From NCBI GenBank assembly GCA_023078555.1, contig CM041202.1, positions 5,752,522 to 5,816,521 of the forward strand: 64,000 nucleotides of DNA, read 5' to 3'. The DNA comes from Ulva prolifera. Lineage: Eukaryota; Chlorophyta; Ulvophyceae; Ulvales; Ulvaceae. Each line of letters starts with the position of its first letter. Positions within the stretch are counted from its first letter, which is position 1. Under the pieces are notes generated by a model that was not told where the DNA came from, did no database searches, and worked only from the letters and a program-made list of their open reading frames with translations. Below are positions 1 to 64,000 of this stretch, piece by piece. A program made the position numbers and the translations under genes.

Positions 1-1690
1 CGGGCAGTGTAGCTTCGCCCCCAGATTCCAGAGCACACTTGAGAACTGAGCTTCGGGTTTCAGCCATTTGTGGCAAGGTTTCAAGAGTCAGCGTGAGCGA
101 GAGTTCGTCACCCGCTGCCGACGCATTGCCACGCAAGCGCGCCTTCTCGTCCTGTGAGATAAGCATAGTGACCAATATTGCCGTCTACACTCTAAATTTA
201 GCAATATATAGATTGCGGTCAGCGATGTTGAGCGCTGGTGGCCTGCTGAAGTGTCTGTGAACACGTACGTGGTTGCCGGAATGCAGTCTAGCTCGAGCGG
301 ATGGATAAACCATGTTAATTTTCGCTTCGATGAAGATCAAGTATGCCGACACATCTCAAGCTGCGACGTTTCAACGGGTGCAGTTCTCCTGGCTGCAGAA
401 TTTGGCGCCTAGCTGGTTGAGCTGCAAATTTCGGACGACGATCGCGCGCCTGTAGCTCACACGTCAGCCGCATGCATTGGCCCGCATGATCGCATTCGCT
501 CGCACACCTGGATCAGTATCCCTATCACCACCAAATTCCTGCGATGACGCCGCCGCTGACCTGATGATGGGTATCGAGACGTTTTACAAACGCGCCGGGA
601 CGCAGTGCCTGGATTCCAATGAATGGATCCGGATGAACGGGAATCTGAGCGCTGCTTCTGTGCGCATGTTTGTGTGGCCAGACAGTATACCTCAGAGAAA
701 CTGCAGTGTCTGCTTGCGCAGCTTTCTGAGCATACGTATTCGCTGCTTGCTGATGTGTTCACGGCCGTGACGCACGAGTCGCTGCCTGTTCCTTCGTTCC
801 ACAGGCCGTGATGCTAGGAACTGGCGTGAATGTCACCGACGTAAAAAAAACCTCGACAGACTGATCAACAGACACAGATCACGAAGCGATGCCAGCTTCG
901 TGCCAGGTGACACTGGTTATCACTGCAGGCCGTCAGGCACTACACTGTGTTTGTATAGCTGACCTGCCCAGTGCTGAGGCAGGAAGGCGTTTTGTATCGC
1001 GTCATCTTGCCCTGATGTATGCTACAACACCCCAAACCCATATCTTGCATACTATACAGCGGATCGTTCGCACTGCATGGCCACTCCGCAGTACAAGCTG
1101 GTGACATTTTAGAAGTACAAGCCCTGGCCGTACACCTCCTGCTAAAAACTGGCCACAGCTGCTCATAGAGCGTGGACTTGTATTGCACTGCAAGAGTTGC
1201 TCAGGCGGCTTTCTCGCCTTTTAAGACCGGCGCCTGGGGTGAAATGGACTGTCCATTCACAACACTGCATGCTGCGATGGGATTTGCAAGGAATACACTG
1301 TGCCATTGCCGTGCCACCTGCCTCTCCAAACAACTATGTATCTGCTGTGTATACTGACATAAGTATACTGACACAACAGAGGTGGGTTGTTCATGTGGTG
1401 CCTCTCGGTTTTCCATGGTCTGTCGGCACCGAGTTGCACAACCGGTTCTTGGCCTCAATTTCCTGAAGCTACCATCTGGAAGTCGCAGCATCGACATCAA
1501 TCTCACACAGATTTCCAACCAATTACAATATGTGCTGTCAGTACAGCGCTCTGAGTCATACTGCTGTACAAGTGAGCATTGCCTGCAGTCACCCGCTTGT
1601 CCAGCAGCACCTCGAGCAGCTCCACCTTGCCAGCGTGTTCTCGACCTCGCTCTTCACACACTCAGCACTTCAACAAAAGCAGTCCAAACC
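1..1690. other. no recognisable gene
   Basis: Only short overlapping open frames on both strands, without family resemblance, repeated motif or consistent splice pattern. I see nothing assignable here. Confidence 0.5.
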
Positions 1691-1693
1691 CCC

Positions 1694-1810
1694 ATGGCCC
1701 TCCGCACGATTGCCATCGCCGCCCTCTCCCTGGGAGGCGTGTCCGCCTCAGCATCCAAGGCCAAGTATAATACCAAGCCTGCGGTTACATCCTCCCAGTT
1801 GGGATGTTGA
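1694..1810 (+). CDS. possible signal-peptide-encoding first exon
   Basis: From the ATG at 1694 the reading starts with Met-Ala-Leu-Arg, then a hydrophobic Ile/Ala/Leu run and a Ser-Ala-Ser-Ala-like cleavage region, about 38 codons to a TGA at 1808-1810. A GT donor-like site (AAGTATAA) lies at about 1764, so this could be the first exon of a secreted protein whose later exons I cannot identify. Cys-containing frames downstream at 2331-2948 and 3209-3652 are candidate continuations, but no splice chain is convincing. The resemblance to a signal peptide is the only support; chance is a real alternative. Confidence 0.2.
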   Translation: MALRTIAIAALSLGGVSASASKAKYNTKPAVTSSQLGC

Positions 1811-1974
1811 TAACCAGCTTGAGACTGCCTGCAATCCGCCGGCAGCACAGCATCTGGAGTTTGGGGTGCAGGGGCACGACTCAGCCTTGATCTTCCCGAC
1901 CTCAGTCCCTGAGCGCAGCATATGCCACAGCACCATATCTCAAGATGACGCATGCGTGGTTCACAACTTGGGAG

Positions 1975-2230
1975 ACTGTAAAAGCAAAGTTAAGTAAATC
2001 TGAATGTACTGAGCCGTATCCAATTGGGAGCTGTCAACTCCGAGTGAACGGGACCACGTATGCTGCAGGGGTAAACCACGTGGAAACCCCCCTAGGCACT
2101 AGCTGAGCTCAGACAACTGTACGCAACTCACAGGGCCCCCTCCTGTGCTGAGTGAGGTGGTCACGCACGGCCGTTTCGATCCCCCAAAGCGCACGCAGAA
2201 TACAACTTGCCCAGGCACTAGAGCAAACAT
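1975..2230 (+). repeat. dispersed repeat E, copy 1
   Basis: Alignable along its length with 24512-24735, sharing blocks such as AAGTAAATCTG, CAACTCCGA, TGAACGGGACCA, GTACGCAACTCACA and GGTCACGCACG. Shorter pieces occur at 50455-50560 and, inverted, at 54055-54115. No coding capacity is visible; it is probably part of an unclassified transposable element. Confidence 0.7.
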
Positions 2231-2793
2231 TCTGCGATACCGCTCGCGCCGCGGCGTCCAACAGCGTGTCAACAGCTGCAACGTGTGCCATGGGTAGTGG
2301 GTCCAACGCTGTGACTGCTATACACAGTTCATGAGGCTTGCCAGCCTGCATGGGGAGTCACAATGCACATACAGAGGCTTCGCGACTCTTGTGCCCGAGA
2401 TCCTGTGCAGTTCCATTGAATCCACTCCCACACGGCTGTGCAGACTGGCCACTGGCAGCATGGTCCCCCACATCTGTTCCACGCCGACCTCACAGCCGCG
2501 CCCGTGCATGAGCCCCACCTGAACTGCTCGCACCGCACGTGCATGGCCCCCCCCCCTCTGGTACCAGGTCCTGCTCCTCCTCCTCGTCCTGCCGTGCAGA
2601 AGGGCAGTGTTGCGTCAGAGCTGCCATCCAGCAATCAGGCCTGGTTTCTCCCGGGCTCTATCCTCGTAACTGTTCTATGCGACCAGCAACTCCGCGGCGT
2701 CTGCCAGGCCGGTGCCGCGCACGTGCCTGAAACCAGTGCCAGTGCCAGAAGCTGCCGGCACTCCGTGTGATGCACCCCGCAGCTACGCTCACA

Positions 2794-2870
2794 GCCTGGC
2801 CGGAGGATGCGAGGCAATGTGCCTGGCCGGAGGATGCGAGACTATGTGCCTGGCCGGAGGATGTGGACAG
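2794..2870 (+). repeat. 27-bp tandem repeat, about 2.8 copies
   Basis: Units start at 2794, 2821 and 2848 with GCCTGGCCGGAGGATGCGAG. The unit is nine codons long, so in one frame it reads as a Cys-rich repeat (LAGGCE[AT]MC) inside an open frame of 2712-2948. Whether it is translated is unknown. Confidence 0.75.
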
Positions 2871-3774
2871 GCCTTGGTGCTAGAGAGGAATGGGGCGGAG
2901 TGCTGCGGCGGCGGACGCGTCTCATTCGGCACATACACAGAGCGATAACTTCTTAGTCACATTTTAGTGTCGCCAGAAAAATCAGAGGCTGTGTGGCTCG
3001 TAAAGCCTGTAGATCCTTTGCAGGCGCCTGTCAGAGACTGTTCGCTCCCACGAGACCCTAGCTGTCGTGACACAAGGCTCGAGCATCATGCTGCCAGCAG
3101 TGTCTTCAGAAGGAGAAGGTCTGCCCAGTGCCGTAGCCTGCTTGTCTTGCGCAGCAGGGACACGCAAACACCCAAAGACAGGCCCCATGGCGTGCAGGAC
3201 ATCTGCATGTGTACCTGGTCTCTACAGGTTTGGCCTCGCAGCGAATGGTCACGGTCGCATGTTTACATAGACAGATGCGGCATGCCAAAAGCAGATTGGC
3301 ACCAGGCTGGATTCTCGTCCGGGGTGCCTGCTGCAGCGAACCCGCTCCTCAAGCCGCACACCTACTGCAGCATGTTCCACACGCACCTGGCCACGCCACT
3401 CCCACAGTCAACAACAGAGACACCTACAAAGACAACGGCATGGAGTGGCGTTCCGGAGGCGTGGCACATGGCAGCCCTCCTGCATGCGGTGTCTACCCCT
3501 TCCCTACTTCCACAGGCAGATGGCATCCTGCGGACCCATCACACAGCAGCAACAGCAGCACACCAGGGCCGCCCCCACAAACACCTATGCGCCCCTGTGC
3601 GGCGATGACCCCACACCCCCTTGCCACTAGCAGCTCCGGGGCCACACCATAGCTTGCCCTCCTCACCCAGAAGGGGGGGTGGGTATAGGGTATAGGGGCT
3701 ATAGCAGCTCCAGTGACCCAAACGTCCGCGTCCGGCCGCAGACCAAAACATCCATGTGAAACGGTTACGGACAG

Positions 3775-8770
<4,996 letters not shown>

Positions 8771-10320
8771 GGCTGATCGCTACAGAATGCTACGCAAGGC
8801 AATGCCACGTCTGCGGCTTGCTCGTGTGTCGTGATCTTTTCGGCTGATTCCCAACTCTGGCGTTGATAGTTCGATGACTAGAGCTAAAATTTCTTGCTAT
8901 TTGAGTAGGAGAAGCGTGCCATGACAGCAACCACCCGCAACGATCCTTCAAATCCGGTGAAAGCCTGGGTAGCACTTCTGGTCACATCGTGGCTTCGTTG
9001 AAGCTCAGGAGAATTCAGCTCGGCATCATCGCGTGCCCTCCTGCGCGCGTGCACCTAGACAGCACTCCATGCAATCGCTGATTTAGTATCTGCAGAAATC
9101 TGCGGTGTGTGTGCGTTATGCCGTCGTGCATGCAGCTACATCGGCAGCTCTCCAGTGACCCAGCGTCGCAATCGCAATAGACATACCTGCATCTAACATG
9201 GCTACAAAATGTTCCAAATCTGATGTCTCCTTTTGAATCTGTATCGTTATAAAAACAAAACCCCCCCAAGTGGCGCAAGTGCATTGTCGCGCGCGATACG
9301 CTGGGGAACAGTACCCACGGCGGTTGTTTCTCCTGGTCTCGTTGATGTAGGGACATTATAAACATGGTGTGTTTCAGTTTTTGTGAATTTTTATCTGGAA
9401 TGTTGATGTTTGCGAAATCGCAGAACAGGTTCCCCCATACAAGACAGAAAATATATTGCAGTGCGCAGCTGCACAGCAAGAGCCATGCCATTGGACACAA
9501 TATTTCGGAATCTCCGGATCTAATGTGGTATACATAGGGCAGAAGGAATGCCATGTCAGCTGCAATTCAGTCAAACATGTCGAACATGCTGTCTTCACTG
9601 CACTGCTGCCAGTACACATCCAGGCAGCTTGTAGATCACCTCTTCGAGCCCAAAAATTGGCATGACACCGATTTGCACACGCGTACTGATTGGCTTGAGG
9701 ATGGACAATCCTGTTCGGGAGCTGAGTGCTTGAACAATGAAAAGTCGTTCTTGGGACGTGTCGATGCAGTGCTACACTTTTATGGACGTTGACCATGCGT
9801 TTTACATGAAGAGGGCAGCGAGTCACCGCCGCAGGTGGCACAGAATCCTGAAAAGGTGCTTTCATGCGTCTGGTCCTGTGTCAGCAAGTGCAGGGCACCC
9901 AGCACATGCACCATGCATCAAGCAGTGCCACATCCCACACACAGCAGGCTTACATGATCCTGAGCTCATCATAGATACACACTATGGCAGCTGGCCGCGA
10001 GGACATGACCAGCTTGAGAGACAAGTGTAGAAGACAAAACTCTCAGCCGCAGGACCATGATCGGATGGAGATGCTGCACCTGCACCTCGAGAATATCACA
10101 ACACATCAACATGTGAAGGATGTCTACATCATTGTGCACATAACTTGCCGCACGATTATGCATATTATGAGTACTTCCGCTATGCCGTGCACCTGACCAA
10201 GTGACCTAAAGTCTGGTTAGCCTGTACTCATGCTGGTCCTCGTAGCTCCAGGTTAGCTATACTCGAGCTGAAGGCGCCTCAAGCATCGCTACCTCGATGA
10301 CAGGTACACATGTCACTCTT
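8771..10320. other. interval without an assignable gene
   Basis: Upstream of the dehydratase start and downstream of the membrane protein gene. The longest frame with a true ATG is 9554-9015 on the minus strand (179 residues), with a hydrophobic stretch near its start and many Cys, but no recognisable domain and no paralogue in the window. It may be chance in an AT-richer stretch. Confidence 0.4.
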
Positions 10321-11180
10321 CTATCTTGCCTGTTTTGCAGGCTGCCATGGGCTGCACAGGTCCGCCAACAACTCCCTTCTGGACGAGCCCTGTTTCTCAA
10401 GCACCCGCCTCCAAGTGCTCTCTAGATCAGGACCATGCAGTTGAGCACTCACACCGGCGACTGGCAACCCCACAGCCACGCTAACTTGATCTCGAGCGGG
10501 GCTAGCTGGTGCCTCTCTGCTGTGTGCTTGTGCTGCAGCCTCGGCTTTGCGGCCGTCATCACTCGGCTCTTCTGCTTTCCTTGTTGCAGTGCGCCTTCCC
10601 TGGCAGCAGCATGCGATGACCATAGCCCACACCACCGTGAAAAACACTGTGAGGGATAGCAGCAGGTAGAAGAAGACGCCTCTCCAACTGCAGCCTTTCC
10701 CACCTGCAACTGTGAATGCAGCTGTTAGGTCTTGAGTTTTCAATCCACACAGCACACGTCTCGCGATGAGCAGTGCTTGCAGCACAACAGGATTCAGATG
10801 GATCAGAGCGACACAAATGTGCGCGGTGGACAACGCCACCACCACTGCATGTCGCTGTCGTGCAGATCTAGAGGCCTGCGAGGCCTTCTCCGGTGTGACT
10901 CAGGCCTACGCAAAACAGAGTTCCGATTGCAATTGCAAAATCATATTGAAGTAATTTCAATCGCACCATTGCAACTGTAGCTCATCACGCCTTGCGGATC
11001 GAACTTGGGCGTGTCGCTGGCGCAGTACAGGTCACACTTCGTCACGGCGAGGCCCACGAGAGCCAGGCCGATAGCGCTCAGTGTCGTCGCCAATACACCT
11101 AGGATGAGCAGGCCCGCTTGTAGAAACCTGCCGCACGTCATCGCGGTGCTGCGGTCGGAATATGGCGAGTTCATGGTCAT
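10321..11180 (-). CDS. two-span Cys-rich membrane protein, family member 1
   Basis: Two exons: 11180-10967 and 10703-10321, joined in phase 1 (donor GTGCGA, acceptor GTTGCAG), giving 198 residues. An in-frame ATG at 11228 would add 16. Membrane span 1 is about residues 20-46, followed by KCDLYC and a short loop ending SYSCNG. Exon 2 opens with GKGCSWRG, then span 2 (about 80-104) ending in a Cys triplet, then a hydrophilic Ala/Glu/Arg-rich tail. The layout, intron position and phase match 56653-57958 and exon 1 of 63498-63714, which is the main evidence that it is real. This copy is the most diverged and lacks the DxDxDG motif of the others. I do not recognise the family. A small membrane protein with a Cys-rich loop between the spans is all that can be inferred. 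Confidence 0.72.
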
Positions 11181-11289
11181 CGATGCTATCCGCACTTCTG
11201 TGGCAGGACGGCAACGCTTCTGGTACATGGACGAGCCACACGTAAACTACTTCTCAGCTTAATCTATTGGCGCTTGGCAAAGGCTCCTC

Positions 11290-11610
11290 CTACGGCACGA
11301 CTTGACAGCAGCCCACCGCTGCCAACAGGCTCTGCAAGGGGGGTCTGCACTCGGGCCATGCACACGTCCACCGGGAACGCGAGCAACTCAGACATCGCCC
11401 AGGGCCCTGGGCGGTGTCTATAGACGCACAGTAAGATACTGAATGCACACAGGCGGTCCCTGGGCCTAACGTAGGAAAGTGCCCAGGGAAAGGCCTGTTT
11501 TCGGCCAAAATGCCGTTTTCGCCCATGGACGCGGATTTGGCGCCCAGCGCACGCCCAGTGAGCACAGTGGGTCGAGAACACCCGAAAAACACTATAATAT
11601 GTCTCATAGA
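11290..11610 (-). repeat. dispersed repeat C, copy 1 (inverted)
   Basis: The reverse complement is nearly identical over about 120 bp to 13085-13205 (shared GTCTGAGTTGCTCGCGTTCC and GACACCGCCCAGGGCCCTGG). Its outer part matches 17405-17560 (TATAATA..GTGT.TTTCG..GTG, repeated GGGC and GCCCA blocks, a TTTCGCCCA motif). Confidence 0.8.
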
Positions 11611-12940
11611 TGTTCAGCGACCTGTCAACCGGTGTTGTGCGGGTATGTCCGGCCTGTATGTGATGCAGCCATGGAGAGCGGACACCACGCCGGCCTAGAC
11701 CGGCTTAGCTACCACAGATTTAATCATTGATTGGAATTAAGTAACAGGCGGCATTGCTGTTTGTTTCTGCCGGAACTTGCGTGCAATTTGTTCACCTCGT
11801 GAGCTTGCAAACAACGCAACATAGCATTATAATGGGCCACAGCAGATACATACACATACCAGAAACACCAGCCTCACATCGCTCAAAATCAGTGATACAC
11901 GTCGTTCAGGCAGTGGCGTTCTTCCGTCACAGAGACTGAAAGTACGCTGCCGTACACCGGCTCATCGAAGCCACGGCAAGAATGATCCCTGCACGGTCTA
12001 CAAATTACAGTCGACATGTTGTGTCATGATGAATATCTCATATCTTCTTCGTTTTGAAGGGCACGGAGGTGCTGCGAATCTGGCTGTGACGGCCGCGACA
12101 GCATTTTCCTTCACGCGAAAAAAAAACTGCCGACTACGCAATGAATTATCGCTGTTCAACCTGCACCACTTGACGTGAGTGATCCGTGGACAATCAGGAT
12201 GTCTTCAGTGGGCGTGATGTGGCAGATCACAGAGCCAAGCAGACAAAGAGGCTGTGTGTGCAAGTCATTCTGGCTTTGCTACACCTCTGACGCTGTGCAG
12301 ATTCCCATGACGGTGACGCAGAGCGCATGCTGAGTTTGTCTCGCGTACAAATTTATTGCATTGTTCTTCACAGAAGAATACAGTCAACTGCATCGGTTCT
12401 CTGTCTCTTGCACAATGCTACCAAGCAATCAGCATACAACCTGACTGGCAGTCAGTGTCTCATCGATTGCAATACAGTCTAGATGCAACTACATGACACT
12501 ATAATTTACGACAAACATGTCAGCTTTATCAACCAGGCCAGCTGCATCCACGTGGTGTTGATACAATGAGCTTCATCAACCGCCGTGCGATCAGCCTCGA
12601 TCACAGTTGTCAGCATCACCAAAGGTATCCCAACTGTGCCATAATTTAAGCATTCACGCCTATCGGAGCCTGTTGTTTTATACTCATGCCATGTACTAGA
12701 CAAGCCAGAATGCAATGGGGACAGAGCCGCTAGAGCATTCAACCACAGAGCGACAAACCAACCCATCCCCAGGAGTGAACAACACTTGCATTGGTTCTTG
12801 ATAGCGCTCCAATCGTGCAGAACAGCTTCCCAACAGCCTACAGGTGACAGTGCATGACCCCACAAGTCACAACGGCTAAGACGCCTGCCACGGCAATCGA
12901 TGACATCAAAGTGAACGTCCCAACACTGAATATATACATA
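11611..12940. other. interval without an assignable gene
   Basis: A minus-strand open frame at 12865-12506 (119 residues, no ATG at its start) carries CKCC followed by a hydrophobic stretch and could be an exon of a membrane protein, but no partner exon was found. Otherwise nothing recognisable. Confidence 0.35.
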
Positions 12941-12949
12941 ATAAGGGCG

Positions 12950-13210
12950 TCATAGGCTCACTGGGCGTGCGCTGGGCACGCACTGGGCGCTGTAGGCGCT
13001 CCCTGGGCGAAATGGGTCATTCTGCCCAGGCATGCATACGTTTTTCGACAAAAGGGCCGCTTTCGCCCAGTGACTCAAGACGACCGCCTGTGTGCATTCA
13101 GTATGTTATTGTGAGTCTGTAGACACCGCCCAGGGCCCTGGGCGATGTCTGAGTTGCTCGCGTTCCCGGTGGACGTGTGCATGGCCCGAGTGCAGACCCC
13201 CCTGCTCTGC
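12950..13210 (+). repeat. dispersed repeat C, copy 2
   Basis: Inverted relative to copy 1, about 1.5 kb away. It contains the repeated CTGGGC blocks, TTTCGCCCAGTGACTCAAGA and the block shared with copy 1. Confidence 0.8.
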
Positions 13211-15060
13211 AGCTGTCGATGCAGGCGCCAAGATCGCTGTCAATCGGCTTTCAAGCTTCAGGCAGCCGCAATTGTGGTTGGCAGGCTGGATCCCAAAGTT
13301 AGTGTTCCTTGCTCGAAGCGTGAAACGGGCAGAGTTGCCGTCCAGAGTAGACGACACGGGCGTCCAAAGGGATGATCACTGCGGCTGCTGGCTGGCCCCG
13401 TAGCTGTTCACAGGTCTGTTTGAAAGTCTAATATCCTACGCGGATTGCCTCGTACATACCGAACTGGCGTGTTCGTTTGCTGATCGCTGTGCACGCCAGG
13501 TCGACCACGGCTGTGCACGGCTGAGACAAAATGCACACCTGAGCGCGATTTCCGAACAGTCGCAGTGCGAAGTGAAGTGCATGTGCCACGTGGCATACAT
13601 CCACATGCATGGCGCGGGCCAGAGATGTTGAGTTGGTATATATCGATGTTACACGGAGACAGAGAAAGAGTAAACAACACCAGCGCAACCGCGCCTTTAT
13701 ATATGTTCCGCACACCAGGCCTACTGCCTATCTTGTGCTGTGCTCCAAAGCACACTTGTCTCACACAATGTATCTAGATATCTCTCGAGTCCTCTAGCTA
13801 GAGTATCCAAGCCTATCTGGCCCCAACTGGATACTTCCAGTACACTCCAGCACCATACATAACCAGAACAGGCAAAATGGAAGCTAACCATCGAGATAAG
13901 AATTCGAGCTAGAGCAGATGCTCAGCCTTTTATATGCTTCGCCCATTCTAACAGCATTCAGTGACGATGTTGAGGTTGTGCTGTGATGCTCATGGCCTGT
14001 GGACTCACAAATGCATGCAATGGGTGTCCGGCCCGAATTTGCAGCACGCATGAATGGCATCACATACTAGACATGTAGCAGCTCGGTGCTCGCAGCCCGG
14101 AATTGCCCAGCCTTTTGACAAATTGTCACACCTGCTCCTGTCTCTCCACTTTGATGCAGGTTCGTCTACTCGTGCAAGAATCACAGTAACACCGACATCG
14201 ACAATCACAGCACTCAGCAATATTTTCGCACAGTCAAGCGAGGCACTGCAGCGGCCGTGACCGCATCAGAATGCAGCAACACGCTATTCCTGCTATGTGC
14301 TGAAAGGGTGGCTACAGCCCACCATCTCATGCTCTACAAAGTGCTGTGAAATCTGGGGCCCGTTTTGCACTTCACTGTTCGTCCGCACCAGCCATCGCTG
14401 CGGATCAGGCGTGCCCTCGCAATTTTCACGCGGTGTTTACAAGTTCTCCCCTGCTCTGTGGTGGCTGGGGGTGCGCTGTGCACGTCTGCTGGCTGCTCTG
14501 CTGCTCATTTGCCGCATGCTATGGGATCTCGATGGTTAGCTTCCATTTTGCCCGAGAAGCTTCTAGATGCTGACTCACTTTCAACAAGAGAGGCCCTTGT
14601 AGCCCCTCTGTCAGCTCTGGAACTTGAACCGCACCCTCATTCCCTCCCTCGGGAGTGGCCTCTTACATTCTTATACTTCTATAGCTCATGCATGCACACG
14701 TGCACAGCCGTACTCCCACGCACGGCCGTCGGCCCGGAGCTGTTCGCTCAGAAGGCCAAGGATGCTGCTGAAATTGTTTCACAGCTGAAACACAATTTCC
14801 AAGCTAGTTGCAACATGTTAACGATTGAATGACTGGCGCAGCTGGCTGGGCTGTACACAGTGCCACGTGGCACTGGGTGGCATGCGCACCCGACGATCTG
14901 CCAACGCATTCCCGTACGCATGCATGTATATGCATGTGGGATCCAACCCCGCAGACGGCGCTGGTGCCGCAGGCTGTGCAGGACACCCACGGTGTATCAC
15001 GGCAGGCTGTGTCGAGTCGAGATCTCGAGGCAAGTTGCACTACATGCCACTGTTGGTCCT
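13211..15060. other. interval without an assignable gene
   Basis: Short open frames only; no domain, splice chain or paralogue was seen. Confidence 0.45.
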
Positions 15061-15064
15061 TGCA

Positions 15065-15550
15065 GGAATTTCAGGGCTGCTATCGAGAAATCAGACCTGA
15101 GTATCTGGATGCGATCCAACATGATGGATGCGATCCAACATGATGGATGTGATCCATCATGGGCCCGATGACCCAGCACTCCGCACCACAGGTGTGCATC
15201 TCACCGGTATCTCTGAAAGTCCACTGGTACATGTCCACTATGGCATGCATATATGCGCAGCAGTGACATCACTGGACTCTCACAGCATCGCACAGTATCC
15301 AGATTGACTGTACTTCGAAAAGCGATCACTTTACAGTGACACACTGCAGTTATTAGCCAAAACACATCACCAGTGTTGGTTGAACACTGCTCCCAGGCAG
15401 CGGTTGACCTGCTTCTGCGCAGGTCACCCGGGCCACCAGTGTTGAGCCATCGGGCCCTAGCTAGCTATATAGCTATCACATATGTATATAGAACAATTCC
15501 GAATATCCAGGTCAGTTTTTTGGGTGGCAGCCCTGAAAATGCTGCAAAGC
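15065..15550. repeat. dispersed repeat D, inverted pair
   Basis: 15495-15550 (plus) and 15065-15110 (minus) share a block with AGGTC.GA.TT, GGTGGCAGCCCTGAAA and TGCTGCAA. Further copies are at 23425-23530 (plus) and 48965-49015 (minus). Between the pair, at 15107-15163, a 19-bp unit (GGATGCGATCCAACATGAT) is repeated about three times. Confidence 0.65.
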
Positions 15551-16530
15551 GACCCAACACTGTGGGCCACTCTGGCGCATGCGAGCATCAATCCCCCTGC
15601 GCCCCCGCTGATATTGCAAGCATACCACCGTGTACCCCCTCACCCTGGCACACGCATGCCATGCACAGCGTGTACACACTATTGGATTAATCCAGCAAAT
15701 TTTAAACAAAGACCATGGTATACGTATCTGGACATCTCTGCCTCGCAGCATCGTCGCATGGACGTGCCCACAGCCCACGATGGCACCGCCGAATGTACCG
15801 ACACGCGTGCACCAACATACGACACACGCATGCGACCTCAGGCCTCAGCCCCTGGAACCCTAGGCCTCCCCCGCCCCATGCATAGGACCACGTGTGGACG
15901 CCCCGGGCCCACCTCCAGTCCACCCAACTGTGTGGCACAGGCAACCCTGTTGCAGCCCTGTTGTGACCGGAAAAGTACTGGACCCTTACACGCATCGACG
16001 CACACAGGTCCGACCGGAGTCCAGTTGTTTCGTGGGCGTGTAGTGATACATCATGTGGTACCGATATCGGTCATATGGCAATGTATCCTGAGCACGACCC
16101 AGCACTGAAATCGGGTTTGGCAAATGCGGGGAAACAGCCGCCATATGCGCGGAGGGGAGGGCGGAGCTCGCAAGCCATGGCCGCGCAAATGGTGGCGGGC
16201 ACCAACGGAATCAGGCACCAGGTGCATGGGGACAGTGGAAGTGGCCACTTGCAAGTTTACAGCAAGCTTGCAAGCTTACATGTGATTTGATCAGGCCTGC
16301 TGGCCAGCCCCGTTATGATATAGCGAGCACTCGCGCGGTGCACTTGTGGCACCGAAATGTCCTTACAGCAGCCTCACTTCAGCCTTGCCTTGTGTAGGAC
16401 AGCATTGGCCATGGCCGGCTGTCCTAACCGCCATTAGGCTGTAGCAATGTCACTGCTAAGGATGCATGTGTGCACGTCATGATCAGCGCGTCATGATCAG
16501 CGATCATGAGGGCAGCGTGGGGATAGCCGT
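15551..16530. other. interval without an assignable gene
   Basis: Open frames of up to 208 codons occur but show no domain and overlap on both strands. Nothing supportable. Confidence 0.4.
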
Positions 16531-16545
16531 ACGTCAGGACGGCGT

Positions 16546-17229
16546 TACAAGGACAAAGGCAGCAAGTCGGGCAGCACCGCGAAAGGAGCAAGCAGACGAA
16601 GCAAACACCAAGACACCCACGAACATCTCACCCATGGGTGATGGCCATCACCGGCGCAGCAAGCGACACAGACCCGCAGACCGCCAAGCACACACCGGTG
16701 TGGGCCCACACACCAGCACACACACGCACAGACCCACACACCCACAAACCCAAACCCACACACGCGCACGCACAAACCCCCACGGCCGACACACAACATC
16801 ACAACCACCAGCACCACAACGCCCGCCGCCGTACGACAGGGCCAAACCCAACACACTGCTGCCTGAGGCCGCCCATCATGGCCGCCCGATTGCCGGGGGC
16901 CGCCCTGGCCCCAAGACCCACCCCGACCCCACCAAGCCACAGCATACCACGCCAGCCCGGCACACCGCCGCGCAGCCCCGCCGGCCCACGCCGCACCGCG
17001 GCCAGGACACTGCATCGCCCAAGCCGTCCCGCAGTCCCCGCACATGCCAACGAAGGCATCCCGCACACCCATCGGACCCGGCCTAGCTGGAGTCAGAGGC
17101 CACAGGTCGGTGGCGCCAAGCGGACGGGGCGCCCAAGGGGCACCCCACCGCTCAGGCCGGATGGCCTGTAAGCGGCGAGAGGTCATCAGACGGGACTGTG
17201 AGTCCCGCCAAAACTGCCTTGCCCGCGTG
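16546..17229 (-). mobile_element. retroposon 1, long copy with 15-bp TSD
   Basis: Flanked by perfect direct repeats ACGTCAGGACGGCGT at 16531-16545 and 17230-17244. Read on the minus strand its 3' end is CTTTGTCCTTGTA. The same 3' end occurs at 62403, 29466 and 28415, and the 5' end (CCGCTTACAGGCCATCCGG) matches the far end of the 62403-63029 copy. There is no poly(A) and no terminal inverted repeat, so target-primed insertion is the likely mechanism. The interior is C/A-rich with no credible protein. It is either a long SINE or a 5'-truncated LINE. Confidence 0.85.
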
Positions 17230-17404
17230 ACGTCAGGACGGCGTGAGGCTGCAGCAGTCGTAAGGACACTCCGGTGCCACTTGTGGTGGGAGCCTAGCGA
17301 GCTAGATCTAGAGAGATCACCAAGCATCTCACACATGGGCCCATGCCAGGTACTACCTAGTAGCTCTAGATCTGGACACATCCCGGAGAGCAGAGCGCCG
17401 ATAG

Positions 17405-18200
17405 TTTTCTAGCACTAATATAATAGTGTATTTCGAGTGCTCTCTGCCCACTGAGCACGATGGGCATACGCTGGGCACCGTTTGAGGCCATGGCCATCTG
17501 AGCCGTCGTTGGGCAAAACGGGGGCTTTGGACCAAAAACCCCGATTTCGCTGGGCGTTTTCACATGTTATGCCCAGACTGCTTACAATCGATTCAAGAGG
17601 ATACTGTCAGTCTATAGGACTTTTCCTTGTGTTCTGGAGCTTTCCGAGGTGCTCGCGGTTCCATTCCATGGAATGAGTGCCGAGTCGCATGCCTCGAGTG
17701 CACTGCCGACCCCCCTAGGGCAGCTGCAATAGTCATGAAGCGCTACGTATACGCATCGCGACGGTGCGGCGGAGCCAGGCTGATCCTACCAGTCATTACG
17801 TAGTGACCCACGCGCTAGCACTGCTACCAACACGTCCTGCCTGGGTACCCACGTGGGTCACAATCAACCATTTCTGGGCGCAACGCGGATTTCGGGCCAA
17901 AGGACGGTTTCGCCCAGCGACTCAAAACAAAAAATATAGCAGCATTCAGGAGACTACTGCGAGTCTATAGACGTTCTTAGCGCTGTCTGGAGCTTTCTGA
18001 GGTGCTCGCGGTTCAATTGGACGTGCCACAGTGCATGATCATGAGGCCGGCCGTGCCACACAAAAGAGTGAACGGGAGAAGGCAAACACCAAAACCGAAT
18101 CTAATCTAATCCGATCAACAGCAACACATACACACACGATCACATTACAACCGCACCAGGCCTGAGTGCCGAGTCGCACTGCCGACCCCCCTATCTCGAG
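17405..18200 (+). repeat. dispersed repeat C, copies 3 and 4
   Basis: Copy 3 (about 17405-17725) and copy 4 (about 17860-18200) share TTTCGGGCCAAA or similar, TTTCGCCCAG or TTTCGCTGGG, AGTCTATAG, CTGGAGCTTTC.GAGGTGCTCG and a closing GCCGACCCCCCTA block. They resemble copies 1 and 2. A 3' piece of the LINE described next (AAAAGAGTGAACGGGAGAA) interrupts copy 4 at about 18060-18155. Confidence 0.7.
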
Positions 18201-18366
18201 GTATTGCGCACTCCCTGCCTGAACAAATATGCAATGACGCACACCGACAGCGCGATGACGACAAGGGCACATTGATCACCGTTTCCAGAATTTGTGGCTC
18301 TCAAGGTGCCTCGGTGTCGGTGATATCGGTATTGCGGTTGCGACGGCATTCGGGGTCACGACGGGT

Positions 18367-18741
18367 CTTTGTTACAAAAGAGTGAACGGGAGAAAACAAA
18401 CACTGAAACCGAATCTCATCCGAATCAACTGCAACATACACTCACACACACACGAACACTACAACCGCACTCACAACTCAGTCCGGCAGGATCGCGTCCT
18501 CAAGGCCCGCATCATATCGCAACCCTTGCTCCCGAGAGATGACAAGCCCAGACTTCCGATACATATCCGCATTGCCGCGCTGCAATGACACCGACAACAC
18601 CCGCAGCGCCCACTGGACAAACGCGCCTTTGGAGATGCGCCCACTGGCAGCGGCCACATCCCCCAACTGACCGACGAACCTCACGGCAGCCTTGCCCATG
18701 AAGCCACACGATTCGACCGCAAACGGAACAAACCGGAACGC
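18367..18741 (-). mobile_element. retroposon 2: 5'-truncated LINE with 13-bp TSD
   Basis: Bounded by direct repeats GGTCACGACGGGT at 18354-18366 and 18742-18754. On the minus strand it encodes the C-terminus of a LINE-type reverse transcriptase polyprotein: FVPFAVES, then an Ala/Gly-rich helix, then LSVSLQRGNADMYR, with a stop at 18478. About 110 bp of 3' UTR follows, ending in CACTCTTTTGTAACAAAG. The same FVP..E/S..G to L(S)V(S/A)L(C/Q)(R/K)GNA pattern occurs at 55391-55816. The 3' UTR recurs at 18060, 25172, 28620 and 30252. The copy is dead, as only about 90 codons remain. Confidence 0.85.
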
Positions 18742-18754
18742 GGTCACGACGGGT

Positions 18755-18983
18755 TAGACGTCAACGCGGCAACAGGTATCGATGTGCAATACTTCTGAGC
18801 GCCTGACAGGTAGTATTTCAGCCGTGTCAATGTTGCTCAAGACTTATGCACCGCAGGGCTCGTTTGATCTGCTCGAACTGAACCTCAAAATCTTGCGATT
18901 CCGCAACGAACGGATTCTGTCAGACCCGGTCGTGGCTGTAAAGACCCGAGACACCTGGAGACGACACTTCGTGATCAGCGCCC
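18755..18983. other. upstream flank of bZIP gene A
   Basis: A TGA in the frame of the first bZIP exon lies at 18972, so translation either starts at 18984 or an upstream exon joins at an AG such as GATCAG at 18977. No promoter motif was recognised. Confidence 0.3.
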
Positions 18984-21900
18984 ATGGATGTGGATGAAAA
19001 GGAGATAGATGCCAGATTCCACAGGATTCGAGCCAAGAATCGTGCCGCGCAGATCCGGTACCGTCAGCGCGCACAGGCACGTCCCCGGCAGGTGTCCTTG
19101 GCGATTTTCCGCACTCTGTGTGATTCAGTGTGCATATGTGCTGGTAATTCAACAGAATCTGCTTATTCGCGGTCATTTGTGTTGCTTCGTACGTACTCTG
19201 TCCTGTATCAGCTGAGGCTCCTAGGCTCTGGGGATGCGTGCATAGTCCGTGCGGCTGCACCATCCGCTCCCAGCAAGCAAAGACAGTAGCAGCTGCACGA
19301 TTGCATTTATTAAAGCATGTCATTTCTTTGACCGTCTTTCATCAGCTCCGGTGCCAGCGCATCTTCTTGCACTGTGTTCTGTGCAGATCTCCTTCCGTTC
19401 GTGCCATCCAAACAGTCATCGCATGGATGCGCAGCCGTACCACATCTCGTTGAATCCAGTTTCAAAGAAGGCACATATATACTCTGTGTGTTTCCAATGT
19501 GCGAGCTGGAACCAAAACTGTCTCCGTAGCAGCGAGACAGCGTGGACTTTCAGCCGAGCCGTGTTGACCGTGCTCGTGCTGGGATGCTTTGCCACAAACT
19601 CCACGATAGCCTGAACAAACTGCAATTGTCCTCACGTCCATGTCGCTTAGTCTCCGTTGCAATCCTGCGTGTCTGTGCCTGCCGTTCTCCGTGCTACAAG
19701 GTCAAAGTCCAGAGCAGATAGCTGTGCGCACGAAGACAGCACGATCAGGCCTCACTGCGGCCACCACCTGATGCAAAACCAATGCATGCCACTGTTGCCT
19801 CGGGACTGCACCCGCAAACATGCAACTATTCGCCTAGTATGCACAATTGCTTAAGTTCCCACACACACGCACGGCACGGTGCGGTCTTCAGCAGGTGGGC
19901 TGGATGATGGGGACGCCTGGACTGCGGCAGTTCTGCTGCGTGGCAGCTGTACTGTAATCAAGGGAGGACGGGTTTATCTGTGGGCCGCGGCCTCCTGCAG
20001 CTGGGCGGTCCGGCCGGGCGGCCTCGTGTTTAGCGGCCTCAAGATCGGCGTGGATGCACTAGAGATTTCTCTGTGTGTGCGCGTTCGTGTGTGGGTGTAG
20101 AACCACAGGCAGACCAGAAATCAAAGCAGGTAACGCCACTGGTGTCGCGCGCAGCAGATCCACGGGAGCATCAACATACTTTACCCAAGGCACAGCTAGA
20201 ATCCCACAGAGAACAAGCATCCGCCCAAAATCACCACAATGCATGCCCAGCCCGTCCCCCGCCGCAGCCCGCTGACGCTGATGGGTAGTCCAAGCACAGC
20301 TGTATGTACAAATGGCATGCACGCTTTCTCGAGGAGTGTGCTGTGCCGGGGCTTTGCAGCCGTGCGGAGGCCAGACATGCGCGTAGCAGTCTTGGTCCTA
20401 TGCCGAGAGGGCGGCATGTGTGGATACGGATATGGCCATGCTATCATGCATACACATTTACATGTGGCATGCATACGCGTTGAAAGGCTGGCTCCCTGCC
20501 GCACCACACCACCCCTTGTGGCGTTCGCACTAAACCCTGTATCAGGCCAGCGACCAGCGACCTTCACCCCCGTGCGCTGCCCACAGGACGAGCTGGGAAC
20601 GCTGAAAGGAAGAATCCGCGACGCCCAGACAGCCGTCGATGCTGCCCGCGATTGTCATGCTGAGCTGCAGCGGCAGCGGGTGCGGTTGTCCACGCGCGCC
20701 GCCGACGCCGCCGCCGCACTCGCAGCCACGAGGGCCCCACAGCCACTCCACCCCACAGCGGCAGCTTATCCACCGGCCAGAGCCCTGCTCCACCCGCCCA
20801 GATCCGGCACATGCGCCGCGGCATCAGCACACCCGGTAGCCACCGCCAGCACCGATCCGACGCAGAGCGTGCCCTCTAGCCACGCGAGTGGCACCTGTGC
20901 CGAGACCCCCTGCCACGCCGGGGCGGATCTCCCCAGGATCCTGATTAAACCCTGGCGCTGCCCCTCTGTGCTGCGGGCCCCCCTTCACCAGCCGCCGCGC
21001 CGGATCGCCGCGTTCCGCACCTCCGCGTCGATCTCGTACGACGACCTTCGTGCTGCGGCGGCCCCTGCGTCGCGGCTCGTCGACTTCTCGCAGCACGCGC
21101 TCGCGGACCTCTCTGACCGCGTGTGTGCGCACAAGGCCGCGCAGCTGCAGCTGTCGTGCGGGGAGGTGTGCTGGTTCGTGCAGACGGTGTACGAGGTGGC
21201 TGAGGGGACACCCCTGTCGCTGTCGGCGTCGCTGAGTTCCCCGGAGTGCCTCGCATCCTTCGTGCTGCAATACCTGATCTCGCGGCTCGAGCTCACGCTG
21301 GTCGTGGCGGTGGCCTCCCAAGAGGACTGCGGTGTGGCGCCTAGCACTGGCTGTGGTTCAACCGATTGCCTTGCCTTGATACAGCCTGTCCTCATGGTGG
21401 TGATAATCAGACAGCTCCATGATTTGTCACAGAATCGATGGACACGGATTGCACTGCACCAGGGTGTATGATGCTCACCGTTGCCTCCGCAGCTGCTCCA
21501 ATCGACCGGCCTTGGGTGGTTGGGGCAGTCCAGGGTGTCTGAGGGGTCGCGGTCCTCGCAGGCCTACAGGCCACATCTTGGCAGCATAGCACAATTTGCC
21601 AGGTCCCCTAGGTGTTTGCATACGGGAGTTGAGGAGCTGTATGTCGTGCTTCACTGCGAAGGACGCGGAAGCGGTCAGTGTAGATGAGTTAAGCTCCAAT
21701 GAAGTGTACCCGTTCGATCATAGCCGCATCGGGACCTGGCCCTGGCGCAGCGCCGGTCAGGGCTTGAGTTCAGATTACAGTCCCAGAGCCAGAGATGTCA
21801 TAGACTGCTGCTCCCTTCCGGCACCTCCTCTTCTGCTGGTCCTGGCAGGCACCAGTCTGAAGGCAAGCCCGCAGATTCTAGCTCTGGTGCATGCAAGGAA

Positions 21901-24346
21901 ATTGCTCAATTGCTCCGCGGCGGCAAGCCGATCGGCGCAACTAGTGCTGAGGCCACTGCCTCAAACATGCAGACCCACAACAGAGCGGGGCGTCCGATAA
22001 AGAATGCAGCAGCAGACAGCATGGGGACACCTCCGAGGCCGCGGAGCAGGCCCCGCCGACCAAGACACCCCGGCCACAACCGCCACCCCCCGCCGCCGCA
22101 GTGCAAGCCGGCGCGTCTCCACACGTCGACGCGGGCAGCTCCGGGCGTAGCGCCGCGGCCGCGGCGAGTGTCCCTTCAGACGCCCCTCCAGCTGGCGCAG
22201 CACACGGCGCAGCATATGGGGCGCCTGAGGCGGGTGTGCCTGCGTGGTCGTCCTGCGTCCGCGTCGGCATCGGCCAGCTGTTTGATGCGCGCGAAGCTGT
22301 GCGCGTGATGCTGCACCGCCTGCTGCGCGCCTTCTGCCCGCTGCTCCCACTGCCTGTGCTGTACCAGCTCCTGGCCACCTACCACGAAGTTCTTGCACGC
22401 ATGACCTGCGGTTTCAACGCTGCGGAACGGGAGGCAGCGAGCGCCGAGGTGCCTCGCAGCGCGAACGCCCGCAGCACTGGCGGTGATCAGATGTTCATGG
22501 CTTGCATCATGGTTGGCCGCCGCGGCGTCGTCGAGGTGTTTGTAGATGCGCTGGAAGCTGCGACGGACATGCATGTGCTGCGGTGCCTGGTACGCTGCTG
22601 CCGCTGCTGCTCTGCATGCATGCGTGCCATGGGTGCTAGCCCGATCTAGCCTGGACCCGTCTAGAGCTGTGCCTTTCGTCCGAGCCTGTCACAGCCTCCA
22701 TAGCCTCATGTGCTTCTGCAGCGGTGGCCGTCATCATGGCCGATCGAGCCCTTACCGCCGCCCCATGGCCACAGTTCGAGTCGAGCTGTTGAGGGGCACG
22801 GCCATGCATCAGTGCAGCCGCTTGCTGGCTTCACGCCACCATGTCTCCGAGTGGGTGCGAGCTGCTCGCAACGATGGGTATTGTGATAGCATGGCCGTGG
22901 CTGCAGGAGGCGGAGGGCCCTGCCGCGCTCCTCTGGGGGGGCGAGTGCTGCCCGCAGCGCGACCTTGAGGAGTACACCCACATCTCGGTCGCGGCCTGTG
23001 CGCTGCTGCTCCGCATGACGCTGCTGTGGGCGCCGCGGGCCGTGATGAACATGAGCTTTTGTGGCAAGAATTTGCAGCTGCGCCTGGACGGCGAGGTGCG
23101 TAACGCAATCGCCCTCTCTGGTCACCATGCATGGGCCACATGCATGAGTCACCATTCGCATTGAGTCGCTTCGTAGAGTTCCATCACGGCAGACGGTGGC
23201 TGTGCCAGGGGCGCTGCCCCTGGCTTCATGCGTGGGCATGCGCACTGCCACCTGTGCATCCGTTGAGGTGCTACTTTTTGGTGGGTTGGCAGGATGCTGA
23301 TATCATCGATGACGGGGATCCTGTGTGTGCGTGTGTCCGACTTCGCATGCATGCGGCCGTGCTTGATAGTCGACATGCTCTGGGCTACTGGCCAGTGTAG
23401 GGCCATCGCGCCAGATCACCCCCAAAAATCCCGAATAGTTAGGTGCAATATCTGGATGACAGCCCTGAACATGCGGCAGGGCACCCCAATACTGGGCTGC
23501 TGGTTGGTCGTGCGCATGCCAGGCGGGTGCTGCAAGTCAACGCTGTGTGGTTGCTGCGGAAGTGTTCTAGCTAGACTGAAGCACTGTCAGCTCGGCATGT
23601 CTCGAGGAGAAGTGACAGAGGGGGATGCACCGCTGCAGATTGACAGCTTCCACGTGCGCCTGTACCGGCAGCTGCAACTGACCGAGGCCGACCGCAGCCG
23701 GCTGGTCGCGCACCTGCGGGCGTGGAAACAGCTCAACGTGTCACTCGATTCGCCCTTCCGCGCCGCCCTGGCCGCTCTGGAGCGCCTCCCCCGGGCCTCT
23801 GACATCCCGGCGGCGCTCGTTTCCCACATCAGCGCGGCCGCTGCGGGCACGCACGCGAGGGGCAGTGCGAGAGGCTCCTGCGCTGTGAGCTGTGCGTGTA
23901 TGCATGACCCACGTGCATGCAGTAGTGGGGAGTACGACGTGGCGAGGGAGGCCGTGCACGCGTGGGGTGGCGTGCTGTGCATGCTGGGGGCGTGTGCAAA
24001 GGAGACTGCATCGGCGGAGCGGGGGCTGCTGGCGCTGCGGGACGTGCACGAGGCGCACGGCAGGGTGCGGCGCGAAACGAAGGAGCTGCAGATGCAGCCG
24101 GGGGTGCTGCTGCGGCCGCTGCAGATCGCGCGGCTGTGGACCACGCATGTCTTCTGCCGCGCGGCGCAGGCGGACACGATGAAGCTGTGCCAGCTCGCGA
24201 CGTCGCAGCAGCGGTGGCGCGACGTCGCGTCGCTGTTCAGGGGGCGCTTGGTGCAGCCGCCGCCGCCGCAATTTCCAGCGTACCAGTGGTTGGAAGGTGC
24301 GGCATGGGAGGCTTCCGGCAGAAGCGTGGCCGCGCAAAGGTGCTAG
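18984..24346 (+). CDS. bZIP-type transcription factor A, 5 exons
   Basis: Exons: 18984-19076, 20587-21331, 21973-22589, 22907-23095, 23639-24346; phases agree and give 783 residues. The basic region is at about 10-31 with N19-x7-R27. Splicing puts Leu exactly nine residues after R27, then Ala44, Ala51, Leu58 and Leu65 at seven-residue steps, which is the bZIP register. A variable Pro/Ala-rich linker follows. Then come three conserved blocks of unknown function: a helical block at about 175-275 (SYDDLRAAAAPASRLVDF), one around 370-480 (GQLFDAREAVRVMLHRLL) and one in the last exon (DSFHV.LYRQLQLTE, LCQLATSQQRWRD). Every block is repeated in gene B with the same intron positions. Intron 1 starts GC, not GT. 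The start of exon 4 (after CTGCAG) is the least certain edge. Likely a nuclear DNA-binding protein; the target is unknown. Confidence 0.8.
19077..20586. other. long intron 1 of bZIP gene A
   Basis: 1510 bp with donor CAG|GCACGT and acceptor CCCACAG. Short chance frames only. The equivalent intron in gene B is 1973 bp. Confidence 0.55.
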
Positions 24347-24735
24347 GTTAGGACGTGTCTTGAAAGGAGTTCGGATGCGATTTTTTTTGAGACTCGGTGG
24401 CGGTGTTTCCTAGGGATCGACGCATGGCTGCTGTGCAGTGCGCTGATGGCTCATGTACACGGGGCCGGGCGGCATGCATGCTTGGAGTCCTTGCCACATG
24501 CACATGTATCCGCCATTGTAAAGGTAAACTGAAGTAAATCTGGATTTACGGAGCTGTACCCTGTAGAGGACATTGACAACTCCGAATGAACGGGACCAGA
24601 TGCCGAAGGGGTAAGTTTAGACCACCTTGACACCCTCCTCAGACAACCGTACGCAACTCACATGGCCTCCTCCTACGCTAAGCGGTCACGCACGCCTGTT
24701 TGGATTCCGCAAAACACCCTGCAGGATCGAAACCA
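24347..24735 (+). repeat. 3' flank of bZIP gene A and dispersed repeat E, copy 2
   Basis: From about 24512 to 24735 the sequence aligns with 1975-2230 (AAGTAAATCTGGATTTACGG, CATTGACAACTCCGA, TGAACGGGACCAG, GTACGCAACTCACATGGCC). A TGTAA is at 24514, about 170 bp past the stop; whether it acts as a polyadenylation signal is unknown. Confidence 0.65.
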
Positions 24736-25171
24736 TATGCATGATCTCCTGAACAGAAGGGGGGCTAGCTTTACTGTTCTCGGCGTAGGTCGTGTTCGGC
24801 GTACTGTTCTCGGCGAAGGTGCCAGTTGTGTCTTGCAGCAAAAGTTTTGCCACGTAGTTTCCACACGCTGGACCTGCTCTCGAGAGACCTCGTGCCTGTG
24901 GGCGCACTCACAGGTTGTTTTTGAAGCATGCTGGTGCTGTGCAGTGCGCATGCGTTTCACAGAACATCGTGATGCTCTGTTGCGAAGTCGCGCAGCCTGA
25001 TGCCTGAGAGACATCTGAGACATCTGTCACATCGAGATGTCTAGAGCTCCAAAGCCACCGTCACTTAACGCACGCCAGTTCAGAGCCGAGCGTGCACAGA
25101 GGGGCCCAGCACTGTGACTGTGCCAGCGAATGTATCTACTCTTAAGGCGGAGCCAAGGACTTCACAGGTCC

Positions 25172-25201
25172 TGTCGGTTTCTCCCGTTCACTCTTTTGTA
25201 A
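25172..25201 (+). mobile_element. retroposon 2, 30-bp 3' remnant with TSD
   Basis: Only the last 30 bases of the LINE 3' end remain (ending CACTCTTTTGTAA). Direct repeats ACTTCACAGGTCC (25159-25171) and ACTTCACAGATCC (25202-25214), one mismatch, flank it. It lies 36 bp before the giant TG tract. Confidence 0.75.
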
Positions 25202-25236
25202 ACTTCACAGATCCACCACATGTGAAGAAGACTGAG

Positions 25237-28414
<3,178 letters not shown>

Positions 28415-28693
28415 TACAAGGACAAAGCAAGCGAGGCAGGTAGCACCGCAAGCAAGAAGCAGGGGAAACGCACACCACGCAGCAAGCCACACGAAGCGCA
28501 CACCAAAACACCCTCGCAACGGCAGCACCCGCGCCGGACACAGCGACACGGCAACACAACCACACACACGCCCATGCCCACACGCCCATCCCCACCCGAA
28601 CCCCGCCTAACAGCAAGTCGCTATGTTGATGTTGCTTCAGATGGGATTCGGTTTCAGTGTTTGTTTTCTCCCGTCCACTCTTTTGTAAGCCCA
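28415..28693. mobile_element. retroposon 1 and 2 truncated copies, head to head
   Basis: 28415-28610 is the 3' part of retroposon 1 on the minus strand, closely matching 62403-62620. From about 28620 to 28693 the 3' end of retroposon 2 follows on the plus strand (GGGATTCGGTTTCAGTG to CACTCTTTTGTAA). Their truncated 5' ends meet near 28610-28620 and the 3' ends point outward. Confidence 0.8.
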
Positions 28694-29360
28694 CACATGT
28701 GGTGGAGATCGCACCCAGATCTGAGCACTGTCAGTGCACTGCATCGAACATATCGTGGCACTCGACGTGTTCGAGTGATTGCATGCAGCTCTGTTACAAC
28801 ATGTGATGCACTGCATCGAACATATCTCATGTCGATACATATATGCTGAGATAGTAATTATTATTATTATAATGGTAGCAGATCTAGAGTCTCGGTGCAC
28901 GCATGCCTGCCTGTGAACGGTTCGAACACTGTGATCACAGTGCACGCTGCGGCGTCCGATCGGCATGTGGAAAGCTCGCGAGCTCGGCCGAGGTGAAGAT
29001 CGCCTGTGATCATGAAGATGCCGATCCGAGATCAAACTGTACGACATGGGATGGATCGTGGTCATGTCGACGCGTTCGAGAGGAACCGTGACAGTTCGAG
29101 GTCACCTTGCAATCGGGTCATGTCCAGGGTTCTACTCGGCCCCTTTTTCCCGTCGGGGTTCCTATTGTCAGTCTGCACCCTTCACTGGGATTTCCTCGGT
29201 GACTGTCGGCACTCAAGTGATACTTCCGGGTTGTTTGCACGCTGAGTGTCAAGCCTAAGGCCTTATAAGGGGGGTTAAAAGTTGCTGATTGCGCAACTGC
29301 AGTGCATGTCCATGTCTACAGTGCATGCCCATGACGTCTGTCGCATGACTTTTCGGTATG
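28694..29360. other. interval without an assignable gene
   Basis: Contains a repeated ACTGCATCGAACATATC motif (about 28738 and 28810) and a short ATT microsatellite near 28855. No gene was recognised. Confidence 0.4.
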
Positions 29361-29380
29361 ACACATGTCACCGTCAGATG

Positions 29381-29466
29381 TGTGCTGCGTGTGGCTTGTT
29401 GCATGGTGTGCGATTCCTCTGGTTGTTTCTCGCGGTGCGACCTGCCTTGGTTGCTTTGTCCTTGTA
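29381..29466 (+). mobile_element. retroposon 1, 86-bp copy with 20-bp TSD
   Basis: Direct repeats ACACATGTCACCGTCAGATG (29361-29380) and ACACATGTCACCTTCAGATG (29467-29486), one mismatch, flank an 86-bp 5'-truncated copy ending CTTTGTCCTTGTA. This copy fixes the 3' end of the element precisely. Confidence 0.88.
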
Positions 29467-29486
29467 ACACATGTCACCTTCAGATG

Positions 29487-30251
29487 CCCATGCGCGGCTC
29501 ACCGGGGCCGGTTTCCTCCCAACTTTCACCTTTTTGGACAGGAATGCCGTTGGCAATAAGACCCCTGACCCACTATCCTGTCACCAAGAGATGGATATCC
29601 AGCTCAGATCAATGCCGTCCCAAAGCACAGTATTCCTCCAGATACCATATGCATGATCTTGATGTTTTGGGCTCAGCTGATGATTGCCCTGACCATGTTC
29701 CTCTGTTCGCGTTGTCGTTGCAGCAACCATACCACTCGCTGCAGCACACCACACCACTGCCGCTGCACGGCGCCGTGCAGCGCTCAATAGGGCCATTTTT
29801 GGGGAGGGGGTTTCCCGATGAAAATCACTGATTCCAGTGGTATTATAAGGGTATTATCCCTCTGGGCCTTGTCATTTCTAGAGGGCCTTCCCGACTCGGA
29901 TGCGATGCTGCAGCTGCCATCCCAGAGGGATGCCATAAACGTTCACTTTTTGGGTGGCAACCGTTGTGACTGTAGGCCATTCACAGTGCAAGGCATTGCA
30001 CACACACAAAAAAGAAACACACAACAGCAATGACAATAACATTGGTTGAAGTGCCCTATGTGCCGACTCGGAAGATCAGCAAACGTTAACAATTGTCAAG
30101 CTCTATGTCTATGTCATCAGGGTCACCTGGAATTTCGTCTACCTCAGCCCCGGGAAGTACATCAGACAAAAATATATGCATATGACAATATTGGGCTGAC
30201 CCGAGCCAGGCGAGACCCGAGATACAGCCCACCCGCACCACAAGTACGGGT
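29487..30251. other. interval without an assignable gene
   Basis: Short open frames only. Confidence 0.4.
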
Positions 30252-30350
30252 TTGCACTGGGTTGGCAAAAGAGTGAACGGAAGAAGACAAACACCAAAAC
30301 CGAATCTCATCCGAATCAACAGCAGCACACACATACGACTTGAGTCATAG
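30252..30350 (-). mobile_element. retroposon 2, short copy with probable TSD
   Basis: Contains the LINE 3' UTR (AAAAGAGTGAACGGAAGAAG, CCGAATCTCATCCGAATCAA in plus orientation). Direct repeats GCACCACAAGTACGGGT (30235-30251) and GCACCACAAGCACAGGT (30351-30367) match at 15 of 17 positions. Confidence 0.65.
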
Positions 30351-30893
30351 GCACCACAAGCACAGGTGATTCCGACACCCCCTGATATGTCAGCCCGGGA
30401 TGACATGTCACGGGTACAAGTCTACACGTTGTGGCCGTTGTGGCCATGCACTGTAGATGGGGATGGCGCAACAAGCAGTTCTGACCCCCCATATATAGAC
30501 ATTGTACTCTCTCTACATTACATTCCATGGACATTTAGCACATGATAAGGAAACTCCGCTTCGATGGCAGCTGCAGCAGACACCGGGGGCATGCGGGTGA
30601 AGGGTGCAGGCTATCACGGGGATCCGGGACGATGGCACAGGAGCTACAGGCGGCCGCGGGCCTGTAGAACCCTGGTACACGTCCCATGCATTGCGCAGGG
30701 CGTTCATGAACAGTCGATCCTGAGTTCACAAAGCACGCGAGCTGCCATGACTCTGGGCGATCCTTTAACAGACGTACGTTGACAGACGCGTCGCACCCCT
30801 CCAGGACCCTGCCACAGGACCATATGCATTCGGACAACCTTGCGCTGCCATGTGCGATTTCACCGTGGCTTCGCTGTGCCATGCCACTGGTAC

Positions 30894-33800
30894 ATGGGTG
30901 TGATGTATATCGCGCCGGGCAAACAGTATCTCTCTATGTTAGCTCTTTTTAGTATCTCTCTGGAGACATCAGGCACAAGGCAAGATGCGCTAGACGCAAC
31001 CCTGCCCGTGCCTTCTGCCTCCGCGGCCGCAGACCACGACATCGCCACATCCGGCAATGCTGCCGGTGTATGCGCCGTCGAAGACATGGATCACAAGCAG
31101 ATTGAGACCAGAGTGGACAAGCTTCGAGCCAAGAACCGTGCCAATCAGCTCCGGCTTCGACAGCGCGCACAGGTACGCTCTCCGCATGACTCACGCTCTT
31201 TCTGAATTCTGCATGTTCAAGCTCGCGGATCAACGTGTTACCAGTCAGATATACATGTAGGTCTTAGTTGCTGCTGCTTTGACCCTCTTCGCTGGCGCTC
31301 TGCTCTGTTTGCGGCCCGGGGACTCCATCTGCGTTGCAACGTTGCAACGCACGTTGATCGTTCATCCGCTTGCAATTGGCAGATGCCATGGTCGGGTCCG
31401 CACCATCAGCTGCGTGGCCTCGCGCGCGTGGTGGCATCTCGAGGAATCACTTTCATGCATGAAACAGCAGCTGCATGACTGTGTTTTTCGATCGCCATGA
31501 CCCTCCCGCATGTGCTATGGTGCACCATGGTGTACCTCGAGCCGGTATACCGACTCGATATCGTATCATATGGTATCTCAGATACGTACCATCGACGATG
31601 TCCATCCTCGATATCCCCTGCGGTGTCTGCCCGTCTGCTGCCATTCAGCCGCAGTGCCTCCACAAATGCTTATATGAACCACAATCTCACAGCTGTGCCA
31701 TCTTCAGTTGCAAAACAGGCACGCATATGCGCTGTCTGTTGCTGCGCGGCAAGCGTCCAGTGCGAGATGGCATCGAAACTACGTGTCGCGGTGCACCGCC
31801 TTGGTGCGAAATTACTGATTAAAATTCATTAAAGCGAGAGCGTGGAATCTGTACATGTGCTGAGCCACGGTGGCCGTGGTCTTGCTGACATCGCTTGCGG
31901 CACGTGTTGCCGCAATGAACGTCAACGGTTCGAGAGACTGAACCGTTCACGGCGCATGCGCAGGTCCTCACGGGTCATCCTTGACTCAACATGTGCACGG
32001 TTACCCGCTGCATGACGGACGCCCCACCTGTCCGTCCATTCTGCTCATTTGCTACTGCCGTCCTGCAAGGCAGTCCCTGCCTGGTCAGTGTTGCAACGAC
32101 AGAGGCAGACTTCACATACAACTGCAGAAACCAACGCAGCAGCACCAAATCACGCCGTATTCGTTGCCCTACCGTAGTGACTTGAACTTGAATTTAAGCA
32201 GTTTCAGCTGAGGCAGTTTGGCAGGGCACCCCTGGGCAGACCGGAGCCCCCCGTATGCACAACGTCTAATGCCTCCAGATCTCGCCTTCCCTTTCTCTTT
32301 GTCCTTGTGTCGACGTCTGTAGCACAAATACTCCGCGCAACCGCGCACAGACTGGTACTTCTTGGTCTCATTGCAAGCCTGAGTGGCCATGCATACATAA
32401 CTACATGCATGCAGGTATTGCTGGTAGGTGCGAGCTGAGCTCATGCCTGGCCGCCCGAGACACGTGCCATGAACCAGTGAATGTGTTTGAGAATGGACTC
32501 CGAGAATCGACAGCAGCATCTGTCCTTTATAAGTACATGCATGCACATGCACACTCAGGCACACATGCACATGTATGTGCAATCACTGCAGTTGTCTGTT
32601 GTGCTGACTGTCTTTAGAGGGTAATTAGCCCCGATGTGCTGATTTACGCGCTGATCATGAGGCCAACCCCCGCCTGTGCCTGTGTACGGCTATGAGGCAT
32701 GCGACGGTGAGGCGCGCTGCTCGTGGCCGTCTCATTAATTAAGGAATTCCATTCGTGCCCAAGAAATTTAAAACCCGGCACATCGCAGGAAAAAGCGCCC
32801 CTGCAGCAGCCGCCCCCCAAGACCCCTCCCAACAGCGTGCACTGGCAGTCCAAGCAAACATATGCACATGAGGTTTGCACGGCTCAAGGAACGTGATGCT
32901 CTGGGGCTCCGCATACATGTGACAGTGACGATCCCATAGTGCCGACACATGCGCTTCCGGATGAACGTTCAGTTAACCACAGCATACGTTGCCTCTCCCC
33001 TCCGGCACATGGTCCCGTTCAGTCAGCATTGTCAATGCCCTCTACAGGATGCGGCTCAGAAAAACCTACTTTACTTCACTCAAGTTGAGGCGTACGCTAC
33101 AGTGGCCCATCAACCTCAGGCTCACCCACCTCGTCTTGCCCGCAGGCTGAACGCGAGGAGCTTGAACGGGCAGTCCATGATACAAGGACGGCCGTCGATG
33201 TAGCCTGCGAGCGCCAAGCAGAGCTACAGCGGCAGCGCGTATGGTGGTCTACCCGCTCTGCCAACGCCGTGGCCGCTCTAGCAGCCATGCGGGCCCAACC
33301 CTGGCAGCCACCTCCTACAGCCGCAGTCGCCACATGCATGCGCAGCGCGGCGATGGCACACCTGGACCATGGCACCGACACAGATCCAGGGCAGTGCGAC
33401 CCCGGCCACGCTGGCGACGCCTGCACCGGCACCAGGATCGCCACATCTGCAGCATGTATCACGGGGTGCCTGATCCCGTCAACACACTGGAGCCCCGTGC
33501 TGCGGACGCCCCTGCCCGCTCCGCCGCCCCGTATCGACGCGTTCCGTGGCGCCGCCGACATCTCGTACGACGACCTTCGTGCTGCGGCGGCCCCTGCATC
33601 GCGGCTCGTCGACTTCTCACAGCACGCGCTCGTAGACCTGATCGACCGCGTGTGTGCGCACAAGGCCGCGCAGCTGCGGCTGCCGTGCGAGGACGTGTGC
33701 TGGTTCGTGCAGACGGTGTATGAGGTGGCTGAGGGGACACCGCTGTCGGTGTCGGCGTCACTGAACTCCCCCGAGTGTGTCGCTGCCTTTGTGCTGCACT

Positions 33801-36211
33801 TCATGATTTCACGGCTGGAGCTGATGCTGGCTACAGCTGTCGCCTCGCATGAAGACACTGGTGCGCTGCCGTGCGCCTGTCGTGATTTGTCAACATGGCT
33901 TATGTAATCCTGACCTCATCTTCCGGACGGCCGTGGCAAGCTGCATCCGGGCGGCCTTCTACGCCAAGCCAGCCGTCCTCCACTCATATGCATGCTGAGG
34001 TTACCGCTCCCGTTGTGCAGAACTACGTCAGAGCGGATGTGGCGATCAGGACCGCCGTGGCAGCCAGTCTGGCAATCATCATGAGGCCACGCCGCCGACC
34101 CAAAAACCTCGGGTGCAGCCGTCACCCCGCGCCGCCTCCGCGCGAGCCGGCGCGCGCCTGCACGGAGACATAGGTCCCCCCCCCAAGGCATCTGGCAGCT
34201 GGCACCCTGCGCGTGGCGCCGCAGCGGAGGAGGAAGTCCGTCAAGACGCCCCTCCAGCTGGCGCCGCACACAGCGCAGCATATGGGGCGCCTGAGGCGGG
34301 TGTGCCTGCGTGGTCGTCCTGCGTCCGCGTCGGCATCGGCCAGCTGTTTGATGCGCGCGAAGCTGTGCGCGTGATGCTTCACCGCCTTCTGCGCGCCTTC
34401 TCCCCGCTGATTCCGCTGCCTGCCCTGTACCGGCTGCTGGCCTCATACCACGCCGCTCTCGTACGCATGTTCTCTGCGTTCAGCGCTGCGCAGTGGGAGG
34501 TTGACATCCTGCTGGGCGGCGTGGCGCCATTTAATGCAAACCCCTGCAGCGGGGACGAGGAACGCTCGTGGCGCGCGTTCATGGCGCGCGTGATGGCCGG
34601 CGGCAATGGCGTTGTCGAGGTGTTCGTGGATGCGCTGGACGCTGCGGCTGACATGCATGTGCTGCAGCGGCTGGTGCGCTGCTGCTAGAGGATGTACTAG
34701 TACCTGCGATTTTGGCCACTGGAGCATCAACCCTCCTCAGGGATCATGCGTGCACATGCCACGCTCGGAGAGCCTTTCATGGGGGCCACAGAAAACTGGC
34801 CACGTTGGTGTTGACGCTGCGCGCAGCGCGGGCTGAGGTTGCGCGGGAGTGGCTGCAGGAGGCGGAGGGCCGTGCCAAGCCCCTCTGGGGGGGCGAGTGC
34901 TGCCCACAGCACGACCTGGAGGAGTACACCCACACCTCGGTCGCGGCCACGGCGCTGCTGATCAGGCAGACGCTGCTCATGGCACCGAGAGTCGTGATGC
35001 ACATGGGCTTCCACAGCAGGCGCATGCAGCTGAGCCTGGCCGACGAGGTGCGTGTGCCCCTGTGGCCACTATGCATGGACCGCATGCATGCGTTTCTGCA
35101 GCTCCTGGGCTCGAGCGTGGTGGCCGGCCTCTTGAACCTCCGTCACAGGGGGCATCGGCTGTGCCTGGGGCGATAGCAGTGCGGCGGCCGGTCACGTGCG
35201 CATTCCCGCCTGTGCGCGCTGCTGTGGGTGGAGGTGCTGTGGTGGCTTGCAGCATGTGTGTGTCCCTGAATACATCATGCATGTGCCATGACGGAAGGTC
35301 TGTGTCGGCGACTGTCGGTTCCTATGCCATCCAGCCGCGCTGGACTTGTGGCTGGCGGCCGCCGCCTGTACCGCGCGCTAGGGTGCCCACAGCGGCCCGG
35401 CGGAGCGGCACACGGTGATGCAGTCGAAAGCACGACGAAAACAAAACCAACACGTTTTTAGTTGTAACAGCATCGGCATGTTTGACACTGTAGAGGCAGT
35501 GACAAAGTGGGTGGGGTGCAGATCGACAGCTTCCACGTGCACCTGTACCGGCAGCTGCAGCTGACAGAGGACGACCGCAGCCGGCTGGTGGCGCACCTGA
35601 GTGCGTTGAAACAGCGCAGCATGGCGCTTGACGTTCCCTTCTGTGCCGCCCTGGCCACTCTGGCAAGCCTCGTCAAGCCCTTTGACATCCCGGCGTCGCT
35701 CGTTGCCCACATCAGCGCCGCCGCCGCGGGGACGCACGCGGGTGGCAGCGCGAGGATTTCCTGCATGGCGTGTGTCACGGATTTGCATGACACGCATGCA
35801 TGCGGTAGTGGGGAGGGCGGCATCGTGAGAGATGGCGTGGGGGGGTGCATGCTGGGCGCCTGCCCAGCGCAGGCGGCGGCGGCGGAACGGGGGCTGCTGG
35901 CGCTGCGGGAGGTGCACAAGGCGCACGGCCGCATGCGGCGCGAAATGAGTGAGCAGCAGCTGCAGCCGGGGGTGCTGCTGCGGCAGCTGCAGATCGCGCG
36001 CGTGCTGACCGCACACATCTCGACCTGCGCGGCGCATGCAGACATGGTGAAGCTGTGCCAGCTCGCGACCTCGCAGCAGCGGTGGCGCGACCTCGCGACG
36101 GTGGCCAGGGCTCATACGCATGTGATGCTACGGCCGACGCCGGCGTGCCAGTGGCTGCAGGGTGCGGCGCCGGAGGCGGCCGGCAGGTGCGCTCGCGAAT
36201 GGAGGTGCTAG
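30894..36211 (+). CDS. bZIP-type transcription factor B, 5 exons
   Basis: Exons: 30894-31172, 33146-33860, 34021-34673, 34859-35047, 35522-36211; phases agree, 841 residues. The start is the first ATG of the open frame (30894); ATGs at 30936 and 31086 are alternatives. A basic region (RAKNRANQLRLRQRAQ) carries N81-x7-R89, and splicing places Leu99 nine residues later, with Thr106, Ala113, Leu120 and Trp127 at the following heptad positions, a weak zipper. C-terminal blocks match gene A: SYDDLRAAAAPASRLVDF (about 232), CWFVQTVYEVAEGTPLS, GQLFDAREAVRVMLHRLL, LWGGECCPQ.DLEEYTH and the last-exon block. Donors are GTACGC, GTGCGC, GTGCGC and GTGCGT. Unlike gene A, all introns are GT-AG. Together the two genes form a direct tandem duplication about 12 kb apart. 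The C-terminal blocks are not a family I recognise. Confidence 0.82.
32169..32378 (-). CDS. possible exon, Cys and Lys/Arg-rich
   Basis: On the strand opposite intron 1 of bZIP gene B. After a good acceptor (CCACTCAG at 32379) an open frame of 69 codons contains GCAEYLCYRRRHKDKEKG and ends with a stop at 32169. The spaced Cys and basic cluster look non-random, but no partner exon or known domain was identified. Confidence 0.22.
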   Translation of the reverse strand, partial: ACNETKKYQSVRGCAEYLCYRRRHKDKEKGKARSGGIRRCAYGGLRSAQGCPAKLPQLKLLKFKFKSLR

Positions 36212-36535
36212 GCTACGGCAGCTCCCGGAAGGAGTGCTGTCCTGGTGTGTGGCTGTGTGTCATCTCTTCCGAGAGCGGACAACTCGCGCTGTGCTGACTT
36301 CCTGCGAAGCTGCCCCAGATGATCACCACTCTAGAGTTGCGTGACCGGGTGCGGCTCGTTGAAGCAACCGCCGCCACTGGCCGCGTTCAGTGGGATTATG
36401 TCACGATCTGCCATCACTCATACTTGGGGTATTTGTACTTGGGGTGTTTGGTCGGCGCACCCTCACCGGTGTGCATGGGAAGCTGAATGCATGGGGCCAT
36501 AATCCCAATACTGGGGGCTGATAGGGCCCGTGTAG
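36212..36535. other. 3' flank of bZIP gene B
   Basis: No gene seen; a small duplicated phrase TACTTGGGGT is at 36422 and 36436. Confidence 0.4.
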
Positions 36536-36539
36536 CGTT

Positions 36540-36855
36540 GCAGTCCTGTAGGGCTTCCGTAGAGCTGTGGCGCTGGGGTCCCGTAGGGCCCCAGCCGCTG
36601 CAGCGTGTCGTGTCGCGTGTTGCGTGTTGCGTCTGGCGTTTTCTGCGCTTGCGCTTGAGTCCCGTAGGGCTTCTGTGGCGCTGGGGCCCGGCCTAGGGCC
36701 TGGCAGCTGCAGTGTTGTTGTAGGGGAGTTTGGGGAGACCTGTTGTGCTGAGGTCCCTTAGGACTTCTGTGGCGCTGCAGGTGGGGTCCCGTAGGGGGTT
36801 TTCCGTAGCGATAAGGTTCCGTAGGGCTTCTGTGGCGCTGGGGCCCCAGCAGCAG
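36540..36855 (-). repeat. irregular repeat of a GTAGGGCTTCTGTGGCGCTG motif
   Basis: About six imperfect, irregularly spaced copies of CCGTAGGGCTTC.GTGGCGCTGGGG. On the minus strand they fall in a Pro/Arg/Tyr-rich open frame (36463-37020, 185 codons, phrases like QRHRSPTEPYRYG). Protein or degenerate minisatellite cannot be decided. Confidence 0.55.
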
Positions 36856-38127
36856 CAGCGATGAGAGGCGAGGTGAGATCTGCGAACAAAAGCATGACAA
36901 GTTGTGTGCGAGCGTCGTGAAAGGGCATTGGGGGGCGATGAGCAGGCGACGGGGGATATCGATGCACATGCTGGGAGTCCAATTTAAAAGTTGTCTGTTG
37001 GACTGTATACTCCCCGCCACTTCCGCCCGCTGCCGGGCACTTTGAGAGGAATTAGAAGGTTCCCTGAGGCAGGAGAGTAGCAGGGAGGTTGACGTGGTGA
37101 TAGCCTGGCAGTGAGATGAGCGCTTTGCTCAGGGTGGGTGCGGCCATGTGGCAGCGTTGGAGAGAGGTTCTGTGGAGGAGTGCATGTACGTATACATGCA
37201 TGATAGATATCAAGACACACTATAGCTAGTGTGTTATGGAAATCAAGGCGGCGAGGCGAGCAGTATGATACACTAGCACGACTGAACACTTCTTATAGGG
37301 ACCTCAATCAGTCACCTTGATAGGAACCCCCTTAGCAACTCGACCTCACTCTCCAGTGCTCACAGTGGCAAGGACGGATTCGGGCACAGCTGTCACTGAA
37401 ACGTTCTCCATCCGAGGAGGTGTGACGGGCCTGCGAAGGAGATCACTAGACCAACTCGCCGACGCAAGTGTGAGTAAAAGTGGTACAGCAGCAGCGGACC
37501 ATAATACCAAACACATGCCAAGCTACCACTTGCATGAACACATCCCGATGCTATGGATTAAATACACATTACATATACATTGCTTGACAATACCTTAACA
37601 TCAAAAACTGAAAGTGTGCTTGCACCACCGCGCATCATTCGCGGTGCTGCAAGCACACTGCCTGAACATGAGACCATATGACCATACACTCACATGACAT
37701 GCGGACACATACATTCAATGGACATCATGCTTGTGGGAAGTTTCTACAAGGTGGGGTTAGTATGGAAACACGTGGGCATGTTATGGACTTGTGCAATGCA
37801 TTTCGAGGCCAGATTGCATCGCCTGCAACGCCACCGCACATGCATGGCCATGCAGGGGATACGATGGTATACCATCCTATCACGGGAGACAAGGGAGGCT
37901 GCACCGCTGCACAGTTGACACCAGTTGTTCAGCGGCTGTTGGCTGCGCACAATGCGGTCATGATTGTGTGTCCCTCGTTTGCTACATTCCGGTTTGTGGC
38001 AGGAGTGTGGCGGTGTCTGGCACAAAGCGCAAGGCCCTAGAAGTCAACAATTGCAGGAGCGACCAGCAGCTACTGCCTTCCGCCCTGGCCATTCAGGTGA
38101 CTCTTCAGATAAACTTGTTTTTACCAG
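36856..38127. other. interval without an assignable gene
   Basis: Holds one hairpin: arms at 37613-37632 and 37640-37659 with one mismatch and a 7-base loop. Overlapping frames at 37791-38158 are unassigned. Confidence 0.4.
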
Positions 38128-38719
38128 AGGCGCACGAAGGCAAAGGTTGGCAAACTGAAGGGGGCGCTGAGCGGTCACGGCACATGGCGTGCCGTCACGA
38201 ATGGACCTGGGGCTGCGACAGACACGGCAGGCAAGCGCACACGTAGAAGAAGAAAACCTCTAGAATCCATGGCTCAATTATGCACGGCTTGGCCCCGACT
38301 TCAGCCGCTGCATGGTGCACCGCCGCTTGACGTCGTCCGCAGCCGAGCGACAGCAAGTCCAGAGACAACAGAAGTCGAGGCTTACGCAGGTACATTATTG
38401 ATCGTTATAGATATAAGATTAGCTACACATAACTGTATCGTGATTGGGCTGGCGCATTGTCCGAGTCTCACGGTCAACAGCTCGTCGTACTGCCTTACAC
38501 TGCGCTTCGCAGGCAAAAGGTATTGCAGGTCCAGAAGATGCTCGTATAGCTTGGATTGAAATATCAAATGTGAGATCGCGTGTGAGAGAAGCAATTTGGA
38601 CTGCAAACCGCCCGCCTGGCCCGAATTACGACCATTGCGCAGCGTGTCTACAGGCATCCAATGCAGAGCAGACCAGCGGTATTCTCAGGTTCAGCATCGT
38701 GAAGAGCTGGGTTACATGA
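38128..38719 (+). CDS. possible two-exon gene fragment, basic protein
   Basis: A pyrimidine-rich acceptor (TTTTTACCAG) precedes 38128. The frame from there stays open to a donor at 38389 (GCAG|GTACAT) and contains the basic cluster KRTRRRRK. Joining in phase 1 to 38520 (after AAAAG) continues as IAGPEDARIAWIEISNVRSR to a stop at 38717-38719. The frame and phase agreement is suggestive, but no family was recognised and upstream exons are unknown. Confidence 0.25.
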
Positions 38720-39075
38720 ACCAGACAACGGAAAAACACGCAAGAGTGTGGTTGTGGCTGCATGGGGCCCTGCTGCTTGTGCCGTTGTCTCAGTTCCAGC
38801 TCTGCTTTAGTGCGATCGCGACTACACGATCAATTTCTACGCATAACGCATGCGAGCTCCGCACGTCATTGCACCATTGCATATACATGTGTTGGTGATG
38901 GCATTGACAACGCTGCCAATGGAAACATGCCGCGCGTGGGAGATACCCATGCTGCCACCAGCACGCTTGCTCGCCTTTGATCAGCCGGAACTACTAAAAA
39001 TGTGGCAATAAAGCAAGTATGCAATCCTGAAGGCTGCTAATTATTCACTATCATCACTACCATCTGCCTTATGTG

Positions 39076-39406
39076 TCAACAAACAGGGTCACATGTGGCC
39101 ATGAACGTGTACCAAATTATCAGGCTCAGCATGGCTTTTACAGCAATTACTGCTGGCATGCCAACCAACACAGCATTCCCGATAATTACGAATGTCATGA
39201 TGCAACAAAATTGGTGCCGTAGCTGGCCGACACCTGCTAATGCCAGCGTAGCCGGAGGGTCTACATCACTGCACGTGCCCTCACCGCTCTTACAGCTCCG
39301 ACGAAGTATGCACTGATACAGCAAGCCGGCTACAGGGCCAGCAACGCACAAAGCATATCCAGAGTCGAATACAAACGGCCTGCCAAGATATGTGCACTGC
39401 ACGTGG
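39076..39406 (-). CDS. possible exon of a hydrophobic protein beside the satellite
   Basis: The minus-strand open frame ends at 39076 and encodes a roughly 40-residue hydrophobic stretch (FVIIGNAVLVGMPAVIAV and onward) preceded by a Cys-containing segment (CKSGEGTC). It runs into the first satellite unit at its N-terminal end. It may belong to a membrane protein whose other exons are lost or beyond the satellite. Confidence 0.22.
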
Positions 39407-42400
39407 GACCACCCACCCCTCGCTGTCAGAACAGTGCTGCTCCTCAGCAATTGCACTGAGTGCTTGCTGGTGTGCCTTCACAGAATTCTGCATCACCGCA
39501 CCACCCACCCCTCGCTGTCAGAACAGTGCTGCTCCACAGCAATTGCACTGAGTGCTTGCTGGTGTGCCTTCACAGAATTCTGCATCACCGCACCACCCAC
39601 CCCTCGCTGTCAGAACAGTGCTACTCCACAGCAATTGCACTGAGTGCTTGCTGGTGTGCCTTCACAGAATTCTGCATCACCGCACCACCCACCCCTCGCT
39701 GTCAGAACAGTGCTGCTCCTCAGCAATTGCACTGAGTGCTTGCTGGTGTGCCTTCACAGAATTCTGCATCACCGCACCACCCACCCCTCGCTGTCAGAAC
39801 AGTGCTACTCCACAGCAATTGCACTGAGTGCTTGCTGGTGTGCCTTCACAGAATTCTGCATCACCGCACCACCCACCCCTCGCTGTCAGAACAGTGCTGC
39901 TCCTCAGCAATTGCACTGAGTGCTTGCTGGTGTGCCTTCACAGAATGCTGCATCACCGCACCACCCACCCCTCGCTGTCAGAACAGTGCTGCTCCACAGC
40001 AATTGCACTGCGTGCTTGCTGGTGTGCCTTCACAGAATGCTGCATCGCCGCACCACCCACCCCTCGATGGCAGAACAGTGCTGCTCCACAGCAATTGCAC
40101 TGCGTGCTTGCTGGCGTGCCTTCACAGAATTCTGCATCCCCGCACCACCCACCCCCCGCTGTCAGAACAGTGCTGCTCCTCAGCAATTGCACTGAGTGCT
40201 TGCTGGTGTGCCTTCACAGAATGCTGCATCGCCGCACCACCCACCCCTCGCTTTCAGAACAGTGCTGCTCCACAGCAATTGCACTGCGTGCTTGCTGGTG
40301 TGCCTTCACAGAATGCTGCATCGCCGCACCACCCACCCCTCGCTGTCAGAACAGTGCTGCTCCTCAGCAATTGCACTGAGTGCTTGCTGGTGTGCCTTCA
40401 CAGAATGCTGCATCGCCGCACCACCCACCCCTCGCTTTCAGAACAGTGCTGCTCCACAGCAATTGCACTGCGTGCTTGCTGGTGTGCCTTCACAGAATGC
40501 TGCATCGCCGCACCACCCACCCCTCGCTGTCAGAACAGTGCTGCTCCACAGCAATTGCACTGCGTGCTTGCTGGTGTGCCTTCACAGAATGCTGCATCGC
40601 CGCACCACCCACCCCTCGATGGCAGAACAGTGCTGCTCCACAGCAATTGCACTGCGTGCTTGCTGGTGTGCCTTCACAGAATGCTGCATCGCCGCACCAC
40701 CCACCCCTCGATGGCAGAACAGTGCTGCTCCACAGCAATTGCACTGCGTGCTTGCTGGCGTGCCTTCACAGAATGCTGCATCGCCGCACCACCCACCCCT
40801 CGCTGTCAGAACAGTGCTGCTCCACAGAAATTGCACTGAGTGCTTGCTGGCGTGCCTTCACAGAATGCTGCATCACCGCACCACCCACCCCTCGCTGTCA
40901 GAACAGTGCTGCTCCTCAGCAATTGCACTGAGTGCTTGCTGGTGTGCCTTCACAGAATGCTGCATCGCCGCACCACCCACCCCTCGATGGCAGAACAGTG
41001 CTGCTCCACAGCAATTGCACTGCGTGCTTGCTGGTGTGCCTTCACAGAATGCTGCATCGCCGCACCACCCACCCCTCGATGGCAGAACAGTGCTGCTCCA
41101 CAGCAATTGCACTGCGTGCTTGCTGGCGTGCCTTCACAGAATGCTGCATCGCCGCACCACCCACCCCTCGCTGTCAGAACAGTGCTGCTCCACAGAAATT
41201 GCACTGAGTGCTTGCTGGCGTGCCTTCACAGAATGCTGCATCACCGCACCACCCACCCCTCGCTGTCAGAACAGTGCTGCTCCTCAGCAATTGCACTGAG
41301 TGCTTGCTGGTGTGCCTTCACAGAATGCTGCATCGCCGCACCACCCACCCCTCGCTTTCAGAACAGTGCTGCTCCACAGCAATTGCACTGCGTGCTTGCT
41401 GGTGTGCCTTCACAGAATGCTGCATCGCCGCACCACCCACCCCTCGCTGTCAGAACAGTGCTGCTCCACAGCAATTGCACTGCGTGCTTGCTGGTGTGCC
41501 TTCACAGAATGCTGCATCGCCGCACCACCCACCCCTCGCTTTCAGAACAGTGCTGCTCCACAGCAATTGCACTGCGTGCTTGCTGGTGTGCCTTCACAGA
41601 ATGCTGCATCGCCGCACCACCCACCCCTCGCTGTCAGAACAGTGCTGCTCCACAGCAATTGCACTGCGTGCTTGCTGGTGTGCCTTCACAGAATGCTGCA
41701 TCGCCGCACCACCCACCCCTCGATGGCAGAACAGTGCTGCTCCACAGCAATTGCACTGCGTGCTTGCTGGCGTGCCTTCACAGAATGCTGCATCGCCGCA
41801 CCACCCACCCCTCGCTGTCAGAACAGTGCTGCTCCACAGAAATTGCACTGAGTGCTTGCTGGCGTGCCTTCACAGAATTCTGCATCACCGCACCACCCAC
41901 CCCTCGCTGTCAGAACAGTGCTGCTCCTCAGCAATTGCACTGAGTGCTTGCTGGTGTGCCTTCACAGAATTCTGCATCACCGCACCACCCACCCCTCGCT
42001 GTCAGAACAGTGCTGCTCCTCAGCAATTGCACTGAGTGCTTGCTGGTGTGCCTTCACAGAATTCTGCATCACCGCACCACCCACCCCTCGCTGTCAGAAC
42101 AGTGCTGCTCCACAGCAATTGCACTGCGTGCTTGCTGGTGTGCCTTCACAGAATGCTGCATCGCCGCACCACCCACCCCTCGATGGCAGAACAGTGCTGC
42201 TCCACAGCAATTGCACTGCGTGCTTGCTGGCGTGCCTTCACAGAATTCTGCATCCCCGCACCACCCACCCCCCGCTGTCAGAACAGTGCTGCTCCTCAGC
42301 AATTGCACTGAGTGCTTGCTGGTGTGCCTTCACAGAATGCTGCATCGCCGCACCACCCACCCCTCGCTTTCAGAACAGTGCTGCTCCACAGCAATTGCAC

Positions 42401-42823
42401 TGCGTGCTTGCTGGTGTGCCTTCACAGAATGCTGCATCGCCGCACCACCCACCCCCCGCTGTCAGAACAGTGCTGCTCCACAGCAATTGCACTGCGTGCT
42501 TGCTGGTGTGCCTTCACAGAATGCTGCATCGCCGCACCACCCACCCCTCGATGGCAGAACAGTGCTGCTCCACAGCAATTGCACTGCGTGCTTGCTGGCG
42601 TGCCTTCACAGAATTCTGCATCCCCGCACCACCCACCCCCCGCTGTCAGAACAGTGCTGCTCCTCAGCAATTGCACTGAGTGCTTGCTGGTGTGCCTTCA
42701 CAGAATTCTGCATCACCGCACCACCCACCCCTCGCTGTCAGAACAGTGCTGCTCCACAGCAATTGCACTGAGTGCTTGCTGGTGTGCCTTCACAGAATTA
42801 TGCATCACCGCACCACCCACCCC
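39407..42823 (+). repeat. 92-bp satellite array, about 37 copies
   Basis: Head-to-tail 92-bp units, typically containing CTTCACAGAATTCTGCATCA or CTTCACAGAATGCTGCATCG and CAGAACAGTGCTGCTCC. Variable positions (A/C in CACTGAGTG, T/G in GAATTCTG, CTGT/CTTT/ATGG before CAGAAC, T/A in CTCCTCAG) define unit types. A four-unit block (368 bp) is duplicated in tandem at 40564-40931 and 40932-41299. A longer run from 39828 recurs 23 units (2116 bp) later at 41944. Because 92 is not a multiple of three, each frame meets the CACTGA stop only every third A-type unit, which produces 91-, 183-, 275- and 367-codon open frames without being coding. Confidence 0.97.
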
Positions 42824-43965
42824 CCTCCCCCTCTGCATGCAGTGCTGCTCTACAGCATTACACTCTGCCTTGCATTTGCAGCCTGGAATGGTGAGCACTG
42901 TTCGGATTTACATCGATTGTGAGATACATGGCCCTGCTGGTGTATATCAGCCTCACCTCGAGGTGATCTTTGTCTTGTCAGCGGCGTCTTGTGCAGTGGT
43001 AGTCCAGCTGCGCACGTGCGGGTTTGTTCAGGATATCACGCCGTAGGTACTGGTAGGTGGGAGCACCCACCCACAGCATGTGCGGCGTTGCGCCGGCTCG
43101 GCCATGCCTTGAAATTTGTTGTTGTGACGCAGTGCAGCTTGCCAAGCGTTTGCATGGTGTACAACCCTCACTTGCACAACACATGCTCATTAGCACTGGC
43201 CGCAGTCCAGTGAATCAATCTTCGAGGTGATCACACCATGGCGTGCACGGTCGAGCCTGAGCATAGCTGCTGTTGGCCATGCATGTTTTTATTAGCTGAC
43301 GTCAGGGTACCCTTTCCAGTCAACATATGTGGCGTTGCCCACGTCAACAGGTATCCCTGATTCCTTTTCAGCTGAGACGTGCTCAGCCGGAGAATGTGGA
43401 GGTGTTCGTACAAGGGACGCTGCAGAGCTCTGCATGCCACACGTCGTCGGTGGCTACAGGGGCTTTGCCACCGGCGCGAGATCACTGCTTCTGCAGCTTG
43501 CACAATCAACATGCGCGCATTCTTAGCCGGGATTCCATTTGGCATGTATCATTTAATAACGTTAGTCCATGTATTGGCTCGTAACACCTGAGCCGGAGCC
43601 ATACTTGGCGGCTGCTGGTCCCATGCCCATTACAGGCGCACCTGGATTGCAGCGCCATTAGTTATGACTTGATAGATGCAATTGTAGTTATTAATTTGAT
43701 CTGTATCCAACATGGGGCTTGCCGTTGTCTGTCGCTTTGTTTCAAGCGTTGTTGACCATCGCGACCTGCACAGCTCGATCAGCTCTGCGCAAGGATGCCT
43801 AAGAAGGCCAGCATCACATGTATACACGGTGCGTCTTTATCTTGTTTTGCGTTTTAACTTAATTCACAATGGTGCTTTGCTTGCCTTCTGAGAGGCCTGC
43901 GATCGTGCGGCGCTGCCTTGCCGTGCACGGGAGAGTCTGTTTGTTTTTTTTCCTGATGGTACTAC
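42824..43965. other. interval without an assignable gene
   Basis: A good acceptor-like TTCCTTTTCAG at about 43371 is followed by an open frame to 43584, but no partner was found. Otherwise nothing recognisable. Confidence 0.35.
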
Positions 43966-44095
43966 ATGAATATCAGTAATGTGTGGCAGACTTTATGTCC
44001 AACAACGCCTGGTGTTGACGGTCGTGTGCTGACAACCGAACGCCTCCGGTCTATGCGGTCCAACGAGACGATTGACAGAATGCGCATTGACGCAG
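43966..44095 (+). CDS. possible first exon of an unknown gene
   Basis: ATG at 43966 opens about 43 codons (MNISNVWQTLCPTTPGVDGR and onward, rich in Arg/Met) to a donor-like GACGCAG|GTGCTC at 44095. The composition looks coding and the donor fits, but the downstream exon was not found. Confidence 0.22.
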
Positions 44096-44487
44096 GTGCT
44101 CCATTGAATCGCCACTACTCGTCACATAAGATGCACAGTCAACGAGTCATGGACGTTTACGAAGTGACATGTTGGTACGTGCTTGCGCTCATACCCGCTG
44201 TTCGATAAGAGCTGGAACAACGGTGAGGTGAATTCGGAGCTGCTTTACCGCACCCTGCGTCGGCGTATGACATTGTTGCTCTGTCCACCCAGGTAATGGT
44301 ACTGCTGTAGACGAGTTTGCATCTGCTGCAGCGTTTCGCTTAAGATTCTTCAAAGTTCTTGACGTTGTTACATGATATCCGAGGTAGTTGACGACGAAGG
44401 CCATGTGGATATGTGCGCGCAAATGCATGCATATTGTGATGACGCCCTTGTTCATTCCGATGTGACCTGCACGCTGCAGCAGCAGCT

Positions 44488-45174
44488 GCGCTACGTGGGA
44501 ACCCCCCCCCCCCCCCCGAAAAGCGCGATTTCTGGGCTGGCCAGATCACCGTCACGCTGGTGCTAAATTCTCTCGTTTTTTCTATCAAATATCCCAATAA
44601 TCACGTTCTTCAGGGGTGTATGAAGACAGTTTCGCGAAATGTGGGCGGTAGGTGAGCTTATGAAGCTGAACAGACCACCGATTAGCAGCAATCGGGCATG
44701 GCACATGTCGTGACGCCTGCGATCGCAAACGTATCGACCCCAGGAGACCTCTGCATACACTAAATTGCAGTATGCAGGCCTCAGGTTGGCCGATGCGCAA
44801 CCGGGGCGACGGACTTGCACTTGCTGCATTGCTACTGCATTCGGATGACGCAATGTTGCGATGATCGTCCATCCGGGCCGCGTGACTTGGCAGGACAACG
44901 CGAGCGATGCACGAATACATTTTGAACAAAAACAAACGTGTTTGCCGCAGCCTGTGGGCGCGTTGGGGCTCGATACATGGCGTGCACCGTGTCCGCCCCA
45001 CCATTAAAGGCACGCGTGCCCCTCACACGCCGGGCCGTCACGCGGACACCTGTCATCATACACCTCCGCGTTTTGGTCAGTAATGACGCATTCGGGCGTC
45101 GATAGGCCGTCACGACGCGTGATCAGGCAATGTTACGGCCACCCCATGATTCCGGGGGGGTTCCCACGTAGCGC
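44488..45174. mobile_element. putative DNA transposon or MITE with 20-bp inverted termini
   Basis: GCGCTACGTGGGAACCCCCC at 44488-44507 is perfectly inverted at 45155-45174. A run of 16 C follows the left terminus. The 690-bp interior has a minus-strand frame (45013-44585, 142 codons) with no transposase motif that I recognise. I could not define a target-site duplication, so the class is open. Confidence 0.55.
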
Positions 45175-45184
45175 GCGCTGACAA

Positions 45185-45244
45185 TGATGTGTCCACAAGT
45201 GCATCAGGATGGTATACCATCCTAATGCACTTGTGGTCACATCA
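45185..45244. repeat. 60-bp near-perfect palindrome
   Basis: Arms 45185-45214 and 45215-45244 match at 28 of 30 positions with no loop (centre GGTA|TACC). It starts 11 bp after the inverted-terminus element. Confidence 0.9.
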
Positions 45245-47960
45245 GTTCCCCCGACGTCTCCACTTGACACCAGTTGGCTGCTTAGCACCGGCAGTGACTG
45301 TATTTTAACCTGCCCCACACCATGCGAGCTTGATCAGTGTGATCCATTGAAATATGCAGTCATTGTCAGTCATGTTGCCCTTGCATGTATGCCTTTCTGA
45401 AGCAAGTTAACATTTCTGTAGTACCAGGCTGCTATATATTTCTCCACTGCCTCATCTCACAGACTTTATGACCATGCAGGCATATCAGACAATGTCAAGG
45501 AATTACAAAATGCCGTGCCAAGTGTAGATCCATTCAAAGCTGTACAGAGTCTGCCTCTAAGGCTAAAATATGATCATTCCCGCTGCGGTATGCAAAGCTC
45601 TCATACTGATCTTGATTTGCACATGCTACACATGCACTTCGATGCATTGCAAAATGCGAATCATGCTATCTAGGTGCATGTTTCTGATGTCAACACATTG
45701 TCTTTGGGCCTGCACATGCAGATGTGGTGCATTGTGAGTTCATGGCATGCGTTGCCTTTGCACTAGCATAATTACATCTCAGAGTGTTCTTGGCCTGATT
45801 GCTGGTGTGGTGTTGATGCTGCCCGCCTCGCCACCTGTATTCTTGGAAAACCTCTTGAAGTGTCATTCTCAACCTGAAAGTGTGTGGTGTTTCACATGCC
45901 AAGAGTGCCCAAAGTCAGTCCTTTGCATGCCCATACCAGATTCGTAACAGAATTTTTGGCATGCAGATGAATTAGGAATGTGAAGAAGCGCCTGGGACTG
46001 CACACGTCACACAACAATGGTTATATTTTTTAAAGAGCCATCTCAGATCTGACATTATGCGGTATGTTTCGTGTGATGTTAAGAATCCCACTTGGCCACT
46101 GTCTAGTGAATTGTATTGCATGCGAAATTGTGCAGAGCCTGTTGTTGTGGCGAGCTGTCTAGTTATGTGAACATGATTCTTATGCAGGCTTTGACTATAT
46201 TTGATGTCTGCGCTGAAGAGAGGCTGTGGAGCCAGAGACAAGCAAGTGAAGTATTTCAGTCACATTACAGAATGGTCCTATGGATGTGAGATGAGACTGC
46301 AGTGGGGTGGACCGGGAAATTGCAGTTTAACTGCGGGCTCCTTTAGGATGCAAGTCAGGCGCCAATACTTGTGCATTTTTGTATGTTTTAAGAGGCTCCA
46401 GTATGCGTCTTCAAGCGGGGAGACTTTACTTTTAGGGGTCCTTGGCGCTCGATGTAACATATGGCCACATAATCCGTGCGTAGAGATGGAATTGACTGTA
46501 TATTGTGCTTCATGTCCTTGATACATGTTCCCATCCAGTTCTGACTTTTCTACCTGTGATACACAGCGATGTCGGCATGAGTGGTGTGTTTGAGACACAA
46601 TGTTCTATGCATCCACACAATGGAATTGCATCTACTTATTGCGGCCTCGTGCCACACCGGCCTGGTGCCACCCCGTCCACATAGACTGCCTAGGAGGTCA
46701 TTGCATGATCAATCTGGATCACCATGGACCACACGAGTTCACGTTTGCTCCATAGCTGATCCTCAGCGAGGCCCTAGGTAGTCACTAGGAGCCCCTCAAT
46801 GCCCAAACCTGCTTTCTCGCAACCTCTAGGCGGTCCTTAGCCAATCACTGGCGAAGATGACCAGGTGATGACCAGGTGCGGAGTCTGCAAGGACCGGCAG
46901 GGGACTCCCTGCAACATCATATGCTAAGGATGTGTCATCCGTGCTCTTACGAGGTCCCCAATCCATCACTACTAGGTCCTCCAGGCTTCATCAACAACTC
47001 ATTATACGGTCGTACGCGAGCTCCTAGTGACCTGATGAGGACTGTGTAGAGACTGTGTAACCCCCTGTTTAATGAGTGTTCAATCGTGCTAGTGATAGTC
47101 TGCGGGAGCGGGACCTGTTCGCCTGGCAGGGCAAGGGTGCGAATGCTGCAAGCAAGACATGAGAGGTCATGCATTCGGAGCACGGCATACGTCCCAGCCT
47201 GCTGAGAGTTCGGCAGCGTTGTGTGCATGATCATGAGCGGTGGAGGGGCTGCTCGCCCGATGGTTCATAGAAGGAGCAGGTGCCCTCAAGCCTTACGGTT
47301 TGTGAGGCAGGCCCATGAGGCGCCTCTTTGCGTGCCTGTCTAAGCAGTGGTGCAGTTGCCCTGTGCACGCAGCGTGCCCAGCACGGCCGGCAAGGTCCTA
47401 GGATCCTCTAGGCATCATGGCCAAAACCATGGTGTTCCTGACGCACCACTTTAGACCGGTGAGCCTTTGCGCTGCGCAGTCACGTGGTGCACCGCCAGCA
47501 GTGGGTTTCTCAATCACATCGAGACACGCAATGTAATAAAAGTGCTGCTCCTGATGGCCTCTGCCAGAAATGCAGCTGTCGGCATTGCATATTATAGTAT
47601 GTGGCATTCCTGTTAGTGAGGCTGCCACTCACGTAGCACTGTACATGGCCCATCCTCATCAGTTGACGATTGTCCCTGCGGGTTTGGTGCTTTCCCCTCA
47701 ACAATTCTGATGGCTGGAGTCCACAAAGTTGCGATCCACTAATTGACCAGACATGCAGTGGCGTTTCATTCTGGTGGCATGCTAGGCTTGGCCTCATATG
47801 CATGCATCAGTAGCCCACAGCGCACACAGCCCGGCACCCTGTGGACACAGCACGCAAAGCAGCTGCCTACTAGTGTTAACACAGTTCCCGTCTGGCATTC
47901 CGGCACGCTCCAGGCCATGCCAACAAACATTTTCCTTTATGCACCCTTCTTTCCGGTCGA
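45245..47960. other. gene-poor interval
   Basis: AT-richer sequence with short frames only; no domain, repeat array or RNA gene was recognised. Confidence 0.4.
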
Positions 47961-50454
47961 GCTATCTTGACTGTAAATCATAATACGCCATGGCCGCACG
48001 ATGTCACCAGCGAATTCTCCGCGCCCGGCGTCCAGCGCCTCGATGACATGACTTTCCTGGCACGCAAAAGCAACACCCCGAATTGCATTCCCGCTGAGGT
48101 TGTGTTGTCAGAATTGGCCATGGCCATGGCTTCCTCAAGGCCAAATGTCCAGCATGCTGCATCTACCAATTCCTCCCGACCAGAGTTTCATATATACTTA
48201 CCTCCAGAGATGCCCTGCTGCAAGCAGAGCCTCTCACTTTGCATACCAGCTCCAAATGACATTCTGGGTGTAGTATCTGTGTGCTTGACCGTTTCTTGTG
48301 TCACGGTGGAGCGTTGCTATGCACTCAATCTCACTCAACAAAGGCATTCACCAGCAGCTTTTTTGCGTGCTTCGCGAATCTGCGATCCAGGTGTCAACAA
48401 CGCTGTTGTGTACTGCATGGCGTGGCAGTGTGGTGAGTGGTGTCGCGTGGCGCATGCTGCATGCGAGATTGCAACACCCCGAGTTTGGCTGAAAACCGGT
48501 GCAAGCGTTCACCCCGAAGGACGGGGGCTCCAGGCAGGGGCTCCAGGCTCTTCCTCACAGTACTAGTCCCCCCCCCTCCCCCCTCAACATCTCTAGAGGA
48601 GCAGCCTGCTCGTCTCAAGCTGACTTCGCTCGCAGCTGCGGCAATATATATGGTGACGGGCCTATCAATTGATGCATTGCACCAGGCCAAAGCAGGCCTC
48701 GCGCAGCGAGTTGGTCCGTACACATTTTGGCCGCGGCAGCGCGCCGTATACGGTACGTACGGACGTCGCGAAGATCCCCTTTTCCTGCTCATGATCACTG
48801 GCACGGCAGCGTCGGTAGCTGCAGCCGAATGACGCTGCAGAGCACCAGGCTCTTGCCGAGGGGGGGGGCCTTGGCGATCAACGTTGAGGTGCCGCATAAT
48901 TGCTGGAGCTGTATGTGCGGTTGCAGCATATGGCCACATGCATGGGCACACCAGCATATCCACCCAGGCTGAAAAATTTCCAGGGCTGCCACCCAGAATT
49001 CAGACCTGAGTAGCCGGAAGTGTTATATAACACTTCCGGATAATATATGCACACCGTGTGACTGGGGCGCACAGAGGCGGCCGCGGCCCCTGTGCAACAT
49101 GTGGCCAGCACACGCAGCAGCAGCAACCTTCGCCACAAAATGGCGCGTGTGCTGGTATGGTGACTTCTTCAGCGTTTGTTTCTTGCATCGGCTTCGTCCA
49201 TCAGCCACCGGCATCAGTCACTGAGACCTGCTCATGAGCGGCCCCAAACATTGAGTACTCAGTCAGGCTGTTCGCGGAACTCCCGCTGTTCGCAGCCCCA
49301 AGCTTGCGCACGCAATCGTGGCGAGGGCATGATGCATGAAACCCTAGTCTGCGATATAAGGTGACGACTGCTGGAATCTGCGCAGCGCACCTAGCCACAA
49401 ACAATCATGCGCAGAGGCGCGTAGCTCCGTAGGCCCTCTCCGCGAACAGGCCGACAGCTGCTTGACCAGCGCTCACCGCCCAACCTCCCAGTGTCTTCCA
49501 GGCCCCCAACCGCACCTTCAACTGCAGTGAATGGACACAGTGTGTCTTGGTTTGAGCGCGTACACCTAAGTGACTGACACGCCATCGATCGAGGGCCTGT
49601 TGGCGAGGATCGCGAGGACCCGTTGGCTGCCGTGACAGCGCTGATTGCCGGCTTCGTGTGACCGCTTCTGCGTTGTGTATATATACGTATGCACCGTCGA
49701 CGCAGCTAAATCGTGATTTCTCACAGCACGACAATCAAGGTGAAAATTTTCAAAGGACCGAATCCGGCTGCGGATATCGATTGACCGAATCGATTGACCG
49801 TATGGTGCAACAGCAGGCCCGTCACAGGCAACGTCGCGCAGCGCAGCGCCTGCCTGTCGGGACTCCACGTCGGATCCGCAGACATTCCGATAGCGCCTGC
49901 GGTGTTCTGGGAATGGGTGGAGTACAGCGCCTCGGACAACGCCAGCAAAGTGCTGGCGCTGTGCTGCGTTCTGGAGGTGCGAGCGCAAAGTTTCGACGAG
50001 CCCCACGAACACGCCACGCGCTGTCCGCTGTCCAGGCGATGCAGCGACGAAGGAATGCCGTAAAGGCAGTCTCACCGGCTATGTATGCACGCGCTGCAGA
50101 TGGGGTGAGTCAAAGGAGATTGTGCTGTGCTTTGCTGGCCCTGCCGGAGTGTACGTGATGCATCACACATGTGCACATCAAGCCTACTAGTAGGCGGGTA
50201 CGCGTTAAGAGCGTGCGGCCATGGCGAGCTGGTCAGGGGCACCATGTTGCTGCTGTTGAGGCTCAGGGTATTATGTATGACGCCCGCCCGCCACCCACAT
50301 CTGGGCAGAGACGCCCACCAGCAACCGCATCGATGATATCTGCCCCTGCTCCTGCTGACTCAGCAGTGCTGAGACTGGGGGCAGGCCTAGAAAAGCGCCC
50401 TGCAGTTTCTTGATTCGATCCTTCCTTCCTCAGAAAATTCAAAGAACTCTGAAT
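47961..50454. other. interval with unassigned long frames
   Basis: Open frames exist on both strands (47967-48566 plus, 48963-48394 minus, 49794-50063 plus) but none has a recognisable domain. It holds repeat D (48965-49015) and a 26-bp perfect palindrome, CCGGAAGTGTTAT with its inverse, at 49014-49039. Confidence 0.35.
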
Positions 50455-50560
50455 TGCCCGAGCCGCGTCGTATTGGACATTGACAACTCCGAGGTAACGG
50501 GCCCGTACCCTCAGACGTCCCGGGACCACATATGCCGATCAGTTGCATGAGCATCGCTGC
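50455..50560 (+). repeat. dispersed repeat E, fragment
   Basis: Contains TATTGGACATTGACAACTCC, GGGACCACATATGCCGA, matching the central part of copies 1 and 2. Confidence 0.55.
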
Positions 50561-50789
50561 AACTGCAACCATGGCACCGTGCGATTGCCTGCCACATGCA
50601 CCGTCATCAGTCGCAATGCTGTAAAAAAAACATGGCATCTTTCGCACTGTATTGTCTATGTCGCATGCTGGGGACTGCATTGCCTGGTGACGAAGCTAGC
50701 TGCGCGCTAAGGCGATCGTGTATTTATCAGGCCGCGCTCAGCTACGTATACGCCTATATTTGTTGTAACCTTAGCGCTTCAAGCTAGCG

Positions 50790-53690
50790 ATGCAAGTGCA
50801 ATTCATAGTTGGGGATTTGCATGCAGGCCGCATGCACCCTGCAGGATCCAGACACCGCCGCCGCCACGGCCGCTGCCCTCGACTCCGCAAAGACACCTTC
50901 GACGCCACCTCCAGCCAACCCCCTCCCTTCACCGACCTCCAACAGCCCCGCCACACCCGCCCCGGCCCCCAGCTCTCACGCTTACACGCCACCACCTCCC
51001 ACCTCCCCCCGGTAGCGTGGTCCGCAATTGCGGCCAACCTCCACCTCTGGGAGACCCTCCCCGGCCGCATCCCCCTCCTCTCCACAACCCTGTCGCTCCA
51101 CCTCTCTCAACTTGAAGGCCATCTGGACCTCTGCGCATCGTTCCCCTCCAGCCACAACGGCCCCCCCGCCGCCGACGTCATCGCCGCGCTGGCCCCCATG
51201 CTTGCAGTCCGCAGCAGCCCATGCATCTCAGCCGTGACCTCGGCCTTCCCCGCCGGTGCCCCGCTAGAGGCCTTGGGCGCGCTGGCACTACATCTGGCGC
51301 ACGTGTCAGAGATCAATCTGCGTGTGGACGCAACGGCAACGGCCCCTGATGCAGCCCTTCATTGCTTCCTCGCTTCACTGCCCAGCACTGAGCTCCTCAC
51401 CCTCCGCATCGTCCGTCTGCAAGCCGCACAGGGTGTAGCACGTCCTTGCACGCATGCGGCCTCGGGCCCAGAGGAGGGTCCCCCGCGCGTCCCTCCTGCG
51501 CATGAGGACGAATGCATGGGCACACCCGACGGCCCCCGCCAGCCCCCCAAGTCCGAAGCCGGGCCGCGCAAAGTGGTTGCGGCGGCCCACGCCACGCCGT
51601 CGCCGTCGCCGGGGCCCCCCGTAACGACCTGCTCACAGAAGCTCGCCACTTCTGCGGCGCCTCGGACACCTCTCAGGCGGCTCTGGTCATGCTTGGACCG
51701 CGTTGCTGGACGCCGCAGCAGCGGCGGAGATGAGCTCCTCCAGGAGCCACAGCAGAGCACAGAACAGCATGGCGGCGCCGTGCCCACGCCTTCTTTGAGT
51801 ACCAATCCCGCCCCAGCACCACCCGCCAATGAGCTGCCAGGGCAGCCACAGGACGGTGTGCTGCGCACGCTGTGGGCCGTACAGCCGAAGCTTGCCGGCT
51901 TATGCAGCCTTTCCGCTCCAGTCAGCATCGTATGCGACGGCGAGGCCGCCGCGCTCAAGATGTTGTCGGTTTCTCACCTCTCCCTCCTCCACCTCTCAGT
52001 GAACGTCCGCAGCCCGTGCTTCCAGGCCGCGACGTGCCGTGCTCTTACTGAAGACCTGGCCAGGCGCCTAGCCCTCCGCGACCTTGCAATCGAGGTGATT
52101 CTGCAGACGGAGCCCCTGCTGACCCTTGCCACCGCGGTGGGAACCCTGACGACGCTCCGCAGTCTCGCGCTGCGGGAGCACTGCGACGGCCCGGCGCACG
52201 TGTGGCCGCCGTCCACACTGTGCGTGCTGAGTACGCTCAGCGCGCTGGAGCGCCGCTCAACAGGCGCCTCGCGTGCCCGCCATGCCTGCTGCTGCTGCCG
52301 TGCATGCCGCAGCTGACGTTCCTTGAGTGGACTGCAGCTGGTCGCGGCGTGGAGGTGCCGCGGGACGTGCAGTTCACGGTTCCGACGCTGCAGGAGTTTG
52401 TGCTGCCGTGTGCCCTGCCAATGCATGGTGCGCACGGCAGCTTGCAGAGCGTGCTCGAGTCCCACTTCCGCCTGCACACCATCCGCAGCGAGCCGGGCGG
52501 CATTGCCTTGCACCCTGTCTCACGCAGTAGCGACACAGCTGCTGTTGAGGGCAATCCACGCGCCCACCTGTGCTGCTGCCAGGGTTCTGAGGCGGGCGCA
52601 ACAGGGCATATGGTGGACGCCACTGCATGGGGTACATGCATGCTGCGGGACGACTCCACGGCAGCCGAATTTATCTCAGCTGTGGGCGCCGACACCTCTC
52701 AGGCAAGCCCGGACGGTGCAGAGCCTGACGACAGCGGCTTGATGGTCCCAATGCCGGGGTGCCGCGACCCCCTGTGCCCGTGCCGCAGGATTGCCGCGCG
52801 CTCACATGCATGCGCTACGGGGAAGACAGACTTGTTGGACGAAGAACCACCGCCGGCGGCACAGCACGGGCGTGCATCGGCACTGCTGCCACAGGGTTCG
52901 AGCATCCATGCCAGCCTTACAGCGTTCGGAGCAGCGATGCCTTGGATCCAAGAGCTGCGCCTGCAAGTGGATGCGGTTCGCCATAACCCTGGCGTAGAGG
53001 AGGCTATTCCGTGTTATGAAGATGGCATTGAGCTTGCGCCAATGGCATTGAGCTTGCGCCAATCTCGATGGCGGCCAGGGGGATTCAGACCGAGAGGATG
53101 AGGGGGTGCGCATGCCGCTCCCGCGTGTATCGCAGATGCTGTGGCGGCCGGGCCCAGGGCTCCTGCGCAGCGTGGGCGGGGCACGGCTAGGGTTAACGGC
53201 GCTGCAGCGACTGGACCTACGGGGGGTGCGTGGGGTGTTGTACTGTCTGGAGCAGCTGCGCGACGTAGCGCTGCCCGCGCTGAGCGCGCTGCGGCTCTCC
53301 GGCCGCCAGCACGACGCCGCGGCGCTATTGAAGACGGCCGCGGCGTGCGAGGGGTGGCCGGCGCTGCGGGAGCTGCGGCTTGGGGTGTGTGAACAGCATG
53401 GTGCGAGCTGTACGCTGCAGAAGCTGAGGCTGCATTGGGGGGCGGAAGGGGGCCAGGACGGGGGGCCGAGCGGGGGCGGCGGTGGCGAGGGGGGGCCCAG
53501 GCGGATGCGGAGGCTCGAGCGGCGGGTGCTGCAGGAGGTGGCCCTGCGGTGCTTGCATGTGGAGCATGCATCTGTGTCAATCTGCGGATGCGTGGTGCAT
53601 GACGAGGATAAGGGGCCTTATCCTGGGCCCGTTGTGGACGATGGTGTCGGGCTGATAGGCTTCCGTTTTAGGGACTCTACTAGTAGTTAG
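50790..53690 (+). CDS. leucine-rich-repeat-like protein, structure uncertain
   Basis: Three consecutive open frames in different registers: 50790-52316, about 52230-53101 and 53106-53690. The first has Pro/Ala-rich linkers around Leu-rich stretches (ATTSHLPPVAWSAIAANLHL, LTTLRSLALREH). The second continues with MPQLTFLEW and IQELRLQV. The third has LTALQRLDLRGV, LPALSALRLSG and WPALRELRLG, typical leucine-rich-repeat phrasing. The second and third could be joined by an intron from about 52980 (GCG|GTTCGC) to the acceptor TATCGCAG at 53132. The first-to-second transition near 52240-52260 has no plausible intron and may be a frameshift or assembly error. An AG at 50825-50826 could mark an exon start. 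Role unknown; such proteins bind other proteins. Confidence 0.55.
53023..53062 (+). repeat. 20-bp tandem duplication
   Basis: ATGGCATTGAGCTTGCGCCA occurs twice in direct succession. Being 20 bp it would shift the frame if exonic; in the favoured model it is intronic. Confidence 0.9.
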
Positions 53691-53888
53691 ATGCATGGTG
53701 AGCATGATCTGGAGACGGAGCGGTTGTAGGACTTGTCGGATATGTATAGGCAGGAAATCGTCAACTTTGTGCCTGCTTTGCCTTTGGTGCCACAGCTCCG
53801 GCTGTGGATGACGGGCAAACCAGCCATGCATGCCTATCATATGATGCTCTCGCTCTGAGCGAGTACATGCAGTACGTGTGTGGCAGAG

Positions 53889-53948
53889 GAGTCCTGTGAC
53901 ACGTGAACAGGCATAGGCGCCTATGCCCGTTCACGTGTCACAGGACTC
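53889..53948. repeat. 60-bp palindrome with one mismatch
   Basis: Arms 53889-53918 and 53919-53948, no loop, 29 of 30 paired (centre AGGC|GCCT). It lies about 200 bp past the stop of the leucine-rich gene. Confidence 0.95.
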
Positions 53949-53954
53949 GCTTTT

Positions 53955-54018
53955 GATACGGAAGAGACGCTTTTGCTGTGTGCGCCGGCGCACACAGCAA
54001 AAGCGTCTCTTCCGTATC
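53955..54018. repeat. 64-bp perfect palindrome
   Basis: Arms 53955-53986 and 53987-54018, perfectly complementary with no loop (centre GCGCC|GGCGC). It is only 6 bp after the previous palindrome and unrelated to it in sequence. Confidence 0.97.
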
Positions 54019-54054
54019 GACAAGTACATACAGAGTCCCCGAGTACATACGTAC

Positions 54055-55320
54055 AGCAATGTCCAATAGGATATGTATACGGCTCGGTAAATTCAGATTT
54101 ACTTTACTTTACATACAGTGGTGTTGAAAATTACATTGTACACGATCCAAAGCTGTCTCGTACAGTGCCCCTTGCTAGTGAAGCCGTGTGGGGGCAGAAG
54201 GCTGCTATCTCACATACAGCTATAGACTGCTGCGGTGGCGCCGGCTCAGGCTGCACTACAACAACCAGCCTCCTCAGATCCCGCCGATGTTGTGACACAA
54301 GGACAAAGCCCTCCCAAGTGCGTGGGGAGTCCCCACACATCTTCAGCGCAGCAGACTCACTGCCGTGCGGCCAGCCCCGTCCAAAGCCCTGGCGGCCGGC
54401 ACATCCCTGCAGGTTGGCACGGACCGCACCAGGGACATGCATGGCACATGCCGGCCACGCCGCAATCACACCAGGCTATGTACTCGCCATTCACCCCGCG
54501 TGCAGGGCTGCGTCGCGTGCTGGGATGAGGCAGGCAGCGTCAGGCAAAAGCGAACCTGTGCGGAGAGGCTGAGCGAGTGGCCGTCCCATGGCCCAGGGGG
54601 CAGGGTTGCTGTCAGTCTCCTTGGTGCATGCCGGCACATCTAGACACGCACGATGCCGGTAGTACACGTCCACAGAGAAGGGGGGGGGCACCTGGCCATG
54701 GCGTCCGCAGGCCGCTGCAGATGTCCGCGTGAGATCAGCGCGCGGCCGGGGAGATGTCCCGGCCAACCTCCCACGCTTTTGGGAGCTGTGAATCACGATG
54801 TTTGGCCATTGCAATCCAGGTCCTCGGCCACTTGCAGTCCCGTACATGCGCTGGTGTTCAATGTGCAGATCTGAGCAACACCATGCATATACCGGGCTGT
54901 GCGGGGCAAGCCAGCCACAGCATTGCGCATGCATGCAGTGCAGCCTAAGGATGCTCTGGCCGATGGCCGGCTGGGCATAGCTCGTTGCTCCAGTGCCTGA
55001 CCGCTACATTAGTTGCAGCAGTTGTGGTTTACACGACGTCTGCGCACGCCACCTGACAGCTCCACGTGGTGCACTGCACGGTGACCACTAGTGACCACTT
55101 GTACACTGAAGTTGACTTCGCACGTCAGCCTGATATCATTTTAGTGTGCCAACATACATAGGGATGCATGTACAGGTCAGTCAGTGCACATGCACATGAT
55201 GCCTCTTTGTGACGTGTTTGCGTGTTGATGCCTATCAAGCAGCTCTTAATTCTGTGACAAGCAAATTTATAAATGTACAGCCTGGCTTGTAAGCCATTCT
55301 GTCTACATATCTGCATATAT
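54055..55320. other. repeat E fragment (inverted) and unassigned sequence
   Basis: 54055-54115 is a minus-strand fragment of repeat E (GGCTCGGTAAATTCAGATTT, CAATAGGATATG). A retroposon-1-like 3' end (GACACAAGGACAAAGCC) is at about 54293. A 199-codon frame at 53973-54572 has no recognisable domain. Confidence 0.45.
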
Positions 55321-55390
55321 GTATATAGTCACAAAGGACAGAGGCCGGGCATTGCGCCGTTGCCAGACACCCACTCGCAAATCCACTCAG

Positions 55391-55816
55391 TCATGCCAGT
55401 GGCACTAGGCCGCGCACCATCGCCCTGCCTGTAATACCAGCAAAGGATTGAAGCCCCGCACGGAGCACATAAGCATTCCCTTTGCATAAAGCCACACTCA
55501 ACCGGCGCAGAGCATTTGTCACAAACACACCATGGTTCCCCACACCACACCGAGACGCAGCCTCCGCCAGCCGATTCAAGTGATCCATAGCAGGCTGTCC
55601 CAAGCGACTATGCGTCTCATGCGACAACGGCACGAAACTGTTCGCATCCGGGTCATACAAACGATAAACAGCGCGTTTCTGCACGTCCCACACCACCGCA
55701 GCACCCCCGTCCTCCCAAGCCGCCCGGCCGCAGTAGGTATCAGCACATGGGTTCACAACCGAAACATCCCCTGTGCACAAAGGGTCATCCGGCGGCACAA
55801 ACAAGATGTCCCCCAT
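55391..55816 (-). pseudogene. LINE reverse-transcriptase C-terminal relic
   Basis: The open frame from 55816 down to 55391 reads DILFVPPDD, DVSVVNPCADTYCG, then FVPLSHETHSRLGQPAMDHL and LRRLSVALCKGNAYVLRAG. This is the characteristic end of LINE polyproteins: a DVSV..P motif, FVP..E..G.LG, then LSVAL.(R/K)GNA. It aligns with the 18478-18741 fragment. Upstream on the same strand (LLTTLARDKI) continues after an in-frame stop at about 55817, so the copy is broken. About 60 bp past the stop the sequence reads CCTCTGTCCTTTGTGAC, resembling the retroposon 1 3' end. That suggests retroposon 1 may be the tail of this LINE lineage. Confidence 0.82.
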
Positions 55817-56652
55817 CTAGATCTTGTCTCGGGCCAACGTCGTGAGCAACTCCCCCAGCCCCTCCGCTCACGCGGCCGCGGCCTGCTCCCCTGGCCCTGC
55901 TGCACCCTGGCCACCTCCTGCCGCCGCCGCCACTGGTGCTGCAGCCTGCGCAGCGTCCGACGCAGGTCGCCCCTTGTGGGTGCTGCGACTAGCACCGGCA
56001 TTGGCGGCCTGAGCAGATATCGGCGCCGGCGCCTCAGCCGCGCACGCGGCCGGTGGCGGCAGCGGAGTCGCTGGTCTCGGCTTCGCCGGCGAAATCGCCG
56101 CACGCGAAGGGCCAGCGACTGGGGGGGGCAGGCTGTGGCGGGTACCGGTCAGGGGGGGGCGGGTCCGACCAGAGTCTGGCGGGCCAGCTATATACACATG
56201 CTTACCTGCAGCACAGGTAGTTCACTGCATACTGTACTAGCAGTGTGTATACAGGAAACAAATGCAAGGTGGTGCCCGATTTTCACAAACATGCTCGTTC
56301 ACTGAGCAGTGTGAATGTCGGGCTTGTGCACAACACCACGTGGCGCACATGATGCTCGCAATGCGTGGCTGAGGTGTTCGGATTACGGAATCTGGGGCGC
56401 GCGTGTGTTCGAGCGGTCAGCCTCTCCACGGGCAGTGCTGCTATCTCTAGCGTATATATTGCCCACAGAAGGCATGCCATCAACAAAGTCTGACTTCAAT
56501 TCGTGGTATTCAAATAGCGCACTTTCACGTTTTTGCGCGTGCGGTGACTGGGCTGAGCAAAGCAAGGCCACAGGCGCACCGAAGACATTCAATCTCTCTA
56601 AATCAAGGTCTTGCGTTATAGTTCGTTGCAGTAAAGCGCGATATCGGGCATC
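55817..56652. other. region between LINE relic and membrane protein gene
   Basis: Pro/Ala- and Arg-rich minus-strand frames (55868-56197, 55753-56103) are probably degraded LINE coding sequence. Nothing else assignable. Confidence 0.4.
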
Positions 56653-57958
56653 ATGGCTTCTGATCCGTCGACCGACTCGAGCCAAACTTGCATGAGCTAC
56701 TGCTACAAGGCCACGCTGGCCATCTTGGCGTTCATTCTGATAGCATTCACAGTGGTATGTACTGGCTGCTTAGTCCTCCTTGGAATAGCTGTGTCAGACT
56801 GCGATCTGACGTGCGACGAGGACGCCGACGGAGCTGAGCTGCTGAACGAAGGATACTACGACTGTGACGGTACGGCCCAAAAGCAAACGCAAGCTCCCAT
56901 AAGCGTGCTTGATATTCTGAGTCCAGTCATGCGTGGCTTGTTGTGTCGTGCCTGAGTGTATGCCTGCTAGCGCGCAAGCGAAGGCGCATATTGCACCATG
57001 GCACTGCGAGCTATGTAGGCCTAGGCTGAGGACTAGCTAGTGAGGCTGAGGCTAACTTTTTGCACGCATCACCGAACGCAAAGTTCGCAGCAATTTGTGC
57101 ATCCTTACAGTATGCACTTATGTGTCCATCCGCGCGAGTGCTGATATGATTGATACGTCTGGCAGTTGATCAAGCATGAATGCTCTGGAGGCATCCCTCG
57201 ACCTCCAGCTGCAGCCGCCTGTTCCGATCAGAAATGGATATAGGTGCAGCTGGAACTTTTCTGCCTTTGCATTTCTGTCTGTGAAAGTCAGCAGGCCACT
57301 TCGCAGCAGGGCACTGTGTGTGTGCGTGTGCGTGTGCGTGTGCGTGTGCGTGTGCGTGTGCGTGTGCGTGTGCGTGTGCGTGTGCGTGTGCGTGTGCGTG
57401 TGCGTGTGCGTGTGCGTGTGCGTGTGCGTGTGCGTGTGCGTGTGCGTGTGCGTGTGCGTGTGCGTGTGTGTGTATGTCCACTCACATGGCCATGGGACAG
57501 GAGACAGGTCTCCGGTAGTGCACCTGCGCAAGCACTCGTGGGCTGCACAGTTCACCAATTTCCAACTGATCGATGATATATCCGAAAGCTTCAGTGACTG
57601 AATTGATATATGTAGAAAGCTCAGCAAGCAGGACCCAACCCCGTGCACCTGATCTGCAGGCGACACAAGCTGCGGGCCGTTCCAGCCCATGTTCTTCTTC
57701 ATGCTTTACCTGACCCTCGCCCTGTACCTCATCTGGGCGGTCGCCCTCTCCATCTGTTGCTGGAGGCGGAGGCAGCACACCGCCGCAACGGCAGCTGCAG
57801 CCGATCGTGAAGCAGCCACTGTCGAGGCAGTCAAAGCGGAAACGGATCTGCGGCACGGCTCTGGCCATGTTGACGTCCTCACCGCCGCACAGGAGGACGC
57901 TGTGGGAGTGCCGATGGCAGTGGCGGTCGTGAGCGCCTCCTGTCCCGACAAAGCCTAG
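56653..57958 (+). CDS. two-span Cys-rich membrane protein, family member 2
   Basis: Exons 56653-56869 and 57660-57958, phase 1 (donor GTACGG, acceptor TCTGCAG), 171 residues. A short Ser/Thr/Asp N-terminus is followed by span 1 (about 20-47), then SDCDLTC and the loop DEDADGAELLNE (residues 55-66). That loop has Asp at positions 1, 3 and 5, Gly at 6 and Glu at 12, the spacing of an EF-hand calcium loop, though position 8 is Glu rather than hydrophobic. YYDCDGDTSCG follows, then span 2 (about 83-106) ending ICCW, and an Ala/Glu-rich tail with no Leu-zipper or known motif. Exon 1 is 217 bp, exactly as long as in member 3. The 790-bp intron contains a GTGTGC microsatellite. Calcium binding in the loop is inference; the family is unrecognised. 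Confidence 0.82.
57320..57474. repeat. (GTGTGC)n microsatellite in the intron of family member 2
   Basis: About 25 copies of a 6-bp unit. Arg-Val or His-Ala type open frames across it are artefacts. Confidence 0.97.
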
Positions 57959-59223
57959 TTGCAACCGTGCATGGTGGCGACGAGTGTAGCACAGCACCGC
58001 CATCGCCCCATGCTGCCTATGCTAGGGATTCAAGCAGCATGTTCCAGTCACAGCCTCAGGGGCATGTAGCTGCGGCGCCGATGACTTCCATGTGGAGTCC
58101 GCCGCTGACGCTTGAAGGTAACAGATGTCTCGATGTAGCTGGATCAGCTCGACCTACGCAGGCTCAAACAGGCTCCGGGGCATCGGGGTGGGTTCCACCC
58201 ACGCGCCACATGGTCATCTGTCACCGGTGCAAGATGTGCTGTGCATGTTGTGAGCCTGCGAGACACAGAGCAAGACGGTCGCTGCATGGTTGCAAGGAGT
58301 GGCCACCGTTCATGCGCGGCTCCCGGGCCGGATGCTCTGGCACATGGACACATGCTTACGCCGCTCCCTGCGGCAACAGGGTCTGGGATGTATGTGTGGA
58401 CTGCACAGGCCAAGCCGGGCCCGCTCGCGCTCCGCCCGCGGCCCGTCGAGTGCTATGTCAAGCCTGTCAAGTGGTGCCGCTGCTCGTGTCACCACTGCAT
58501 GAGCCGGAGCTGCGGAGTGAAGGCACGGCGCGCCACGCATGCACTCGAGGGGCATGGCTGCAGAGTTCATACATATTGGTGTCGTGGATGATGTAGTGCA
58601 TAGCTTATGCAGTTAAGGGACGGTCTGACCTACTGGTAGATCTCTAGCCAGGCATTCAAGTGGCCAATTTGCATCATGACCACTAGCACCGTGATCACAG
58701 TTGATTGATTGCATGCACGGGGCCGATGTGCATGAAATTATGGGCTCCGCCTTCTTGTCTGATATCAGGGAGTCCCCGCCAGCTGCAGTCTGCTGCGATC
58801 AGCTGAAGGCTGTGCCTGGGTGCCACATCTCGGCAGGCAGGACAGAACGGTGTGAGTTGGCATCTCAGCAATGGTTGCGCCGGGTGCTGTAGCGCTACAG
58901 CGCGCGCACCGTTATATATATTGATGCAGAGGGCCTGAAGTTTTGATTGGGCTTGGCATGGTCGGAGCTGCCTCCACCGGACCTCGAAACCGAAGTGACG
59001 GTCCAGCAACTTGAATCCAGAACTTACAAAGTACTGCGCATTGGTGGCCTGGAAAATATCAGCGTGCCCGGCCCAGCCTGCCTGGCGCCAACTCACAGAA
59101 GATTTGATTTGTAATCGCTCCTGAGCAACTGACACTTCGTGGATTCACCTATCGTGGGGTCTGCGCAGACCCATGCATGCATGGGCCGAGGGGCAATGTT
59201 CTACCAGAGCATATGCATATGTA
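57959..59223. other. interval without an assignable gene
   Basis: Open frames of 209 codons (57967-58596 plus, GTG start) and 146 codons (59135-58695 minus) occur, the former Cys-rich, but neither has a recognised domain. Confidence 0.35.
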
Positions 59224-59343
59224 TGGAAGTCCAGTGATAAGACCGCTTTGCCACTGGACACTTACCCGTCGCGGCGTGTAAGTACTTACACGCCGCGACG
59301 GGTAAGTGTCCAGTGGCAAAGCGGTCTTATCACTGGACTTCCA
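59224..59343. repeat. palindrome family P, copy 1 (120 bp, perfect)
   Basis: Arms 59224-59283 and 59284-59343 pair at all 60 positions with no loop (centre AAGT|ACTT). Each arm also has CCAGTG and CACTGG, 15 bases apart, which can form a side stem. The arm is homologous to copies 2 and 3 (GTCCAGTGATAAGACCGCTT versus ATCCAGTGATATGGCCGCTA). Confidence 0.98.
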
Positions 59344-59540
59344 CAATATGTGGCGCCGTCAGCCTCCTCTACCGACAGTAGATGCGGATCTGAGTGGCAT
59401 CACAAGCCTGTACACGTGCCATGCGCTTGCCCAGGTCTCCAGCAAGAAGCAGTCCGCGACAGCCCTAGGCCTGAAACAATTTTGTGGAAGCCCTGCCCTG
59501 CTGTAGCCAGGCACTCCCCCTCAGGCGGCCCCAGCCCAAG
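59344..59540. other. spacer between palindrome and MITE
   Basis: Nothing recognised. Confidence 0.4.
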
Positions 59541-59548
59541 CTCAAGGC

Positions 59549-59996
59549 CAGAGTTGCATTAATACGCGTATCTTTCGATTCCGGTACGTTTAATACGCGT
59601 ATTTTTTCCAAACGTACTTTACCAGCGTATAGTACGCGCGTACGTTTCGGACTTGCGCGTTTTGAGAGCCTACAGCTCTGCACTGTGGTGCACCTCTAGC
59701 CACAAGGCCAAAGGAGGTTTTTAACATCCCTTGCATTGCATGATGAACCTGAGTAGCCTGATAATCTAATTGACTGTTAATACATTGTACTGTTATCTGC
59801 AATTGTGTGCCTGAGCACAGATAACAGGGACCGTGGCACTACCAAGTCTGCCCTTCACCGGCTTGGCGCCTTAGGCGCCAAGCCAGTGATGTAGCCTATA
59901 CAGCGTACTTTTCAATCCCCCAAGATCGAAGCCAACGTACCATACGCGTGTTTTTGCTCAACGTATTTTATCACGAAACGTACTAATGCAACTCTG
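59549..59996. mobile_element. hAT-like MITE, 448 bp, 8-bp TSD
   Basis: Terminal inverted repeats CAGAGTTGCATTAATACG (left) and CAGAGTTGCATTAGTACG (right, inverted) differ at one base. Perfect 8-bp target duplications CTCAAGGC lie at 59541-59548 and 59997-60004. An 8-bp duplication and a CAGAG-type terminus fit the hAT superfamily. The interior has TACGCG/ACGTAC-rich ends and a GGCTTGGCGCCT hairpin at about 59860, and no transposase, so it is non-autonomous. Confidence 0.88.
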
Positions 59997-60004
59997 CTCA
60001 AGGC

Positions 60005-60147
60005 AGTGCCAGTGTTGGCCGGTAGCACCAATAGCAAAAGGTGCCAATCCCGCGGAAATTGGGAATGTCGGTGCCTCTCATCTCCAGAGTGTTGCCTAGG
60101 AGGGGTGAAGCTTCATCGCTCGCAGTGGCCCCAGACTATCTTGTATC
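60005..60147. other. spacer
   Basis: Nothing recognised. Confidence 0.4.
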
Positions 60148-60546
60148 ATGGCCATGCGTTCACGTGCTGCTGATGTCTTCACATCCTACATCGCACGTGC
60201 ACCCATCGGGGCAGTTCTGCCACCTGTCCCAGTGGCACATCGTGATCGGCGTGTCTCCGCCGTTGCGGTTTTGGTGCGGCAGTTGCTCGCACGGCCAGGT
60301 CCTTATGACAGTGCCTCTGGTGTTTCGTGGTCTGATGTAGCGGTTGTGCTTATTGTCGGTGTTGATGGTGTTGGTGGTGATGCTGGGGTGTCGGGTGTTG
60401 CAAATCGCCCGTCCCCTCTCGGTGAATTGGCTCGTGTTGTTGCATTCTGTGGCGCAAGTCAGAGTTTGCGGCAGCATGTTGCTTGGATGCCTCTTTCGGT
60501 CCCGGATTTCGGAGTTGTCAATGTCCAAATGGATACGGCTATGTAA
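60148..60546 (+). CDS. hypothetical protein, 132 residues
   Basis: A single open frame from the ATG at 60148 (MAMRSRAADVFTSYIARAPI and onward) to a TAA. It has a Val/Gly-rich hydrophobic centre (VAVVLIVGVDGVGGDAGVSG) and a hydrophilic C-terminus. No domain, paralogue or splice partner is visible. Its position between a MITE and palindromes makes an old mobile-element fragment possible. It may also be chance. Confidence 0.28.
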   Translation: MAMRSRAADVFTSYIARAPIGAVLPPVPVAHRDRRVSAVAVLVRQLLARPGPYDSASGVSWSDVAVVLIVGVDGVGGDAGVSGVANRPSPLGELARVVAFCGASQSLRQHVAWMPLSVPDFGVVNVQMDTAM

Positions 60547-60715
60547 TCGTGCATACATACATACATACATGCGTGGGGGTGTGCCGTATGGATGTTACGG
60601 CTACAAAGCTGGGTAGGCAGGTAGCATTGCAGAAACATGTGCCAGGAACACAGGAACACCTGTGCCACCGCCGGCAGATTTAGCACCCTGACACAGCAAA
60701 AAGCCATGTTGACAG

Positions 60716-60819
60716 TTTGTGGCAATCCAGTGATATGGCCGCTATACCACTGGATCCTTGCACGTCGCGACGTGCAAGGATCCAGTGGTATAGCGGCCAT
60801 ATCACTGGATTGCCACAAA
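60716..60819. repeat. palindrome family P, copy 2 (104 bp, perfect)
   Basis: Arms 60716-60767 and 60768-60819, all 52 positions paired, no loop (centre GTCG|CGAC). The arm begins TTTGTGGCAATCCAGTGATA. Confidence 0.98.
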
Positions 60820-61011
60820 AGTTGGGTTCGTGAGGTCGGTAGTTCGACACCCGCCTTGCACAGTCAGGTCGCGGCCACTCGTGTCGCGTTAAGTGGGGCA
60901 TAGGATCACGGGACCAGCGTAAGTCCAGAGAGGCAGTGGTCGGATCGATGCTGATACGGACCGGGGGAGCTGGAGGACTGGCCAGCCTCAGATCTCAGAG
61001 GACCCAGCTTT

Positions 61012-61111
61012 TGTGGCAATCCAGTGATATGGCCGCTATACCACTGGACCCTTGCACGTCGCGACGTGCAAGGGTCCAGTGGTATAGCGGCCATATCACT
61101 GGATTGCCACA
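61012..61111. repeat. palindrome family P, copy 3 (100 bp, perfect)
   Basis: Arms 61012-61061 and 61062-61111, all 50 positions paired. It differs from copy 2 by GGACCC instead of GGATCC in the arm, and both arms carry the change. Confidence 0.98.
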
Positions 61112-62402
61112 CAGTTTCAGCTCATGTACACCTGCACACGGCCACTCCCGCACACATGCACGCAGCAATGTGGTACCACATGCATGCTGCACCCGCCCAG
61201 AATCTGCCACCGCAGGTGCGGCCGAGGCGGCTCACGAGACTAGTCACTAGGCAGTACTGCCCGGCTACTGCCGGGCGAAAAAGCTGCAGCTGGCCATGCA
61301 GCCCTAGGGGGAGCCCCGGCCCCCACACCTACCCCTGACCGGCAGCATCCGCCACCCAGCGGAGCCGCCCTGGCTCAGCACGCCGACCCGGTGGCACCGG
61401 AACACACGCCGGAACGCCGGAACACACCCACGCCACACCAAACACCATGGAATGCTATGACATTGAACGGAACAATGAACGTGTGAAGCTTCCTGAACAT
61501 CCATAACTGCGTGCTCTTCCTGGCCGCAGAAGCTCAAGGTCTGAGCCAGTATTCGTGCGAGTGCTGCTGTTACACAGCCGTTGACCCATGGCCAAAGCCT
61601 GGCGAAATGTGCGCTGCAGCGGGACGCCTGCAGGCCTGAGTATACACTTTAGGGTATGCACTACTAGCTATGTAGTAGTAGCTCTGACTTTGAGCCGGAC
61701 ATGCACCCGCGCTGCAGCCAGGGATCATGCATATGACAAAGCGGCTGGGCACCGTATGCGTTATTGCCAGCATTCAGGCTCACAATTTATGGCTAGGCTG
61801 GCTGATTGCGGTGCTGCGCTTGCTGTCCGAGTCGTTGCCGCTGGGTGACTCAGCATCGGATGCTGAGATGTACTACTATAGTATCGGGGAAGTATCTGGG
61901 GTTGTCATGTCGCGCGGACGGGCCCGGGCTGCGCAATGATGTGGTCCGGGGTAGGAGGCCTCCTAGGGCTCCATGTTGCCAGGTGGACTTCACCCGGGCC
62001 CTAGCAGTGCTACATGTGACTCACATGTCGGACATGTGTGTTACAAGGACACAGCGACCGAGGCAGGTGGCACTGCGTGCATGTTAATAATTATTGCAAT
62101 TATAACCGATATATCAATGAATATATTGGTTATAACCAGGGGAATCACCCACGCGTGGTTGCGCGCAACCAGTACCACGCAGCACATGCCAAAACTGTGC
62201 TACATTTGTATACCAGTGACATGGCACTCATTGGGCACCATCAGCAAAATGGGTCTACTGAGGCCGGACATCCCGATAGTGTACTCTTGTGTGTGAACTG
62301 GTTGTGCATACCGATTGCACAACGAATACGCCTGGGAAGTTGTAGACGTTAACGTAATTATGTACGCTGAGACGCTATTGCCTGGCAATTTTGTTTGTGT
62401 GT
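61112..62402. other. interval without an assignable gene
   Basis: Contains a roughly 38-bp retroposon 1 3' fragment at about 62041 (TACAAGGACACAGCGACCGA, minus orientation). Otherwise only short frames. Confidence 0.45.
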
Positions 62403-63029
62403 TACAAGGACAAAGCAAGCGAGGCAGGTAGCACCGCAAGCAAGAACCAGGGGAACCGCACACCACGCAGCAAGCCACACAAAGCTCACACCAAGCAAAA
62501 CACCCACGCAACGGCAGCACTCGCGCCGGACACAGCCACACAGCCACACAGCTACAGAGCCGCACAGCCACACACACGCCCACACCCACACGCCCACCCC
62601 CATCCGAACCCCGCCCACCAGCCAGGTGCACGAGACCCGGAAGCACAAGCAGCCAAGGCCGCCCAGCAAACAAACAGCGAGACCGCAACAAAAACCCCCA
62701 ACCCGGGGAGGCCCCCGCCTCCCCCAGCACAGCCCCCCAAGCCCAGCCCTCGCACACCAACCCGCCCGCCCGCAAACCCACACCCGTAACCCCCAAAGCC
62801 CAGCCTAGCCCGCCCAAACTACCCGGCCGCGCCCCAACGGCGGGCCCCAAGCAGGCGCACGGGGAAGACACCAGAGAAACGCGGCACGCCTAAGCCGCCA
62901 TCACAAAAAAGCGGACGAGGTTGCGAGCGTGCACGCAGCGGCGACTGCTCACCACGCAGCCAGGGCGGGCGCGCAGCGCCGCTCAGGCCGGCCGGGTGGC
63001 CTGTGAGCGGCGTGAGGTTATCGGATGGG
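62403..63029 (-). mobile_element. retroposon 1, long copy with near-perfect TSD
   Basis: Flanked by ATTTTGTTTGTGTGT (62388-62402) and ATTTTGTGTGTGTGT (63030-63044), 14 of 15 identical. Its 3' end on the minus strand is CTTTGTCCTTGTA. It matches the 28415 copy over about 200 bp and shares the 5' terminal region (GCTCACAGGCCA..CGGCC..GAGCGG) with the 16546 copy. The target lies in a TG-rich tract. No credible coding sequence. Confidence 0.83.
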
Positions 63030-63497
63030 ATTTTGTGTGTGTGTGTGCGTGTGTGTGTGTGTGTGTGCACAGGCAAAGACAGGCTCCTCGACGGCTGTGA
63101 GCATGACCACGTTGTGCACAACCTGATCGCGATCGGTCTAGAAGTGGCTTGTTCGTGTTGCGTGTCGTAGGTGCTCCGCTTACGTACATCGGAGGCGAGG
63201 TTAGTGTCACGCAGTCCGTAGATGTGTCCAGCCAGCACGATCACCTGTAACTCACAAGGTATGTATCAGGGGCCTCCAGCCTGAGTCTTCTGTGAACTTA
63301 AGTACTATGATGTCGTCGTAGTAAAGTTCAGCGTAGGTTTTGCGCGGCTGTAAGCGCTAGCTGTAGCACCAGAGCTCTACTGCTGATTGCGCTTGACGAC
63401 AGAAGATGTGTACAGGCAGATAGCCTGCGAAGAAAGAATATTATCAGCTGATGTAGTGAGGACGACGTGTTGCCAGTCGGCGGTAGGCAAGTGCGAC
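63030..63497. other. TG tract and upstream flank of family member 3
   Basis: A short TG microsatellite at about 63034-63066, then unassigned sequence. An open frame extends upstream of the family member 3 start to 63387. Confidence 0.4.
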
Positions 63498-63714
63498 ATG
63501 CCTGCCAGTTCGCCAATCACGACAGCCTCGACTCCGATGAGTTGCTGCTGCAAGTCTACGCTAGCCATCTTGGCGTTCGTCCTGATTGCAGCTACAGTAT
63601 TATTTAGTGTTTTCCTAGTCATTTTCGGAGTATCTGTGTCAGACTGCGACTTGACGTGCGACGAAGACACGGATGGGGCGGAGCTGCTGAACGAAGGCAT
63701 CTACGACTGTGACG
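63498..63714 (+). CDS. two-span Cys-rich membrane protein, family member 3, exon 1
   Basis: Start ATG at 63498, 217 bp to a phase-1 donor (GACG|GTGCGG), the same length and phase as exon 1 of 56653-57958. It encodes a short N-terminus with a Cys cluster (MSCCCKSTLAILAFVLIAAT), span 1, SDCDLTC, the loop DEDTDGAELLNE with EF-hand spacing, and IYDCDG. Exon 2 with the second span is not found before the window ends at 64000, so the gene is truncated by the window and the intron is at least 286 bp. An in-frame upstream extension to 63387 has no ATG at its start. Confidence 0.8.
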
Positions 63715-64000
63715 GTGCGGCCCTCCAAGTTAGCGCCAGATCTTGACCACTTGACACAGAGGTCTCTTTCAGTAACGTGCCCCATGCTGTGACCTTCCTA
63801 GGTGTAGGACTGCTGGCAGGCAATGGTTGTCTCTCCAGCCGGATAGTTGTGCGCTGCGCTGAGTGCAATGCAGGCTGTAGCCCACAGCTTGCACTCAGAT
63901 GCAAATCAAAACACTTCTGAAAGCTGTGTATCACTTAAGTTCATGTTTGATTCTCGGCGCTCAGGCGGATGTCTGGTGCTGCAATTACCACTGCCCTGTA
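63715..64000. other. intron of family member 3, cut by the window end
   Basis: No frame resembling the second-span exon is seen. Confidence 0.5.

Follow-up and report, generated by a model that had tools for sequence, protein, structure and literature searches.

Palindromic MITEs and fold-back elements (e.g., the palindromic repeats of C. elegans) are dispersed near-perfect palindromes that are flanked by target-site duplications (TSDs), are non-coding and are tied to cut-and-paste transposases. TRIMp3 (Helenus, Ajax and Cassandra) are TRIMs whose LTRs contain Pol III promoters; they have 5-bp TSDs in fungi and plants and depend on copia elements in fungi, and Helenus members keep both a PBS and a polypurine tract (PPT) and have tRNA-like LTRs (PMC10886601, as excerpted). 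The same excerpts describe SMARTs as 292-bp elements mobilised by copia (PMC10886601). Ginger2/TDD elements encode an integrase-like transposase and have TGTNR ends, the TSDs of TDD-4/5 being 5 bp long (PMC2836005, in the sections available). In quasipalindrome template switching, one arm serves as the template for the other, and the arm identity of an imperfect repeat is usually extended (PMC7202029 and PMC3820800, partial texts).

Here, we describe a family of palindromes from a window of Ulva prolifera DNA, which is the whole stretch of 64,000 nucleotides that was analysed (bases 5752522-5816521 of contig C7; assembly of 88.9 Mb, 44 contigs). These palindromes are the termini of a very small parasitic mobile element, or remnants that consist of a terminus alone, and the element apparently relies on a larger retrotransposon for insertion. 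The nearest published group to this element is TRIMp3 (Helenus; PMC10886601, judged on the excerpts). The shared features are a length of less than 1 kb, the lack of coding sequence, direct-repeat ends, solo LTRs with TSDs, and A- and B-box-like motifs. The element differs from TRIMp3 in its palindromic ends, in that no PPT was found and no PBS was settled, and in the position of the B-box-like motif, which lies in the spacer and not in the LTR. Furthermore, unlike TRIMp3/Helenus, it gave no tRNA match with Rfam or ARAGORN in the scanned loci, and its A and B boxes are recognised at the motif level.

In size, the short-ended form of the element (45 + 194 + 45 = 284 bp) is like SMARTs, whose LTR is 44 bp long, and both have a copia link, but the ends of the window family are hairpins and no PPT was found. 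Dispersed near-perfect palindromes with TSDs and without coding are also typical of palindromic MITEs, from which the family differs in that copia/palindrome hybrids share a TSD. The end sequence TGTNR and the TSD length are like those described for Ginger2/Tdd; however, no coding element with these ends was found at the 100 junctions inspected (one 16-bp pattern, one mismatch), and the RTATAY target preference is absent in 33 TSDs. Quasipalindrome template switching, as described in the texts cited above, could explain the 120-bp copy of the window, although in this copy a complete arm together with the old centre has been duplicated around a new one. IS481EU, so far as the excerpt of PMC10045372 characterises it, did not fit. 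We came across no account of comparable palindromic LTR ends in the parts of the open-licence literature consulted.

Palindromes in the Window

An exact-palindrome scan of the window (loops of 0-11) gave arm lengths of 60, 52, 50 and 32 bp, the next being 13 bp, so the three perfect loopless palindromes at 59224-59343 (120 bp), 60716-60819 (104 bp) and 61012-61111 (100 bp) are far beyond chance. A previous sequence-only reading had described them as three homologous copies of 120, 104 and 100 bp with a sub-stem in each arm. The scan confirmed the palindromes and their lengths, their homology is supported, and the sub-stem was found to comprise 31 bp with 84% self-complementarity in the A-type arm. 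However, the repeated unit is 100 bp, the 104-bp copy being this unit plus four flanking bases that pair by accident, and palindromes 2 and 3 are not separate copies but both ends of a single 394-bp insertion (60718-61111) with the TSD CAGTT. They differ from each other at one mirrored position pair only (columns 38 and 63). Palindrome 1 is an insertion of its own (59222-59345, TSD ATATG). What had been overlooked is that the palindromes form the ends of transposons and have 5-bp TSDs, that two of them belong to one insertion and that they are tied to a copia retrotransposon. The features are listed in Table 1.

Table 1. Positions of the two insertions and their parts within the window
Feature	Position	Strand	Remark
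5-bp TSD ATATG, left of insertion 1	59217..59221		Equals 59346-59350
Insertion 1, a solo element; perfect 120-bp palindromic core at 59224-59343; TA, not TG, at the left end	59222..59345		Related to subfamily B copies
Old centre of the family, two positions unpaired	59260..59283	+	Exact mirror image at 59284-59307
5-bp TSD ATATG, right of insertion 1	59346..59350		Equals left TSD
5-bp TSD CAGTT, left of insertion 2	60713..60717		Equals 61112-61116
Perfect 100-bp palindrome at the left end of insertion 2 (GGATCC type)	60718..60817		Palindrome scan, alignment of copies
Spacer of insertion 2, 194 bp, no coding capacity claimed	60818..61011	+	Sequence comparison
Perfect 100-bp palindrome at the right end of insertion 2 (GGACCC type)	61012..61111		Palindrome scan, alignment of copies
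5-bp TSD CAGTT, right of insertion 2	61112..61116		Equals left TSD

The spacer of insertion 2 starts with AAAGTTGGGTTC and finishes with GGACCCAGCTTT, and these ends pair with each other in a stem that includes two G-U pairs. Close to the spacer start lies GTTCGANNCC, which we take to be a B-box-like motif.

Copies in the Genome

The genome searches scored the best 40 candidates each, of up to 520, so the copies studied are a sample. With a filter of at least 36/50 matches in both arms, 67 gapless full-length copies were obtained, and three further places brought the set to 70. Based on a flank rule, these were split into 43 solo and 27 spacer-linked copies, the latter class being set by three or four flank bases, with at least nine spacer bases present in 23 of the 27. 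The four copies without nine spacer bases were L005, L012, L022 and L025, and L005 is in fact a solo copy with the TSD AAAGT. An exact 5-bp TSD was found in 33 of the 43 solo-classed copies, where the flank permutation mean was 0.86 and shifted registers gave 0-1; one insertion (L027 and L028, identical over 3,059 bp) is counted twice among the TSD-bearing solos. The ten copies without an exact TSD were mostly old, truncated or had one-base mismatches. Contig C19 (32 kb), which holds L027, repeats at least 3,059 bp of C4 (L028) exactly and in the opposite orientation, and is probably an uncollapsed duplicate contig.

Compound units of the type palindrome-spacer-palindrome carry their TSD outside the whole unit: CAGTT in the window, AATGC in L009, TTAAT in L013 and TGATA in L041, the spacer of which is 61 bp long. 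A triple form (palindrome-spacer-palindrome-spacer-palindrome) lies between AGCTC and AGCTC in L003. Compared with the window spacer, full-length spacers showed 97-100% identity in the best matches, 85-91% in others and about 70% in the B lineage. The palindrome/spacer junction, searched as a 16-bp pattern with one mismatch, occurred 100 times, against two occurrences for the reversed control. Among 20 junction places that were read, 13 had a short 45-bp end composed of 15-bp stems (up to 3 mismatches) and a 15-nt loop, and none had a clean 100-bp end. The 100-bp loopless palindrome is one version of the element end, and the 45-bp hairpin is common.

Shortened forms were also observed. L119 and L125 are internal-deletion derivatives that retain their TSDs, and one-arm copies stopping at the centre or a few bases off were found at L055, L058, L060, L062, L066 and L082; the latter are compatible either with breakage at the centre or with transcripts starting there. 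A long coding element between ends was considered for the opposing pair L115/L116, about 13 kb apart, and was rejected as the two ends come from different subfamilies and do not form one element. In L067 (1499-1598), the inner sub-stem of one arm is flipped while the 5-bp TSD CCTGT is intact, which is a sign of hairpin-mediated inversion. In L052 (250-299), a different 50-bp perfect loopless palindrome abuts a solo copy.

Symmetry of the Arms

Arm types were assigned in 69 copies, L118 being mis-registered and left out of the 70; L027 and L028 represent one locus in this count. There were 46 A copies, 19 B copies and four with one A-like and one B-like arm. The young A set comprised 43 copies after the exclusion of two diverged copies and one duplicate. 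All 23 private changes in this set were located in one arm only, and none was mirrored. At the GGATCC/GGACCC site, 13 of the young copies were TT, 17 were CC and 13 were mixed, the expected mixed number being 21.3 (P 0.01; this and the following P values are optimistic, as the rows are related). When only solos were counted, 10 of 25 were mixed against 12.3 expected (P 0.26), which is near random pairing of arms. Among the copies assigned as spacer-linked by the flank rule, mixed arms were rarer than under random pairing (3 of 18, expected 9.0, P 0.004). The solos look like recombinants between left and right ends, as expected of solo LTRs.

In the 19 B copies, 27 mirrored and 117 unmirrored changes were counted, and 25 of the 27 mirrored ones were at site/state combinations found in at least two copies. 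Since private changes lie in one arm and mirrored changes are common to several copies, the mirrored differences are mainly old, lineage-marking (subfamily) changes, and copies decay asymmetrically once inserted. General in-place correction was thus rejected as a rule by the private-change test. The sequence-only reading had proposed that differences are mirrored in both arms, which is right for the differences between subfamilies but fails as a rule for each copy, all the private changes being unmirrored. Its example, GGATCC versus GGACCC with the matching change in the other arm, is true of palindromes 2 and 3, but the site is mixed in 13 of the 43 copies. The idea that symmetry is preserved in each copy is contradicted by both observations, and the asymmetric mutations in other copies that were named as evidence against it are present (23 one-arm changes in 43 young copies). 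The family gives a rule for like sightings: mirrored changes that mark subfamilies need not imply the correction of each copy.

The 120-bp copy is a special case. Its family centre, between 59271 and 59272, has two unpaired positions inside a 24-bp block (59260-59283); an exact mirror image of this old-centre block occupies 59284-59307, and the present centre, between 59283 and 59284, is thereby shifted to the right by 12 bp. As an asymmetric old centre is duplicated here in a perfect mirror, independent mutation is no reasonable source. Judging from this arrangement, the 120-bp copy is a fold-back product in which one arm and the old centre were duplicated as a mirror image, and for this copy the earlier proposal that one arm is copied onto the other is borne out by the mirrored old centre. 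The fold-back took place either at the locus of the 120-bp copy or in a mobile source now unseen. Among the best 40 of 43 candidates, there was no second copy of the mirrored-double-centre form, and the 120-bp copy documents, as a single case, a fold-back duplication that took place in a natural genome.

In L131, a 45-bp end differs from the A arm by GTAATC/GATTAC, a change that both stems show in mirror form; L111 has the same change in only one of its arms. L131 is possibly a second case of symmetric renewal.

Link to a Copia Retrotransposon

One retrotransposon adjoins or is joined to the spacer at L002/L079, L004/L006, L077 and L082. An integrase-domain search (best 150 of 626 candidates) did not by itself single out the partner; it was recognised from the joined sequences, and its copia type was checked with Pfam. 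The RT part in L077 matches RVT_2 (E 2e-10), which is the model for RTs of the copia type, and no Pfam match was obtained for the RNase H part in L079. The copia LTR starts with TGTGGGAAGC and ends with ATTGCCACA, and a copy with both LTRs is located at C1:10713017-10718086 (TSD GATTG). The terminal 9 nt ATTGCCACA are common to A-type palindromes and the copia LTR end.

Two hybrids were read at both flanks. The L004/L006 hybrid, a single event within a 99.8% segmental duplication, is a 679-bp insertion running from the copia LTR end to the palindrome end with AGAAG on both sides. The L077 hybrid is a 1,655-bp insertion into an unrelated H2C2/rve integrase ORF; it consists of a 45-bp palindrome, the whole spacer, the copia RT and the 3' LTR, and GGTGC is found on both sides. 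Thus, each of the two shares one 5-bp TSD between its ends, and the probability of two chance matches is about one in a million (4^-10). On sequence evidence, this combination of a copia LTR end, a palindrome end and a shared TSD points to mobilisation by an autonomous LTR retrotransposon. A third hybrid, L134, of which the left portion was read, contains the palindrome, about 90-100 bp of the spacer and the copia 3' part. In L002/L079, the copia LTR leads into A12TA9, whose final three As are part of the spacer, and then into the spacer and palindrome; this join looks like a polyadenylated copia RNA fused to the RNA of the element.

Spacer-linked ends were also found near copia LTRs. Ten of 89 lay within 5 kb of a listed copia LTR (random mean 0.32, maximum 3 in 2000 runs), or 8 of 87 when C5:5069834, which was added for its nearness, and one segmental-duplicate pair are disregarded. 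None of 33 solo copies lay within this distance.

Features of Retroelements

Terminal direct repeats with TG...CA ends are present, as the 100-bp TGTGGC...GCCACA unit stands at both ends, and the palindrome is a direct and an inverted repeat together. TSDs of a fixed length of 5 bp, which lies within the 4-6 bp of TRIMs, occur both in solo LTR-like forms (the 33 of 43 exact 5-bp cases) and around compound units. Terminal inverted repeats combined with a fixed-length TSD are also as in TIR DNA transposons and MITEs, and the inverted-repeat relation between the two spacer ends is likewise reminiscent of a TIR DNA transposon.

No PPT was seen before the second palindrome, where all nine distinct aligned spacers (chosen partly by that motif) have ...GGACCCAGCTTT, nor at the opposite spacer end (...CCCAACTTT). 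The copia PBS region reads GGTTATGGGTCC..., which resembles half of initiator tRNA-Met, and neither spacer end matched it significantly. The best match, TGGGTCC in the same register, was equalled in 339 of 2000 shuffles, and it sits at the spacer end opposite to the one placed first in the hybrids. Moreover, reverse transcription of true LTRs would make the two ends identical, so non-identical ends count against this origin: the window copy is TT/CC, and L009 and L013 are both CC/TC despite different TSDs. The ends of L003 and those of L041 agree at this site. As we saw no PPT and no clear PBS, and as a single element may have unlike ends, membership in TRIMs is not proven, and we do not claim it.

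ARAGORN detected no tRNA in six loci, and none was detected in the window scan. Rfam gave no tRNA in four loci; its 23 matches comprised 21 miRNA-type hairpins and two sRNA families, all below gathering scores with E up to 5. Strings that we take to be Pol III signals at the motif level include an A-box-like one in the arm, the B-box-like GTTCGANNCC in the spacer and a CTTTT end. When half of the palindrome and the spacer were folded as RNA, a panhandle stem was present with a weak z of -2.1, 7 of 200 shuffles being as good.

Proposed Mechanism

Based on the above results, the family is probably (at roughly 0.7) a non-autonomous TRIM-like retroelement with palindromic LTR-like ends that is inserted by the copia integrase. 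We suggest the following pathway for its spread. The ends TGTGG...CCACA would be accepted by the integrase of the copia element of the same genome (LTR TGTGGGAAGC...ATTGCCACA), leading to insertion with 5-bp TSDs. The element itself may move by an RNA route, and the hybrids may have arisen when reverse transcriptase switched templates between co-packaged RNAs. It is possible that transcription is carried out by Pol III. Many of the solo palindromes could result from recombination between left and right ends, as in solo LTRs. An end of a source element would occasionally be rebuilt by fold-back copying of one arm and then amplified, which would produce symmetric differences between subfamilies, and copies would decay asymmetrically after amplification. 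Such fold-back copying was seen in one case, the 120-bp copy.

Long perfect palindromes tend to be unstable; in this genome, they have nevertheless been amplified in the form of transposon ends. Provided that the copia link is correct, a copia integrase accepts a palindromic LTR end with no PPT or clear PBS found, which would widen the view of what a minimal retrotransposon parasite needs.

Self-priming could be imagined as well, since the CTTTT end of the spacer can pair with AAAAG beside the other palindrome. A palindromic end would then replace the usual priming signals: an RNA panhandle (CTTTT on AAAAG) would prime its own copying across the palindrome, and the second end would be made as the reverse complement. 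A palindrome would be the only end sequence unchanged by such copying, and arm-to-arm copying would be a built-in step of replication giving rise to symmetric subfamily divergence. We regard this extension as quite doubtful; it predicts matching ends, but those of the window copy (TT/CC), L009 and L013 mismatch.

Alternative Explanations

The copia-dependent retroelement is preferred mainly because of the hybrids over a palindrome-ended MITE, i.e., a non-autonomous cut-and-paste DNA transposon mobilised by an unseen DDE transposase of its own, such as a Ginger2/Tdd-like enzyme with TGTNR ends. A MITE would agree well with the inverted repeats AAAGYTGGGTYC / GRACCCARCTTT at the spacer ends, with the independent inheritance of left and right ends (TT/CC in the window, CC/TC shared by L009 and L013) and with the TSDs retained by internal-deletion derivatives such as L119 and L125. 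The TGTNR ends and the 5-bp TSDs of TDD-4/5 also fit Ginger2 (PMC2836005, in the sections available). We nevertheless consider it unlikely, as both hybrids unite a copia LTR end and a palindrome end within a single TSD and would need one integrase for both ends. In addition, no coding interior between end pairs was recognised by eye at the 100 junctions (one 16-bp pattern, one mismatch), and the newly described Ginger2 families have 4-bp TSDs in RTATAY targets (PMC2836005, same sections), a preference that the 33 TSDs do not show.

Continual in-place correction from arm to arm, through hairpin or cruciform repair or quasipalindrome template switching, would keep every copy symmetric. Such switching is documented (PMC7202029 and PMC3820800, partial texts), the 120-bp copy with its mirrored old centre and a new centre 12 bp off is what it could leave behind, and the deficit of mixed arms in spacer-linked copies (3/18 versus 9.0, P 0.004, with related rows) points the same way. 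Against it stand the 23 private changes of the 43 young copies, none of them mirrored, and the excess of unmirrored changes in the B copies (117 versus 27, with 25 of the 27 at states of at least two copies), which make it improbable. A cellular role, by which the palindromes are kept as cruciforms, as dsRNA hairpins feeding small RNAs or as transcription signals, is highly improbable: a perfect 50-bp stem would be a strong source of dsRNA, but the matches to miRNA families in Rfam reflect the hairpin shape only and are all below gathering scores, and the copies are dispersed, TSD-flanked and decay asymmetrically after insertion. Long-read artefacts can yield loopless palindromes. An assembly or hairpin-read artefact would nevertheless have to account for tens of copies in different places and flanks, with TSDs of their own, mixed arms and truncations, and this makes it hardly credible.

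Other Features of the Window

Another perfect loopless palindrome, of 64 bp, is located at 53955-54018, and a near-perfect one of about 38 bp lies just to its left (about 53900-53938). These two have no recognisable kinship to the copia-linked palindrome family, and no TSD was seen by eye. A separate element at 59549-59996 carries terminal inverted repeats of 18 bp (CAGAGTTGCATTAATACG..., 94%) and is flanked on either side by the duplicated 8-bp sequence CTCAAGGC; we take it to be like hAT-type MITEs. At about 25190-28500, there are some 3.3 kb of almost pure TG/CA dinucleotide repeat, the frames of which read CVCV/HTHT. A long tandem array with repeated overlapping frames (MLAGVPSQNAASPHHPPL...) extends over 39736-43046.
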